A stretch of 64,000 bases of DNA from NCBI RefSeq assembly GCF_000585415.1, contig NZ_KK073876.1:136810-200809 (forward strand), in the 5' to 3' direction. The stretch comes from Sphingomonas jaspsi DSM 18422 (GTDB lineage Bacteria > Pseudomonadota > Alphaproteobacteria > Sphingomonadales > Sphingomonadaceae). The notes beneath the pieces were generated by a model, which saw only the letters and a program-made list of their open reading frames with translations, had not been told where the DNA came from and did not search any database. A program made the position numbers and the translations under genes. Below, piece after piece: positions 1 through 64,000 of this stretch (positions are counted from its first letter, which is position 1; each line of letters opens with the position of its first letter).

Positions 1-897
1 GATTTTCGGCGCCCCGGTGACTGATCCGCACGGGAAAATGGTCTTGAGCACATCGACCGCGTCCAGCCCGTCGCGAAGGCGCGAGGTGATGCGGCTGACC
101 ATCTGGTGCACGGTCGGATAATGATCGACCCGGAACAGGTCGGGCACCGCGACACTGCCCGTCTCCGACACCCGCGCCAGATCGTTGCGCATCAAATCGA
201 CGATCATCAGATTTTCGGCGCGCTGCTTTTCGTCGGCGGCCAGCGCCTCGGCTTCGGCCCGGTCGGAATCCGCATCGGTAAGACGCGGCGCGGTGCCCTT
301 CATCGGCAGCGCTTCGACCACGCCGTCGCGGATGGTGAAAAATTGTTCGGGCGAGCAGCTGACCAGCGCCAGCTCGTCGGTTCGCAGCACGCCGCCCCAA
401 CCCGCCAGCGACGAGCGCCGCAGCCTTTTGTACACAGCCAGCACATCGCCCGCGACCGCGACGTCGCAGCCGAAGGTCAAATTGGCCTGGTAGAAATCGC
501 CCGCGAACAGATGCTCGCGCACCCGCTCGACCGCCGCGACATATTCTTCCGGCCCGATCCGCGGACGCGGCACGCCGACCATCGCCCCGTCGGGATCGCC
601 CGGCAATTGGTCGATGGACGGGCTGACGAACCCGTCGAACAGCCCGAAGCAGAGCAGCGGACCACCGCTGTCCCGCGCCGAATATTTGAGGGCCGGGTCG
701 AGCGCATAGCCCGCCTCATAGGACAGATACCCCGCGGCATGGGACCCCGACCGAACCCCGGCCCGGATTGCCTCGAGTGCAGGCAACACTTCAGCCTGTG
801 TGCGGGCGACGATGATTTCCGACGCGCCCGAATAGAGGCGCGGCGCAGCGCCACCGGCCCGGGCATCGTCGAAGTAGATCCACATGGCATTGGCCAT
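1..897 (-). CDS. pabB: Aminodeoxychorismate synthase component I (partial, 3' end outside window)
   Basis: Converts chorismate and an amino donor to 4-amino-4-deoxychorismate for folate synthesis in the cytosol. The first 299 codons are in the window and the gene runs off at base 1. The reading frame starts [11 protein letters not shown] at 897; a second ATG at 885 is also possible. Family marks of the chorismate-binding enzymes are visible: [23 protein letters not shown], and at the window edge [10 protein letters not shown]. The anthranilate synthase component I (TrpE) shares these motifs, but the short N-terminus favours PabB. It is divergent from the dipeptidase gene, with 56 bp between start codons, so both promoters must lie there or overlap the genes. 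Confidence 0.85.
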
Positions 898-953
898 TGC
901 CCTGTCGCATGGCCCTTCGTAAACCCTCGCCCAGTCCCGGATTGGAGAATACG

Positions 954-2207
954 ATGCGCACTGCCCTGCTGATGGCCGCCCTGTTGATGTCGACCCCGGC
1001 GCTGGCGCAAGGCCAGCCGATCGACCCCGCGGTAAAGGCCCGCATCGACCGTATCCTCAAGAAAACGCCGCTGATCGACGGCCACAACGACATCGCCGAG
1101 CAGCTGTCCGAAAGCCACGAGTCCAGCGTCGCCAACCTCGCCAGCGGCACCGATAAATGGGCCAAGGACCCGCTGATGACCGACATGGCGCGCCTCCATG
1201 CTGGCCGGGTCGGGGGCCAGTTCTGGTCGGTCTATATCGACGGCACGATCACCGGCGACGAAGCGATCCGCAAGACCATCGAGCAGATCGACATCGTCGA
1301 CCGCATGATCGCCGCTTATCCGGGAGACCTCGAACGGGCGCTTACCGCCGACGATATCGTCCGTATCCACAAGGCCGGCAAGGTCGCCTCGCTGATCGGG
1401 ATCGAGGGAGGACGTCAGATCGGCGGCAGCTTCGCCGCGCTTCGCCAATTCTACCGTTTGGGCGCGCGTTACATGACGCTCACCCACAACCAGACCACCG
1501 AATGGGCCGACAGCGCGACCGACGATCCCAAATATGACGGCCTGTCGCCGTTCGGGGTGAAGGTGGTGCAGGAAATGAACCGCCTCGGCATGCTGGTCGA
1601 CATCAGCCATGTCGCGCCGACGACGATGCGCGACGTGCTGGAAGTCAGCCGCGCGCCGGTCATCTTCTCGCACAGCTCGACTGGCCTCGTCGGCCATCCG
1701 CGCAACGTGCCCGACGACGTCCTGGCGCTGCTGCCGAAGAATGGCGGGGTGGTGATGATCAACTTCGTCCCCGACTTCATTTCCAAGGACGTCTGGGCGT
1801 GGAACGGGGAACGCAATGCCGAGCAGGCCAGGCTCAAGAACGTCAACCGCGCCAGCAGCAAGGCGGTCGAAGACGGCCTGAAGGCATGGGACCTGGCCCA
1901 CCCGCGCCCGAAGACCGACGTCGCGACCGTCGCCGACCATATCGAACACGCCGTAAAGCTGGCAGGCCATGACCATGTCGGCCTCGGCGGCGACTTCGAC
2001 GGCATTCCCTATACGCCGGACGGGCTGACCGGGGTCGAGACCTACCCGCTGCTCTTCGCCGAACTGATCCGCCGCGGGTGGACCGACGCCGACCTCGCCA
2101 AGCTGGCCGGCGGCAACGTGCTGCGCGCGCTTCGCGGCGCCGAGGCGACCGCGACCGCGATGCGCGACGTCGCCCCCGCGATGGACAAGCTGCCGCCCAA
2201 GCCATAA
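954..2207 (+). CDS. Secreted membrane-dipeptidase family (M19) zinc peptidase
   Basis: A renal-dipeptidase-like zinc enzyme expected to cleave dipeptides in the periplasm. The start at 954 gives a 417-residue protein with a clear signal peptide ([20 protein letters not shown]) cut after ALA-Q. An upstream in-frame ATG would place an unlikely tail before the signal. Metal-site motifs are present in the family order: DGHNDI near the mature N-terminus, GIEGG, VDISH, FSHSS, and GGDFDG near residue 350. Length is normal for the family. It is followed 9 bp later by a metallo-hydrolase gene, so the two are probably co-transcribed. Substrate is not predictable. Confidence 0.9.
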
Positions 2208-2216
2208 CGCGCCGCC

Positions 2217-2882
2217 ATGTCCGACCAGCCGCCCCTTCGCGCCGCCATCATCCCGGTCACCCCGCTGCAGCAGAATTGTACGTTGTTGTGGTGCACCAGG
2301 ACCATGCGCGGCGCCTTCGTCGATCCGGGCGGCGACCTCGACAAGCTCAAGGCCGCGGCGGCCCAAGCGGGCGTGACGATCGAGAAGATCCTCATCACCC
2401 ACGGCCATATCGACCATTGCGGGCAAGCCGGCATCCTGGCCGAGGAACTGGGCGTGCCGATCGAGGGTCCGCACGAAGAAGACCTGTTCTGGATCGCCCG
2501 GCTTGAAGACGACGGCCACCGCTACGGCATCAACGGCAAGCCGTTCAAATCGGACCGCTACCTCGTCGACGGCGACATTGTCACTGTCGGCGAGCTGACG
2601 TTCGACGTCCGCCACTGCCCCGGCCACACCCCGGGCCATGTCGTCTTCCACCACCCCGAATCGAAGCTGGCGATCGTCGGCGACGTGTTGTTCCAGGGGT
2701 CGATCGGCCGCACCGATTTTCCGCGCGGGGTGCACCAGGACCTCATCGATTCGATCGTCCAACGTCTGTGGCCGATGGGCGGCGACACGCGATTCGTCCC
2801 CGGCCACGGCCCGATGTCGACCTTCGCCCATGAACGTCAGACCAATCCGTTCGTCGCGGACAAGGTTCTGGGTACCAAGTGA
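2217..2882 (+). CDS. Metallo-beta-lactamase-fold hydrolase, glyoxalase II / YcbL-like
   Basis: A 221-residue cytosolic metallo-hydrolase. The HxHxDH signature is intact (THGHIDHCG), followed by CPGHTPGHVVF, GDVLF and the C-terminal VPGHGP, which together supply the binuclear metal site. The order and length match YcbL-type proteins, which are related to hydroxyacylglutathione hydrolase but lack its C-terminal substrate domain. Thioester hydrolysis is therefore a family-level guess and the substrate is unknown. It lies just after the dipeptidase and 150 bp before rpmF. A T-run followed by GACTAGC before rpmF suggests that rpmF has its own promoter. Confidence 0.85.
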   Translation: MSDQPPLRAAIIPVTPLQQNCTLLWCTRTMRGAFVDPGGDLDKLKAAAAQAGVTIEKILITHGHIDHCGQAGILAEELGVPIEGPHEEDLFWIARLEDDGHRYGINGKPFKSDRYLVDGDIVTVGELTFDVRHCPGHTPGHVVFHHPESKLAIVGDVLFQGSIGRTDFPRGVHQDLIDSIVQRLWPMGGDTRFVPGHGPMSTFAHERQTNPFVADKVLGTK

Positions 2883-3032
2883 ATCGCTTGCGTCGGCGCG
2901 GATATTCGCTATAGGCCCCTCTCGTTCGCGACGATCCGGCCGCCGCCGCGGGGGTCCCGATAGGGAACCACGTTGAGCTGGGCGAGGAGAGTCGCCAATT
3001 TTTTTGACTAGCAGTTTGAAGGTAGAGCCGAG

Positions 3033-3212
3033 ATGGCCGTCCCTAAGAGAAAAACTTCGCCCTCGAAGCGGAACATGCGTCGCAGCCACCACGCGCTGTC
3101 GCCGACCAACTTCCAGGAATGCCCGAACTGTGGCGAGCTGAAGCTCCCCCACAACCTGTGTTCGGCCTGCGGCCACTATAACGGCCGCGAGATCAGCCAG
3201 ACCGAAGCCTAA
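3033..3212 (+). CDS. rpmF: 50S ribosomal protein L32
   Basis: A 59-residue ribosomal protein of the large subunit. The protein begins [20 protein letters not shown], the standard basic L32 N-terminus, and then shows CPNCGE and CSACGHYNG, the two CxxC pairs of the zinc-binding form. It sits 30 bp before plsX. The rpmF-plsX-fabH order is a widely conserved coupling of ribosome and fatty-acid synthesis genes, which supports the call. The short length makes it easy to miss in automated ORF lists. Confidence 0.97.
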
Positions 3213-3242
3213 GCGGCGGGCGCGAAGGAAGGGCACTCAGGC

Positions 3243-4304
3243 ATGGCCGTGAGCCCCCGCATCGCAATCGACGCCATGGGTGGAGACATCGGCCCGGCGG
3301 CCCTCGTCGCCGGGATGGCCCGTGCGCGCCGTCAGGACAAATCGCTGCGCTTCGACCTGTTCGGGGACGAAGCGCTAATCGCGGCGGAGCTGGAAAAGCA
3401 CCGCCCGCTGCTGGACGTCGTCACCGTCCACCACACGCCCGACCAGATCAAGGCTTCCGAAAAACCGAGCCAGGCGATCCGCCGCGCCAAGACCACGTCG
3501 ATGGGCATGGCGATCAACGCCGTGAAGGACGGCCAGGCCCATGCCGCCCTGTCCGGTGGCAATACCGGCGCTCTGATGGCCATCGCCAAGCTGGCGCTGC
3601 GCACCATGCCCGGCATCGACCGGCCGGCGCTGGCCGCGCTGCTGCCGACCCTCGAACGCGATGTCGTCATGCTCGACCTCGGCGCCAACACCGAATGCGA
3701 CGCGCAGAACCTCGTCCAGTTCGCCGTCATGGGCTCGGCCTATTCGCGCAGCGTATTCGGCCTCGACCGCCCGCGCGTGAAGCTGCTCAATATCGGCACC
3801 GAAGAGCTGAAGGGCACCGACGAATTGAAGGAAGCCGCCGCCATGCTGCGCGAGGCGAGCTACTTGCCGATGCTGTTCGACGGCTTCACCGAGGGCGACA
3901 AGCTGGCGCGCGGCGACGTTGACGTCGTCGTCTGCGACGGGTTTTCCGGCAACATCGCGCTGAAGACGGCCGAAGGTACCGCGCGCTTCATCACCGACCT
4001 GCTGCGCCGCGCCTTCACCTCGTCGCTGCGTTCGAAGGCCGGCTTCGCTCTGTCCAAGCCGGCGCTGAACTTGCTCAAGGTCCATCTCGACCCCAACAAT
4101 CACAACGGCGCGGTCTTCCTCGGCCTCAACGGGCTGGTGGTGAAAAGCCACGGCAGCGCCAACTACAAGGGGGTCGCCAATGCCATCGGAGTCGCCGCGT
4201 CGATGGTAAGGAACGACATCACCCGCAAGATCGCCGAGGACCTCGACGATTTCCGCGCGCACGCCTTTGCGCCTGAAGCCGCGCTGGAAAATCCGGGCGA
4301 ATGA
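3243..4304 (+). CDS. plsX: Phosphate acyltransferase PlsX
   Basis: Makes acyl-phosphate from acyl-ACP, the first step of phospholipid synthesis in the PlsX/PlsY route; a peripheral membrane enzyme. The 353-residue length is normal. The N-terminus [12 protein letters not shown] and the internal stretches [19 protein letters not shown] and [14 protein letters not shown] are diagnostic. The stop overlaps the fabH start in an ATGA, so translation of the two is probably coupled. Confidence 0.97.
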
Positions 4305-5260
4305 CCCTGCGTTCCGTCGTCAAGGGGACCGGTTCGGCCCTTCCCAAGCGCAGCGTGTCGAACGCGGAACTGGCCGCCCAGGTCGACACCAGCGACGAAT
4401 GGATCGTCGAGCGTACCGGCATCCGCAACCGCTACATCGCCGACGACAGCGAAACGACTGCGACGCTGGCGGCCGATGCGGCGCGCAAGGCTCTGGACGC
4501 CGCCGGCATTGCCGCGGCCGACATCGACCTCATCGTGCTCGCCACCGCGACGCCCGACCAGACATTCCCGGCCACCGCGACCAAGGTGCAGGCGATGCTC
4601 GGCATCGACGACTGCATCGCCTTCGACGTGGCCGCGGTCTGCACCGGTTTCCTTTATGCCCTGTCCGTCGCCGATTCGATGCTGCGCAGCGGCAATGCCA
4701 AGCGCGCGATCGTCATCGGCGCGGAAACCTTCAGCCGCATCCTCGACTGGGAAGATCGCACCACCTGCGTCCTGTTCGGCGATGGCGCCGGCGCGATCGT
4801 GCTCCAGGCGGAAGAGGGCGAAGCAGGCATCCTGTCGACCAAGCTCCACGCCGACGGCCGCCACAACGGCCTGCTCTATGTCGACGGCGGTCCTTCGACC
4901 ACGGGCACGGTGGGCAAGCTGCGCATGAAGGGCCGCGAAGTTTTCCGGCACGCCGTGGTCAACCTCGCCGACGTGCTGGGCGAAGTGCTTGCCGCGACCG
5001 GCCTTACCGCCGCCGACGTCGACTGGGTCGTGCCGCACCAGGCCAATGCCCGCATCCTCGATGCGACCGCCAGGAAGCTCGGTTTGCCGCCGGAAAAGGT
5101 AATCGTCACGGTCGACCGGCATGCCAACACGTCGGCAGCCTCGGTGCCGCTGGCGTTCGACGTCGCGGTCCGCGACGGCCGAATCAAGCGCGGCGACCTG
5201 CTCGTCTTGGAAGCGATGGGCGGTGGCTTTACGTGGGGCGCTGCAGCGATTCGCTATTGA
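4301..5260 (+). CDS. fabH: Beta-ketoacyl-ACP synthase III
   Basis: Starts fatty-acid chain elongation by condensing acetyl-CoA with malonyl-ACP. The 319-residue protein has the thiolase-fold catalytic triad: Cys in [11 protein letters not shown], His in VPHQANARI, and Asn in [10 protein letters not shown]. The GDGAGAIVL loop and the C-terminal [13 protein letters not shown] are also typical. It overlaps plsX by 4 bp. A 109-bp gap follows before ihfA. Confidence 0.97.
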
Positions 5261-5369
5261 AGCTTCTGTAAAAACGGGCAAAAGTCGGTTTGCCGACCGG
5301 CAATTTGTTCGTTAGCGTAATGTAGGGTGCCACGCGTATCGGCACCGATTTTGGGGGCGGAGAATTATC

Positions 5370-5696
5370 ATGGCCGATGCGGGTATTGCCCGTTCGAATC
5401 CGGAACTGCTGTCGGGCACGCTGACCCGTGCCGACCTTTCCGACATTGTTCACAATCGTCTGGGCCTGTCGCGCGCCGAAAGCGCCAGCGTGGTCGAGCG
5501 GGTGCTGTTCCACATGTGCCACGCGCTCAGCGAAGGCCAGAACGTCAAAATTTCGGGCTTCGGCACCTTCATCCTGCGCGACAAGGGCGAACGGGTCGGC
5601 CGCAATCCCAAGACCGGCGTCGAAGTGCCGATCGCGCCGCGCCGCGTGATGACCTTCCGCGCCAGCCAGATCATGCGCGACCGGATCTGCGGGTAA
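5370..5696 (+). CDS. ihfA: Integration host factor subunit alpha
   Basis: DNA-bending subunit that pairs with IhfB to shape promoters, origins and recombination sites. The 108-residue protein has the HU/IHF fold. [17 protein letters not shown] forms the N-terminal dimerisation helices. [21 protein letters not shown] and the arm region [13 protein letters not shown], which contains the intercalating Pro, follow. The GGCGGAGAATTATC before the ATG is a good ribosome site. The merR-type gene begins 2 bp after its stop, the usual alphaproteobacterial ihfA-merR pair. Confidence 0.95.
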
Positions 5697-5698
5697 CG

Positions 5699-6115
5699 AT
5701 GGCCGGCGAAAAGGCCCCGGACGCCTTTCGCACCATCGGCGAGCTGAGCGAGGAGCTCGGCGTCGCCCAGCACATCCTGCGCTACTGGGAAACCAAGTTC
5801 CCGCAGCTTAAGCCGCTCCAGCGCGCCGGCAACCGCCGCTATTACCGGCCCGACGATGTCGCGCTGGCGCGCCGCATCCACCGACTTCTCCACGAAGAAG
5901 GCTATACGGTGAAGGGCGTCCAGAAGCTGCTCAAGGAGAAGCGAGCGGACGACGTGTCCGTTGCTGCGACCCCGATCGAAGCGCCGCCCGCCATGCACAT
6001 TCCGCAAGCCGTCGGCGGATTCGACGCGCCGGTGCCGTCAGAGCAGGGTGGCGGCGTCGATGTCTTCCGGCTGATGGCGCTGCGCGACCGGCTGGCCGCC
6101 GCGCTCGCCGACTAG
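5699..6115 (+). CDS. MerR-family transcriptional regulator (ihfA-linked)
   Basis: A 138-residue regulator with an N-terminal MerR winged helix-turn-helix ([20 protein letters not shown], then [10 protein letters not shown]) at about residues 8-75. It lacks the effector domain and the metal-binding cysteines of classical MerR proteins. The C-terminal half is a short, Pro/Ala-rich linker ending in [14 protein letters not shown]. This small form next to ihfA is conserved in alphaproteobacteria, but its regulon is unknown to me. It ends tail-to-tail with the SixA-like gene, and both stop codons share one CTAG at 6112-6115. Confidence 0.88.
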
Positions 6116-6606
6116 GCCAATTCGCGCGGGCGGACGAACCGCTCGACCCTCGCACAGCCCGGCCGCACGTCTCGCCAGCTTGCGACGTCGAGGTTGAGCT
6201 TGGCGAGCGCCGCCGTCGGATAGCCTTCGCGCAATCGCCGAAATCCTTCGCCCGTATCGCCGCCGGCCAGGTTCATCGCCGCGCCGGCAATTGCGGGCAT
6301 ATGACCGATCAGCAGTAGGTGATGGAGGCGATCGTCGGTTTCGGCGATCAGGCCGATCACCCGGTCGGATCCGGCTTCGTAGATGCGCTGCTCGAATACC
6401 GGCTCGACGCGGAGCGCGAGCAGTTCCAGCGTCTGCCGCGTCCTGACGGACGGGCTACAGATGACAGCGTCGATGGGCTCACCGGCCAGTTCCGCGGCCA
6501 TCCGCGCCGCTGCGGCGCGGCCGCGCTCGTTCAGCGGCCGGTCGAAATCCTCCTCACCCCCGCTCCAGTCGGACTTGGCGTGGCGCAGGAGGAGAAGCGT
6601 TTTCAT
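6112..6606 (-). CDS. SixA-like histidine phosphatase
   Basis: A 164-residue member of the histidine (phosphoglycerate mutase-type) phosphatase superfamily. [11 protein letters not shown] at the N-terminus carries the catalytic RHA motif, and the second catalytic His is in LLIGHMP. Size matches SixA, which dephosphorylates phospho-histidine on Hpt domains or on the nitrogen PTS, but the true substrate here is not shown by sequence. Its ATG overlaps the stop of the upstream helicase gene (ATGA), so the two are read as one operon. Confidence 0.85.
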
Positions 6607-9302
6607 CCATCGACCTTTTGTGGAGGACTCAACGCATTACTACGGGCGAAAGCTTCGACCCGCACGACTGCCTGATCAAGCGTCAATCGATGAACGGAGA
6701 CGCTGTCGGGAAAAGCGGAGAGCAATCGCGAGGGAAAGGCGCTCGACAGCATCACGAACTGGCCGCGATCGCCCTGCCGCCGGATCAGGCGCCCGAACGC
6801 CTGTGCCAGGCGCGCCCGCACCACGCGGTCGTCATAGGCGCTGCCCCCGCCCGCCAGCTTGCGCGCGGCATGCAGCACCGTCGGCCGCGGCCAGGGCACG
6901 CGCTCCATCACCACCAGCCGCAACGATTCGCCCGGCACATCGACCCCGTCGCGCAGCGCGTCGGTGCCCAGCAAGCTGGCGTGCGGGTCGTCGCGGAAGA
7001 TGTCGACCAGCGTGCCGGTGTCGATCGGATCGACATGCTGGGCCAGCAGCGGCAGCCCCTCGCGTGCCAGCCGGTCGGCAATCCGCGCATGGACCGCGCG
7101 CAGCCGCTGGATGGCGGTGAACAGCCCCAGCGTCCCGCCGCCCGCCGCCTCGATCAGCCGCGCATAGGCCCCAGCCAGCGCCGGGATGTCGCCGCGACCG
7201 ATGTCGGTGACGATCAGCACTTCGCTGTTGGCGCCATAATCGAACGGGCTCGCTGCCTCGAAATGCCGGGCTGGCGCGGGCAAGTGCACCGCCCCGGTCC
7301 GCGCATCGGCCGCGTCCCAGCCCTCACTCCCGCGCAAGGTCGCGCTGGTCACCAGCACGCTGTGCGCCGGTTCCAGCACCGCCCGCGCCAGTGGCTTGGT
7401 GGGATCGAGCCAGTGGCGATGGATGCCGATGTCATATTCGCGGCCCTCGACCCGGTCGATCGCCAGCCAATCGACGAAATCGGGATCGGCCACCCCGCCG
7501 ACCCGGCCCAGCAGCGCGATCCACGCGCCGAGCGTCTCGCGCCGCCAGGTCAGCCCGTTGATCGCCCCTTCGACTCGCGCCCGCGCCTGGCTGTCGAGCC
7601 AGTCCGGCGCATCCTCAAGGATCGCTTCCAGTCGTCGTCCCAGCGCGGCCAACGGCTTGGCCAACGCCTCGAACGCCGCCATCGCCTCGGCTGCCGCCTC
7701 GACCAGCCGCCCATCGGGTTCGGCCAGCTCGGTTTCCAGCCCGTACCCCGCATCCTGTGCATCGGCCCGCGCATAAACCGTGCCGCGCACCTCGCTCAGC
7801 AGCGTCTCGACCGGCCCGAAAGGATCATTCTCCGCCAGCCGCCTGATCCACCCGTCCGACGGAAGCGCCCGCGCCGCCTCGACCGCCGCGTCGAGCGCCA
7901 TCGCGCCCTCTTCGTCGTAACTCATGACATCGAGCAGTCGCGCCGACAGCCCGCGCCGCCGGCCGCGCGACTTGCCCTCCGGCCCGACGATCCAGCGGCG
8001 GATCTCGATCGCCTCCTGACCGGTCAGCGCCGCGGCAAAGGTCGAATCCGCCGCGTCGAACAGATGATGGCCTTCGTCGAACACGATCCGCGTCGGTGCA
8101 TCGGGCCGCCCGCGCGCGGCATTGACCATCACCAGCGCATGGTTGGCGATGACCAGGTCCGCCTCGCGCCCTGAGCGCTCGGCCCGTTCGATGAAGCATT
8201 TGCGGTAATGCGGGCACCCCGCATAGACGCATTCCCCGCGCCGATCGGTCAGTGCCGTCGCGCCCGCGCGCCGGAACAGGCTCGGCAGCCAGCCGGGCAG
8301 GTCGCCGCCGACCATGTCGCCGTCCTTGGAATACGCCGCCCAGCGTCCTACCAGCTGCGCCAGCACCGCCGCCCGTCCCGAAAACGCGCCCTGCATCGCG
8401 TCCTCGAGGTTGAGCAGGCAAAGGTAATTCTCGCGCCCCTTGCGGATCACCACCCGCCGCTTGCGCTCCTCCTCGTCGGGGAACAGCCGCTTGCCTTCCG
8501 CATCAAGCTGCCGCTGCAGTGCCTTGGTGAAGGTGGATACCCACACCGTCCCGCCCGCTCTCTCGGCCCACAGCGAGGCCGGCGCGAGATAGGCCAGCGT
8601 CTTGCCGATGCCCGTTCCCGCCTCGGCCAGCAGCATGTTCGGCTCGCCTTCCGCCCGGCGCGGATTGAAGACGCGAGCGATCTCGCCTGCCATCCGCCGC
8701 TGGCCTTCGCGCACCTCGCTGCCGCGCCCGGTCAGCGCCTCCAATTTGGCTTCGGCATCCTCAGGCGGGATCGTCACTGTCCGCGGCTTGGCGCGCTCGG
8801 CCTGCTCCTCCCATTGCGGCAGGCGCGAAAACAGCATCCGCTCGCCCCGCTCGGGCTTGGCCAGCCGCTGCCCGACGAACGGCGCCCAGCCCCAGCCCAA
8901 CCGCCACAAGGTCGAATTGCTGGTCCACGCCCCCTCGCGCTCGGCCCAGTCCGGATCGGCCAGCGTTTCCAGCAGCGCCTCGGCAATTGCGATCAGCGTC
9001 CCCACCGCCTCGGCATCGCCCTGCAGGGGCGTCACCCCGCACGCCCGGGCCATCCCCGCCACCGTCGGCACCGCGAACCGCGCCGGGTGGACGAACGCGT
9101 AAAGCTCGAGCAGATCGAGCCCCGACACGTCGGGATAGCCCAAGCGCTGGCCAACCAGCGGCGCGTTCAAAATGACGTGCGGCGTTTCCGCCAGCCGCCC
9201 GATCGCTTCGCCGCGCGACGCCTCGCGCACCTCGCCCTTGGACGAGACCCAAATCCCGGCATGGGTTGCATGGAGCGACGGAAGAGGCAAAGGGGTGGGC
9301 AC
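6603..9302 (-). CDS. DinG-type ATP-dependent DNA helicase with Fe-S domain
   Basis: A superfamily 2, XPD/DinG-like helicase of about 899 residues. Visible parts are an N-terminal ~200-residue extension, Walker A EAGTGIGKT near residue 232, four cysteines of the iron-sulfur domain (one in NYLCLLN near 297, then CVYAGCPHYRKC near 357), the DEGH box (VFDEGHHLFD) near 409, and C-terminal helicase motifs ending QAFGRLIRRQGDRGQF. The start is a GTG at 9302 (VPTPLPLPSLHATHAG); no ATG lies near it in frame. Expected role is repair or processing of forked or structured DNA. It is divergent from lysS, with 42 bp between starts, and coupled to the SixA-like gene. Confidence 0.85.
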   Translation of the reverse strand: MPTPLPLPSLHATHAGIWVSSKGEVREASRGEAIGRLAETPHVILNAPLVGQRLGYPDVSGLDLLELYAFVHPARFAVPTVAGMARACGVTPLQGDAEAVGTLIAIAEALLETLADPDWAEREGAWTSNSTLWRLGWGWAPFVGQRLAKPERGERMLFSRLPQWEEQAERAKPRTVTIPPEDAEAKLEALTGRGSEVREGQRRMAGEIARVFNPRRAEGEPNMLLAEAGTGIGKTLAYLAPASLWAERAGGTVWVSTFTKALQRQLDAEGKRLFPDEEERKRRVVIRKGRENYLCLLNLEDAMQGAFSGRAAVLAQLVGRWAAYSKDGDMVGGDLPGWLPSLFRRAGATALTDRRGECVYAGCPHYRKCFIERAERSGREADLVIANHALVMVNAARGRPDAPTRIVFDEGHHLFDAADSTFAAALTGQEAIEIRRWIVGPEGKSRGRRRGLSARLLDVMSYDEEGAMALDAAVEAARALPSDGWIRRLAENDPFGPVETLLSEVRGTVYARADAQDAGYGLETELAEPDGRLVEAAAEAMAAFEALAKPLAALGRRLEAILEDAPDWLDSQARARVEGAINGLTWRRETLGAWIALLGRVGGVADPDFVDWLAIDRVEGREYDIGIHRHWLDPTKPLARAVLEPAHSVLVTSATLRGSEGWDAADARTGAVHLPAPARHFEAASPFDYGANSEVLIVTDIGRGDIPALAGAYARLIEAAGGGTLGLFTAIQRLRAVHARIADRLAREGLPLLAQHVDPIDTGTLVDIFRDDPHASLLGTDALRDGVDVPGESLRLVVMERVPWPRPTVLHAARKLAGGGSAYDDRVVRARLAQAFGRLIRRQGDRGQFVMLSSAFPSRLLSAFPDSVSVHRLTLDQAVVRVEAFARSNALSPPQKVDG

Positions 9303-9344
9303 GACTCCCAAAGCAATGGCGAGCCCAGAACGAAAGGACAACCT

Positions 9345-10925
9345 TTGAGCGACGAGCTGATCCGTAACGCCGCCCTGACCAGCAAGGCATGGCCGTACGA
9401 GGAAGCGCGTAAACTGCTCAAGCGCTGGCCGGGCGGCAAGCCGAACGGCGAGCCGATGATCTTCGAAACCGGATATGGTCCGTCGGGCCTGCCGCATATC
9501 GGCACCTTCACAGAGGTCCTCCGCACCACTTGGGTCCGCCGCGCCTATGAGGAGTTGACCGGCGGCGCGCCGACAAGGCTTATCGCCTTCAGCGACGACA
9601 TGGACGGCCTGCGCAAGGTGCCGGACAACGTCCCCAATCCGCAGCTGCTGCAGGCCAACCTCGGCAAGCCGCTGTCGCGCATCCCCAACCCGTTCCCCAC
9701 CGACGACGAAAGCTTCGCCGCGCACAACAATGCGCTGCTGCGCAAATTCCTCGACCAGTACGGCTTCGACTATGAATTCGTCTCGGCGTCGAGCCGTTAC
9801 AACAGTGGCGCGTTCGACGATGCGCTGAAGAATGTCCTACGCAATTACCAGGGCATCATGGACATCATGCTGCCGACCCTGCGCGAGGAACGGCGCCAGA
9901 CCTATTCGCCGGTCCTGCCCATCTCCCCGACCAGCGGCGTCGTGCTGCAGGTCCCGGTCGAGGTCATCGACGCCGACGCCGGCACCATCGCCTTCACCAA
10001 CGAAGACGGCACCCGCGTCGAACAGTCGGCGCTGGGTGGCCAGTCGAAGCTGCAGTGGAAGGTCGACTGGGCGATGCGATGGGTCGCGCTTGGCGTCGAC
10101 TATGAAATGTACGGCAAGGACCTGACCGACAGCGGCGTCCAGTCGGGCAAGATCGCGCAGCTGCTGGGCGGCCGGAAGCCCGAAGGCCTGATCTACGAAA
10201 TGTTCCTCGACGAAAAGGGCGAGAAGATTTCGAAGTCGAAGGGTAACGGCCTCAGCCTCGAAGAGTGGCTGACCTACGGCAGCGACAACAGCCTCGCCTT
10301 CTACCTCTATCGCGAGCCCAAGCGCGCCAAGAACCTCCACCTCGGCCTCGTGCCCAAGGCAGTCGACGAATATCACCAGTTCCGCGGCAACTACACGGCA
10401 CAGGAAGTCGACAAGCGGCTCGGCAATCCGGCGCACCACATCCATGCTGGCGACATCCCGCCGGGCGAAATGCCGCTGACCTACGGCCTGCTCCTGAACC
10501 TCGTCTCGCTCCCCGGCGTGCATGACAAGGACATCGCCTGGAAATTCGTCCAGAAGTACGCGCCCGACACCTCACCCGAAAAGGACGCCGAGCTCGATAC
10601 GCTGATCGGCCTCGCGGTCAATTACGCTCGGGACTTCGTCGTGCCCGGCCTGAAGCGCCGCGCGCCGATCGCGCACGAAGTGGACGCGCTCAAGGAACTC
10701 GACGCCGAACTCGCCAAGCTCGGTCCCGACACGCCCGGCGACGAAATCCAGAACGTCGTGTTCGAGGTCGGCAAGCACCACCCGTTCGAGAGCCTGCGCG
10801 ACTGGTTCAAGACACTCTACCAAACCCTGCTCGGCTCCGAACAGGGCCCGCGCATGGGCAGCTTCATCGCCCTCTACGGCGTCGACAACACCCGCAAGCT
10901 GATCGCCGAAGCGCTGGCGGCCTGA
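9345..10925 (+). CDS. lysS: Lysyl-tRNA synthetase, class I (archaeal type)
   Basis: Charges tRNA-Lys with lysine. This is the class I enzyme, unrelated to the common class II LysRS and found in archaea and many alphaproteobacteria. The HIGH signature is GLPHIGTF near residue 50, and the KMSKS signature is KISKSKGN near 290. The start is TTG at 9345, chosen because a ribosome site AAAGGA sits 6-7 bp upstream and the protein then begins LSDELIRNAALTSKAW. The nearest in-frame ATG would extend into the divergent helicase gene. Length of 526 residues fits the family. Confidence 0.95.
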   Translation: MSDELIRNAALTSKAWPYEEARKLLKRWPGGKPNGEPMIFETGYGPSGLPHIGTFTEVLRTTWVRRAYEELTGGAPTRLIAFSDDMDGLRKVPDNVPNPQLLQANLGKPLSRIPNPFPTDDESFAAHNNALLRKFLDQYGFDYEFVSASSRYNSGAFDDALKNVLRNYQGIMDIMLPTLREERRQTYSPVLPISPTSGVVLQVPVEVIDADAGTIAFTNEDGTRVEQSALGGQSKLQWKVDWAMRWVALGVDYEMYGKDLTDSGVQSGKIAQLLGGRKPEGLIYEMFLDEKGEKISKSKGNGLSLEEWLTYGSDNSLAFYLYREPKRAKNLHLGLVPKAVDEYHQFRGNYTAQEVDKRLGNPAHHIHAGDIPPGEMPLTYGLLLNLVSLPGVHDKDIAWKFVQKYAPDTSPEKDAELDTLIGLAVNYARDFVVPGLKRRAPIAHEVDALKELDAELAKLGPDTPGDEIQNVVFEVGKHHPFESLRDWFKTLYQTLLGSEQGPRMGSFIALYGVDNTRKLIAEALAA

Positions 10926-10929
10926 CCCG

Positions 10930-11376
10930 CTAACCGGCCAGCATCGGCGACGTGAGCCGCGCCTTGTCCGCCGTCAGCTCGCGCCGCGCCAGCGCGATGA
11001 TCGCGTCCGCCGGCTCGGGCAAGCGCGCGCGATGCCGGTCGAGCCAGTCGATGAACCGCGTCGTCTCCTCCAGGAAGCGCACGTCATGGACGGGGTGCTC
11101 GGCCCAATAGGCGTCGAGCAGGTCCCGCAGCACCGGCTTCAACGCGCCGAGCGTCAGCGGCGCGATGCTGTTGAGCGCCGCGATCCGGGTCGCCCGGTAC
11201 AGGGTGCAATTGGCGTCCATCCCCTTTTGCCACACGGCCTTCACCAACCGGTCCCGCTCACGCTTGTTCAGGTCATAGCCCGCCAATGCCGTGTCGGGGC
11301 GGTCCCGCACCGCCAGGCACAGGGTCGGCGAGGCGGCGAGGTCGGCGAAGGCGCGCTGGAACGCGGCCAGCGTCAT
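10930..11376 (-). CDS. DUF2063-like partner protein of an MNIO enzyme
   Basis: A 148-residue soluble protein that starts MTLAAFQRAFADLAASPTLC. The start at 11376 overlaps the stop of the DUF692 gene in an ATGA; an ATG 15 bp further upstream is less likely. The N-terminal helix pattern (FQRAFADL, YDLNKRERDRLVKAVW) and the gene order match the DUF2063/HvfC/MbnC-like proteins that deliver a peptide substrate to DUF692 oxygenases. The resemblance is weak at sequence level and the role is inferred from position. It ends 4 bp from the end of lysS (convergent). Confidence 0.6.
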   Translation of the reverse strand: MTLAAFQRAFADLAASPTLCLAVRDRPDTALAGYDLNKRERDRLVKAVWQKGMDANCTLYRATRIAALNSIAPLTLGALKPVLRDLLDAYWAEHPVHDVRFLEETTRFIDWLDRHRARLPEPADAIIALARRELTADKARLTSPMLAG

Positions 11377-12269
11377 ATCCGCCGGCTCCACGCCTTACGT
11401 GCCCGGGCGATGACCCCGGCGATGCCCTCAAACCCGATCAAGGGCAGATAGCTGTCGTGAAATTCGAAGGTGATGCCGCGCAAATTGGGTGCGCGCGATA
11501 CAAGATCGTCGAGCAATGCCCACACCGGCTCCGGCGGCGCGCCCGAATGGCTGTCGGCATACATGCCGCCCAGCTCCGACCCGTTGGCGATATGCACCTC
11601 GATCACCCGGGTAAGGTCGAGGTGGTCGAGAAAGCGATGCCCGCAGAAATGATGATTGACTGTGTTGCAGTAGAGATTGTGCAGGTCGAGCAGCAGTCCG
11701 CTGCCGCTCAGGTCGCAGAAGCGGTTGAGAAAGTCGGCCTCGCTCAGGTCGGAATCCTCGAACGCGACATAATAGGGGCTGTTCTCGAGCAGGAACGGTC
11801 GTCCGGTCTCTTCCCGCACATAGCTGGCGCGCTCCACCGCGAGGTCGAGCACGTCGAGATCGAACGGCGCCGTCAACGCCAGCCCGGCGGCGGCAGGCCC
11901 GTCCCCATCGGAAATGGCGACGAAGGCGAGATGCTCGCTGATCCAAGATGCGTCCCACCGCTCGGCCCACGCCGCCATTTGCGCGACATAGCCATGGTCG
12001 GTCGGAACCGCACTGGCGATCGACAGCCCGATATGGTGCGACACCGTCGGCAGCCGCGCATCGTCCAGCATGGCTACCCACGCCGCGACATCGGTGAATC
12101 GCTGTGCCCCGGAGCCGCCGCTTCTGCCGCGGTCGGTCCAGAACATGTCCGGCGTGACCGCGACATAGTCGACGGCCCCGGGGGCACAGACAAATGGGGC
12201 GATCGCCAGATTGGCCATGATGCCCACGCCGAGCCGCGGAGCATCACCGGCCGGGTCTGCGATCCCCAT
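11373..12269 (-). CDS. DUF692 multinuclear non-haem iron oxidative enzyme (MNIO)
   Basis: A 298-residue TIM-barrel protein of the family that includes MbnB, TglH and BufB, which oxidise cysteine residues in ribosomal peptides. Expected metal ligands are all visible: His78/79 (SHHIGLSI), Glu112-His113 (ISEHLAF), Glu162-Asn163 (LENSPYY), Asp195, His197 and Asn198 (LLLDLHNLYCN), His226 (EVHIANG), Asp239 and His241 (ADSHSG), and Glu269 (EFHDSYL). The site therefore looks complete and active. It lies 14 bp after the small Cys-containing peptide gene and overlaps the DUF2063-like gene, so substrate, enzyme and partner form one operon. Confidence 0.88.
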   Translation of the reverse strand: MGIADPAGDAPRLGVGIMANLAIAPFVCAPGAVDYVAVTPDMFWTDRGRSGGSGAQRFTDVAAWVAMLDDARLPTVSHHIGLSIASAVPTDHGYVAQMAAWAERWDASWISEHLAFVAISDGDGPAAAGLALTAPFDLDVLDLAVERASYVREETGRPFLLENSPYYVAFEDSDLSEADFLNRFCDLSGSGLLLDLHNLYCNTVNHHFCGHRFLDHLDLTRVIEVHIANGSELGGMYADSHSGAPPEPVWALLDDLVSRAPNLRGITFEFHDSYLPLIGFEGIAGVIARARKAWSRRI

Positions 12270-12283
12270 CGGTGGCGGGTCCG

Positions 12284-12526
12284 TTAGTGGCCCAGCCTCA
12301 CGTTAATGACGGGATCGAACTGTTCGGTAATGTCGAACGGCTGACCGGACAAACAGGGTTGGCAGCCCCTCGGCAATTTCGCGATCGCCGAAAGATCAAC
12401 ACGCGACAAGGCTTTCAGCGCGTCGGCCAGTTTCGTCCCTTGCGGAACGGTGAACCGCAGCGCCCCTGTCGCCTTATTGAAGCCAATATAGCCATGACCA
12501 GTTTTAATGAGTGTTTCCGTTTCCAT
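12284..12526 (-). CDS. Putative 80-residue precursor peptide with C-terminal CxxC
   Basis: An 80-residue protein beginning METETLIKTGHGYIGFNK. It has no signal peptide or membrane helix. Its only cysteines, Cys55 and Cys58, are in RGCQPCLSGQPFD, followed by a short C-terminal tail ending NVRLGH. The start at 12526 has a GGGAG ribosome site 7 bp upstream; the frame is open 18 codons further but has no better site. It is the first gene of the minus-strand operon with the DUF692 and DUF2063-like genes. By position it is the likely modification substrate, with residues about 1-50 as leader and the CxxC region as core. It is not the DUF2282/BufA type, which has a signal peptide and more cysteines. 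Confidence 0.6.
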   Translation of the reverse strand: METETLIKTGHGYIGFNKATGALRFTVPQGTKLADALKALSRVDLSAIAKLPRGCQPCLSGQPFDITEQFDPVINVRLGH

Positions 12527-12773
12527 AGGGTTTCTCCCGCAGAGGACTCGGTAAGCAACAATATCTGCTTCTAACAGCAACGAGTCAAACCTGTTCTTGG
12601 ACTCTGTGTTTATTGTTACGGAGTCGAATTTATCGGCTAGTTTGACCCGATAAACGCTAGATTATTAATTGGTTTCAGCGAAGAACCTATTAATTTACCT
12701 AGATCATAATCCACGATTCGGCCGCGCAATAAGCGCTAGCCACGCTTTGCCGCGCTTGGCAGGATGCAGCACC
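12527..12773. other. AT-rich divergent promoter region between peptide operon and pfp
   Basis: A 247-bp gap between divergent starts, clearly richer in A+T than its surroundings from about 12540 to 12715. It should hold promoters for both the peptide operon and pfp. A 5-bp inverted repeat (GACTC...GAGTC) lies at about 12601-12626. I could not assign convincing -35/-10 boxes or a known operator. No coding frame is visible. Confidence 0.4.
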
Positions 12774-13973
12774 ATGACCGTGAAAACCGTCGCCATGCTC
12801 ACCGCGGGCGGGCTCGCGCCCTGCCTCAGCTCCGCCGTCGGCGGGTTGATCGAACGCTATACCGCCGTCGCGCCCGACGTGCGCATCATCGCCTATCGCA
12901 ACGGCTATGCGGGGCTCTTGACCGGCGACTGGATCGAGGCGACGCCGCAGGTCCGCGCTGCCGCCGGCCGCCTCCACGCCTTCGGCGGCAGTCCGCTCGG
13001 CAACAGCCGGGTCAAGCTCACCAATGTCGAGGATTGCGTGAAGCGCGGCCTCGTCCAGCCGGGGCAGGACCCGCTCCACGTCGCCGCCGAACAATTGACG
13101 CGAGACGGCGTCGATGTGCTCCACACCATCGGCGGCGACGACACCAACGGCACCGCCGCCGACCTCGCCGCCTATCTCGCTACCAACGGCTACAGCCTCA
13201 CCGTCGTCGGCCTGCCGAAGACGATCGACAATGACGTCATCCCCATCAAGCAATCGCTGGGCGCCTGGACCGCGGCGGAACAGGGCGCGGTCTATGCGCG
13301 CAACATCATCGCCGAACATTCGTCCAACCCGCGCATGCTGATCGTCCATGAAGTCATGGGTCGTCATTGCGGCTGGCTGACCGCCGCGACCGCCCGCGCG
13401 CACCACGACTGGGTCAAGACCGCGCCGTTCGCGGAGTGGGCGGAGAATGCCGCCGCGCAATGGGACGTGCACGGTGTCTATGTCCCCGAGGCCCCGGTCG
13501 ATTTCGATGCCGAGGCGGAGCGGCTGCGCCCGCTGATGGACAGCCTCAACGGCGTCAACCTGTTCGTCAGCGAAGGCGCCGGCGTCCACGACATCGTCGC
13601 GGCGATGGAGGCGGCGGGCGAGGACGTGCCGCGCGACCCCTTCGGCCATGTCCAGCTCGACAAGATCAACCCCGGCCAATGGTTCGCCAGGAAGTTCGCG
13701 GCGAAGCTCGGCGCGGACAAGGTGCTGGTCCAGAAAAGCGGCTATTTCTCCCGATCCGCCCCCGCGAACGACGAAGACCTCGCCCTCATCCGCGCCTGCG
13801 TCGACACGGCAGTCGACAGCGCGCTTGCCGGCGTATCGGGCGTGGTCGGGGAAGATGAAGAGCGCGGCGACGCGCTACGCGCCATCGAATTCGACCGCAT
13901 CAAGGGCGGGAAGAGGTTCGACGTGAAGACGGAGTGGTTTGTCGAGTTGCTGGGTGAGATTGGGCAGGGGTGA
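12774..13973 (+). CDS. pfp: Pyrophosphate-dependent 6-phosphofructokinase
   Basis: Phosphorylates fructose 6-phosphate reversibly with pyrophosphate in the cytosol. The 399-residue protein has the two diagnostic substitutions of the PPi type: GGDDTNGT instead of GGDGS, and GLPKTIDNDV with Lys in place of the Gly of ATP-dependent enzymes. MGRHCGWLT and the C-terminal region are also typical. The start ATG at 12774 opens MTVKTVAMLTAGGLAPC; upstream in-frame codons lack a ribosome site. Its stop overlaps the GTG of a small downstream ORF. Confidence 0.93.
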   Translation: MTVKTVAMLTAGGLAPCLSSAVGGLIERYTAVAPDVRIIAYRNGYAGLLTGDWIEATPQVRAAAGRLHAFGGSPLGNSRVKLTNVEDCVKRGLVQPGQDPLHVAAEQLTRDGVDVLHTIGGDDTNGTAADLAAYLATNGYSLTVVGLPKTIDNDVIPIKQSLGAWTAAEQGAVYARNIIAEHSSNPRMLIVHEVMGRHCGWLTAATARAHHDWVKTAPFAEWAENAAAQWDVHGVYVPEAPVDFDAEAERLRPLMDSLNGVNLFVSEGAGVHDIVAAMEAAGEDVPRDPFGHVQLDKINPGQWFARKFAAKLGADKVLVQKSGYFSRSAPANDEDLALIRACVDTAVDSALAGVSGVVGEDEERGDALRAIEFDRIKGGKRFDVKTEWFVELLGEIGQG

Positions 13974-14098
13974 AGGGCAAGAAACTACCCATTCCGGAAA
14001 TAAGCACGCGACTGCTAAGCGCCCGTAGTGGATATTCCACTTTCGATCCAAAGATGACATCCCTTAAGGCAGCGTATGAAGTCTTACAGGAGGGCTAA
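13970..14098 (+). CDS. Possible 42-residue small protein before the nuclease-like gene
   Basis: A short frame that starts at a GTG overlapping the pfp stop (GTGA) and ends at a TAA overlapping the next ATG (TAATG). Its product runs from KGKKLPIPEISTRLLS to LKAAYEVLQEG and looks protein-like rather than random. Evidence is the tight coupling on both sides and an amphipathic C-terminal helix. I do not recognise a family. It could be a partner of the downstream protein, or a read-through spacer that only carries the ribosome site (CAGGAGG) of the next gene. Confidence 0.35.
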   Translation: MKGKKLPIPEISTRLLSARSGYSTFDPKMTSLKAAYEVLQEG

Positions 14099-15213
14099 TG
14101 CCGGAGTTTGTCCATGATTTTGTCGGGGCGCTAAATAGTATCGGCAACAGAGTGACGCTGGACACACGCGAAATCGAAGACGCGGGAATCTACGAAATAC
14201 TGCAAACGCCAGGCGCTGCGCTCGGCAGTTGGTCGATCCTTGGCGACCTGCTCGAGCCAATTAGGGAATTCCGTTTCAAGGAACAGTTAGGGCAGGCACG
14301 AGAAGTCAAAACCGCATTGTCGGGGCTGTTTGGCAGGTTCGTTGCGCGGGCATACGCCGTGAAATATTTGGGATTGAATTACTTCGCGCACATTCATGCC
14401 CCTCCGATGTCCCTGGTCGGCGGACTTGGCGTGCTCCGCAAGACCCGCCCGGGGATCAAGGCGGACATGCCCGATTGGGTAGCGTGGGGCGTCGCAGGCG
14501 GCTTGGCCATCGTCGAGGCAAAGGGGTCGTACGATAAGGCCGGGCCAAGGGCACTTCGCGAACGGGCCTACAAGCAAGCTAAACGTGCCAGAATCATGCA
14601 CGGCCGCAAGCTAGCCAACTTCAACCGCTACGCCGTCGTGACGCGGTGGGGGTGCAGCCTCCCGGCACCGGCGACTGACTCCATGATCTATGTCCGCGAC
14701 CCGGTAACGAAAGGCCAAACCAGCCCTGAGGAAGACGCGGAGCTGGGCATTGGCATTGCTAGGCGGCACTTCGGGGCGTTGCTCATCCCGCTCGGCCAAC
14801 GCGAATTGGGACAAGCGCTGTTCACGTTGGCCGAGGTGGGCCGGTCAAATACCGCCTCCGCCGGGGTGGCGCAACGGACAGCGCTGTCGCAATTGCACAA
14901 GGCCCCAAGGAGCGAGCTCAAGAGTGTCGCCCTGACCGGCGGCGACGACGGCTTAATCGGCGGCATCATCACCCGTGGTGGCCCACTCGCAATACCGAAG
15001 CTGAGTGAAGCCGACCGCAAAAGGCTTAGCCGACTAAACTTGAAGCCGTGCTTCGTCGGAGTGGACAAGCGAATGCTCGAAGCAGTGATCAAGGGAGATG
15101 CCAATCGGGTAAGGGAACTGCGCGGGCAGGCACAATTGACGGCCCCCGTTGGCGAAGACGCGGTGGCAAGCACAGATAGGGCCGGATCCTGGATCGCCCG
15201 GCTGGAGAGTTGA
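14098..15213 (+). CDS. Hypothetical protein with PD-(D/E)xK nuclease signature
   Basis: A 371-residue protein with no close family that I recognise. Residues 125-142 read PDW...IVEAK, giving Pro125-Asp126 and Glu140-Ala-Lys142, the exact PD-(D/E)xK pattern with a hydrophobic strand before the Glu. A helix with YKQAKRAR follows, like the QxxxY-type fourth motif of this fold. N- and C-terminal parts carry no recognisable domain, signal or membrane segment. The ATG overlaps the stop of the small upstream ORF and has a strong CAGGAGGGC site. Base composition is lower in G+C and codon choice less biased than in its neighbours, which fits an acquired gene. A role in DNA cleavage or defence is inference. 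Confidence 0.6.
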   Translation: MPEFVHDFVGALNSIGNRVTLDTREIEDAGIYEILQTPGAALGSWSILGDLLEPIREFRFKEQLGQAREVKTALSGLFGRFVARAYAVKYLGLNYFAHIHAPPMSLVGGLGVLRKTRPGIKADMPDWVAWGVAGGLAIVEAKGSYDKAGPRALRERAYKQAKRARIMHGRKLANFNRYAVVTRWGCSLPAPATDSMIYVRDPVTKGQTSPEEDAELGIGIARRHFGALLIPLGQRELGQALFTLAEVGRSNTASAGVAQRTALSQLHKAPRSELKSVALTGGDDGLIGGIITRGGPLAIPKLSEADRKRLSRLNLKPCFVGVDKRMLEAVIKGDANRVRELRGQAQLTAPVGEDAVASTDRAGSWIARLES

Positions 15214-15623
15214 AACCTCCGGCTGCCACGAAAAGGGGTGGGCGACTACGAAGCTTTGAAGCGCTCCTCCTTTGCTGTTGCTGACGCTCAAAACTGCGCT
15301 CCGCAATGTGTCTGCTTTCGGCCAGAGCCTGCAATCCAGATTTGCCGCTTAAGACCGCTTTCCACCCATAGCGGACCGTCCGCTTTTCGCTGTCCTACAG
15401 CCCCGCCTATATGTCACCGTCGCCGACGGCTCTTTCACCCCGTCGATTTTCCCGAACGCGATGGCGCTGCAGCCGCCATTTCGCTCCAGCGCCTAAGTTC
15501 ACGCAAACCGCCGAAAAAGACGCATTTCGTGAGCCGATAGCGAACTTACCACGCGAAAACGGCGCGGGAATAAATCCCGCGCCGCTTGCCTCGTCATTGC
15601 TTCGCTATGTTCGCGATGACGGC
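15214..15623. other. Intergenic region with hairpins, no gene seen
   Basis: A 410-bp gap between convergent genes. It contains a short hairpin, AGCGGA/TCCGCT followed by TTTT (15370-15387), that could end transcription from the left, and a stronger terminator at 15556-15584 for the gene on the right. The stretch around 15355-15390 resembles intergenic filler I associate with sphingomonad genomes, though I cannot confirm this without a search. No credible coding frame is visible. Confidence 0.4.
15556..15584 (-). terminator. Intrinsic terminator of the DUF885 gene
   Basis: A perfect 10-bp stem, CGGCGCGGGA (15560-15569) with TCCCGCGCCG (15575-15584), and a 5-base loop. On the minus strand it is followed by TTTT. 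It lies 40 bp after the stop of the DUF885 gene. Confidence 0.8.
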
Positions 15624-17471
15624 TTAGTTGGCCTTCTTCGCCGCGATCCACCGGTCAATTTTTTCCTCGAGGATCGCCAGCGGTAGCGCGCCGGTCATCA
15701 GTACCTCGGCGTGGAAGTCCTTGATGTCGAACTTGTCGCCCAGTTCCGCCTGCGCCTTCGCGCGCAAACGCTGGATGGTCATCGCGCCGGTCTTGTAGGC
15801 GACCGCCTGGCTGGGGATGGCGATATAGCGTTCGACTTCGGCGGTCGCGTCGGTCTTCCCCATGCTGCTATTGTCCAGCATATATTTGATCGCCTGTTCG
15901 CGGGTCCAACCCTTCGAATGGATGCCGGTGTCGACCACCAGCCGCATCGCGCGCAGCATCTCGTCGTCGAGCGTGCCCATCCGCTGGATCGGGTCCTTGT
16001 AGAAGCCCATGTCGTACCCCAGCGTTTCGGCATAAAGCGCCCAGCCTTCGACATAGGCGGTGTTGCCGCCGAAGCGCATGAAGGCCGGCAGCGCTTCATT
16101 TTCCTGCGCCAGGCTGATCTGGAAGTGATGCCCCGGCGCGCCTTCGTGGAGGTAGAGCGTCGTCATGCCCGGCGTCGTGCGCGACGGCAGGTCATAGGCG
16201 TTGAAGTAGAAGATGCCCGGCCGCGACCCGTCCGGCGCGCCCTGCTGGTAGCTGCCGCCCGCCTGGAATTTCTCGCGGAACGGCTCGTAGGGACGGATTT
16301 CCAGCTTGGTCTTGGGAATGGTCGAAAACAGCGCCGGCAGCTTGGCGTCGACCGCCTTGCCGATGTCGTAATAGCCCTGCGTCAGCGCCTCGCGGCTCTT
16401 CATCTTGAACTTCGGGTCGTTGCGCAGATAGTCGAAGAACTGGGCGCGGGTCCCCTTGAAGCCGACTTCCTTCTGCACCTTGTCCATCTCGCCGAGGATC
16501 CGCGCGACTTCGCTGAGGCCGGTCTGGTGGATCTGCTCGGGCGTCAAGTCGAGCGTGGTGGTCGAGCGGATGAGGCGGCGGTAGAGCATGTCGCCGCCGC
16601 GCATGTACATCAGGCCCTGGCCCTCGCGCGCGCTGGCCAGATAGTCGTTGGCCAGATAATCGCGGACCCGCTTCATCGCCGGGTAAAGGTCGTTGGCGAT
16701 CTCGTCGCGATAGGCGGCGGTCAGGCGCGCCTTGTCGGCCTCGCCAATGTCCTTCGAAAGGCTACGGATCGGACCGTAGAATGGCGATTCCTCGACCGGC
16801 TGCTTCAGCTGGTTGTCGAACTGTTCGATCATGTTGCGGACAGTCAGCTTGGTTTCGACCACGCCCGCGGCCTGCCCCTGCTTCATCCGCTCGATCGCGG
16901 CGTCGAGATAGCGGGCATAGCCCTTGTGGCGCTTCAGCCCGTTTTCCAGTTCCTGGACGGTCTTGAACGGAATGCCGCCGTCGCCGCTCGACACGGTCGG
17001 GTAGAAGGTCTGGAAACCGGAGAAATGGTCCATCGGGCGGACCTTGCCGAGATTGAGATACTGCGGCTGCAGCCCTTCCAGCGTGTCCTTGGTGCTGAAC
17101 TGGAAAACGTCATAGGCCAGCTGGTCGGTTTCGTTGAGCGCCGAGCGATCGATCTTGGCCAGTTCCGCCAGATCATGTTCGGCCGCTGCCTTTTCGCCGG
17201 CGAAATAGTCGTCGCTGATATAGTCGCCGAACTGGTCGGCGTTGCGCATGTCGCCGCGGAAAATGGCCGACAGGGGGTTGCGGCCGAGCTGCGCTTCGTC
17301 GCTTTCCTTGAACAGGCGGAACAGCGCGTCGTGCGCGCTCTCGGCCGGCGCGGCGGGTGCCGCTTCGACCGCGGCGGGCGTCGACACCGGTTCTGCCACC
17401 GGGGTCGTGGCGCAGGCGGACAGCGCAAGGGCGCAGGCGGAAACGGAAAGCAGCAAAAGCTTGTTGGTCAT
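15624..17471 (-). CDS. DUF885 family lipoprotein, probable metallopeptidase
   Basis: A 615-residue exported protein. The start at 17471 gives MTNKLLLLSVSACALALSAC, a lipoprotein signal whose lipobox cysteine is followed by an Ala/Pro-rich linker. In the C-terminal half, LYLHEGAPGHHFQI holds the HExxH-like HEGxPGH motif typical of DUF885, a group related to zinc peptidases. Further on, AYVEGWALYAETLG supplies the usual downstream Glu. Length is normal. Function is therefore likely peptidase activity in the periplasm or at the outer membrane; substrate unknown. It is monocistronic, bounded by its own terminator downstream and the RcnB-like gene terminator upstream. Confidence 0.88.
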   Translation of the reverse strand: MTNKLLLLSVSACALALSACATTPVAEPVSTPAAVEAAPAAPAESAHDALFRLFKESDEAQLGRNPLSAIFRGDMRNADQFGDYISDDYFAGEKAAAEHDLAELAKIDRSALNETDQLAYDVFQFSTKDTLEGLQPQYLNLGKVRPMDHFSGFQTFYPTVSSGDGGIPFKTVQELENGLKRHKGYARYLDAAIERMKQGQAAGVVETKLTVRNMIEQFDNQLKQPVEESPFYGPIRSLSKDIGEADKARLTAAYRDEIANDLYPAMKRVRDYLANDYLASAREGQGLMYMRGGDMLYRRLIRSTTTLDLTPEQIHQTGLSEVARILGEMDKVQKEVGFKGTRAQFFDYLRNDPKFKMKSREALTQGYYDIGKAVDAKLPALFSTIPKTKLEIRPYEPFREKFQAGGSYQQGAPDGSRPGIFYFNAYDLPSRTTPGMTTLYLHEGAPGHHFQISLAQENEALPAFMRFGGNTAYVEGWALYAETLGYDMGFYKDPIQRMGTLDDEMLRAMRLVVDTGIHSKGWTREQAIKYMLDNSSMGKTDATAEVERYIAIPSQAVAYKTGAMTIQRLRAKAQAELGDKFDIKDFHAEVLMTGALPLAILEEKIDRWIAAKKAN

Positions 17472-17521
17472 GTCACATCCCTGATCGTGGTCGCGCCCGC
17501 GGCGCACCTTCGCCGCACGGC

Positions 17522-17555
17522 AAAAGGGGCGCCGTGGTTTCCCGCAACGCCCCTT
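17522..17555 (-). terminator. Terminator after the RcnB-like gene
   Basis: An 8-bp stem AAGGGGCG (17524-17531) with CGCCCCTT (17548-17555) and a 16-base loop. On the minus strand the stem runs into TTTTG. It starts 29 bp after the stop of the RcnB-like gene. Confidence 0.6.
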
Positions 17556-17583
17556 CGACCAATGACCGGTCAGCGTCTACAGT

Positions 17584-18450
17584 CTACCAGAAGAAGCTGT
17601 AGATCACGTCGACGACCTGGCCGGTGTAGATGTTCACCAGCAGCGCATCGTCATAGTAGCGGACCCAGCGATACGGACCGTAGGCCGGCGGCAGGCGGTA
17701 CATCCACGGATCGTTCAGCCAGTAGTTCGACCCATAATAGCTCGGCCACAGATTGTAGCCGATGCTGAACCGGCGGTAGCCATAGCGGTACGGGTCGTAA
17801 TAGGTGCCGATCCGGAACACGAAGCGGTTGCGGTCGCGGTAACGGCGCCAGTCGTACTGGTGGTTGTTGCGCCAGTCGCGGTTCCAGTCGTGATGACGAT
17901 CATCGCGATGCGTTTCGACCTGGCGGCCGTCGCGGATGACGCGATCGCGCAGCCCTTCGAACCCGCCGCGGCGACCGTCGCGGGTCTCGACCCGCGGGTC
18001 CGGCGTGGTTGTGCGCGGCGCTTCGGCGGTCGGCAACGTCGGGCGGCCACGGGTGTTTACCCATTCCTGGCCGTTGGCGCGCTGGCGGTCGCCCCAGTTG
18101 AACGGCCCGCCGTCGCGCGACTGCGGATCGCGGGCAACCTCGGTTGCGCGGTCCGAGCGCATTTCGCGACCGCGTTGGCCAAAGGCGCGCTCGCGGGCGA
18201 CATCGCTGCGCTGGCTGGCGCCCTGATCGCTCGCGGGACGCTCGACGCGCATTTCAGGGGCAGGACGATCGACACGCATTTCGGGGGCGCGCCGTTCGAA
18301 TGCGCGCTCCTGGCGGGCTTCGCCGCGGCCTTCCGACCGTTCGACCGCGCGTTCGGCACGGCGGTCGCCGTCACGATCGCGGTCCTGTGCATGCGCCGCA
18401 GCCGGAATGACCGCGCTCGCCATCAGCAAGGGGATCAAAAATTTACGCAT
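17584..18450 (-). CDS. RcnB-like periplasmic protein
   Basis: A 288-residue exported protein with signal peptide MRKFLIPLLMASAVIPAAAHAQ. Residues about 23-190 are highly charged and Arg/Asp/Glu-rich with short repeats (APEMRVDRP, APEMRVERP), probably unstructured. The C-terminal ~90 residues are Tyr/Trp/Arg-rich (YDWRRYRDRNRF, YRWVRYYDDALLVNIYTG, VVDVIYSFFW), which is the RcnB domain pattern. RcnB in E. coli takes part in nickel/cobalt homeostasis, but many alphaproteobacterial members have no link to metal genes, and none is seen here. It ends with a terminator and begins 28 bp after the [2Fe-2S] gene. Confidence 0.75.
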   Translation of the reverse strand: MRKFLIPLLMASAVIPAAAHAQDRDRDGDRRAERAVERSEGRGEARQERAFERRAPEMRVDRPAPEMRVERPASDQGASQRSDVARERAFGQRGREMRSDRATEVARDPQSRDGGPFNWGDRQRANGQEWVNTRGRPTLPTAEAPRTTTPDPRVETRDGRRGGFEGLRDRVIRDGRQVETHRDDRHHDWNRDWRNNHQYDWRRYRDRNRFVFRIGTYYDPYRYGYRRFSIGYNLWPSYYGSNYWLNDPWMYRLPPAYGPYRWVRYYDDALLVNIYTGQVVDVIYSFFW

Positions 18451-18478
18451 AACTTACTCCGAATGTTCGACTCGACCT

Positions 18479-19036
18479 TCAACCTGGCCGTTGATCCGCA
18501 GACTGGGGCTGGGAGGATGAGCCGTTGCTGAACCGTGACGAAGCGTCCGGTTCAGATTGCCCTGGCTTTTTCGGCGGTTGCGGCGGCGGCGCGGCCGCAG
18601 CGGCGGCAGCGCGGATCGCCTTCACGATCCGCGGCGTCGCCCCGCAACGGCAAACGTTGGGCAGGGCGGCGAGGTCATCAGCCGACGGATTGGGCGTCGC
18701 CTTCATCAATGCCGCCAGCGCCATGATGAAGCCCGGATCGCAGCGGCCGCACTGGCTGACCTGCTCGCTCGCCCACGCCTGTTGCAGCGGATGCGCGCGG
18801 CCCGACGACAGCCCTTCGATCGTGGTCACGTCCGCGCCTTCGGCGTCGGCGATGTTGAGCTGGCAGGAGCGCACCGCGCGGCCATCGACGATCACCGTGC
18901 AGCTGCCGCAGTCGCCGCTGTAGCAACCATATTTGGTGCCCGTCAGGTTGGACGCGTCCCTAAGGGCGAACAGCAACGGCGTTTCGGGATCGAGCGTGTA
19001 GCGGATCGCTTCGCCGTTGACGGTCATGCTGGTCAT
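18479..19036 (-). CDS. [2Fe-2S] subunit of a xanthine-oxidase-family oxidoreductase (orphan)
   Basis: A 185-residue protein like IorA/CoxS, the electron-transfer subunit of molybdenum hydroxylases. The plant-ferredoxin-like cluster site is intact (YGCYSGDCGSCTVIVDG with a later Cys in RSCQLN). The second cluster site is present as QCGRCDPGFIM and VCRCGATPRI, both slightly off the usual QCGYCxPG and CRCGTYxRI. After residue ~140 a low-complexity Ala/Pro/Ser tail follows. The start at 19036 (MTSMTVNGEA) or 19027 is uncertain. No molybdopterin-binding large subunit lies on either side, which is unusual because these subunits do not act alone. Confidence 0.8.
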   Translation of the reverse strand: MTSMTVNGEAIRYTLDPETPLLFALRDASNLTGTKYGCYSGDCGSCTVIVDGRAVRSCQLNIADAEGADVTTIEGLSSGRAHPLQQAWASEQVSQCGRCDPGFIMALAALMKATPNPSADDLAALPNVCRCGATPRIVKAIRAAAAAAAPPPQPPKKPGQSEPDASSRFSNGSSSQPQSADQRPG

Positions 19037-19100
19037 GGTCGGCGACGCTAGCGGGTGGCCAGCGCCTTGCAAAGCGTCCGGCGCACGCCATGATGGCACC

Positions 19101-19889
19101 ATGGCAAGCATCGACACCAGCGCGGGACGGATCGGCTATCTGGAACAAGGCGGAGGCGATGCGACCCCGATCCTGTTCCTGCACGGCGTCGGGTCGGACA
19201 AAAGCGTATGGCAACCGCAGCTCGATCATTTCGGGCGATCGCGCCGGGCGATCGCCTTCGACTATCCGGGCTATGGCGAAAGCGACGTTCGCGAGGGGGC
19301 GACACGCGACGATTTCGCCGCTGCGATCCTGGCGGGGATGGACGCGCTCGGCATCGGACGGGCGCATGTGTGCGGCCTGTCGCTCGGCGGGGTGATCGCG
19401 ATCGCGATGCACGCCGCGGCGGCGGACCGGATCGCCTCGCTCATTATCGCCGACAGCTTTGCCGTCCATCCGGACGGACAGGGCATCCACGACCGGTCCG
19501 TGGCGGCCAGCCAGGCCATGAGCATGGGCGATCTCGCCGCCGCGCGCGCACCGCTGCTGCTCGGCAAGGCGGCCAGCGATGAACTGAAGGCCGGCATCGT
19601 GGCGACGATGGCGGCAATCGACCCGGCCACCTATCGACTGGGCGCCGCGGCCGTGTGGCTGGCCGACCAGCGCGACCGGGCGGCACGAATCGCGGTGCCG
19701 ACGCTCATCCTGTGCGGCGACGAGGACAGCATCACGCCCCCATCGCTTTCGGAGGAATTGGCGCGGTTGATCCCGCAATCTCGACTCGAAATCCTTAACG
19801 GTGCAGGCCATCTGGCCAACGCCGAACAGCCAAAAATCTTTAACGAAGCCATCGACCGGCATCTCTCCGAAGCGGACGAAATTCGTTAG
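19101..19889 (+). CDS. Alpha/beta hydrolase
   Basis: A 262-residue alpha/beta-hydrolase-fold enzyme. The oxyanion HG motif is FLHGVGSDKSVW, the nucleophile elbow is GLSLGG (GxSxG), the acid is in LCGDEDSITP, and the His is in NGAGHLAN near the end. This set is complete, and the shape matches 3-oxoadipate enol-lactonase-like or esterase-like members. The start at 19101 (MASIDTSAGRIGYLEQGG) leaves 64 bp to the divergent [2Fe-2S] gene. Substrate cannot be told from sequence. Confidence 0.85.
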   Translation: MASIDTSAGRIGYLEQGGGDATPILFLHGVGSDKSVWQPQLDHFGRSRRAIAFDYPGYGESDVREGATRDDFAAAILAGMDALGIGRAHVCGLSLGGVIAIAMHAAAADRIASLIIADSFAVHPDGQGIHDRSVAASQAMSMGDLAAARAPLLLGKAASDELKAGIVATMAAIDPATYRLGAAAVWLADQRDRAARIAVPTLILCGDEDSITPPSLSEELARLIPQSRLEILNGAGHLANAEQPKIFNEAIDRHLSEADEIR

Positions 19890-19954
19890 GGTTACCGCCT
19901 TCTTAACCTAATGTTTTAGCGGGGTTTTTCCCTTGGCCTGCGAAATTGTCGGTC

Positions 19955-20923
19955 ATGGAAAAGATCGCTCGCAAATCGGTCCTGAAATGGCTTGCGCTGG
20001 CCGGCATCGCCTGCCTGCCGACGATTGCCCAGGCCCAGGTAGTCAGCGCCGATTATCGCCCGTCGTCGAAGACCGAAGCGATCCTCGGCGGATCGAGCGC
20101 GCTGGCCGCGATCATGGCGCAGCAAGCTGGCCAGCCGGCGTCGCCCGCACAAGCCATGGTCGTGTCGGCCGCGCTGGCATCGCCCAACCCCTACTTCCAG
20201 CACGCGCCCTACGCGGCGACGCCGGTCGTTCGCCCGGCGGTCCTGCCGGTTCCCGCCGATCGCCCTGACATCTTCAACAGCGTCGCACTGCGCGTGAATC
20301 AGAGCCCGCTCGACCAGCGCTTCCGCCAAGCTTCCGGAGCCGCGCCGACGGGTGCCGCCGCAGCCTTCGCCGCATCGATCCGCGACCGCGGCGACATTGC
20401 GAAGGTCGAGGCGGTCAACGCCTATGTGAACGGCCATGTCCGCTTCGTCGACGACATCGTCCAGTTCCACGTCGCCGACCGCTGGCAATCGGTGGTCGAA
20501 ACGCTGGCGCGCGGACGGGGCGACTGCGAAGACTTCGCGCTGGCAAAGCGGGCGATGCTTCGCGCTGCCGGCGTTGCCGAACGCGACCTCTATCTGGTCG
20601 TCCTAAAGGATCTCACCCGCCACGCCGACCATTCGGTCCTGGTGGTTCGCGCCAACGGCCGCTTCCTGGTGCTCGACAACGGCACCGACCGGATCGTCGA
20701 TAGCGCCAGCGTGCAGGACTATAAGCCGATCCTGACCTTCACGCAGGGCAAGGTATGGACCCACGGTTATCGCCGCGACGCCTTGCCGACGGTCACCTAT
20801 GCGTCGGCAGAGCCGCCGCAAAAGGTGGAATTGGCCGACGTGACGGTCGAACCTGCGTCGGGCGACAGCCTGCCGCCGGCGATCGCGTCGCTGCCTTTTT
20901 CGCTGGGCAGCGTCGGCCTTTAA
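19955..20923 (+). CDS. LapG-like periplasmic cysteine protease (BTLCP family)
   Basis: A 322-residue exported protein with a signal peptide ending IAQAQ. Its domain is the bacterial transglutaminase-like cysteine proteinase type. The triad is visible as Cys191 (GRGDCEDFALAK), His226 (HADHSVLVV) and Asp241 (VLDNGTDRI). LapG proteases clip the N-terminus of large type I-secreted adhesins, releasing them from the outer membrane, and are usually held in check by a c-di-GMP receptor (LapD). No LapD-type gene is in this window. The gene converges on the end of the adhesin-secretion operon with only 6 bp between stops. The ATG at 19955 was preferred over a TTG 9 bp upstream. Confidence 0.85.
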   Translation: MEKIARKSVLKWLALAGIACLPTIAQAQVVSADYRPSSKTEAILGGSSALAAIMAQQAGQPASPAQAMVVSAALASPNPYFQHAPYAATPVVRPAVLPVPADRPDIFNSVALRVNQSPLDQRFRQASGAAPTGAAAAFAASIRDRGDIAKVEAVNAYVNGHVRFVDDIVQFHVADRWQSVVETLARGRGDCEDFALAKRAMLRAAGVAERDLYLVVLKDLTRHADHSVLVVRANGRFLVLDNGTDRIVDSASVQDYKPILTFTQGKVWTHGYRRDALPTVTYASAEPPQKVELADVTVEPASGDSLPPAIASLPFSLGSVGL

Positions 20924-20929
20924 TCGATC

Positions 20930-22192
20930 CTAGCGTTCGCGAAGCGCGTCGCTGCGGACCTTCAACACCGGCTTCAGCAGATAGCTGAGGATGCTCTTGC
21001 GTCCGGTGATGATCTGCGTGTCGGTCATCATGCCCGGCGTGATCGGCAGGCGGCGTCCTGCGGCAGTGAGGTAGCTGCGGGTCGTTTCGACGATGACGTT
21101 GAAATAGGCTTCCTTCGTCGCTTCGTCATAGATGCTATCGGCCGAGACCTGGACGACCTTCCCGTCCAAACCGCCATAGGTCGAGAAGTCGTAGGCGGTG
21201 ACCTTGACCAGCGCCTTGTCGCCAACCTTGATGAAGGCGATGTCGCTCGGCTTGACGCGGGTTTCGACGAGCAGCTTGTCGCCCATCGGCACCACTTCCA
21301 TCACCTTTTGGCCAGCCTGGACGAAGCCGCCGATGGTCGTGACCTGAACGTCGTTGACGACGCCGTCGACCGGCGAGCGCAACTCCATGCCACGTGCGCC
21401 GCGCAAAGATTCCGCATTGACGGCCAGCTTCTGCTGGACCTGGCTGCGTTCGTTGAGCGCATCCTGGCGGAAGGTGAAGCTGGCTTCATTGGCCTGGCTC
21501 AACGCTTCGCTGACCGCGGCCATCGCCCGGCCCTGCTGTTCGCGGGCGGCGGCGATGCGGCCCTGCAGGTCGACCACTTCGCGCTGGGCATTGGCGAGTT
21601 CGGTCTGCGGGACGATGTTCTTGGCGGCGAGCGGCGCCAGGCGGTTCACATTGTCCTGCGCGAGGGTGAGGCTGCGCGACAGCGACGAAATGGTGGCGGC
21701 GGCCTCGGCGGCTTCGCGGCGGCGCTGTTCGGCTTGCGCCCGCAGCGCTGCGACGCGGCTCGACAGGGCTTCGCGGCGGACCTGGCTAAGGGTCGCTTCT
21801 TCGCCGCCTAGACCTGCCGAAGCTGCACCATTGCCTTCGGCGGCAAGCCGTGCCGACCGCGCTTCTAGCGCCTCGGTTTCGGCCAGCACCTGTCGGCTTT
21901 GCGGATTGTCGAGCTTGGCCAGCAACTGTCCACGCGCCACCCTCTGCCCCGAACGGACCATCAGTTCCGATACGGTCGCCGGTTCGGACGCCTGGATGAC
22001 CTGCACCTTGCTCGAGGGAATGACCTTGCCCTGGCCGCGTGTCACCTCATCGACCTGGGCCAGCATCGCCCACAGGATGAACAGGCCGAAGCCAACGGCG
22101 ACCGACACGATGATCAGGCGCGCGCCGGTCAGCGGTTCACGCCGGCGTCGGCCGGTGGTCGGCATGAAAGGGAGGTTCGACATAGCGTTCAT
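20930..22192 (-). CDS. HlyD-family periplasmic adaptor of a type I secretion system
   Basis: A 420-residue membrane-fusion protein that bridges the inner-membrane ABC transporter and TolC. A single N-terminal membrane helix (IIVSVAVGFGLFILWAML) is followed by a lipoyl half-motif, a long coiled-coil region at about residues 100-260 (LRAQAEQRRREAAEAAATI), the second lipoyl half (ELRSPVDGVVNDVQV), and a beta-barrel C-terminus (ITPGMMTDTQI). It is the last gene of the adhesin operon and starts 3 bp after the SleB-like gene. Confidence 0.93.
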   Translation of the reverse strand: MNAMSNLPFMPTTGRRRREPLTGARLIIVSVAVGFGLFILWAMLAQVDEVTRGQGKVIPSSKVQVIQASEPATVSELMVRSGQRVARGQLLAKLDNPQSRQVLAETEALEARSARLAAEGNGAASAGLGGEEATLSQVRREALSSRVAALRAQAEQRRREAAEAAATISSLSRSLTLAQDNVNRLAPLAAKNIVPQTELANAQREVVDLQGRIAAAREQQGRAMAAVSEALSQANEASFTFRQDALNERSQVQQKLAVNAESLRGARGMELRSPVDGVVNDVQVTTIGGFVQAGQKVMEVVPMGDKLLVETRVKPSDIAFIKVGDKALVKVTAYDFSTYGGLDGKVVQVSADSIYDEATKEAYFNVIVETTRSYLTAAGRRLPITPGMMTDTQIITGRKSILSYLLKPVLKVRSDALRER

Positions 22193-22195
22193 GGC

Positions 22196-23203
22196 CTAAA
22201 GTCCCGCGACCTGCGTACCGGTGGCCGGCGCCGCCGCGACGGCCGCGGACCCGCGCTGGGTCGCTGCGACCGTCCGCGCCGCGGAGCCGGTTTCCGACGG
22301 CATCGGAATGTTGAGGGTCCAGCCCTTCGACGTGTCGAGCAGTCCGCCGACATCGTTCTGGGCGCGATTGAGCACGGTGCCGTCGGTGATCGGCCCGGCC
22401 GGAGCGGCAACCACCGTTTCGCCTTCGACGGTCACCACCGCAGGACGCAGCGGCGGACGGAGCGACAGCGGATCGTTGGGCTCGCCGACATAATGGCCGG
22501 TGAAGGCCGCGCTCGACCCCCAGGCACCGGGCCAGCGATAGAAGATGTGCGCGCCGATCTGGGTCAGCTTGGCCAGCTTGGGCGCCCAATAGGGCGCGAC
22601 ATAGTTGGCGTGATAATGGGTGGCGCCGCCGACCGACTGTTCGACGAATCCGTTGAGCGCGGCGCGGGCGATCGCTTCCGCTTCCTTCCACGCGCCGAGA
22701 GCCGGACGACGATAGAGCGAGCCGTCGCAGACGAAGCTGAACTGGCAGACCGGTTCGCGCGATCCCTGGTAGACGACGCCGCAAACCGACTTGGGAAAGG
22801 CGGGGTGGCGAAGGCGGTTGAGCACTACCTGCGCGACCGCGCGGCGGCCTTCCAGCGGTTCATTGCCGGCTTCGTAATAGACGGCTTGGGTGAGGCACAG
22901 CAACGCACGGCGATAGTCGGTGACGTCGGATGCCGGCAGGTCGAACGGACGGGCAGCCGCGATGGCGCCCTTCACGAACGGCATGTTGGCGTTGATCATC
23001 AGCGCATCGGCACCGGTCGCGCGGTTGGCGACCAGCTGCTCCCCGCTGGTCGCGTCGAGCAGCGCGGCGGCATCGGCCTTGGCGATCAGCGGCCGCGACG
23101 CATCTGCGGTGCCGAAATCGGGCAGGCTGGACCCGCCAGCCGCAACCACGACCAGCGCAGCGGCACCGAGGGTCGCCAGGCGACGCGGGGGAGGACAGGT
23201 CAT
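22196..23203 (-). CDS. SleB/CwlJ-like cell-wall hydrolase within the secretion operon
   Basis: A 335-residue exported protein; the N-terminal hydrophobic segment (LATLGAAALVVVAAGG) is a signal peptide or anchor. The Hydrolase_2 domain at about residues 95-235 has the hallmarks ALLCLTQAVYYEAGNE with the catalytic Glu, then AVAQVVLNRLRHPAFPKSVC, GVVYQGS and CQFSF. Such enzymes cut peptidoglycan, probably as lytic transglycosylases. Its start overlaps the ABC transporter stop by 4 bp and its stop is 3 bp before the hlyD-type start. This firm placement inside a type I secretion operon suggests that it opens the murein layer for assembly of the exporter or passage of the giant adhesin. Confidence 0.85.
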   Translation of the reverse strand: MTCPPPRRLATLGAAALVVVAAGGSSLPDFGTADASRPLIAKADAAALLDATSGEQLVANRATGADALMINANMPFVKGAIAAARPFDLPASDVTDYRRALLCLTQAVYYEAGNEPLEGRRAVAQVVLNRLRHPAFPKSVCGVVYQGSREPVCQFSFVCDGSLYRRPALGAWKEAEAIARAALNGFVEQSVGGATHYHANYVAPYWAPKLAKLTQIGAHIFYRWPGAWGSSAAFTGHYVGEPNDPLSLRPPLRPAVVTVEGETVVAAPAGPITDGTVLNRAQNDVGGLLDTSKGWTLNIPMPSETGSAARTVAATQRGSAAVAAAPATGTQVAGL

Positions 23204-25350
23204 TTCGACGCCGCCTTCTGCGCGGCAGCCGTGAGACTAGCCATGACCTGGTCGCGCGGACCGTCGGCGAGGACCTTGCCGCCGTCGATCACCACCAGCC
23301 GGTCGCAGATGCTAAGCATGTTGTGACGATGGGTGGACACGACCAGGGTCTGGTCCGGCGCAAGCGCGGTCTTCAGCTTGTCGATGAAATATTGTTCGGT
23401 CTGCGTGTCCATCGCACCGGTCGGTTCATCGAGGAACAGCAGCCGCGACGGACCGACAAGCGCGCGGGCCATCACCAGCAAAGAGCGCTGGCCGCCGGAC
23501 AGCAGCGACCCGCGTTCGCCCACGGGCCGGTCGAAGCCCGCCGCGTCGCGCGACAGGAACAGGTCGGCGCCCGATTTGACGACCGCGCCAATCAGGTCTT
23601 CGTCGGTGGCACGTGCCGCGCCGAGCATCAGATTGTCGCGCACGGTGCCGGAGAAAAGCTCGGCATCCTGACCGACGAAGCGGAAGCTGTCGCGCAGTTG
23701 GTGCGGGTGGTACTGGCGGCTGTCGAGGCCGTCGACCAGCATTTCGCCGTCGGTCGGCGCATAGAGACCGCAGAGCATCCGGCCCAGCGTCGACTTGCCC
23801 GACGCGACCCGACCGATGATCGCGATCCGCTCGCCCGGCTTGATGCTGAGGTTGATGTCCGACAGGCTGTCGAGGCTGGCACCCGGATAGCGCATCGACG
23901 CGTTCTTCAGCTCGATATGGCCAGCGCGAATTTCGGGCACCACGCTGCGTGCGGCGACCTGCCGCTCGTCCGGCGCTTCCATCATCCGCTGCAGTGAATC
24001 GAGCGTCGTCATCGACTGGCGCGCACGGGTGACGAGGAAGGCGAACTGGCCGATCGGCGACATTGCGCGTCCGGCAAGCATGACGATCGCGATGATCGCG
24101 CCCATCGTGATTTCGCCGGCATTGAACATGTAGAAGCCGCCGACCACCAACCCGACGCTGATCGCCTGCTGCGAGATCGACGCCATGTTGACTGCGACCG
24201 ACGTCAGCTTGCGCATCTTCTGCTGGGTGGCTGCCGACATCGCGGCATAGCGGCGCCAGCGGCCGAGCATCTGACCTTCGGCACGCGCCGACTTCAGCGT
24301 TTCGATGCCGCCGATCGATTCCACCAGCACCGAATGCTGCAGCGAGCTGTCGGCCTGCGCGTCGAGCGAGGCCTGGCTCATTCGACGCTGAAGCGTGAAG
24401 CCGATGATCAGCGTGGCGGCAATGCCGAACAGCGGCACCAGCACCAGCGGCCCGGCAAGAATGGTGATCAGCGCAAGGAACACCAGCATGAACCCGATAT
24501 CGACCAGCAGCACGACCGAGGTCGACGCGAAGAAGTCGCGGATGCCTTCATATTCGCTGACGCGCTTGGCGAAGGCGCCGGTCGAACCCTGGCGGTCCGC
24601 CATCGGCAGGTTCATCACCTTTTCGAACAGCTTCTGGCTGTATTTGGCGTCGAGCTTCCGCCCGATTTCATCGACCAGCTGCGAGCGCGCAAGGCGAAGT
24701 ATGTAGTCGAAGCCCAAGGCGAGGAGTACGCCAAGCGCCAGCACCCAAAGGGTCGGTACCGCCTTGTTCGGGATGACCCGGTCATAGACGTTCATCGTGA
24801 ACAGCGGCACGGCCAGGGCCAGCAGGTTGACGATCAGCGCGGCGAGCAGGACGGGCCAGAACTGGCCGCGAACCTTCCACACTTCCGACCAGAACCAGTG
24901 AGTGCGCTTGGCCTTGTCCCACGGGCGCTCATTTTCGCGCTCGCGGGTCGGGTCGGCTTCAACCGCGACCGCTTCGCCGGTGAACAGGGCTTCAAGGTCG
25001 GATGCCGGGACCCACATCGGGTCGGGCGTTCCCGGTGAATAAATAAGAGCGTCACCGTCCTTCATCTCCAGAAGGACGATGGCCCGGTCTTCCTGCAGCT
25101 CGACGATCGCCGGCAGCTGCTCGATGCGCCAACCGGCGACACGGCGGCGCGAAACGGGGTCCCCGCGCATCCCGACCTGCTCGAGCGCCGGCTCGATCTG
25201 GTGGAAAGGCAGGGTCCCCGCCGCACTCAACGCCAACCCCGCACGGAGCAGGACCGGGGAAGACGGCCTGTCCGCGCGCCGCGCGAGGAAGGTTAGGCAG
25301 TCGAGGACAGGGTCAATCTCACGCGAAGGCGTAGAATCCATCCAGTTCAT
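23200..25350 (-). CDS. Type I secretion permease/ATPase (LapB/LssB type)
   Basis: A 716-residue ABC exporter for a large adhesin. The N-terminal ~140 residues resemble a C39-peptidase-like domain without the catalytic Cys, as in HlyB. Six membrane helices follow (FWPVLLAALIVNLLALAVPL onward), and then the nucleotide-binding domain: Walker A GRVASGKST near residue 522, signature LLSGGQRSLL, Walker B LLFLDEPTGAMD. The start is uncertain between ATG 25350 and a TTG 9 bp upstream; AGGA lies before both. It overlaps the SleB-like gene by 4 bp. Confidence 0.93.
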   Translation of the reverse strand: MNWMDSTPSREIDPVLDCLTFLARRADRPSSPVLLRAGLALSAAGTLPFHQIEPALEQVGMRGDPVSRRRVAGWRIEQLPAIVELQEDRAIVLLEMKDGDALIYSPGTPDPMWVPASDLEALFTGEAVAVEADPTRERENERPWDKAKRTHWFWSEVWKVRGQFWPVLLAALIVNLLALAVPLFTMNVYDRVIPNKAVPTLWVLALGVLLALGFDYILRLARSQLVDEIGRKLDAKYSQKLFEKVMNLPMADRQGSTGAFAKRVSEYEGIRDFFASTSVVLLVDIGFMLVFLALITILAGPLVLVPLFGIAATLIIGFTLQRRMSQASLDAQADSSLQHSVLVESIGGIETLKSARAEGQMLGRWRRYAAMSAATQQKMRKLTSVAVNMASISQQAISVGLVVGGFYMFNAGEITMGAIIAIVMLAGRAMSPIGQFAFLVTRARQSMTTLDSLQRMMEAPDERQVAARSVVPEIRAGHIELKNASMRYPGASLDSLSDINLSIKPGERIAIIGRVASGKSTLGRMLCGLYAPTDGEMLVDGLDSRQYHPHQLRDSFRFVGQDAELFSGTVRDNLMLGAARATDEDLIGAVVKSGADLFLSRDAAGFDRPVGERGSLLSGGQRSLLVMARALVGPSRLLFLDEPTGAMDTQTEQYFIDKLKTALAPDQTLVVSTHRHNMLSICDRLVVIDGGKVLADGPRDQVMASLTAAAQKAASK

Positions 25351-25382
25351 CGCGCTCAACGTCCTGTCCCCCGACCGACGCT

Positions 25383-26798
25383 TTAGTTACTTGCCGGTGC
25401 GGGCGGGCCCATCACCGGATACGGCATGCTGTTTTCCTGCTTGTCGGTGGCAGGAACGTCAGCCGAATGATATTTGCCGCGCTCGTCGCTCCAGGCGGCG
25501 GTCGGCATGTTGACGCCCATCGCCTCGATCAGCTTGTTGGCCGCGGCCAGCACCCGATACTGGGCATAGACCTTGGCGAGACGCGCGGTCTCGGCCTGGG
25601 CCTGAACGTTGTAGCGGGTGTTCTGCGCATCGAGCACGTCGAGCAGCGAACGACGGCCGACGTTGAACTGCTCGCGATAGGAAAGCAGCAGGTCGTCCGC
25701 GACGCGGCTCTGCGTTTCGAGCTCGCTGGCCAGACGGGTCTGGTTGGTCAGACGGCTCCACGCCGACCGCGCATCTTCTTCCGCACGGCGTTGCTGTTCG
25801 AACAGGCGGGCATGGGCTTCGTCGGCCCGCGCCTTTTGTTCGCGCACGTTGGCGGTGTTGGTGCCGCCGTCGAAGACTTTCCAGCGCATGACGACACGGG
25901 CGCCCAGATCGCTGGTGCGCCCCTGGAAGCCGTCGATGTCCTGGCCGTAGCGGGCGGTGCCTTCAAGGTTGAAGCGCGGTCCGAGCTGCGACTGGGCAAC
26001 CTTGACCACTTCACGCGCCGCCGACAGATCGGCAGTCGCTTCCTGGACGCGCGGGTTGTTGTCGCGCGCGGCCGCTTCGGCTTCCGCCAAAGTCGCCGGC
26101 ATCGCAGCCGACAGGTCGGGCGGCATGGCAACGCTGTCGATCGGCAGGCCGGTGAGGGTCTGGAATTCGATCGCCGCGGTGTCGAGGTCTTCACGCGCTT
26201 CGGTCACGCGGGCGCGGGCCGACTGCAGGCGTTCTTCCGCCTGCTGCTGGTCCGCGATCGAGATCGAACCGCGCGCAACGCCTTCGCGAAGGTCGCCGGC
26301 AAGGCGTTCGTGGAACGTTGCATTGTCCTGCGCGATCGCCACCAGACGCTGCTGCAGCAGATAGTCGATATAGGCGCGCGAGACGTTCAGCGCGACGAAT
26401 TCGCTGCGTTCTTCGACGCGGGCGGCGGCGCCGTCGGTGCGCGCGGCCTGACGACGGATTTCCGCCGTGCGTTCGCCGAAATCGAACAGCAGCTGGTCGG
26501 CGATGGCGATGCCTTCGATCGGCTCAAGCCGCTGGTCGGCGATGCCGAGCGCGCGGCGGGTCGGGTTGCGCAGCTTGCGCAGGCCGGCCGAAAATTCGAC
26601 CGAAATGCGCGGCAGCCACAGGCCTTCCGCCTGGCGCCGTTCTTCCATCGTGGCCTGCTTGTTGGCGACGGCCTGACGGATTTCCGGATTGGATTGGAGT
26701 GCCGATTGTACGGCGTCACGCAAATCGGCGCCCAAGGCCGGCGTACTGCAAAGCAGCACCGCCCCGGGAACGATAATCGTCCAGTGCTTCCTCTTCAT
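25383..26798 (-). CDS. TolC-family outer-membrane channel
   Basis: A 471-residue outer-membrane efflux protein with signal peptide ending TPALGAD. It has the duplicated TolC pattern of long helices (LRDAVQSALQSNPEIRQAV; ARDNNPRVQEATADLSAARE) and the conserved FNVGRRSLLDVLDAQNTRYN. A GGGGGAAG ribosome site precedes the start at 26798. It follows the adhesin gene after a 64-bp gap containing a hairpin, and is 32 bp before the ABC transporter. It should form the exit duct of the type I system. Confidence 0.93.
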   Translation of the reverse strand: MKRKHWTIIVPGAVLLCSTPALGADLRDAVQSALQSNPEIRQAVANKQATMEERRQAEGLWLPRISVEFSAGLRKLRNPTRRALGIADQRLEPIEGIAIADQLLFDFGERTAEIRRQAARTDGAAARVEERSEFVALNVSRAYIDYLLQQRLVAIAQDNATFHERLAGDLREGVARGSISIADQQQAEERLQSARARVTEAREDLDTAAIEFQTLTGLPIDSVAMPPDLSAAMPATLAEAEAAARDNNPRVQEATADLSAAREVVKVAQSQLGPRFNLEGTARYGQDIDGFQGRTSDLGARVVMRWKVFDGGTNTANVREQKARADEAHARLFEQQRRAEEDARSAWSRLTNQTRLASELETQSRVADDLLLSYREQFNVGRRSLLDVLDAQNTRYNVQAQAETARLAKVYAQYRVLAAANKLIEAMGVNMPTAAWSDERGKYHSADVPATDKQENSMPYPVMGPPAPASN

Positions 26799-26821
26799 GT
26801 CTTCCCCCTTCTGGTCAAACG

Positions 26822-26852
26822 CAAAGGCCGTCCCCGTCCACCAGGGACGGCC
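26822..26852 (-). terminator. Intercistronic hairpin between adhesin and exporter genes
   Basis: A perfect 9-bp stem GGCCGTCCC (26826-26834) with GGGACGGCC (26844-26852) and a 9-base loop, 10 bp after the adhesin stop on the minus strand. Only TTT follows, so it is a weak or partial terminator. It could lower expression of tolC and the exporter genes relative to the adhesin, or protect the adhesin mRNA 3' end. Confidence 0.6.
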
Positions 26853-26862
26853 GTCACATGGT

Positions 26863-29800
26863 TCAGCCGTGTACTGTCGGCGGAACCGCGTCATGATGGA
26901 GCGCCAAAGCACTCACCTTCATCATCATGTCCGACTGGAGCATGAAAGCGGTCTGTGCCCCCATGTCCCAACCTTGGACAGGGCCAGCCGACAGGCTTGC
27001 CGCGTCCAGAGCGCCCGATTCGGCGTGGCTGCCGCCCGCCGCCGGAATGCCGGCCAACAGGCTGTCCACAGTCGGCGCGCCGCCATGTCCGAGGGCATCG
27101 GCAAGGATGGCCGAGACCGGACCCGGAACGTTGGCATTGTTGCCGAGACCGACGGCCTGAAGCGCCTCGACCGACGGCATCGCGATGGTCGGAGCTGCCT
27201 GCGCCGCCGCCGCAAAGTCGGCCGTGAACGCAGGTCCGCTATCGGCCAGCAGCGATTCGACGGTGCCGATCAGGCTGGCGTGGCTGCCCGACAGGTCGCC
27301 ATGCGACAGCGACTGGACGTCGGCCGCAAAGCTGCTGGACAGGCTGGTCGAACCGATCGCCGACTGGTGCCCGATCGACAGGTCGATGGGGTTGCCGACG
27401 ATGTCGTCGCTGACCGATTCCCGGCCCACGACCTGGTTGTGCAGGCCCGACATCGCAGTATCGATCGCCAGGTTTGCACTGGCGTCGGCATGCTCGATGC
27501 CCTGCGCCGCCGCCGGCAGCACCGCCAGGCCCGCCGCCGCGACAGCCGCTGCAAGGGCAAGGCTGTTGTCGTTGCCGGCCAGCCGCTGCTGTTCGGTGGT
27601 CGCCGCGCTGACCGAGAAGCTGGCATCGGCCAGCGATCCGGTCGACCCGTCGGCATTGGTGTAGGTGCCGGTGCCGGCAACCTGCACATCGCCGTCGGCG
27701 GTCGAGTAGCTGACGCCATTCGAGACCAGCGAGACCGCCGTGATGCCGGCTTCTGCCAGCGAGCGATATTCGCCGGCGTCGACGGTGCCGTTCGAGTTGG
27801 CATCCTGCCACACCCCGAACTTGGCATAGTCGGCATCGCCCGCATCGAGCGTCGCGCCATAGCTGGCGTTGAGCGCCTGGAGGTCGGTCAGGCCGTCATG
27901 GCCGAACACGAATTCCGAAGCCCCGTCGACAGTTCCGTTGCCGTTGGCGTCGCGCACCAGGATACCGTCGTCCGCAGCCGCCCATGCCGTCGACACAAGG
28001 CCGTTGCCATAGTCGTAATGGACGCCCGCATCCTGGCTGAGGAAGTGCACGCCATCGCCATTGAGGTCGAGCACCACCGGAGCCGCAGGGGCGAACGGCA
28101 CCAGGCCGGTCGCGATGTGAACCGAGAACGCCCCGGCGGCAGTCGGATCGCCGTCGCCGTCGGTCAGCGCAACGGTGAACGATGGCGTGACGTTGAGGGT
28201 CGAGCTGGTGACACCAACGGAGACGAGGTCAACCTTACCCGGAGCCGCGCCGCTGCTATACATCTCGATGTCGGCAATAAATTTGCCCGCCGGCGCGCTG
28301 TAGGTCCAGTTGGTCGCCGCAGCACTGCTCGATCCATCGAAGACGCTGGTCGGGATGTGACCCGACGCGAACGTGCCATCGGTGAAGTGGACGACGTAAG
28401 TGATGTCGTCCCCCGCTCCGTAGTTGATGAAGTCATACACCGCATAGCTGATGTTCGGCAGGCCCGGATTTGCCGGAGGCACGAAGGCGCCCGCGCCGTC
28501 CGGATCGTCCAGCGCTTGCGGGCCGAAATCCCAATTGAAGAACTCGTTGGTTCCTTCGAAGTTGTTATTGTCGACACCCCAACCGGCCGTCGAGCCGTTC
28601 ACACCCGCGGTGGTCAGGTTGGCACCAGCATTACCGGTCGCCAGCCAGCTCGCTTCGTTGAAGCCTGCGCCAGTCGTGTAGCCCGAAACGACGCAAAGGT
28701 TGCCACCACCGCCGGTCAGAACTTGATAGGTGGTCGGACCCGCGCCGAAGGAGCTGGATCCGCCGATCGGAACGTCGGTCACCGTGGGATCCAGCGGGGT
28801 GATCAGGTCGAACACATACTGTCCCGAACCGCCCGCCGTCGGATTGACCGTCACGGTGTAGACCGCGACATTGTCCGTCCCCGCTTCATAGGTGCCGTTG
28901 TTGTTAACGTCCTGATAGGCCGTCAGCACGTTGCCGACCTGGTTGGTCACCAGCGCATGGCCGCCCGATTTCAGGCCGGTGTTGTTGGCCGTGATCGTCA
29001 TCAGCGAACCCGGACCGTCAGACCCCGGCGAGAAGTGCAGCGTACCGATCGCCGGCGTGGTGGCCGGGTTGTTGTCGGTCTGCTGGCTCTGCACCACACC
29101 CAGCGTCGGACCATCGTCCTGGAACTGGATCTGGCTGCCGATGTTGATCGACTGCGACGCGCTGTCGCCGTCATGGTCGGTAACCGTCACGACAGCCTGG
29201 ATCGCCGTATTGGTGATCGACGACGATTCGTCGTTGCTGCCCGTGTTGGTGTGCTTGATCGACAGATATTCGACCATGCTGATGTGACCGGTGGAGTCGA
29301 TTGACACCGCAAAGGCCGCCTTGCCGTCATCGGCGCCGCCGACCACACGGCCGACAACCAGCCCGCCTTCGACGTGGAGGACGATGTTGAAGCCGTCCGT
29401 CGTCTGGAGGCCCGAACTGACGCCGTCCGACGCGATCGCCAGGCTGAACGCGGTCGTGCCCGCGCCGTCGGCGCCGTAGGAGCTACCTGTCGAATTGACG
29501 ACCGCCGAAGCGTTCGACGCATATTGATAGGCCATCCAAACGTCGACGCCCTTGTTGGCCACGCCGTTGAACACCGCGAGCGGACCCGCGACATCGTTGG
29601 CATCGCCCTGCAGGCCGGCGGTTTCGTCGACCGCCACGGCAGAGCCGGTGAGGTTGATCGCCGCCGTCGGCGTGTCGTCGTCGACGTTGACGAGAAGCGA
29701 GCCGGTGGCCGTGTCGCCATCATGGTCGGTGACCACATAGCTGATTGCGAACGAGACATTATTCTCGTCCCCGCCCGCCGGATGATCGATCGGTGCAACC

Positions 29801-32800
29801 TGGGTCACCGTATAGGCGCCGGTCGTGCCGTTGACCGTGAGGGTCAGAACGTGCGTCGCACCCTGCATCACCCACAGGTCGCCATTCGGCTGCAGCGAAT
29901 AGCTGAAGCCAGCCGGTGCACCGGTGGTCGCATAGGCGACAGAGCCTGCACCGTCGGCGCCGTAGCTGTGCGCCAGCGTGCCGCTTGCGTTGACCGAGTT
30001 GGCATCGTCGCCGGTGCCGCCCGCATTACCGCCGCCCAGCGCGTCGTCGTCCAGCTGGACGGTCCCATTGCTCGACACCGTCGGTGTGTCGTCGTCGACG
30101 TTGACGAGAAGCGAGCCGGTCGCGGTGTCGCCGTCACGGTCCGTGACCACATAGCTGATCGCGAACGAGACGTTATTCTCGTCGCTTCCCGCCGGGTGAT
30201 CGATCGGCGCGACCTGGGTCACCGTGTAGGCACCGGTCGTGCTGTTCACCGTCAGGGTCAGCACATGGACCGCGCCCTGCATCACCCACAGGTCACCGTT
30301 CGGCTGCAGCGAATAGCTGAAGCCAGCCGGTGCGCCGGTGGTGAGATAGGCCGTCGAGCCCGCGCCATCGGCGCCATAGCTGTGCGCCAGCGTGCCGCTT
30401 GCGTTGACCGAATTGGCGTCGTCGCCGGTGCCGTTCGCATTTCCGCCGGCCAGCGCGTCGTCGTCGAGCTGGACCGTCCCATTGCTCGCCACCGTCGGCG
30501 TGTCGTCATCGACCGTGATGACCAGGGCACTGGCCCCGGCCGCGACCGTGTCGCCGTCGTGATCGGACGCCTGGATGATCGAGCTCAGGTTGATGACAAT
30601 GTCATTCTCGTTGAGACCCGATGCATGATCCAGCGGCGCGCTGAGCGTGAACAGGTAGCCGCCGGTGGTCGAGTCCAGCGTCAAGGTAAAGACCGTGGTC
30701 GCACCAGCCGACGCAGTCAGCGTGTAGACGCCGAGGTTGACGCCGATCTGATAGGTGAGCGCAACACCGCCCGAGGTCAGGCCAAGCGCGGTCAGCGACG
30801 AGGCGTTGACCAACTGGTAGACCAGCGGAGTGTCCGCACCGGCCGAGAACAGGCTGGAGACGTTGCCCGAAGCGGTGGTGGATTCGCCCGGCACGTCGCC
30901 CGTTCCGCCCGGAATGCCGCCCGGCAGACCGTCTTCGTCGACGGTCCCGGTCAGCTGCGTTGCAGTCGCCGTCGGCGTATCGTCGTCGACATTGACGGTG
31001 ATCGAGCCGGTGGCCGTGTCGCCGTCATGGTCGGTGACCACATAGCTGATCGCGAACGAGACGTTGTTTTCTGCATTGCCGGTCGGATGATCGATCGGTG
31101 CGACCTGGGTAACCGTATAGGCGCCGGTCGTGCTGTTCACCGTCAGGGTCAGGACATGCGTCGCACCCTGCATCACCCACAGGTCGCCGTTCGGCTGCAG
31201 CGAATAGCTGAAGCCAGCCGGTGCACCGGTCGTGCTGTAGGCGATCGAGCCTGCACCATCGGCGCCGTAGCTGTGCGCCAGCGTGCCGGTCGCGTTGACC
31301 GAGTTGGCATCGTCGCCGGTGCCGCCCGCGTTGCCGCCGGCCAGCGCGTCGTCGTCCAGCTGGACGGTCCCGTTGCTCGACACCGTCGGCGTATCGTCGT
31401 CGACGTTGATGGTGATGGTGGCCGGGTCCGTATCGCCGTCGAGGTCGGTGACCTTGACGCCGATCGAGAAGACGAGATTGTTTTCGTCGCTACCCGCCGG
31501 ATGATCGATCGCATGGTTCTGAACCACGTTGAACGCACCGGTGGTCTGGTTCAGCGTCACCGTCAGGACGACCGTTCCGCCTTGCAGCACCTGGACCGTC
31601 GTGGCGTTGACCACGTTGACCGTGAAGCCCGAAGGAAGCGTGTTAAGCCCCGAGAAGCTGTAGGTCAGCGCGCCGTCGCCGCCGGTTCCGACCAGCTGGC
31701 CCGGAAGGCCCTGCGCGTCGGGATCGTCGCCCGTGCCGCCGGCATTGCCACCGGACAGTGCATCGTCGTCCAGCAGGACCGGCGCCGGATCGGGCAGGTT
31801 CGGGGTGCTGTCGGCAATGGTGATGGTCAGCGTCGCCGACGCCGGATCGCCGTCACCGTCGACATAGCTGTATACGAAGCTGTCGGTCGCGCCGCCCGGC
31901 CCGCTGGTGCGGGTATAGGTGTAGCTGCCGTCGGCGTTCATGTGCAGCGTGCCGTACTGGCCGTTGACGTCGAAACCGCCGGCCGGGTTGGTGTCGGTGC
32001 TGCCGTTATAGCCAGACAGGCCCGAAACCGCACCGAAACCGTCGGCACCCGGGACATCGGCGTTTGCCGTGCCTTCGTTGGTGCCCGAACCGGTGATCAC
32101 ATTGCCCGACGCCTGGTCGGTCAGCGGATCCGTGATGTCGGTGTCGTTCTTGGCCAGCGGACCATCGTCGAGGAAGGTGATCTGGCCGCCGATGTCGACT
32201 GCACCCGAGGTAACGGGGTCGCCGTCGCCGTCGGTCGCCGTCACCGTCACGCCAATGATGTTCGAGCCGAAGCTGAGCGGATCATTGGGGTTCGGGTTGA
32301 TCGGGTGATCAAGCGACAGATATTGTTCGACCGTGACCACACCGGTGCCCGAGTTGATCGCGATGGCGAACGCCGCCTGGCCGTTGAAGGTGCCGCCCTG
32401 GACGACACCGACGATGACGCCGCCCACCAGCTGAAGCTGGATCGGCGTGCCGTCGGTCAGCGTGAGACCGCTGTTGGCGTTGATGATCGACAGCGCATAG
32501 CTGATCGAACCCTGCAACGCCGGGCCGTCGGCACCGAACACCGCATTGGGGTTGACGATGGCCGAGCCGCTGTTGGCCTGGCCGATGGCGAGGCCGCCCG
32601 ACAGATCGGGGTCGTCTCCCTTGACGATCGCACCGGTGTTGATGCCCGGGGTGCCCGAAGGCAGGCTTTCGTCGACCGTGACCGTCGCATTGGCATTGAC
32701 CGTCGGGTTCACCGTGGGGCCGTCGTCGAGGAAGGTGATCTGGCCCGAAATGTCGATCGCACCCGAGGTGACGGCATCGCCGTCGCCGTCGGTCGCGGTG

Positions 32801-35800
32801 ACCGTGACACCGACCGCGCCCTGAATGATGTGCAGAGCATCGTTCGGATCCGGGTTCACCGGATGGTCGAGCGACAGATATTGTTCGACCGTAACCACGC
32901 CCGTGGTCGGATTGATCGCGATGGCGAAGGCCGCCTGGCCGTTGAAGGTGCCGCCCTGGACGACGCCGACGATGACGCCATTGACCAGCTGAAGCTGGAT
33001 CGGGGTCCCGTCAGTGAGGGTCAGGCCCGGATTGGCGCTGGTGATGGTCAGCGCGTAGCTTAGCCCGCCGCCCGCGGCCGCGCCGTCGGCGCCGAACACG
33101 GCATTGGCATCGACGACGGCGACGCCCGAATTGGCCTGGCCGATGGCGGTGCCGCCGGCGAGGTCGGGATCGTCACCCTTGACGATGGCGCCGGTGTCGA
33201 TCGCCGGCGTGCCCGAAGGCAGGCTTTCGTCGACCGTAACGGTCGCGTTGGCGTGCAGCACCGGGTCGATGGTCGGGCCGTCGTCGAGGAAGGTGATCTG
33301 CCCCGAAATATCGACCGCGCCCGAGGTGACGGCATCGCCGTCGCCGTCGGTCGCCGTCACGATGACGCCGACCGTGCCTTCGCCGAGACCCAGCGGGTCG
33401 TTCGGATTCGGGTTCACCGGGTGATCGAGCGACAGATATTGTTCGACCGACACCACGCCCGTGGTCGGGTTGATGGCGATGGCAAATGCCGCCTGGCCGT
33501 CGAACGTGCCGCCCTGGACGACGCCGACGATGACGCCGCCTACCAGCTGAAGCTGGATCGGCGTGCCGTCGGTCAGCGTCAGGCCGCTGCTGGCGTTGGT
33601 GATGGTCAGCGCATAGCCGATACCGCCGCCCGCCGCTGCGCCGTCCGCGCCGAACATTGCATTGGCGTTGACGATGGCCGTGCCGCTGTTGGCCTGGCCG
33701 AGGGCGAGGCCACCGGCGAGGTCGGGGTCGTCGCCCTTGACGATCGCACCGGTGTTGATCGCCGGCGTGCCCGAAGGCAGGCTTTCGTCGACCGTTACCG
33801 TCGCGCGCTGGTTCACCGTCGGGTCGATGGTGGGACCATCATCGAGGAAGGTGATCTGGTGCGAAATGTCGACCGCACCCGACGTCACGCTGTCGCCGTC
33901 GCCGTCGGTCGCCGTGACCGAAACCGCGATGGTGTTATCGCCGAGGCCGAGCGGATCGTTCGGGTTCGGGTTGAGTGGGTGATCGAGCGATAGATATTGT
34001 TCGACCGTGACCACACCCGTGCTCGAGTTGATCGCGATGGCGAACGCCGCCTGGCCGTCGAAGGTGCCGCCCTGGACGACGCCGACGATGACGCCGTTGA
34101 CCAGTTGCAGCTGGATCGGCGTACCGTCGGTCAGCGTCAGGCCGCTGTTGGCGTTGGTGATCGACAGGGAATAGCTGAGGCTACCCTTATCGGCCGCGCC
34201 ATCGGCGCCGAATACCGCATTGGCATTGACGATGGCCGAACCGCTGTTGGCCTGGCCAAGCGCAAGACCGCCGGCGAGGTCGGGATCGTCGCCCTTGACG
34301 ATCGCACCCGTGTCGATGCCCGGCACACCCGAGGGCAGGCTTTCGTCGACCGTGACCGTCGCATTGGCGTTGACCGCCGGATCGACCGTCGGGCCGTCGT
34401 CGAGGAAGGTGATCTGGCCGCCGATGTCGACCGCACCCGAGGTAACGGGATCGCCGTCGCCGTCGGTGGCCGTGACGGTCACGCCGACCGCGCCCTCGAT
34501 GATGTGGAGCGCGTCGTTCGGATCCGGATTCACCGGGTGATCGAGCGACAGATATTGTTCGACCGAGACCACGCCCGTGGACGGGTCGATGGCGATGGCG
34601 AACGCCGCCTGGCCGTCGAATGCGCCGCCCTGGACGACGCCGACAATGACGCCGTTGACGAGCTGCAGCGAGATCGGCGTGCCGTCGGTCAGCGTCAGTC
34701 CCGGATTGGTGCTGGTGATCGTCAGCGCATAGCTGATGCCGCCACCGGCCGCCGGACCGTCGGCCCCGAAGGCAGCATTCGGCGTGACGATGGCCGTCCC
34801 GCTGTTGGCTTGGCCGATGGCAAGGCCACCCGCCAGGTCGGGGTCATCGCCCTTGACGATGGCGCCGGTGTCGATCGCCGGCGTGCCCGAGGGCAGGCTT
34901 TCGTCGACCGTGACGGTCGAATTGGCGTTGAGCGACGGATCGACCGATGGGCCGTCGTCGCGGAAGGTGATGAGGTTCGAAATGTCGATGTCGCCGGTCG
35001 ACACGGTGTCGCCGTCGCCATCGGTCGCCGTTCCGACCACCGCCAGCGTGCCTTCACCAAGGCCGAGCGGATCGTTGGGGTCCGGATTCACCGGGTGATC
35101 GAGCGACAGATATTGTTCGACCGACACCACGCCGGTCACCGGGTCGATGGAAATGGCGAAGGCCGCCTGGCCATCGAAGGTGCCGCCTTGGACGACGCCA
35201 ACCACGACGCCGTTGCCGAGTTCGACCAGGGTAATCGGCGAACCGTCGGTAAGCGTAAGGCCCGAAGTCGCATTGGTGACGTTGAGCGCATAGGCGATCC
35301 CGCCGCCCGCGGCCGGACCATCCGCGCCGAACGATGCGTTGAGATCGACGATCGCCGTCCCGCTGCTCGAATGGCCGATGGCGCCGCTGCCCGCGACGTT
35401 GGGATCGTCACCCTTGGTGACGCCCGGCGTGGCGATGGCGGCCGCGGCACTCGGGCCGGATTCATCGACGACGATCGCGGCTTCGCGGTTGAGCACAGGA
35501 TCGATCGTCGGCGTATCGTCGTCGACGTTGACGTGCAGGGTGCCGGAAGCGCTGTCGCCGTCGACGTCGGTCACCTTGTAGGTGATGTTGAAGTCGACAT
35601 TGTTTTCATCGCTGCCCGCCGCGTGGTCGATCGTCGCGACCTGGATCACCGTATAAGCACCCGTGGCGGTGTTCAGCGTCACGGTCAGGACATGGGTCGC
35701 GCCCTGCAGGACCCAGAGGTCGCCATTGGCCTGCAGCTGGTAGCTGAAGCCCGACGGCGCACCGCCGGTCTGGAAGGCATAGGTCAACGCACCGTCGCCG

Positions 35801-37533
35801 CCCGACGCGGCGAGCACGCCGCTGAGGTTGGCGGCGTCGGCATCGTCGCCGATCCCGCCGGGATTGCCGCCCGGCAGGGCGTCATCGTCAAGCTGCGCGG
35901 TAGCGTTTTCGCCCGTTACCGGGAGCGCGTCGGCGATGGTGATGGTCAGCGTAGCCGACGCATTGTCGCCGTCGCCGTCGGTCAGCGTGTAGGTGAAGAC
36001 GTCCGACACGCCGCCCGGCGTGCCTTCGTTGCGGACATAGCTGTACGACCCGTCGGCCTTGATCGTCAGCACGCCATACTGGCCGTTGACCACAAGGTTG
36101 CCGCTGCCGTCGAAGCTGCTGTCGCTGCCGCCGGCGCCCGAAACGGCGCTGACGGTGGCGTTGTCGGCGCCGACATTGTCCTTGCCGTTGTCGCTGTCGC
36201 CGGCGTCGCCGGCCGATGCGTCGGTGATGACGTTGCCGGTCGCCGGACCGAACTGACCGGCCGCGATGCTGTCAGTATCGTTGACCGCGATCGGGGCGTC
36301 GTCGACGATGTTGACCTGAAGGGTCGCGGTCGCGGCATCGCCGTCGGGATCGGTGATCGTGACGACGAAATCGTCATGCGTCGAATTGCCCGACGTATTG
36401 TCGCCGAGGATGTAGTTGTAACCGATCGCGCCGGGCGCGATGCTGGTGATAACCATCGTGCCGAAGTCGCCAGAGATGACCTGGCCGACATTGGTGACGA
36501 GAACGCCGTTGATGGTGATCGAGCTGACGCCGTCGGGCGAATCGTACAGGATCGTGCCCGTCGTCGCTTCGCTGCCGTCGCTGTTGTTGCTGCCATTGCC
36601 GTCGGCTGCTTCGCCGGTCCCGGCCGGCTCGCCGCCGTTGCGGGTCGGAAGGCCGGCCTCACGGACTTCGTCAGTTGCATTGATCACCGGAATGCCATCG
36701 CCCGGATCGATCGAGATCGTCGGCTTGCGATCGGGCACGTCGACGCCCGGCTCGCGCACTTCCGGCGGCTTGTACTGCATTTCCGTCGGCGGGATTAGGT
36801 CGCCCAGCGGAACGCCCGGATCCAGCGGCGGAACCGGTACTTCGAAGTTGCCGCCCGACGACGGCGGCGGACCGCCACCTTCACCCGGACGCGGTTCCGA
36901 ATCGATCAGCAGCGTGGCGAGGTTGGTGGGGGGAACCTCGACGCCGCCCAGAACGAGCTGCGGAACGAACACGGCGCCGTCGACGATCACCATCTGGGTG
37001 CCGTCCGGCAGGTTGATGACCAGGTTGCGGCCGACGACCATGATGTCGCTCAGCTGCACGCCTTCCGGCAGCACGACGACGCCGTCGGGACCCGGGACGA
37101 CCTGCTGCGCATCGGCGCGGACCGCCTGCTGGGTCTTGCCGAATTCGATGATGAGGTCGGCGGTGTCCACGCGGCCATGCGCGTCCGCGAGCGTGTAGGT
37201 GAAGACGTCCTTTGAATTTTCGGGAACGTTGGCCTTCGGGACGTAGCGATAGTTGCCGTCGGCATCGATGGTCAGCTGGCCATGTTCGCCCGCGACCTGA
37301 AGCTTGCCGCCCGAAAGCGTGCTGTCGGTGCCGCCCGCGCCCGCGATCTTAGTGATGTGGGCGCCGTCCGCCATGTCCGAGCTCATCGGCCCGAACCGCG
37401 TGCCTTCGCCGCTGATGACGTTGCCGACCGCCGGATCGCGGCTGCCCGCCGTCAGCTGGTCGTTATCGTCCCGCGCGTCCGGAGCCTGCCCCTGCGCGAT
37501 GCCGCCTGCCTGCGAATTGTCTTCGTACCGCAT
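26863..37533 (-). CDS. Giant repeat-rich type I-secreted adhesin (LapA-like)
   Basis: About 3,556 residues, strongly acidic and rich in Gly, Asp and Thr, expected at the cell surface. From the N-terminus: no Sec signal; a ~330-residue leader region with one VCBS-like unit and a Gly/Pro linker; a second VCBS-like unit; a repeat of family B; six family A units of ~187 residues (VDESLPSG...DDGPT); a third VCBS-like unit; a further series of family B units of ~138 residues (LDDDALAGGN) with one divergent insert; two unrelated modules; calcium-binding loops LDLNGDGV, RDANGNGTVD and DANSNGTVD at about 3150-3245; then a ~300-residue C-terminus. No canonical RTX nonapeptides were seen. I saw only one Cys (GGNLCVV). 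Start 37533 has AGGTGGG 6 bp upstream; an ATG 12 bp earlier lacks a site. Confidence 0.9.
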   Translation of the reverse strand: MRYEDNSQAGGIAQGQAPDARDDNDQLTAGSRDPAVGNVISGEGTRFGPMSSDMADGAHITKIAGAGGTDSTLSGGKLQVAGEHGQLTIDADGNYRYVPKANVPENSKDVFTYTLADAHGRVDTADLIIEFGKTQQAVRADAQQVVPGPDGVVVLPEGVQLSDIMVVGRNLVINLPDGTQMVIVDGAVFVPQLVLGGVEVPPTNLATLLIDSEPRPGEGGGPPPSSGGNFEVPVPPLDPGVPLGDLIPPTEMQYKPPEVREPGVDVPDRKPTISIDPGDGIPVINATDEVREAGLPTRNGGEPAGTGEAADGNGSNNSDGSEATTGTILYDSPDGVSSITINGVLVTNVGQVISGDFGTMVITSIAPGAIGYNYILGDNTSGNSTHDDFVVTITDPDGDAATATLQVNIVDDAPIAVNDTDSIAAGQFGPATGNVITDASAGDAGDSDNGKDNVGADNATVSAVSGAGGSDSSFDGSGNLVVNGQYGVLTIKADGSYSYVRNEGTPGGVSDVFTYTLTDGDGDNASATLTITIADALPVTGENATAQLDDDALPGGNPGGIGDDADAANLSGVLAASGGDGALTYAFQTGGAPSGFSYQLQANGDLWVLQGATHVLTVTLNTATGAYTVIQVATIDHAAGSDENNVDFNITYKVTDVDGDSASGTLHVNVDDDTPTIDPVLNREAAIVVDESGPSAAAAIATPGVTKGDDPNVAGSGAIGHSSSGTAIVDLNASFGADGPAAGGGIAYALNVTNATSGLTLTDGSPITLVELGNGVVVGVVQGGTFDGQAAFAISIDPVTGVVSVEQYLSLDHPVNPDPNDPLGLGEGTLAVVGTATDGDGDTVSTGDIDISNLITFRDDGPSVDPSLNANSTVTVDESLPSGTPAIDTGAIVKGDDPDLAGGLAIGQANSGTAIVTPNAAFGADGPAAGGGISYALTITSTNPGLTLTDGTPISLQLVNGVIVGVVQGGAFDGQAAFAIAIDPSTGVVSVEQYLSLDHPVNPDPNDALHIIEGAVGVTVTATDGDGDPVTSGAVDIGGQITFLDDGPTVDPAVNANATVTVDESLPSGVPGIDTGAIVKGDDPDLAGGLALGQANSGSAIVNANAVFGADGAADKGSLSYSLSITNANSGLTLTDGTPIQLQLVNGVIVGVVQGGTFDGQAAFAIAINSSTGVVTVEQYLSLDHPLNPNPNDPLGLGDNTIAVSVTATDGDGDSVTSGAVDISHQITFLDDGPTIDPTVNQRATVTVDESLPSGTPAINTGAIVKGDDPDLAGGLALGQANSGTAIVNANAMFGADGAAAGGGIGYALTITNASSGLTLTDGTPIQLQLVGGVIVGVVQGGTFDGQAAFAIAINPTTGVVSVEQYLSLDHPVNPNPNDPLGLGEGTVGVIVTATDGDGDAVTSGAVDISGQITFLDDGPTIDPVLHANATVTVDESLPSGTPAIDTGAIVKGDDPDLAGGTAIGQANSGVAVVDANAVFGADGAAAGGGLSYALTITSANPGLTLTDGTPIQLQLVNGVIVGVVQGGTFNGQAAFAIAINPTTGVVTVEQYLSLDHPVNPDPNDALHIIQGAVGVTVTATDGDGDAVTSGAIDISGQITFLDDGPTVNPTVNANATVTVDESLPSGTPGINTGAIVKGDDPDLSGGLAIGQANSGSAIVNPNAVFGADGPALQGSISYALSIINANSGLTLTDGTPIQLQLVGGVIVGVVQGGTFNGQAAFAIAINSGTGVVTVEQYLSLDHPINPNPNDPLSFGSNIIGVTVTATDGDGDPVTSGAVDIGGQITFLDDGPLAKNDTDITDPLTDQASGNVITGSGTNEGTANADVPGADGFGAVSGLSGYNGSTDTNPAGGFDVNGQYGTLHMNADGSYTYTRTSGPGGATDSFVYSYVDGDGDPASATLTITIADSTPNLPDPAPVLLDDDALSGGNAGGTGDDPDAQGLPGQLVGTGGDGALTYSFSGLNTLPSGFTVNVVNATTVQVLQGGTVVLTVTLNQTTGAFNVVQNHAIDHPAGSDENNLVFSIGVKVTDLDGDTDPATITINVDDDTPTVSSNGTVQLDDDALAGGNAGGTGDDANSVNATGTLAHSYGADGAGSIAYSTTGAPAGFSYSLQPNGDLWVMQGATHVLTLTVNSTTGAYTVTQVAPIDHPTGNAENNVSFAISYVVTDHDGDTATGSITVNVDDDTPTATATQLTGTVDEDGLPGGIPGGTGDVPGESTTASGNVSSLFSAGADTPLVYQLVNASSLTALGLTSGGVALTYQIGVNLGVYTLTASAGATTVFTLTLDSTTGGYLFTLSAPLDHASGLNENDIVINLSSIIQASDHDGDTVAAGASALVITVDDDTPTVASNGTVQLDDDALAGGNANGTGDDANSVNASGTLAHSYGADGAGSTAYLTTGAPAGFSYSLQPNGDLWVMQGAVHVLTLTVNSTTGAYTVTQVAPIDHPAGSDENNVSFAISYVVTDRDGDTATGSLLVNVDDDTPTVSSNGTVQLDDDALGGGNAGGTGDDANSVNASGTLAHSYGADGAGSVAYATTGAPAGFSYSLQPNGDLWVMQGATHVLTLTVNGTTGAYTVTQVAPIDHPAGGDENNVSFAISYVVTDHDGDTATGSLLVNVDDDTPTAAINLTGSAVAVDETAGLQGDANDVAGPLAVFNGVANKGVDVWMAYQYASNASAVVNSTGSSYGADGAGTTAFSLAIASDGVSSGLQTTDGFNIVLHVEGGLVVGRVVGGADDGKAAFAVSIDSTGHISMVEYLSIKHTNTGSNDESSSITNTAIQAVVTVTDHDGDSASQSINIGSQIQFQDDGPTLGVVQSQQTDNNPATTPAIGTLHFSPGSDGPGSLMTITANNTGLKSGGHALVTNQVGNVLTAYQDVNNNGTYEAGTDNVAVYTVTVNPTAGGSGQYVFDLITPLDPTVTDVPIGGSSSFGAGPTTYQVLTGGGGNLCVVSGYTTGAGFNEASWLATGNAGANLTTAGVNGSTAGWGVDNNNFEGTNEFFNWDFGPQALDDPDGAGAFVPPANPGLPNISYAVYDFINYGAGDDITYVVHFTDGTFASGHIPTSVFDGSSSAAATNWTYSAPAGKFIADIEMYSSGAAPGKVDLVSVGVTSSTLNVTPSFTVALTDGDGDPTAAGAFSVHIATGLVPFAPAAPVVLDLNGDGVHFLSQDAGVHYDYGNGLVSTAWAAADDGILVRDANGNGTVDGASEFVFGHDGLTDLQALNASYGATLDAGDADYAKFGVWQDANSNGTVDAGEYRSLAEAGITAVSLVSNGVSYSTADGDVQVAGTGTYTNADGSTGSLADASFSVSAATTEQQRLAGNDNSLALAAAVAAAGLAVLPAAAQGIEHADASANLAIDTAMSGLHNQVVGRESVSDDIVGNPIDLSIGHQSAIGSTSLSSSFAADVQSLSHGDLSGSHASLIGTVESLLADSGPAFTADFAAAAQAAPTIAMPSVEALQAVGLGNNANVPGPVSAILADALGHGGAPTVDSLLAGIPAAGGSHAESGALDAASLSAGPVQGWDMGAQTAFMLQSDMMMKVSALALHHDAVPPTVHG
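29671..31800 (-). repeat. Tandem family B repeats of the adhesin (~414 bp units)
   Basis: Four units of about 412-416 bp coding for ~138-residue modules that begin LDDDALxGGNxxGTGDD and end VTDxDGDTATGS-x-VNVDDDTPT. Boundaries fall near 29671, 30087, 30975, 31388 and 31800; a different 475-bp module occupies 30500-30975. DNA identity between units is very high over stretches such as those near 29885, 30300 and 31195. A fifth, more diverged copy is at about 35516-35930. Confidence 0.8.
32160..35510 (-). repeat. Tandem family A repeats of the adhesin (~560 bp units)
   Basis: Six consecutive units of about 554-561 bp with boundaries near 32159, 32719, 33280, 33834, 34391, 34950 and 35510, each coding for a ~187-residue module of the DUF5801 type. 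Shared marks are TVTVDESLPSG, IVKGDDPDLAGG, GVVQGGTFDGQAAFAIAI, VEQYLSLDHPVNP and TATDGDGD. The unit at 34950-35510 is the most diverged; the other five are close copies at DNA level. Confidence 0.85.
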
Positions 37534-38140
37534 TTCCCACCTCATGCTTCACGAAACAGCGGCCGCGCCGCGATTTCATCCATGTCGGGGGGACGATCCG
37601 GTTAACCGGGAAAAAGGATCGATTGGTTAATTTCCCGGAACGCCCCCGCGCTCGTGAAGCAAGACAAACAACGCAATTGGGAATTTTTCAAGTCTGGCAG
37701 GATTTTACCTCCGTTTTGAAGAGTTTTCCTTACACTATATCTTAGAATACATTGGTTAACGTCCAGCCTGAATATCAGTATAGATTTGCCTAGACTATAA
37801 TTTAGCCGACGTCTCATTAGCATTACATCGACATATTGCAGACAATACGTGCATAATTGAATTTGAATAGATTCACCGAATTGGCTCGAATTTAACCTCT
37901 GTTAATTTAATTAGCCGAGTTACCAAAAGGTTAACGAAGGGTAAATTTGGGTCGCGCCCGAATTCATCGCGGATTCCGGTGGTCCGGATGCCTGTGGAAA
38001 AAAATCCGCTCAGCTCGTCCCACTTTGGGAATCTTGGCCCCGGATCGACGCGCGACTCGGCCGCGACTCGCAGCGGCGCGCAATCGGACGTGAAACTTGC
38101 CGCCAGCCGCGCTAGCGTGTCGCCACCAAGGGGAGGTCGG
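37534..38140. other. Long AT-rich upstream region of the adhesin operon
   Basis: A 607-bp gap between divergent genes, strikingly AT-rich from about 37680 to 37950. A 12-bp perfect palindrome CCGGTTAACCGG lies at 37598-37609, 65 bp before the adhesin start. GGTTAA/TTAACC words recur at about 37602, 37625, 37754, 37892 and 37929; these resemble CtrA half-sites of alphaproteobacteria, although no perfect TTAA-N7-TTAA pair was found. The right end carries GGGGAGG, the ribosome site for the gene at 38141. No coding frame is credible here. Confidence 0.5.
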
Positions 38141-40441
38141 ATGAGAATTGCCTGCATCGGCGCAGGGCCTGCGGGGCTCTATTTCGCCATCTCGATGAAG
38201 CTGCGATGCCCCTCGCACGAGATCGTGGTGTTCGAGCGCAACGCGGAGGGCGTTACCTTTGGCTGGGGCGTGGTTTTCTCCGACCAGACGGTCGAGAACC
38301 TGATGGCCAACGACTTGGTATCCGGCCGCATCATTGCCGAAGAGTTTGCGCATTGGGACGATATCGACGTCCACATTCATGGCCAGACCGTTACCTCGCG
38401 CGGTCACGGCTTCATCGGGATCGGTCGCAAGCGGCTGCTCGAAATCCTGACCGCGCGTGCCCGTGAGCTGGGCGTCGAAATCAGGTTCGGAGAAGATTGC
38501 TCGCCTGCCCCCGAAGCCTGGGATGCGTTCGACTTGGTCATCGCTGCCGACGGCATCAACAGCCGTATCCGCGATGCCCATGCCGACCACTTCGGGGTCG
38601 ATATCCAGGAGCGGGCGAACCGTTTCGTCTGGCTGGGCACGCCAAAGACGTTCGACGCGTTCACCTTCGCGTTCGAGAAGACGGAAGCCGGGTGGATCTG
38701 GGCCCACGCCTACCGCTTTGCCGACGACTGCTCGACCTTCATCGTCGAATGCAGCGAAGAGACCTGGATGAAGGCCGGCTTCGACCGCATGAGCCAGGCC
38801 GAAACCATATCCGCGTGCGAGCGAATTTTCGCCCGCTACCTCGACGGCCAGCCGTTGATCAGCAACGCTGCCCACCTTCGCGGATCGGCCGCATGGCTGA
38901 AGTTCCGGCGCATCATTTGCCAGCGCTGGGACTATGGGAAGTTCATCCTGCTTGGGGATGCCGCGCACACGGCGCATTTTTCGATCGGGTCGGGGACCAA
39001 GCTGGCGCTGGAAGACGCCATCAAACTGGCCGAAGTGCTCAGCCGCCCGGGCCTTGATCGTGCCGCCGCGCTTGGCGAGTATCAGGCCGAACGCAACCTT
39101 GAAGTGCTCAAGCTGCAGAACAGTGCGCGCAATTCCACCGAGTGGTTCGAAACGGTCGATCGCTACCTTGATTTCGAGCCTTGGCAGTTCGCTTATTCGC
39201 TGATGACCCGGTCACAGCGTATCGCACACGAAAATCTGCGCGAACGCGACGCCGATTGGCTCGCCCAGACCGAGGCGGCCTTCTGGCAGCGCGCAATCGG
39301 CGAGGCCCGGAACGCCTGGCCGATGTTCGCCCCGCTGACGTTGCGCGACATGGAAGTCGCCAACCGGATCGTCGTGTCACCGATGGCAACCTATTCGGCG
39401 ATCGACGGCACGCCCGGCGACTTCCACCTCGTCCATTACGGTGCGCGGGCGCAAGGCGGCGCCGGGCTGCTGTTCACCGAGATGACCTGCGTATCCCCGC
39501 ATGGACGGATCACGCCCGGCTGCACGGGGATGTATGCACCCGAACACGTAACGGGCTGGAGGCGGATCACGGATTTCGTTCACCGCTACAGCAAGGCAAA
39601 CATCTGCCTGCAGCTCGGCCATTCGGGCGGCAAGGGATCGACCCAGCTGGGCTGGCAGCAGATGGACGCACCGCTGCCCGACGGCAACTGGCCCCTTATC
39701 GCCGCGTCGGACGTCGCCTGGAGTGCCGCCAACCAGCACCCCCGGCCGATGACCCGCAACGACATGGACGTGGTCCGCGACCAATTCGTGGCGTCGGTCC
39801 GCATGGCCATCGAGGCGGGCTTCGACATGATCGAACTGCACGCCGCACACGGTTACCTGTTGTCGAGCTTTATCACGCCCAAGCAGAACCGGCGAACCGA
39901 TGAATATGGCGGCAGCCTCGAGAACCGCCTTCGTTTCCCGCTGGAGGTGTTCTCGGCGATGCGCGCGGCATGGCCCGCGGATCGGCCCATGTCGGTTCGC
40001 ATTTCGGCGACCGACTGGGCGGGTGACGAGGGCATCACGCCAGCCGACGCCGTCCTGATAGCAGAGGTCTTCGCGCGCGCGGGCGCGGACTTGATCGATG
40101 TGTCGGCCGGGCAGACCTGGGCGGAGGCCCAGCCCACCTACGGCCGCCTGTTCCAGACCCCCTTCAGCGACAAGATCCGCAACGAGGCCAACCTCAAGAC
40201 GATGGCGGTCGGCAACATCACCGAGCCTGACCAGGTCAACGCCATCCTGACCGCCGGCCGCGCTGACCTGGTTGCCTTGGGGCGGCCGCACCTCATCGAC
40301 CCGATGTGGACGCTGCGCGCAGCGGCGCAAGCACAATATCGCGGCCAATATGTGCCGCCACCCTATCTCAACGGCATGGCCCAGCTAGCGCGACTGTTCG
40401 AACGCGAAGCGGAAATGAAGGCAGCCGACCTGCGCGCCTAG
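38141..40441 (+). CDS. Fused FAD monooxygenase / old-yellow-enzyme reductase, 2-aminobenzoyl-CoA monooxygenase/reductase type
   Basis: A 766-residue two-domain flavoenzyme. Residues 1-395 are a salicylate-hydroxylase-type FAD monooxygenase: [12 protein letters not shown] (dinucleotide fold), [12 protein letters not shown] and [15 protein letters not shown]. Residues from ~396 are an NADH:flavin oxidoreductase barrel: [51 protein letters not shown]. This fusion matches 2-aminobenzoyl-CoA monooxygenase/reductase and fused salicylyl-CoA 5-hydroxylases, which act on aromatic CoA thioesters. No CoA ligase, thioesterase or ring-cleavage gene is beside it, so the pathway is unclear. GGGGAGG precedes the ATG. 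It ends in a CTAG shared with the GH3 gene. Confidence 0.85.
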
Positions 40442-42918
40442 CGCGGCGGACAATCCAGCGGCTCGCCGACGGCCTCGATCGTCGCGCTGCGGACCGCGAA
40501 GGCCGTCCCGGATTCTGCTTCGATCTTGAGCGGAGTATCGACCGCGGTCACCGCCGCACCGGCATCGGCGAAGCAGCGCAGCGGCACCTTGACCGTCGCC
40601 AGCTTGCCCGCGGGCAGCCGGCGAAGGGCGTCGAGAAGGTTGAACGTCGCCGACCCGAACGAAATCTTGAGGGGCCCATTGCCGACGGACTGCGGCACAA
40701 GGTCCAGCCTGAGCGCAAACGCATTGTTGAGCTGGCGCGTGAAGTCGGCGGGCTTGCCGTTGATCACGACGGCCGCCGGCCCTGTCCAGGTAAACAAGCG
40801 TCCGTCTTCCTGGGCCGAGACGTCGACCGGCTTCATCGCGACCCGTCCGCCAAGGCTGGTACCAGTGGCGGAGGACACGATCGCACCCCCCGCTTGATCA
40901 GCCAGCGTAAGCGCCCACGGGCCCGCAGCACGGCCCGCGGCGATCAGGCGGTTGGTGTCGACGGTTGCGGCAACGTCGACGCCCGGGTCTTCAGACAGCG
41001 TACCGACCGATCCGGGCTTGGCGTAGCTGAGGCCATAGCCGCGTTCGAACAGCGGCTTGGAGACTGGCGAACGCGCATCGGCCGGCCATGCGAACGGCAG
41101 CCGGCCGGTAAAGTCGCGCTTCGTTGTCCCGCCGCGACGGGCAACCAGCACATCGGCGACGCCGGCACCTTGCGTGCCCGGCAACCAGGCGGCGACGAAG
41201 GCATCGGATGCGTTGATTTCGGGACTGGCGAACAGCGGGCGTCCCGACAGGAACAGCGTCACGACCGGGATGCCCGCGGCCTTGAGCTTGCGGATCATCG
41301 CCAGGTTGGTCGCGCCTTCGGGCTGGAAATCCAGCGTCGGCACGTCGCCGAGAAATTCGGCATAGGGCTTTTCTCCGATCACCACGACGGCCACATCGGG
41401 CTTGTCGGTGAAGCTGCCATCGGCCGATAGCGCGGCCTTGCCGCCGGCATCGGCGACCGCGGACGACAGCGCGGCGAAGATAGTCTGGCCATTGGGGAAA
41501 TCGCCATTGGTGACGTCGGTGCCCTGCCAACTGATCGTCCAGCCGCCGGCCTGCATCGCCATATTGTCGGCGCCCGCCCCTGCCACCAGCACGCGCGCGC
41601 CCGGTTTGATCGGCAGCACCGAGCCTTGGTTCTTCAGCAGGACGAGCGACTTGGCGACCGCTTCGCGCGCGACCGCCAAATGCTGCGCCGCGCCGACTTG
41701 CGTGGGATCGAAGCGCGCAACCGGCGACCGGCCGAGCAGGCCCAGCTTCGCCTTGACGCGGAGGATGCGGCGCACGGCATCGTCCAGCCGCGCGGTAGGG
41801 ATCGATCCCGCCTTCGCTTCGCGCACCAGGCTTTCGTAAAGTCCCTTCCAGCTATCGGGCGCCATGTAGAGGTCGAGGCCGGCAAGCAGCGCGTCCTTGC
41901 AGTCCGTGACGGTGCAACCCGGGATCTGGCCGTGACCGTTCCAATCGCCGACGATGAGGCCGTTGAAGCCCATGCGGCCTTTCAGCACATCGGTCAGCAA
42001 CGTCCTGTTGCCGTGGTTCTTGACCCCGTTCCAGCTTGAAAAGCTGGCCATCACGGTCAGCGCGCCCGCATTGATCGCGGCCGGATAGCCTTGAGCATGC
42101 TTGGCGACGAGTTCGGCCTCACCGATCTTGGCGTCGCCTTGGTCCTTGCCCTGATCGGTGCCGCCGTCGGCGAGGAAATGCTTGGCTGTCGCCGCGACAT
42201 GGTGGGGCGCCAGCCTCTTGCCCGGCACCAGGTTCCCCTGGAGTCCTCGCGTCATCGCGTCGCCATAGGCCGCGACCAGCTTGGGATCCGACGAATAGCC
42301 TTCGTAGCTGCGCCCCCAGCGAAGGTCCTGCGGGACGGCCAGCGTCGGCGCGAAGGTCCATTCGATGCCGCTGCCCGCGACTTCTGCCGCCGTCGCTTCG
42401 CCGATGCGCCGGATCAGCGCCGGATCATGCGCCGCGCCAAGGCCGATGTTGTGCGGGAAGATGGTGGCGCCCGGCAGGTTGCTGTGGCCATGCACCGCGT
42501 CGACGCCGAACAGGATTGGAATTTCCGCGCCTGCACCGCCCGGCTTGACCGAAGCAGCCCGAAACTCGCTGACCAGCCGGTGCCAGTCCGCAGCGCTCGA
42601 CCGTTCGTTGCCATAGGGTCCGCTGTTGCCGCCGGCCAGGATCGACCCAAGCGGATAGGTGGCGAGATCGGCGGGCGTGATCGTGCTGATATCGGCCTGG
42701 ATCAACTGGCCGACCTTCTGCTCCACCGTCATGTTCGAGAGCATCCGGTCGATGCGGCGTTCGGTCGCCGGATCGGTCAGCGCCTTCGGGCTATGCGCCG
42801 CGGGCCATTTCTTGGGATGGGCGACGGCATCGGCACCTTGCTGCGCATGACCCGTCACAGGACTGAGCGCGGTCGCGACCAACAACGACAGGCCCACGGC
42901 CCGACCCAGCTTGCCCAT
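40438..42918 (-). CDS. Exported GH3 family beta-glucosidase / exo-beta-glucanase
   Basis: An 826-residue glycoside hydrolase with signal peptide [20 protein letters not shown]...GHAQ. The GH3 barrel shows [37 protein letters not shown] and the nucleophile Asp near residue 324 in [11 protein letters not shown]. The second alpha/beta domain starts near residue 420, and a C-terminal beta domain follows from about 660. Length and layout match exo-1,3/1,4-beta-glucanases. It should release glucose from beta-glucan oligomers in the periplasm. A LacI-type operator lies 17 bp before its start, and it is the last gene of the glycan-utilisation locus. Confidence 0.92.
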
Positions 42919-42934
42919 ACTCGCATCCTCACCA

Positions 42935-42950
42935 TTGTTAACGTTATCAA
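42935..42950. promoter_or_regulatory. Putative LacI-family operator before the GH3 gene
   Basis: The 16-bp near-palindrome TTGTTAACGTTATCAA has 7 of 8 matching half-site positions and the central AACGTT common to LacI-family operators. It lies between the MFS stop and the GH3 start, close to where RNA polymerase would bind. A second site with the same core precedes the TonB receptor. Confidence 0.6.
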
Positions 42951-42979
42951 TTGCACTTTGCCTGCAGCGGCGCACTTGA

Positions 42980-44176
42980 TCAAGCGCTGCGTTTGCGGGT
43001 CACGGCGAATAGGAGAATTCCGGCTGCCAACGATAGGCCGCTCAGCAGCAGGAAAAGCCCGGAGAAGCCGAAATTCGGCACCATCGAAATGGTCAGCCAC
43101 GGCATCAGCAACGACGGCGCCGTGTTGGTGAGATTGAATATGCCCAGATCGCGGCCGCGGCGCGCGGGATCCGACAGCACCCGCAACGTCTGCGCGGAAT
43201 GGAGCGACAGGAAGATCGTCGAACCAAGCCCGAATATCACGTAGGAGGCAGTGGCCTGTACGGGATCGACTGCCAGCGCCATCCCGGCAAGGCCCAGCGA
43301 CGCCGCCAATGCCGTCGCGATCAGCGGCAGGATCGGGCGATCGCGCCGGTCCGCCCAGCGCCCGACCGCCAGTGCCAACGGGACAGCGACACTGAGCACG
43401 ATGCCGAATGTCCGCGCGATCGTCGCATCGTCGCTGCCTGGATCGACCGTCCGGAAATAATAGTAGAGATAGGCGAACAACGCCGCTTCCGAAATCTGGA
43501 CCAAAAAGCGGGCTAGCCACATGCCGACGCGAAGCCCCTGCCCTCGCTTCACCGCAGGCTGTCGGTTCTGGTCCTGGCCGCTCGGTACCGCTTCGACCGG
43601 GGAGCCGACGACCAGTGCCGGCACGACGCAGACCACCACCATCAGGGCGACAATGACCAGCCGCCCGTCGGGCCCGCTGAGACCCGGGATGGTGACGATC
43701 GCGCCGGCGATCGATCCCATCGCCGGTGAAAAAGCGAGCAGCCCGCCGAGCGTGCCCAACTGCTGCGGCGGGACATGATCGGCCGCCCAGGCCGCGAGCG
43801 GCGACAGCATCATGTTGAGCGCCAACTGCCAGCACATGATGAGTAGCAGCAAATCCATCGGCTTTTTCGCCAAGGGCACTGCAAGCAGGAGCAGGACGCT
43901 GAGCAGCAACCCCGCCACGATCCACGGTTTCCGTCGCCGGCTGCGGTCGCTCAACCAGCCGAAAAGGATGCCCCCGGCACTTGCCGCCAATGCGCCAAAA
44001 AAGGTGATGATGGCCAGCCACTTCACCTTTTCATCACCGACGATCAGGGCCAGCCGGACCGGCAGCAGGATGGTGAGGAACGGTACGTAGGCGACCGCTC
44101 CGCCGGCCCAGGCAATGGCGTAGAGCCATAGGAAGGAGGCGGGCTGGTTACGGTCGGGTTGGCGCAGGAAGGTCAC
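42980..44176 (-). CDS. MFS sugar transporter
   Basis: A 398-residue inner-membrane transporter with about 12 helices. The loop-2 signature of the superfamily is visible as GWLSDRSRRRKPW, with a second copy-like motif GRWADRRDRP in the C-terminal half. Start is a GTG at 44176 overlapping the LacI gene stop (GTGA), so regulator and transporter are coupled. Gene order with LacI, GH3 and the TonB receptor implies uptake of a mono- or oligosaccharide, probably glucose or a beta-glucoside, released by the GH3 enzyme. Confidence 0.88.
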   Translation of the reverse strand: MTFLRQPDRNQPASFLWLYAIAWAGGAVAYVPFLTILLPVRLALIVGDEKVKWLAIITFFGALAASAGGILFGWLSDRSRRRKPWIVAGLLLSVLLLLAVPLAKKPMDLLLLIMCWQLALNMMLSPLAAWAADHVPPQQLGTLGGLLAFSPAMGSIAGAIVTIPGLSGPDGRLVIVALMVVVCVVPALVVGSPVEAVPSGQDQNRQPAVKRGQGLRVGMWLARFLVQISEAALFAYLYYYFRTVDPGSDDATIARTFGIVLSVAVPLALAVGRWADRRDRPILPLIATALAASLGLAGMALAVDPVQATASYVIFGLGSTIFLSLHSAQTLRVLSDPARRGRDLGIFNLTNTAPSLLMPWLTISMVPNFGFSGLFLLLSGLSLAAGILLFAVTRKRSA

Positions 44177-45222
44177 TTGGGCGGAGCGGTAGACTGACGC
44201 ACCACCAGTTCGGCCTCCACCACGACCGGCTGATCGGGGATGGGTTCGCCCCGCTTGCGGGCAATGATCAATTCCATCGCACGCGACGCGGTCGCCGACA
44301 CCGGCTGGTCGACGGCGGTCAGCGGCGGATCGACGAAGCGGACGACCGGCGTATTGTCGAAGCTGATCAGGGAGAGGTCGCGCGGAACGTCCAGCCCCAG
44401 TTCGCGCGCTACCGCCGCGCAGGCTAAAGCCATCCGGTCGTTGCTGGCGATGATCGCCGTCGGCGGCGTTGCCGAACCGAGCAGGCTGCGCGCCGCTGCC
44501 TCGCCCGATTCATAGCTGAAGTCGCCTTGCGCAAGCAGCGCATCGGTCGCAAGTCCGCGCCGCGCCATTTCGGCTTGCCATCCGCTCACGCGCCAATTGC
44601 TGAGCGAATATTCGGGCGAGCCGGCAATCATCGCGATCCGCCGGTGTCCGAGGTCGGCGAGGTGCGCGGTCGCCAGCACGGCGGCGTGCTCGTCGTCCAT
44701 GGTCATGATGATCCCGCCATGCGCCTCGTTGGCGCCGATGCAGACAAATTCGATTCCCTCCGCCGCCAGCAATTCCGCGATCAGCGGGTTTTCGCTGTGC
44801 GGCGGCGTGAGGATGACGCCGTCGGGCTGCAGCGCGGCGATGGTCGCCTTCAGCTCGCGTTCGACATGGTCGCTGTGCGTGTCGACCAGCTCGAACATGA
44901 AGCGGTAGCCATATTCGGCACCCTTCAGCATGCCGCCAAGAAGCATCTGGTCGATCCAGTCGGTGCCCTGCCGTTCGCGCCAGTCGGCGATGGTGCGGTC
45001 GCGGTCGTTGAGGGCGAGCACCAGGTAGGATCGCGAGCCGCTCATCCGCTGGGCCGCCAGCGACGGCACATAGCCCAGCTTGTCGATCGACGCCTGCACG
45101 CGGCGCTGCATCTCGGGACGGACGTTGGGTTCGTTATTGATGACGCGGCTGACGGTTTGCAGCGACACACCGGCGTCGGCTGCGACATGCTTGATCGTCA
45201 CGGACTGACGGCGACGTGCCAT
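44173..45222 (-). CDS. LacI-family transcriptional regulator of the glycan locus
   Basis: A 349-residue repressor. The helix-turn-helix is at the N-terminus (VTIKHVAADAGVSLQTVSRV, then NNEPNVRPEMQRRV), with a periplasmic-binding-protein-like sugar domain behind it (ALNDRDRTIADW, GHRRIAMIAGSPEY, LISFDNTPVVRF). Start 45222 is preferred because GGGGGG lies 7 bp upstream; an ATG 6 bp earlier sits too close to it. Two palindromes with AACGTT cores in the locus (42935-42950 and 53206-53217) are its likely targets. It follows the second halogenase-like gene by 58 bp. Confidence 0.92.
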   Translation of the reverse strand: MARRRQSVTIKHVAADAGVSLQTVSRVINNEPNVRPEMQRRVQASIDKLGYVPSLAAQRMSGSRSYLVLALNDRDRTIADWRERQGTDWIDQMLLGGMLKGAEYGYRFMFELVDTHSDHVERELKATIAALQPDGVILTPPHSENPLIAELLAAEGIEFVCIGANEAHGGIIMTMDDEHAAVLATAHLADLGHRRIAMIAGSPEYSLSNWRVSGWQAEMARRGLATDALLAQGDFSYESGEAAARSLLGSATPPTAIIASNDRMALACAAVARELGLDVPRDLSLISFDNTPVVRFVDPPLTAVDQPVSATASRAMELIIARKRGEPIPDQPVVVEAELVVRQSTAPPK

Positions 45223-45280
45223 CAACATACCCCCCGCGCCGGATGCGCCGCGCGCTGTGTCGCGGTGGAATGCGCCGCGG

Positions 45281-46780
45281 TCAAGCGGCGCTGGCCTTGG
45301 GCGCGCCGCAATAATGCGCCACATAGTCGGCGTGCGGAGGCAGTTCGGCAACGGTCCGGGAGACCGATTCCCGGATGCCGCCGAGCAACCTCGCCAACTC
45401 CGCGTCGGTGAGTTTCCTTGCGACCGGATGATAATCGTGCGGGCGGATGCCCTGGCCCATCATGACCTGCACCCAGCTGTTTTCCTGGAACAGTTCTTCG
45501 TTGCGGCGGAACACCCGGCCCGTTTCGCGGAACAATGCGATCTTCTGGGCGAGCGTATCGGGCACGTCCATGTCGGCGACATAGCGCCAGAAGTCGCTGT
45601 CGCGGCGGTTGGTGACCTTGTAGTGCAGGATGATGAAGTCGCGGATCTGCACCATCTCCTGATGGTGCTGGTCGTTGAATTCCTGACGGTCTCGTTCGCT
45701 GACACGGCCGTTGGGCAGCATTCGCAGGATGCGCAGGATCGAACGCTGGATGAGGTGGATGCTGGTCGATTCAAGCGGCTCTAGGAATCCGCCCGCAAGC
45801 CCGACGGAAATGACATTGTGAGACCATTGCCGACGGCGTGTGCCGGCCGCGAACTTGAGATGGTTCGGCTTTGTCAGCACATCGCCTTCAAGATTGCCAA
45901 GCAGGCGTTCGAGCGCCTTGTCGTCGTCGAGATAGCGGCTGGAATAGACGAGGCCGTTGCCGACGCGGTGCTGCAAGGGGATGCGCCATTGCCACCCGGC
46001 ATCGTGCGCCATCGCACGGGTAAAGGGCACCGGCGGGCGGACCGCCGAGGTCTGGAGCGCGATGGCGCGGTCGCAGGGCAACCAGTGCGTCCAGTCTTCG
46101 AACGCGCTGCCCAGCGTCTGGCCGATCAACAGGGCCCGGAAGCCCGTGCAATCGATGAAAAGGTCGCCCTCCACCCGCTCGCCGCTGTCGAGCAGGAGGC
46201 CGGTGACATCCCCGCTCTCGCTATCCTGTTCGACCGTGGCGATGCGGCCTTCCTGCCGCATGACGCCTTCCTTTTCCGCCAGGGAGCGCAGGAAGCGGGC
46301 ATAGGCGGTCGCATCGAGCTGGAAGGCGTAATTCAAGCCATTGTCCTTGAGGTGCGCGAAGCGGCTCGCCCCTGCCGCCTTCAGCTCCAGACAATAGTCG
46401 TCGTAGGGTTCGTTGTGCCCGCGCTGCAGCCCGTCGAGCCAGAAATGCTGGAACCCGGCGGTCCAATGATCCTTGCCGGTGGTTCCGAAACTGTGGAAGT
46501 AGCTTTCGCCCACGTCCTTCCAGTTATCGAACTGGATGCCGAGTTTGAACGCGGCGTTGGTCGCGCGCATGAATTCGGCTTCGTTGATGCCGAGCAGCGT
46601 GTTGAAATTGACCAGCGGCGGGATCGTGCTTTCGCCGACTCCCACCGTCCCGATCGCGTCCGATTCCACCAACTTGATCTCGGCCAGGCGGCCCAGCGTC
46701 TTGCCGAACGCGGCGGCGGTCATCCAGCCGGCGGTTCCCCCGCCGACGATGACGATCCGACGATAGGGCCAGCCGGTCAT
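45281..46780 (-). CDS. Flavin-dependent tryptophan-halogenase-like protein (locus copy 2)
   Basis: A 499-residue member of the tryptophan halogenase family. FAD-binding GGGTAGWM, the catalytic lysine in AAFKLGIQF (residue 79, the same number as Lys79 of PrnA), the WxWxIP motif as GWQWRIP, and Glu in LEPLEST are all present, so halogenase chemistry is possible. Such genes are however common beside TonB receptors in glycan loci of sphingomonads, caulobacters and xanthomonads, where the substrate is not known. Its ATG overlaps the cupin gene stop (ATGA). Confidence 0.88.
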   Translation of the reverse strand: MTGWPYRRIVIVGGGTAGWMTAAAFGKTLGRLAEIKLVESDAIGTVGVGESTIPPLVNFNTLLGINEAEFMRATNAAFKLGIQFDNWKDVGESYFHSFGTTGKDHWTAGFQHFWLDGLQRGHNEPYDDYCLELKAAGASRFAHLKDNGLNYAFQLDATAYARFLRSLAEKEGVMRQEGRIATVEQDSESGDVTGLLLDSGERVEGDLFIDCTGFRALLIGQTLGSAFEDWTHWLPCDRAIALQTSAVRPPVPFTRAMAHDAGWQWRIPLQHRVGNGLVYSSRYLDDDKALERLLGNLEGDVLTKPNHLKFAAGTRRRQWSHNVISVGLAGGFLEPLESTSIHLIQRSILRILRMLPNGRVSERDRQEFNDQHHQEMVQIRDFIILHYKVTNRRDSDFWRYVADMDVPDTLAQKIALFRETGRVFRRNEELFQENSWVQVMMGQGIRPHDYHPVARKLTDAELARLLGGIRESVSRTVAELPPHADYVAHYCGAPKASAA

Positions 46781-47799
46781 TGCGATAGTCTCCTGAGCAG
46801 ATAGTGGCGCAGCTTCTGCGCCTGTTGGGCATCGAGCGGCGCAAGGATGCCGCGCGCATTGTCGGGCAGATGATCGGCGTTCGAGCGATCGTCGGCGAAC
46901 ACATAATGATCGAACATCGCCTGCCACTGGCGGCGCGACGCCGGCGGCAAATCGCGGACGGCCAGGATGGCGTGGTAGAGGGCATCTTCAGGATGCCCGA
47001 GCCAGCGCGGCTCGTCGTTCCACCAATAGTTGACGAGCACGTTGAAGGGATCGAGCCCTTCGACATGATGGTACCAAAGCGCCGGGATGAACAAGGCGTC
47101 GCCAGCCGCCAGCTCTGCGACCATCGCCGAGTCCAGCGCATCGCGAAACCGCGGAAACCGTTCGAAATCCGGGTCGGCGAAATCGACCATGCTCACTGGC
47201 CGTCCGCCGGGCGAATGGTCGAGCGGACCCAAGTAAAGATTGGCGAACTGGCCGGGCGGGAACAGGATGAAGCGGCGGCGACCCACAGCCGCGACGGCAA
47301 CATTGTTGGCCACGTCGTTGTGCGCCGCGACGCGCGTCCGGCCGCCGATCCAGATGCCGTCGCGCGTCGACCGTCCGCCGAGCTGAAGTGCGTTGTCATC
47401 TTCGAACCCGTCGAAGAACGCTGCGATGTCGATCGAGGGCATGTAGAGCAGCGGCGGCGAAGGCATCGCCTCGGCCTTGTCGATCAAGGCAAAAGCCTCG
47501 GCAAGGGGCAGCCTTCGATCCTCGAAATTGAGCGCCATCGCGTCGTCGTAGAAAATGCGGTTTTCGCCCGGCGGACCAATTTGCAATTCGAACAGCCGGT
47601 CGCGGGCATAGCCTAGCAAATGGGACCGGGCGGCGGCGGGGCCATCCTTGCCGGCAACCACCAACGGCCAGTCCGCTGCGATTCCTCGCATGACGAACGG
47701 GCGGTCCGCCCCGGCCAGGCGCGCGTCGAGGTCGGGCCCGGCTACCTGCGCTTCCGCAATGCGCGGAAGGTCGGCAACGAGGGACGCGACAGCCCCCAT
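46777..47799 (-). CDS. Cupin-like (JmjC/FIH type) Fe(II) oxygenase-like protein
   Basis: A 340-residue protein of the cupin_8 type. The first metal pair is His160-x-Asp162 in VAAHNDVANN, and the distal His is in ALWYHHVEG (244/245), so the facial triad is complete. Typical flanks are IWIGGRTRV and GDALFIPALW. The family includes protein and small-molecule hydroxylases. It lies 3 bp after the SapC gene and overlaps the halogenase-like gene, a layout that recurs in glycan loci of this bacterial group. Substrate unknown. Confidence 0.85.
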   Translation of the reverse strand: MGAVASLVADLPRIAEAQVAGPDLDARLAGADRPFVMRGIAADWPLVVAGKDGPAAARSHLLGYARDRLFELQIGPPGENRIFYDDAMALNFEDRRLPLAEAFALIDKAEAMPSPPLLYMPSIDIAAFFDGFEDDNALQLGGRSTRDGIWIGGRTRVAAHNDVANNVAVAAVGRRRFILFPPGQFANLYLGPLDHSPGGRPVSMVDFADPDFERFPRFRDALDSAMVAELAAGDALFIPALWYHHVEGLDPFNVLVNYWWNDEPRWLGHPEDALYHAILAVRDLPPASRRQWQAMFDHYVFADDRSNADHLPDNARGILAPLDAQQAQKLRHYLLRRLSQ

Positions 47800-47802
47800 C
47801 GG

Positions 47803-48513
47803 CTAGCGGCGATTCCGCCGGTCGACGAGCGACGGCATGTTGGCGAGCGACGCCAGCGCCATGAACATCGGCATCAGATGGCCTTCGCGGTGAAGCTCGG
47901 CCACCGCCCCGTCTTCCAGTTCCTGCAGCCGATCCTCGTTGATGAGGTGGTAGCCGACCAACCGGTTTTCGGTGCCGTCGTCAAGCGTGATGTCGAGCGC
48001 GAACGGCTCGAGCAGTTGATGTCGCTCGAGCGCGTCGAAAAAGCCACGGCTGGCGCGCACCCCGACGTTCAACTGGTCGAGCATGTCGCTGACCTTTTCG
48101 AGGTAGCGGGTCGGTTTGCCGTCATCCTCGAAGACCCGCATGCCTTCGGGGTCGCCGACCCGGGGATGGTCAAGATCGATGTGGATTTGCGCCGGGGCGT
48201 CCGGATCGGCGGCGCGACCGATCAGGAACGGCTGGATGGCAAGCGCCATCGGACGATATCGCGCCGTCCAGCGACCCTCTTCGAAGTACAGGTTGTCACC
48301 CTGTTCGAACCCCATCAGCACCAGCGCGTGGAATCGGCCGCTTTCGGGATCGCGCTGGAACAGGATCGGGAATTCATTCTGCACCCGGCGGAATTCCAGC
48401 GGGACGGTGAAGCAGCTCATCACCTGGTCGCCCAGCGCCTCGCTTGGCGTGCCGAGGACCCTGAGGTCGCGATGGTCGGCAGGGTTGACCGGAACATGGG
48501 TCGTCAACGTCAT
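47803..48513 (-). CDS. SapC family protein
   Basis: A 236-residue soluble protein starting MTLTTHVPVNPADHRDLRVL. It has the SapC family pattern: EFPILFQRDPESGRFHALVLMGFEQGDN, RYRPMALAIQPFLI, and a C-terminal region with LVGYHLINEDRLQEL. The name comes from an S-layer-associated Campylobacter protein; in alphaproteobacterial glycan loci the function is unknown. It starts 5 bp after the upstream halogenase-like stop, with GAGGAG close to the ATG. Confidence 0.87.
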   Translation of the reverse strand: MTLTTHVPVNPADHRDLRVLGTPSEALGDQVMSCFTVPLEFRRVQNEFPILFQRDPESGRFHALVLMGFEQGDNLYFEEGRWTARYRPMALAIQPFLIGRAADPDAPAQIHIDLDHPRVGDPEGMRVFEDDGKPTRYLEKVSDMLDQLNVGVRASRGFFDALERHQLLEPFALDITLDDGTENRLVGYHLINEDRLQELEDGAVAELHREGHLMPMFMALASLANMPSLVDRRNRR

Positions 48514-48518
48514 TCTCC

Positions 48519-50054
48519 TCAGGCGCGGCGGCGAAGCGGCTCGGCCGCCAGCGCATCCAGATAGGCTCGATTGGTCGGCAGCGCAGCCAGCAATGCACGT
48601 TCTTTCTGGCGGAGCGCGGCGATTTGTCCGACGACCCGTGCGTCGGGCTGCGGCAAGCGGCCCTCCGTCCGTCCGCCCATGCCGTAATAGACGAACTGGT
48701 AGCTCGCAGCCGGAAACATTTCCTGTGCCAGTGCAAAGTCGAGATGGCTTGGCGGCTGGTCCTTCCACAACTGCATCAGGGAGGCCAGCCGATCGGGCAC
48801 CGTCGCGGCATCGCGCTGCGCGCGCCAATAGGGCTGGTCGCGCTCGCTTAGGACATAATGAAGCTTGAGGAATTCGACGATCGAATCCCAACGCGCGCGG
48901 AACGTGCGGTTGAACCGATCGGAAAGCGCCGACAACGGGGCGGTGCTCGACGGGAAGCCGTCGGTCAGCATGTCGAGCGACGCTTCGATCAGCACGATCG
49001 CCGATGCTTCCAACGGTTCGACGAAGCCGGCGCTCAAGCCGACGGCAACGCAATTGCCGATCCAGAAACGTTCGCGGTGGCCGGTCGGGAATTTGATCAG
49101 ACGCGGCTCGGCAAGCTCTGCCCCGCCGACACGGTCTGCGACATATGTACGCAGCGTCCGGAGCGCAGCCTCATCGTCGAGGAAGGCCGAGGAATAGACG
49201 CAGCCAACGCCGCGGCGCGTCGGTAGGCCGATGTCCCATATCCATCCTGCGTCGTGGGCAGTGGCAACCGTCGCCGAAGCGATCGGTGCGTCGGGCGCGG
49301 TCGCGACCTGGACGGCGAGCGCCCGGTCGTTGAGCATCACGTTCGACCGGTCGACCCAGCCCGACCCCAGATGGCGATCGATCAACAGCGCGGCGAACCC
49401 GGTGCAATCGATGAAGAAATCCGCTGCGATCGCTTCGCCGTCCGACGTGACGACCGCGTCGATACGGTCGCCTTCGCGCTGAACGCTCGCAATCCTTGCG
49501 CGTCGGTGTTCCACCCCTAACCGATCCACGGCATGCTGCGTCAGCATGGCCGCGAACTTCCCGGCGTCGAGGTGGTAGCCGTAATTGAGCGCCCCGGCGT
49601 AGGGCCCCATCGACCGCTGGCGTGGCGCCAGTCCTGCTGCCACCACCGCGTCCTGACTGGTCATGGTTGCTGCGAACAAGCCGCTGCCCGTCGCTTGCCA
49701 CGCGGCCAGCAACTGACGAGCGTCGTCGGTTTCCGGCGGGGTCGTGAAGGGATGGAGATATTCGTCGTCGCCGCCGCGCCAACCGCGAAAAAGCGACCCC
49801 TGCTTGAACGAGGCGTCGCACGCGGTGAGGAAGTGGGCTTCGTCGATACCCACGCGGCGCAGCGTCTCGCGCATGGTGGGCCAAGTGCCCTCACCGACAC
49901 CGATGGTCGGCGTATCGGGATCTTCGACCAGGGTAACGTGGGAGTCGAAGCCTTCATCGCGGGCCCATGCGGCGAGGCGGCAGGCCGACAACCATCCTGC
50001 CGTTCCGCCGCCTGCAATCAGGATTTTCGCAATTGGCCTTTCCACCTCGGCCAC
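48519..50054 (-). CDS. Flavin-dependent tryptophan-halogenase-like protein (locus copy 1)
   Basis: A 511-residue paralogue of the enzyme at 45281. GGGTAGWL and GVGEGTWP bind FAD, the lysine of SFKQGSLF (residue 84) aligns with the catalytic Lys, and LEASAIVLI keeps the Glu. The WxWxIP motif is altered to GWIWDIGLP, so the Pro position is lost. This motif keeps halogenases from acting as monooxygenases, so a changed activity is possible. The start is a GTG at 50054 with GAAGG 8 bp upstream; an ATG 66 bp further up lies inside a hairpin region and lacks a site. Confidence 0.83.
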   Translation of the reverse strand: MAEVERPIAKILIAGGGTAGWLSACRLAAWARDEGFDSHVTLVEDPDTPTIGVGEGTWPTMRETLRRVGIDEAHFLTACDASFKQGSLFRGWRGGDDEYLHPFTTPPETDDARQLLAAWQATGSGLFAATMTSQDAVVAAGLAPRQRSMGPYAGALNYGYHLDAGKFAAMLTQHAVDRLGVEHRRARIASVQREGDRIDAVVTSDGEAIAADFFIDCTGFAALLIDRHLGSGWVDRSNVMLNDRALAVQVATAPDAPIASATVATAHDAGWIWDIGLPTRRGVGCVYSSAFLDDEAALRTLRTYVADRVGGAELAEPRLIKFPTGHRERFWIGNCVAVGLSAGFVEPLEASAIVLIEASLDMLTDGFPSSTAPLSALSDRFNRTFRARWDSIVEFLKLHYVLSERDQPYWRAQRDAATVPDRLASLMQLWKDQPPSHLDFALAQEMFPAASYQFVYYGMGGRTEGRLPQPDARVVGQIAALRQKERALLAALPTNRAYLDALAAEPLRRRA

Positions 50055-50088
50055 ATTCTTTCCTTCGTCCCGATGAGTTCCCGGCTGG

Positions 50089-50125
50089 CCAGAGTGACGG
50101 GTCGGGAAGACCCTGATCACTCTGG
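50089..50125 (-). promoter_or_regulatory. Strong intercistronic hairpin after the TonB receptor gene
   Basis: A 9-bp perfect stem CCAGAGTGA (50089-50097) with TCACTCTGG (50117-50125), and inside it GGGTC with GACCC. No T-run follows on the minus strand, so it is not a classic terminator. Located 37 bp after the receptor stop and 35 bp before the halogenase-like start, it could stabilise the receptor mRNA or attenuate downstream expression. Confidence 0.6.
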
Positions 50126-50161
50126 CACGGGAAGAACCGGATCGAAACCCCAGTTACGCTC

Positions 50162-53152
50162 CTAGAAAGAGTAGCGCAGGCCCAGAGCGTAGCGGGCGTA
50201 GCCCGGGATCACGAACGTGACGTTGTTCGTGGTCCGCGAATAGCCGCGACGGTTGCTGCCGGTGAGGTTGATGCCTTCGGCGAAGACCGTGAGGCCCTTG
50301 CGGAACTCATAGCTCGCGCTCGCATCGACCTGGCCATAGGCTTCGACATAGCTCGGATCCTGGCCGTAGCCCGACAGGAACTTGTCGCGCCAGTTGTAGG
50401 CGACACGCGCCTGGAACCCGTTCTTGTCGTAGAACAGCACGGCGTTGGCGCTGTCCGACAGGCCCGAAATCGCAAACTGCGGCGAGCCCACCGGCAGGCT
50501 GTTGTCGAACTTGCCGCCGCCACGAACGCGGGTGTAGTTCAGGATCACGCCGAAGCCGGTGTCCCAGAAGCTGTGCTGGATAGCCGCTTCGATGCCGTGG
50601 AGCTTCTGAATGATGTCGCCGTTGACCTGCGTCGACAACTGAAAGTTGATCAGCGGATCTTCCGGCAGCGCAAAGATGTCGCCGGTCGTGTGACCTTGGC
50701 TGTCGGTGCCGGTGGCATTGGTCGAACCCGGATAGTTGGCGAAGATGTAGTCGCGGATCTGTTCCGACGTTGCGCCCGCACCGAGGGCCGCCACGGCCGC
50801 CAGGTAGCGCGGACCGCCGATCGGCGTCCTCAAACCGGCCAGGTTGGTGCTGGTCACTTGGTCAAAGATGAAGTTGCTGACCCGCTTGCGGAAGTAGCCG
50901 AGCGACACGTAGCTCGCCGGGCCGTAATACCATTCGGCCGACAGGTCGATGTTCTTCGACTTGTAGGGCAGCAGGCCCGGGTTGCCCGCCGAGGCGAGGC
51001 CGCCGGTGGCGCGCAGTTCGTTGTAGGTGAGCGCGCCCATCTGCGAATAGTTCGGCCGGGCGATCGTGTGGCTGTACGACGCACGAAGCTTCACGTCCTT
51101 GATCGGCGACATGTCGAAGTCGACGTTCGGCAGCCATTCCTTGTAGCTGCCCTTCAGCGAAGCAGCACTAGCGTTGTTGCCGTAGAGGAACGAGAATTCG
51201 TTGGCCGAAACCCATGCCGTATTGTCTGGCGTCTGCGAAAGGCCCGTCGAATTGATCCGGGTCTTCTCATAGCGCAGACCGAGCGTCAGGTGCGCCGGAT
51301 TGCCGAACAGGTCGAACTTGTTGTTCAGCTGAACGTAGGGCGCCAGCGTGCGCTCCTTAATCCGGCTGTCGACGCGGGTATAATCGGCAAGACAGGTCGG
51401 ACCGCCGTTGCAGGCGCCGAAGGTTTCAATGAACGTCTTAGTCAGTGCATCGGTGTCGAAGTAGAGGAACGCCGGCAGGATGTCGCCGTTCGCGCCCTTC
51501 AGCCCACCGAACAGGTCCGACGTCTTGATGGACGAGAAGATGTCATCTGGGACGTAGTAGGAAAGCGGCGGATTGCCGGCCGCCGGCACCAGCGGCTGCG
51601 CGCCGCCCCACGAAGCCTGTTCGAACACGCCGAACGCCGAACGCACGCCATTGTCGGTATAGGACACGCCGAAATCGAGGCTATCGAGGAAGCTGGTGTC
51701 GAAATCGTAACGGCCGCGGCCCTGAGCCTGCCAGATTTCGTCGCGGAAATAGCCGTTGCGATAGGAGTTGCCCGTCGCGAAATAGCCGGCCGGGTCGAGC
51801 GTATCGACACCGGTCGCTTCGTTATAGTTGATCTGCGGCAGGTAGGTGGTGAAGTCGATCCGCTTTTGCGTCGCGCCGAAGATGGCGGCCTGGACCGACT
51901 GGCTCGACCCATATTTGCTGGCCGGCAGCGAACGCGCAGTCGAACGGTGTCCGTCGAATTCCAGCGTCAGGCGGTCGGTCGGTTCCCACTTGGCGTTGAG
52001 GCCGAGCGAGTTGTTGAGGTTCTTGTTGGCCGTTTTCGCGCCTTCCAGCGCGATGTCGGTCGGCGACGCATAGTCGTCCTGGAAGTACAGCGGCGGTGCC
52101 GGATTGCCCTTGTCCCAGCCGCTGCTGAGCGCCGCACGCGCGAACCACAGGCCGACGCGATGCTTGTCGGCACGGACCTTGTTACGGCTGTGCGTGAAGT
52201 CGACGGTGAAGGTCAAGTTGTCGACCGGGCGAACCTGCAGCGTGGCCTGGCCGTTGATCCGCTGACGGTCGAGATCCATGAACGAATAGCCCATGGTGAT
52301 CGGGGTCTGGACCACGGCGCCATCGTCCGGCGCGGGGTTGGCATTGCCATAGGCCCAGCTGCCGCCAGGCGCCTGGACGGTCGCCCACGATTGATAGAGC
52401 ACGTCGGCCGCATTTTCGGTCGACTTGCGGCGCTGGTAGCTGCCCGAAATGGCGATCCCGACCTTGCCGTCGGCAAAGGTGTCACTGAACACGCCCGACA
52501 GTTCCGGCGCTGCCTTCGACCCTTCGCGGCGAGAGGAATCATAGACGCCCTTGACCGAGAAGCTGCCCTTGCGACCCGGCGCATCGAGCGGGCGCGTGGT
52601 CTTGATGTTGATCAGCGAGCCGATGCCGCCCGAAGGAACGGTCGCACGGCCCGACTTGTAGACTTCGAGGCCGGCAATGCCTTCAGAAGCGAGGTTGCCG
52701 AAGTCGAACGCACGGCTCGACGGCGCGCTCACGCCGTCGCCCAGGGTCGAGGTCGGCATCTGGCGGCCATTGAGCGTGACGAGGTTGAATTCCGGACCGA
52801 AGCCGCGGACCGTGACATACTGGCCTTCGCCGTTGGCGCGGTCGATCGACACGCCTGTGACGCGCTGCAGCGATTCGGCGAGGTTGGAGTCGGGGAATTT
52901 GCCGATGTCTTCGGCCGAAATCGCATCGACGATGCCCTGCGCGTTGCGCTTGACGTTCTGCGCGCTGCGGAGCGAGGCGCGGATGCCGGTGACGACGATG
53001 TCCTGGCTCGACGATTCCGGCGCCGGCGCCGCGGTGGCGTTATCGCCTTCAGCGGCCTGATCTTGCGCATAAGCGGCCTGAGGCGCCACCAGCGCCAGCA
53101 TCGAGACACCGATTGCCAACCCGGCCAGCGAACGCTCGCGAATCACGGACAT
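50162..53152 (-). CDS. TonB-dependent receptor for glycan uptake
   Basis: A 996-residue outer-membrane receptor. The signal peptide ends APQAAYAQ. A plug domain follows: DIVVTGIRASLRSAQ as TonB-box-like segment, ISAEDIGKFPDSNLAESLQR, and YVTVRGFGPEFNLVTLNGR. The barrel ends in YALGLRYSF with the C-terminal Phe. This is the long Caulobacter/Xanthomonas-type receptor used for carbohydrate import. It heads the minus-strand glycan locus, and a palindrome with AACGTT core lies 54 bp before the start. Likely ligand is a beta-glucan oligomer, inferred from the GH3 gene. Confidence 0.93.
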   Translation of the reverse strand: MSVIRERSLAGLAIGVSMLALVAPQAAYAQDQAAEGDNATAAPAPESSSQDIVVTGIRASLRSAQNVKRNAQGIVDAISAEDIGKFPDSNLAESLQRVTGVSIDRANGEGQYVTVRGFGPEFNLVTLNGRQMPTSTLGDGVSAPSSRAFDFGNLASEGIAGLEVYKSGRATVPSGGIGSLINIKTTRPLDAPGRKGSFSVKGVYDSSRREGSKAAPELSGVFSDTFADGKVGIAISGSYQRRKSTENAADVLYQSWATVQAPGGSWAYGNANPAPDDGAVVQTPITMGYSFMDLDRQRINGQATLQVRPVDNLTFTVDFTHSRNKVRADKHRVGLWFARAALSSGWDKGNPAPPLYFQDDYASPTDIALEGAKTANKNLNNSLGLNAKWEPTDRLTLEFDGHRSTARSLPASKYGSSQSVQAAIFGATQKRIDFTTYLPQINYNEATGVDTLDPAGYFATGNSYRNGYFRDEIWQAQGRGRYDFDTSFLDSLDFGVSYTDNGVRSAFGVFEQASWGGAQPLVPAAGNPPLSYYVPDDIFSSIKTSDLFGGLKGANGDILPAFLYFDTDALTKTFIETFGACNGGPTCLADYTRVDSRIKERTLAPYVQLNNKFDLFGNPAHLTLGLRYEKTRINSTGLSQTPDNTAWVSANEFSFLYGNNASAASLKGSYKEWLPNVDFDMSPIKDVKLRASYSHTIARPNYSQMGALTYNELRATGGLASAGNPGLLPYKSKNIDLSAEWYYGPASYVSLGYFRKRVSNFIFDQVTSTNLAGLRTPIGGPRYLAAVAALGAGATSEQIRDYIFANYPGSTNATGTDSQGHTTGDIFALPEDPLINFQLSTQVNGDIIQKLHGIEAAIQHSFWDTGFGVILNYTRVRGGGKFDNSLPVGSPQFAISGLSDSANAVLFYDKNGFQARVAYNWRDKFLSGYGQDPSYVEAYGQVDASASYEFRKGLTVFAEGINLTGSNRRGYSRTTNNVTFVIPGYARYALGLRYSF

Positions 53153-53460
53153 TAAACCCCTCCCTAATTTGATCGCGTCTATGGCGATTTGGCTTGGTGA
53201 TGATTGTGAACGTTCACTTTGTCAACGCGCCGTAACATTCTCGCAGTGCATTGGGCGTGCACTGTTGCGCCAATAGCGCACCTCTTTCAAATGCGTCGGA
53301 CGCGCGGTTGTTTGGCCGCATGGTCGTGATGACTGCGTCATTTTCACATCACTTTGAAGCAAAAGCATCGGACATCCGGCTATTCGAATTTTCGCGATGG
53401 AATTGGAACGACGTTCTGCCATTCATCGCGCACCCAGTTTTGGTATCAGGGGGAATATTG
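53153..53460. other. Divergent promoter region of the TonB receptor
   Basis: A 308-bp gap between divergent starts. It contains the LacI-like operator at 53206-53217 and the ribosome site AGGGAGGGG directly before the receptor ATG on the minus strand. On the other side GGGGGAATATTG precedes the lipoprotein start. No coding frame is convincing. Confidence 0.5.
53206..53217. promoter_or_regulatory. Putative LacI-family operator before the TonB receptor
   Basis: A perfect 12-bp palindrome GTGAACGTTCAC with central AACGTT, 54 bp before the receptor ATG, where it could overlap the promoter. It shares the core with the site before the GH3 gene, and a LacI gene lies in the same locus. Confidence 0.65.
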
Positions 53461-53967
53461 ATGAAATCTGTTAATGGTCTTGCGGTCGCTGTTGCCGCCA
53501 TCATGCTTAGCGGCTGCGCCACCGTCATGAACGGGACCAAGGTCGACTATGAAACCAAGTCGGAGCCCAACGGCGCCACGGTGAAGTTCTCGAACGGGTC
53601 GACCTGCACCACGCCGTGCACGCTCAACCTGCGCCGCAAGGACGATCTTCGCGCCGACATCAGCCTTGCCGGGTACAAGCCGACCTACGTGCTGATCCAG
53701 TCGAAGCTCGGCGGCCAGTCGTTCGGCAACATCATCCTTGGCGGCGGCGTCGGCGCCATCGTCGATGGTGCCAACGGTTCGTCCAACCGCCTTTATCCGC
53801 GTCCGCTGATCGTCCGCCTGGCGCCCGAAGGCTCGAGCGGCGAAGCCGTGCTGCTCGACGCCAAGGGCAATGTCGTGTCGACCGTCAAGGCGCACAACGA
53901 CAAGGTTCGCGTCGACGTCGCCAAGACGATCGGCCCGAAGCTGGCTGGCCTCGAAGACCCGCAATAA
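53461..53967 (+). CDS. PEGA-like lipoprotein of unknown function
   Basis: A 168-residue lipoprotein: MKSVNGLAVAVAAIMLSGC with the lipobox LSGC. The mature part resembles PEGA-type surface domains (NGATVKFSNGSTCTTPCTL, then SLAGYKPTY), with a CxxxC pair that may form a disulphide. A Gly-rich hydrophobic stretch (NIILGGGVGAIVDGANG) follows near residue 98. The start ATG at 53461 has GGGGGAA upstream. It ends with a strong terminator at 53988, so it is monocistronic. No specific function is suggested by the neighbours. Confidence 0.8.
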   Translation: MKSVNGLAVAVAAIMLSGCATVMNGTKVDYETKSEPNGATVKFSNGSTCTTPCTLNLRRKDDLRADISLAGYKPTYVLIQSKLGGQSFGNIILGGGVGAIVDGANGSSNRLYPRPLIVRLAPEGSSGEAVLLDAKGNVVSTVKAHNDKVRVDVAKTIGPKLAGLEDPQ

Positions 53968-53987
53968 GCCGGCTTGAGGTTTTGAGG

Positions 53988-54019
53988 GGGCGGGGTGCCG
54001 ATCGGCGCCCCGCCCTTTT
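53988..54019 (+). terminator. Intrinsic terminator after the lipoprotein gene
   Basis: Stem GGGCGGGG (53988-53995) with CCCCGCCC (54008-54015), extended inside by GCC/GGC around a GATC loop, and followed by TTTT. Confidence 0.88.
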
Positions 54020-54115
54020 CGTTGTTTGCAGAACCTGCGGCCCATCCGTGCGCCGCTGTCGCAGGCCGGTAACCGTCAGTCGGGCAGGGGCGAATGGACG
54101 GGACAGGAGATGCTG

Positions 54116-54841
54116 ATGATCCGGTCCATAGCCCTGACGACGTTAATCGGCGCCGCTGCGCTCGGCGCTAGCTTGAAAAGCCAAAATGCCGGCCCAGTGA
54201 AAACTGCCAGCAGTTCTGGTGGCCTGAGCGTGATCGAGCTTTATGAAAGCCAGGGGTGCAGCAGTTGTCCCCCGGCGATCCGCAATGCCAACGCGCTGGC
54301 CGATCGCAAGGACATGCTGGTCCTGACCTTTTCGGTGACCTACTGGGACTATCTGGGGTGGAAGGACATATATGGCCAACCCGCTTTTACCCAGCGCCAG
54401 CACGACTACGCCAACGGCTCGGGTCGCTCGCGGGTCTCCACTCCGCAGATGATCATTAATGGGCGGACCGCGCTGGTCGGCGACCGCCCGGACGAAATCC
54501 GCGCAGACCTTGCCAAGACCGGCCGTATCCCGACCTTGTCCGTGACAAGTACCAACCCCGGCACCATTAGCCTGCGGTCGAGCGGCAAGCCGCAAGGGCG
54601 GTCGGACGTCTGGCTCGTCCGCTACGATCCTCACAGCCTCAATGTGCCCATCCGATCGGGCGAAAACGCCGGCCGCACGATCGCGCATCGGAACGTGGTA
54701 TTCGGTCTCAAGAGGCTGGGCGGATGGGACGGTTCCGCCCGGACGTTCGATGTTCCTGCGGCAGGTCGACCCGGCCTCGCCGAAGCGATCCTCGTGCAAG
54801 CACCAAACGGCGGACCGCTGCTGGCGGCGGCGAAGCTCTAA
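54116..54841 (+). CDS. DUF1223 thioredoxin-like exported protein
   Basis: A 241-residue protein. The N-terminus MIRSIALTTLIGAAALGASL is a signal peptide or anchor. The DUF1223 hallmark VIELYESQGCSSCPPA carries a CxxC at the end of the first strand, as in thioredoxin folds; VTYWDYLGWKD and RSRVSTPQMIINGR follow in family order. Start 54116 is preferred over an ATG 6 bp upstream because GGAG then sits at correct spacing. Possible redox role in the periplasm; partners unknown. Confidence 0.87.
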   Translation: MIRSIALTTLIGAAALGASLKSQNAGPVKTASSSGGLSVIELYESQGCSSCPPAIRNANALADRKDMLVLTFSVTYWDYLGWKDIYGQPAFTQRQHDYANGSGRSRVSTPQMIINGRTALVGDRPDEIRADLAKTGRIPTLSVTSTNPGTISLRSSGKPQGRSDVWLVRYDPHSLNVPIRSGENAGRTIAHRNVVFGLKRLGGWDGSARTFDVPAAGRPGLAEAILVQAPNGGPLLAAAKL

Positions 54842-54859
54842 GGCAATCGAAAAGAAAGG

Positions 54860-54949
54860 TGGCGGAGACGGAGGGATTCGAACCCTCGATACAGTTTCCC
54901 GTATGACGCTTTAGCAAAGCGTTGGTTTCAGCCACTCACCCACGTCTCC
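54860..54949 (-). tRNA. tRNA-Ser (anticodon GCU)
   Basis: A 90-nt class II tRNA. The acceptor stem GGAGACG pairs with CGTCTCC, followed by G and an encoded CCA. The anticodon loop TTTGCTAAA gives GCU (plus-strand positions 54913-54915), reading AGC/AGU codons. A long variable arm (ATACGGGAAACTGTAT) identifies tRNA-Ser, and the T arm is GAGGGTTCGAATCCCTC. Confidence 0.97.
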
Positions 54950-55093
54950 GCAGCGGCATCGGCGCGGGCTGTAGCCTAGGCTTTTTCAAGGTTCAACCGC
55001 CCTTGTCGAACAAAGTGAACCGCCAATGCCGTTGTAGACGTGAAACGAAATCCAACGTCGAACATTGTACCGGTGTTACAGGGGATGCCGACG

Positions 55094-55861
55094 ATGTCAG
55101 ATGTTCTGGATAGCCGCACGATGGATCGGCTCGAACAGGCCTATAGCGACAACAGACTGCTGGCGACCTTTCCGGACGATCTGCGTGGCGCGCTCGACGG
55201 GCGCCTCGAGGTTATCGACCTGGACGTCGGCGACGTCGTGCTCCGCCGCGGCCAGCAGGTATCCTACTCGACCTTCCCGGTCGGCCCGACGATGGTGTCG
55301 CTGATCGTCGACCTCGAGGACGGTCGGTCGGTCGAAGTGGCGTCGATCGGCCGCGAGGGCGCGGTCGGCGGGATCATCAGCTGCGGCAACATCCCTGCCT
55401 TTTCGCGTGCCGAGACGATGGTCGCAGGGCCCGCGGTGCGCGTCCCGCTCGACGTCGTGGAGGAAGCCAAGTCGGGTTCGGGCCACCTGCGCAACCTGTT
55501 CTGCCGCTACGCCGACTATCTGCTGGCCCAGATCATGCAGACCGTCGCCTGCAACAGCTTCCACCCGATCGAGGCGCGCGCCGCGCGTTGGCTGCTGACC
55601 GCGATGGACCGGGCCGGCAGCCGGCTCGAGCTGACGCAGGAATCGCTGGCCGGGCTGCTGGGGGTTCAGCGCACGACGGTCAATGCCGTCGCCAGGCAGT
55701 TGCAGGACGACGGGCTGATCAGCACCCGTCGCGGCGTCATCCATGTGCATGACCGCGAAGGGCTCGAGCGCATCTCTTGCGAATGCTACGACCGGGTCGA
55801 GCATTTCTTCGGTGACATGATCGGGCCGGGCGGCACCGGCCGCGGTCGAGGCTGCGACTAG
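55094..55861 (+). CDS. Crp/Fnr-family transcriptional regulator
   Basis: A 255-residue regulator: an N-terminal cyclic-nucleotide-binding-like barrel (residues ~20-140, [13 protein letters not shown]) and a C-terminal winged helix with [20 protein letters not shown] as recognition helix region. The phosphate-binding cassette of true cAMP receptors and the Fnr-type cysteine cluster are not seen, so the signal is unknown. Start 55094 ([10 protein letters not shown]) was preferred to an ATG 9 bp upstream because of GGGG spacing. It converges on pyrC, sharing a CTAG for both stops. Confidence 0.88.
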
Positions 55862-56877
55862 TCCTGGATGCGCCAGCCGAAGGCCGAGCCCGCGCCATAA
55901 GGCACCACCTCGCCTATCCGATCGGGCACGATTTCCCCGCCACGCACCAGCGTCATCAGTTCATCGTTGATCGGCAGGCCGTAAAAGGCCGGCCCGTTCA
56001 GGCTGGCGAATGCCTCCAGCCGGTCGAGGGCGCCATCCTCGTCGAATACCTGGGCATAGGCTTCGATCGCGAACGGCGCGTTGAACAGGCCGGCGCAGCC
56101 ACAGCTCGATTCTTTGGCGCCCACCACATGCGGCGCGCTGTCGGTGCCGAGGAAGAACTTCGGATTGCCGCTGACTGCCGCGGCCCGAACGGCCAGGCGA
56201 TGCTCCTCGCGCTTCACCACCGGCAGGCAGTAGGCGTGAGGCCGCAGCCCGCCCTGGAACAGCGCATTGCGGTTGAGCATCAGGTGCTGCGGGGTGATGG
56301 TGGCGCCGACATTGGCGGGCGCATCGGCGACGAACTGCGCGGCCTGCTTGGTGGTGATATGCTCGAACACCACCTTCAAATCGGGGAAGTCGTGGACCAG
56401 CGACGCGAGCACGCGGTCGATGAACACCGCTTCGCGATCGAACACGTCGACGTCGTGGCTCGTAACCTCGCCATGGACGAGCAGCGGCATGCCGATCGCC
56501 TGCATCCGTTCCAGCGCCGCCCAGATGTTGCGGATGTCGGTGACGCCGCTATCGCTGTTGGTGGTCGCGCCCGCCGGATAGAGCTTGGCCGCGACCCACA
56601 CCCGTTCGGCATGGCCGCGCGCCAGCTCGTCGCCGCTGGCCTTGTCGGTGAGGTAGCAGGTCATCAGCGGCGTAAAGCCCTCACCTGCTGCCGCGACGAT
56701 CCGGTCGCGGTAAGCCGAGGCCTGTTCGACGGTCGTGACCGGCGGGACGAGGTTGGGCATGACGATGGCGCGCGCGAACTGGCGCGCGGTATAGGGCGCG
56801 ACAAGCTGCAGCATCTCGCCGTCACGAAGATGCACATGCCAGTCGTCGGGCCGGCGGATGGTGATTGTATCGGTCAC
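55858..56877 (-). CDS. pyrC: Dihydroorotase
   Basis: Cyclises carbamoyl-aspartate in pyrimidine synthesis. The 339-residue class II (E. coli PyrC-like) enzyme has [12 protein letters not shown] with two metal His, [10 protein letters not shown], the carbamylated Lys region in [28 protein letters not shown] and LGTDSAPH. Start is a GTG at 56877. It is divergent from ygfZ with 22 bp between starts. Confidence 0.96.
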
Positions 56878-56899
56878 GCGGGCTCCTTAGCTAAAGGGC

Positions 56900-57598
56900 A
56901 TGGCCGCGACTACCCTCACCGACCGCGCAATCATCCGCCTTAACGGCGAGGACGTTCGTGGCTTCCTGCAGGGCCTCGTCACCAGCGACGTCACGAAGGC
57001 GCTTCCGGTCTGGGCAGGATTGCTCACGCCCCAGGGCAAATGCCTGTTCGACTTCATCGTCTGGGCCGACGGCGACGACCTGCTGATCGATTGCGAAGCG
57101 GAGCAGGCCGACGCGCTGGCGAAGCGGCTGACCATGTATCGCCTTCGCCGCCCGATCACGATCGCGCGCGATGACAGCGTCGCCGTTCATTGGACGAAGG
57201 ACAGCGGCGATCCCGGCGTGTCCGATCCGCGCTTGTTTGACTTGGGTTGGCGATGGCTCGGCCCCGCCGACGAAGCCGCGACCGGTTGGCTGGAACATCG
57301 CCTGCGCCTCGGCGTGTGCGAAGGCGCGGCGGAACTGGGCGACCTGCTCTGGCTCGAATGCAACGCGGTCGAGCTGAACGGCGTCAGCTTCACCAAGGGC
57401 TGCTTCGTCGGGCAGGAGAACACCGCGCGGATGAATTGGCGGCAGAAGGTCAATCGGCGGCTGGTCGTGGTCGAAGGCGATGGCGGCGAGCGCACACGCA
57501 TCGCCTATCCCGACCTGGGCCTGTCGGTCGTCCACTCCCGCGTGGACGATATTCCTGCTAATGCCATCCGGCCCGACTGGCTTCAGACGACCGCGTAA
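56900..57598 (+). CDS. ygfZ: Folate-binding Fe-S cluster repair protein YgfZ
   Basis: A 232-residue tetrahydrofolate-binding protein of the GcvT-like family that helps maintain certain iron-sulfur enzymes. The signature KGCFVGQE (K-G-C-x-x-G-Q-E) is intact in SFTKGCFVGQENTARM. The N-terminus DRAIIRLNGEDVRGFLQGLVT is the usual GcvT-like start. Its end overlaps the 3' end of the convergent cyclase gene by 16 bp. Confidence 0.92.
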   Translation: MAATTLTDRAIIRLNGEDVRGFLQGLVTSDVTKALPVWAGLLTPQGKCLFDFIVWADGDDLLIDCEAEQADALAKRLTMYRLRRPITIARDDSVAVHWTKDSGDPGVSDPRLFDLGWRWLGPADEAATGWLEHRLRLGVCEGAAELGDLLWLECNAVELNGVSFTKGCFVGQENTARMNWRQKVNRRLVVVEGDGGERTRIAYPDLGLSVVHSRVDDIPANAIRPDWLQTTA

Positions 57599-58242
57599 GC
57601 GCGGACGGGGAAGGTCCCCATCCCTTTGACCTTGGGCGGCACCGCGTGGAAGCGGAAGCCGCTGTCGGGTAGCGTCGTGAGGTTGGTCATATGCTCGCCG
57701 ATTGGGATGTCGGCGCCCAGCAATGTCGTGTGCACCGGTCGCGCGCGCGTTCGCGTATCGTCGATATTGTGACTGTCGATCCCGACGAAGGCGGCGCCAT
57801 TGGCCGCCAGCCAGTCGGCCGCTTCGGGCGTCAGATAGGGGTCGTTGCCGTAGTAAGTTTCGGTTTGCCAATGTACGTCCCATCCGGTGGCGACGAGCAC
57901 TGCCTTGCCGCGCACGTCGAGCCCTTCGAACGCCGCGACGTCGACCGCCAGCCTCTGCTCGAACGGGGCGCGCACCAGCACCCCTTCAAGGTCGGCGAGC
58001 GAGGCGAGTGGAAGCTCGCTCAAGTCCTTGCCGTCAGCATAGCGATGGAACGGGCTGTCGACGTAGGTGCCGGTGTTGGCGACCATGTCGATGCGGCCGA
58101 TCTGGAAGGTCGAGCCGTCGTCATAATTGGCCGCCGACGCCTCGCGCGTCCAATAGTCGCACAGGTGCGGACCGGGCAGGCCCTTGAAGGTGACCATGCC
58201 CTCTTCGATCACATGACTCAGATCGACGAGCTTACTCGACAT
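57583..58242 (-). CDS. Cyclase-family hydrolase (kynurenine formamidase-like)
   Basis: A 219-residue member of the family with KynB. The start at 58242 gives MSSKLVDLSHVIEEGM. The metal-binding block is NTGTYVDSPFH; in KynB it is HTGTHxDxPxH, so the first two His are Asn and Tyr here, while Asp and the last His remain. Later motifs FVGIDSHNIDD and a GAD(I/V)P segment are normal. This variant may bind metal differently or act on another substrate. It overlaps the DUF4304-like gene by 11 bp and belongs to the aconitase operon. Confidence 0.82.
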   Translation of the reverse strand: MSSKLVDLSHVIEEGMVTFKGLPGPHLCDYWTREASAANYDDGSTFQIGRIDMVANTGTYVDSPFHRYADGKDLSELPLASLADLEGVLVRAPFEQRLAVDVAAFEGLDVRGKAVLVATGWDVHWQTETYYGNDPYLTPEAADWLAANGAAFVGIDSHNIDDTRTRARPVHTTLLGADIPIGEHMTNLTTLPDSGFRFHAVPPKVKGMGTFPVRAYAVV

Positions 58243-58777
58243 TGGTCCCGTGCCTTTCGACCATTTGTGCAACCAGCTTCTGGTACTTCTCGCTGTGAGC
58301 GTCGGCGCGCCGTCCGTCTTTCGGTGGCGGGATGCGGACCGTCTTGGTCAGCCACGGCAAGCCGAAGCGCTTCAGGTCGTCGGCAATCTCTGCAGCGACC
58401 GCCGCACAGTCGGCATCGTCGCCCCCATCATAGCTGTACCAAAGGTCGCCGCGCACTTCGGTCAGATCGCCGATGCGCTTCATGCTTCCCGGAGCGACAA
58501 GCATCGCGACACCCTCTTCGCCTTCGAAACGCCGCATCATGCGACGCTCTCGCGATTGCAGGTCCCCATCGAACGGCGCCATGAGGCTCGACAAAGTCAC
58601 TGTCATCTGGCTCGCGCGGGTGACGTTGTAGCGGGACTGCTGGAACTGGACGCCGTCGACGCGACGACCGCGGTGGCGAAGCCAGGTGCGCGACCCCTTG
58701 GGCTTGAAACCGGCTTCCTTGAGGATCGAACCCACCTTGTCGTCGAGGGCCAGCTGGATTGCGCTCTTCTTGGCCAC
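58232..58777 (-). CDS. DUF4304-like hypothetical protein
   Basis: A 181-residue soluble protein (MAKKSAIQLALDDKVGSILK). The beginning (LKEAGFKPKGSRTWLRH, VQFQQSRYNVTRASQMTV) matches the DUF4304 pattern of a short helix plus strands with Gly-Phe-x-x-x-Gly. No catalytic residues or targeting signal are evident. It lies 12 bp after the small membrane protein gene and overlaps the cyclase gene. Confidence 0.65.
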   Translation of the reverse strand: MAKKSAIQLALDDKVGSILKEAGFKPKGSRTWLRHRGRRVDGVQFQQSRYNVTRASQMTVTLSSLMAPFDGDLQSRERRMMRRFEGEEGVAMLVAPGSMKRIGDLTEVRGDLWYSYDGGDDADCAAVAAEIADDLKRFGLPWLTKTVRIPPPKDGRRADAHSEKYQKLVAQMVERHGTNVE

Positions 58778-58789
58778 GGTCGCTTCCTC

Positions 58790-59050
58790 TTATTTCGTCG
58801 GCGCGCTTTTGCCGCGAATACTCCACAATGCCACTAATCCGATTCCGGCCCAGATGATGTTGAGCACAGCCGAAGGCATCGCGCCATGCCACCAGCCGTT
58901 GGCGATGAAGCCGAGCGCGCCGACCACGTTCATGCCCTGGTAGACGTAGCTCTTCGCATCGACCTTGCCCGCCGTCAGCAGCGCATAAGCGCCAAGGATC
59001 AGCCCCGCGCCGATCCAGCCGACGATATCGATGATGAGTGCCAGCGTCAC
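58790..59050 (-). CDS. Small membrane protein (CBU_0592-like)
   Basis: An 86-residue protein with three predicted membrane helices (LIIDIVGWIGAGLILGAYAL, VYQGMNVVGALGFIANGWWH, AVLNIIWAGIGLVALWSI). The pattern matches the CBU_0592 family of unknown function. The start is a GTG overlapping the GFA gene stop (GTGA). Confidence 0.75.
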   Translation of the reverse strand: MTLALIIDIVGWIGAGLILGAYALLTAGKVDAKSYVYQGMNVVGALGFIANGWWHGAMPSAVLNIIWAGIGLVALWSIRGKSAPTK

Positions 59051-59408
59051 ATGCTCGCTCCGTCATTATGCTGCACCGGCAGCCCCTCGATCAGCGCGGG
59101 ATCGAGCAGGCGCGCATTGACTCCCATACGGTCCGGGCGCGGCATGTCGGCGTAGGGCCATTCGTCGAGCAGCGTCCAGTGGGTCAGGATGCCGCAGGTC
59201 TTGCACCGCCACATGGTCATGCAGGGCGGCTCGGCCATGTCGCTGCGGACATAGCCGTCGACCGCGCCGCGCACCGCGACTTCGCCGTCGCGGTAATAGA
59301 CGCCCATGAAGCCGCTCTTGCGACAGATCGAGCAGTTGCACTGGAGGATTTCCTCCGGCGCACGGGGTAGTTCCAGCTCGACGCCGCCGCAATGGCAGCT
59401 GGCGATGA

Positions 59409-59412
<4 letters not shown>
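59047..59412 (-). CDS. GFA / CENP-V family zinc protein
   Basis: A 121-residue protein of the family named after glutathione-dependent formaldehyde-activating enzyme. [20 protein letters not shown] and [12 protein letters not shown] give the usual zinc-binding cysteines. Start is a GTG overlapping the aconitase stop (GTGA). Enzymatic activity of most family members, including this one, is unproven. Confidence 0.9.
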
Positions 59413-62087
<2,675 letters not shown>

Positions 62088-62203
62088 GGGCGTGTGCGTC
62101 CTTATGCTTGTAGCGATGTCACGGGTCCGCACGCGGGCGCGCGCGGAAAGGTTGGCGCGCCCCTAGCAAGAAGCGCGGCCAAGGGCAAAGGGCGACGCGA
62201 AGT

Positions 62204-63181
62204 TTAGAGCCAGCCTTTGCGGCGAGCGATAAGGTAAGGCAGCACCGCGCTGGCCAGCATCAGGGACAGGGCGAAGGGATAGCCGTGGAGCCATTCCAGC
62301 TCCGGCATATATTTGAAGTTCATGCCGTACACGCCCGCCACCAGCGTCGGCGGCATCAAGACGACCGCGACGACCGAGAAAATCTTCATCACGAAATTCT
62401 GTTCGAGGCTGATCATCCCGAGGCTGGCGTCGAGCAGGAAGGTAAGGTTGTCGCCCAGGAAATTGCTATGATCGTCAAGCGCATGGGCGTCTTCGATCAG
62501 GCTGTTGATGTGCCGCAGCGAACTGTCGTGCTGCTGGACCCCGTCGCACGAGCGCAGGAAGGTCAGCACCCGGCTGGTCGACACCGACGTTTCACGAACC
62601 TTTGCCAGTAGCCGCTGCGCCGCCCCGATACGAAGCATCAGCGCTTCGTAGCGCAGCTCCGGGTTGCGCCGGGTCGAGCGAGCGCCACGGTCGAAAATCT
62701 GGCTGGAGATATTCTTGAGTTCGCGCCCCGCCGCCTCCAGTTCGTCGGCCAGCCGGTCGACCACGGCGTCGAGGATCCGCATCATCGCCCGGATCGGTTT
62801 CGCCGCCTGCATCGGATCGGCATAGACCTGGTCGGCCAGGACGACGAACGGCTTGGGGTCGATATAGCGCAGCGTGACCAGGTGCGTATCGGTCAGGATG
62901 AAGGTCACCGGATCGCTGGACGGTTCGCCCTCGTCGACGCCATAGAGCACCGACATGGTCATGAACATCACGCCTTCCCGCTCATAAAGGCGGCTCGACG
63001 GCTCGATCTCGAGCATTTCCTCGCGGGTCGGGACATTCTGGCCGATCAGCTGTTCGGTCCAGCGTTCCTCGTCCTTGGTCGGTTCGAGAAGGTCGATCCA
63101 CACCGCCGCGCAATCGGCCGCGGAAAGTTTGGCGGGATCGACGGGGGCTGCGGGACAGCCGGGTCCGAACAGGCGTAACAT
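62204..63181 (-). CDS. corA: CorA-family magnesium/divalent cation transporter
   Basis: A 325-residue inner-membrane channel. The cytosolic N-domain and long helices (residues ~130-260) precede two C-terminal membrane helices, with the selectivity motif YGMNF between them (GVYGMNFKYMPELEW). The start ATG 63181 (MLRLFGPGCP) is preferred; an in-frame TTG at 63217 would add 12 residues. Confidence 0.9.
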   Translation of the reverse strand: MLRLFGPGCPAAPVDPAKLSAADCAAVWIDLLEPTKDEERWTEQLIGQNVPTREEMLEIEPSSRLYEREGVMFMTMSVLYGVDEGEPSSDPVTFILTDTHLVTLRYIDPKPFVVLADQVYADPMQAAKPIRAMMRILDAVVDRLADELEAAGRELKNISSQIFDRGARSTRRNPELRYEALMLRIGAAQRLLAKVRETSVSTSRVLTFLRSCDGVQQHDSSLRHINSLIEDAHALDDHSNFLGDNLTFLLDASLGMISLEQNFVMKIFSVVAVVLMPPTLVAGVYGMNFKYMPELEWLHGYPFALSLMLASAVLPYLIARRKGWL

Positions 63182-63246
63182 CGCGCCGTTGGTGCCTGCG
63201 AACTCGCCGCTTGGCAAGTCGCCCCCGCGGCCCTAGCCAGTAGGCC

Positions 63247-63810
63247 ATGGGGGAATGGGTTTCGCGGCGCTCGCCGCTTGTCATCATCGCTGCGATCACC
63301 ACGCTGGCCGTCATCATCCTGCTGGCGATGCACCGCCCGCCGATCTGCACCTGCGGCACGGTAGAGCTATGGGGCGAGGTCGGTCCGAAGCAGAGCCAGA
63401 TGCTGGCCGATTGGTATACGCCGAGCCACATCGTCCACGGCTTCCTGTTCTACGCGATCGGCTGGGCGCTGCTGCGCAGCCGACCGGTCGAACTGCGGCT
63501 GACGCTGGCGATGCTGGTCGAAGCGACATGGGAGGTCATCGAGAATACGCCGATGGTCATCGACCGCTACCGCGAGGCGACGGTCGCGCTCGGCTATAGC
63601 GGTGACAGCGTGCTCAATTCGACCAGCGATATCCTGGTCATGGCGGCGGGTTTCCTCGCGGCGCGGCGCCTGCCGGTCTGGGCGAGCGTTATCGTCGTCG
63701 TCGTGCTGGAACTGGTGCCCCTGATCGTCATCCGCGACAATCTGACGCTCAACGTCTGGATGCTGCTGGCGCCGAACGACGCCATCCTCAACTGGCAAGC
63801 CGCAGCCTAG
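63247..63810 (+). CDS. DUF2585 family membrane protein
   Basis: A 187-residue inner-membrane protein with about four hydrophobic segments (LVIIAAITTLAVIILLAM, IVHGFLFYAIGWALL and two near the C-terminus). HIVHGFLFYAIGW, LVEATWEVIENTPMVIDRYR and GYSGDSVLNSTSDI are the conserved DUF2585 motifs. Function is unknown; the family is mainly alphaproteobacterial. It is divergent from the corA-type gene. It converges on the gene at the window end, sharing a CTAG for both stops. Confidence 0.9.
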   Translation: MGEWVSRRSPLVIIAAITTLAVIILLAMHRPPICTCGTVELWGEVGPKQSQMLADWYTPSHIVHGFLFYAIGWALLRSRPVELRLTLAMLVEATWEVIENTPMVIDRYREATVALGYSGDSVLNSTSDILVMAAGFLAARRLPVWASVIVVVVLELVPLIVIRDNLTLNVWMLLAPNDAILNWQAAA

Positions 63811-64000
63811 CGCCGCAGCGCGTCGACATCCTTTTTGGTCACCGGCGCAGCCATTTGGGCCACCGGCCGAAGTGTCGGACTGCTACCCGCGGCGGCAAAA
63901 TTGCGGTGTGCTTCCCAGGCATGCGCCAGCGTATCGCCGACGAGCTTGCGATAGTCGCTGTCGAAATTGACCGATTGGCGGAGGCGTTCGAGGTCGGCTG
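63807..64000 (-). CDS. C-terminal part of an unidentified protein (cut by window end)
   Basis: The last 64 codons of a minus-strand gene whose start lies outside the window. The visible part contains FDSDYRKLVGDTLAHAWEAH and ends KKDVDALRR before a TAG that shares a CTAG with the DUF2585 stop. Codon use matches real genes of the window, and the other frames are less convincing. I cannot name the family from this fragment. Confidence 0.6.
   Translation of the reverse strand, partial: ADLERLRQSVNFDSDYRKLVGDTLAHAWEAHRNFAAAGSSPTLRPVAQMAAPVTKKDVDALRR

Follow-up and report, generated by a model that had tools for sequence, protein, structure and literature searches.

A compact MNIO operon of Sphingomonas jaspsi with a small CxxC protein as its presumed substrate

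Introduction

The stretch analysed here, 64,000 nucleotides of Sphingomonas jaspsi DSM 18422 (the window), carries an MNIO (DUF692) gene between a gene for an 80-residue protein with two cysteines and a gene for a helical partner. This triad raises the question of whether the small protein is the substrate of the MNIO and, if so, which of its residues is altered. A sequence-only reading had answered with a possible new RiPP class in which one or both cysteines are oxidised. The MNIO superfamily, the three-gene plan and the type of partner are already known; what would be new is a conserved small-protein substrate, an altered catalytic end of the enzyme, and forms carrying a Tat signal.

Results

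Organization of the locus

The genes are transcribed from the minus strand in the order small protein, MNIO, partner (Table 1). A gap of 14 bp lies between the small-protein gene and the ATG of the MNIO gene, and the MNIO and partner genes overlap by 4 bp in an ATGA. The ribosome site, the short gap and the overlap had all been claimed beforehand and were found as described. Both flanking genes, which we take to be a lysyl-tRNA-synthetase-like ORF and a phosphofructokinase-like ORF, are on the plus strand, and the triad is therefore a unit of its own. One sigma-70-like site was found in the region against 0.5 expected. Elsewhere in the window, a tRNA-Ser (gct) at 54860-54949 on the minus strand is the sole tRNA found and the sole Rfam match at gathering score.

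Table 1. Features of the triad and its upstream region, in window positions.
Feature	Position	Strand	Remark
Small protein gene, 80 aa, CxxCxSG, presumed MNIO substrate	12284..12526, stop codon included	minus	ATG at 12526
Shine-Dalgarno-like GGGAG	12534..12538	minus	7 nt upstream of the small-protein ATG
Sigma-70-like site TTGACT-17-GATATT	12560..12588	minus	weak, 9/12
MNIO (DUF692, MbnB_TglH_ChrH) gene, 298 aa	11373..12269	minus	Pfam profile and alignments
Partner gene (PME-type 2); 148-aa helical protein similar to the N-terminal half of TglI	10930..11376	minus	fold comparison

The small protein and its homologues

The only cysteines of the small protein are Cys55 and Cys58, both within the conserved CxxCxSG near the C-terminus, as first noted. 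It matches no NCBIfam model up to E 1 and Pfam only below cut-off, with no DUF2282 match up to E 1, which agrees with its earlier separation from the DUF2282 type. Nor is there a signal-like hydrophobic stretch in the N-terminal 45 residues, where the best 12-residue Kyte-Doolittle mean is 0.4 by this crude measure; the earlier view that the protein has no signal peptide is thus upheld.

Three database searches returned 88 homologues (E <=0.001) and 448 and 273 (E <=0.01); with the best 120 taken from each of the latter two, 244 distinct sequences were compared. Against its counterpart in Sphingomonas sp. JC676 (L001), pN is 0.19 and pS 0.73 over 80 codons, with dS near saturation, which fits purifying selection. 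Because of these homologues and the excess of pS over pN, the ORF is not a chance one. CxxC is present in all 244 sequences, as CxxCxSG in 242 and CxxCxCG in 2, and the number of cysteines is exactly two in 237, three in 5 and four in 2. Conservation of the proposed CxPCxSG therefore stands as far as CxxCxSG is concerned and not for the residues between the cysteines, which vary widely. Counted over 245 motifs with C..C.[SC]G as the anchor, whose letters are fixed by the counting, the flanks are also conserved: P (0.99) and R (0.99) precede the pair, and I at +11 (0.96), E at +13 (0.99) and V at +18 (0.95) follow it, figures that are partly selected for since similarity searches use the motif region. 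In the homologues compared, the part after the pair is at least 20 residues long, and a beta-beta-alpha-loop-beta layout is weakly predicted. With conservation to either side of the Cys pair it looks more like a small protein, and "peptide" may be a misnomer.

One of the two homologues with four cysteines (P0089) is a tandem duplicate with two PRGCxxCxSG motifs. Three of the 244 (P0171, P0183 and P0192) have RRAFLK close to the N-terminus and a hydrophobic stretch after it, presumably a Tat-like signal. The Tat route exports folded proteins, and such homologues would therefore suit a finished protein site. The precursors described in the available part of the MNIO survey have Sec signals or no signal (PMC12452194).

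Linkage and distribution

The small protein adjoins an MNIO in all six loci read: those of the window, Sphingomonas sp. JC676, a Sphingomicrobium MAG (L002), a Bacteroidota MAG (L003), a MAG labelled as a cyanobacterium (L004), and G918 (L019), a genome of the window's family. In each, small protein, MNIO and partner keep this order and strand; with the start codons chosen, the first gap ranges from 1 to 28 bp and the second from -14 to +1 bp. The neighbours of the triad differ between the stretches as judged by eye. L001 to L004 were found via the MNIO and so ask whether this MNIO comes with this peptide; G918, reached via the small protein by a six-frame genome scan, examines the reverse direction as the sole newly peptide-found locus of the six. 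Its small protein is 33% identical over 72 residues and keeps both cysteines and the SG, with PSAC in place of PRGC. Another peptide-found genome, G584, listed in the window's genus, has the same triad proteins as L002 and is almost surely that genome again.

Profile scans found the small protein in 1/149 and 2/397 genomes of families, 2/71 of a genus, 1/398 of a phylum, 1/250 of a class, 1/247 in the phylum of L003, 1/194 in the phylum of L004 and 1/199 in the family of L001, in overlapping genome sets and with differing profiles (A1, A6, A7, A9), each centre genome counting itself. The matches were all single copies within triads, and none was seen standing alone in the scanned sets. The sequence-only reading was to be refuted by peptides mostly apart from DUF692 or by unconserved cysteines; neither appeared, with linkage in 6/6 loci, though only one of them was newly reached from the peptide. 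The triad is rare and scattered in the samples scanned. Relatives of the small protein come from distant bacteria and metagenomes; that the triad is infrequent and scattered across distant phyla suggests that it spread by gene transfer.

The MNIO and its partner

The 298-residue protein belongs to the DUF692 superfamily (PF05114, E 1.2e-43, 149.7 bits, cut-off 25). The NCBIfam types matched all score below their cut-offs, namely BufB as the best (127 bits, cut-off 310), the aminopyruvatide enzyme ApyH (110.6, cut-off 400), HvfB (102.3, cut-off 360), ChrH (44.2, cut-off 600) and MbnB (12.6, E 0.071, cut-off 325), and the enzyme is therefore of none of these types. Its two best relatives in the PDB are 3bww (121.3 bits) and TglH (8hci, 119.7 bits), with several MbnB entries besides.

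The iron ligands of TglH are H71, H107, E151, D184, N187, H216, D229, H231 and E258 (PMC10880893). In a MAFFT alignment 8/9 of these columns match the window enzyme, and the ninth, E258, falls on T267, two residues off; hhalign places E269 on the ligand Glu of both bufferin-type and TglH-type enzymes. The inferred set is H78, H113, E162, D195, N198, H226, D239, H241 and E269, and the full set of ligands seen in the earlier reading is thereby recovered.

The catalytic end differs. The base of MbnB is Asp240 (PMC8888699), to which Asp249 of FonB is the catalytic counterpart (PMC13097082), and the three bufferin-type enzymes compared end in E-x-D. The six triad enzymes have E-[F/M]-H-[D/E] instead, with Glu last in G918. 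For the window end, E269-F270-H271-D272, hhalign puts D272 on the catalytic Asp and treats H271 as an insertion; the catalytic acid may therefore be displaced by one residue. TglH is reported to have no Asp of the E-x-D kind and to need Asn73 (PMC10880893), at whose column the window enzyme has a gap in the MAFFT alignment. These sequences hint at a different geometry or reaction. Since the end differs from those of both the 5-thiooxazole formers and TglH, the thiooxazole or oxazolone/thioamide product named earlier is a guess.

The partner matches no Pfam family over cut-off and does not match DUF2063 up to E 1. It is helical with a fold like the N-terminal half of TglI and stops after this domain, at 148 aa versus 268 in the TglI chain. 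PME-type 2 proteins are those that follow the MNIO, lack the DUF2063 signature and have a fold related to NGO1945 or TglI; the partner follows the MNIO gene, has no such signature and shares the TglI-related fold. The label "DUF2063-like" for the third gene thus does not hold at the level of the domain match, and what is left of it is a likeness of fold, to TglI.

Discussion

Directly supported for the triad are its genes, their linkage, the ligands, the likeness of the partner to TglI and the conservation of the Cys pair; the small protein as substrate, Cys as target, the chemistry and a metal role are what we infer. The triad is probably a dedicated maturation unit in which the MNIO and its partner oxidise Cys55 and/or Cys58 of the small protein. 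In such a scheme the TglI-like helical domain would dock on the MNIO and help to present the 80-residue protein, so that the loop PRGCxxCxSG could enter the iron site. By analogy with MbnBC and TglHI, a Cys thiolate would bind one Fe, O2 would be activated and the beta-carbon oxidised, leaving Cys55 and/or Cys58 in oxidised form. Most likely the small protein would stay whole as the product, its CxxC loop modified, and no peptide would be cut out, because there is conservation to either side of the pair and a stretch of at least 20 residues after it. The modified pair could plausibly form a compact metal or redox site in the cytosol; copper as the metal would be a guess by analogy with bufferins and methanobactins.

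Alternatively, the MNIO could modify a residue other than Cys, for instance the conserved Glu68 or a neighbouring Asp or Asn, with the CxxC as a metal or structural site only. Conservation after the pair comes close to that of the pair itself, and Asp, Asn or Phe is the target of some MNIOs (PMC12452194). Such enzymes, however, form small groups with larger and more diverse clusters, and where genes are few and Cys motifs conserved, Cys is the indicated target (PMC12452194); a non-Cys target is quite unlikely. The small protein might instead be an accessory, either a metal chaperone or a third subunit feeding iron or electrons to the MNIO, with the real substrate encoded elsewhere. Conservation over much of its length, the use of CxxC as a common metal-binding motif and the weakly predicted layout would all suit that role. 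Yet it stands ahead of the MNIO, the precursor's place in bufferin operons (PMC12452194), and inspection by eye of the stretches read showed no further gene shared by all six loci that might encode a substrate; we regard an accessory role as distinctly unlikely.

A reaction of the TglH type, in which the Cys beta-carbon is excised to leave a 2-mercaptoglycine residue (-14 Da), would agree with the partner's resemblance to TglI and with TglH being one of the two best solved relatives. The displaced E-x-D acid also recalls TglH, in which no such residue was found (PMC10880893). The essential Asn73 is absent from the window enzyme, however, and the Cys of TglA is C-terminal, so that this chemistry is very unlikely here. 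Returning to oxidation of the Cys pair, a broader proposal would place the triad in a class not described before. Its MNIO would act within an intact folded protein, and not on a RiPP to be cut out, maturing a compact two-Cys centre by a reaction at E-x-H-[D/E] unlike those of TglH and of the thiooxazole and oxazolone formers with their E-x-D; some members would be exported by Tat. We hold this extension to be unlikely.

The triad is a minimal MNIO system, with the only two cysteines of the presumed substrate in one conserved motif, one enzyme and a partner pared down to a domain for docking. Were the Cys pair modified, an MNIO would here complete a site within a small protein instead of making a copper peptide that is cut out or secreted. 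A further MNIO reaction could also come to light from the altered catalytic end.

Among known systems, methanobactin MbnABC likewise has an MNIO and a partner without DUF2063 signature, with Cys targets (PMC8888699), and a precursor without signal peptide (PMC12452194). MbnA, however, is a leader with a short core, whereas the presumed precursor here has 80 residues with conservation to either side of the Cys pair, and the window MNIO is far below the MbnB cut-off. The bufferins and captophorins (BufABC, HvfABC, FonABC) share the precursor-MNIO-partner core and a small Cys-bearing precursor (PMC12452194, PMC13097082), and captophorins carry 5-thiooxazole in the product. The window protein differs in having no signal-like N-terminus, DUF2282, EGKCG or 6-Cys pattern and a single Cys pair; it is accordingly neither Buf1 nor Buf2, for which a signal peptide and DUF2282 or 6/12 Cys are required. 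The partner, too, lacks the DUF2063 signature of PME-type 1, and the MNIO ends in E-x-H-[D/E]. The same genome holds a second MNIO (L005, G000:C1:2469197-2469985) in a bufferin-type operon, where a precursor with a signal-like N-terminus and four Cys after it is followed by the MNIO and a DUF2063-like gene (precursor and partner judged by eye); the triad is therefore not its only MNIO system. A plasmid of Rhodanobacter denitrificans (L008, 2696-6723) carries a DUF2282 precursor-MNIO-partner operon within a mercury-resistance cluster annotated with merR, merT, merP, merC and merA.

TglHI is similar in the fold of its partner. It differs in that TglH depends on Asn73 (PMC10880893) and that TglHI uses an added C-terminal Cys, whereas the window pair is an internal CxxC (PMC10880893, PMC9016710). 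An MNIO with a TglH-like Asn is found on a plasmid of Burkholderia stagnalis (L009, 2539-4451), where it adjoins a gene for a small hypothetical protein and methyltransferase genes. The 2025 survey (PMC12452194) already describes precursors without signal peptide but with CxxC (adjamnio-7) and PME-type 2 partners, so that "new RiPP class" was too strong a term. Adjamnio-7 comprises putative precursors for MNIO cluster 7, represented by WP_078758616 of Novilysobacter spongiicola (PMC12452194). The small protein matches this description, with no signal peptide, a CxxC and a place in an MNIO gene cluster, and by this comparison of descriptions its family may be the adjamnio-7 group. Many clusters of survey groups 4 to 21, with group 7 not specified, hold further RiPP genes (PMC12452194), whereas the window triad consists of three genes only.
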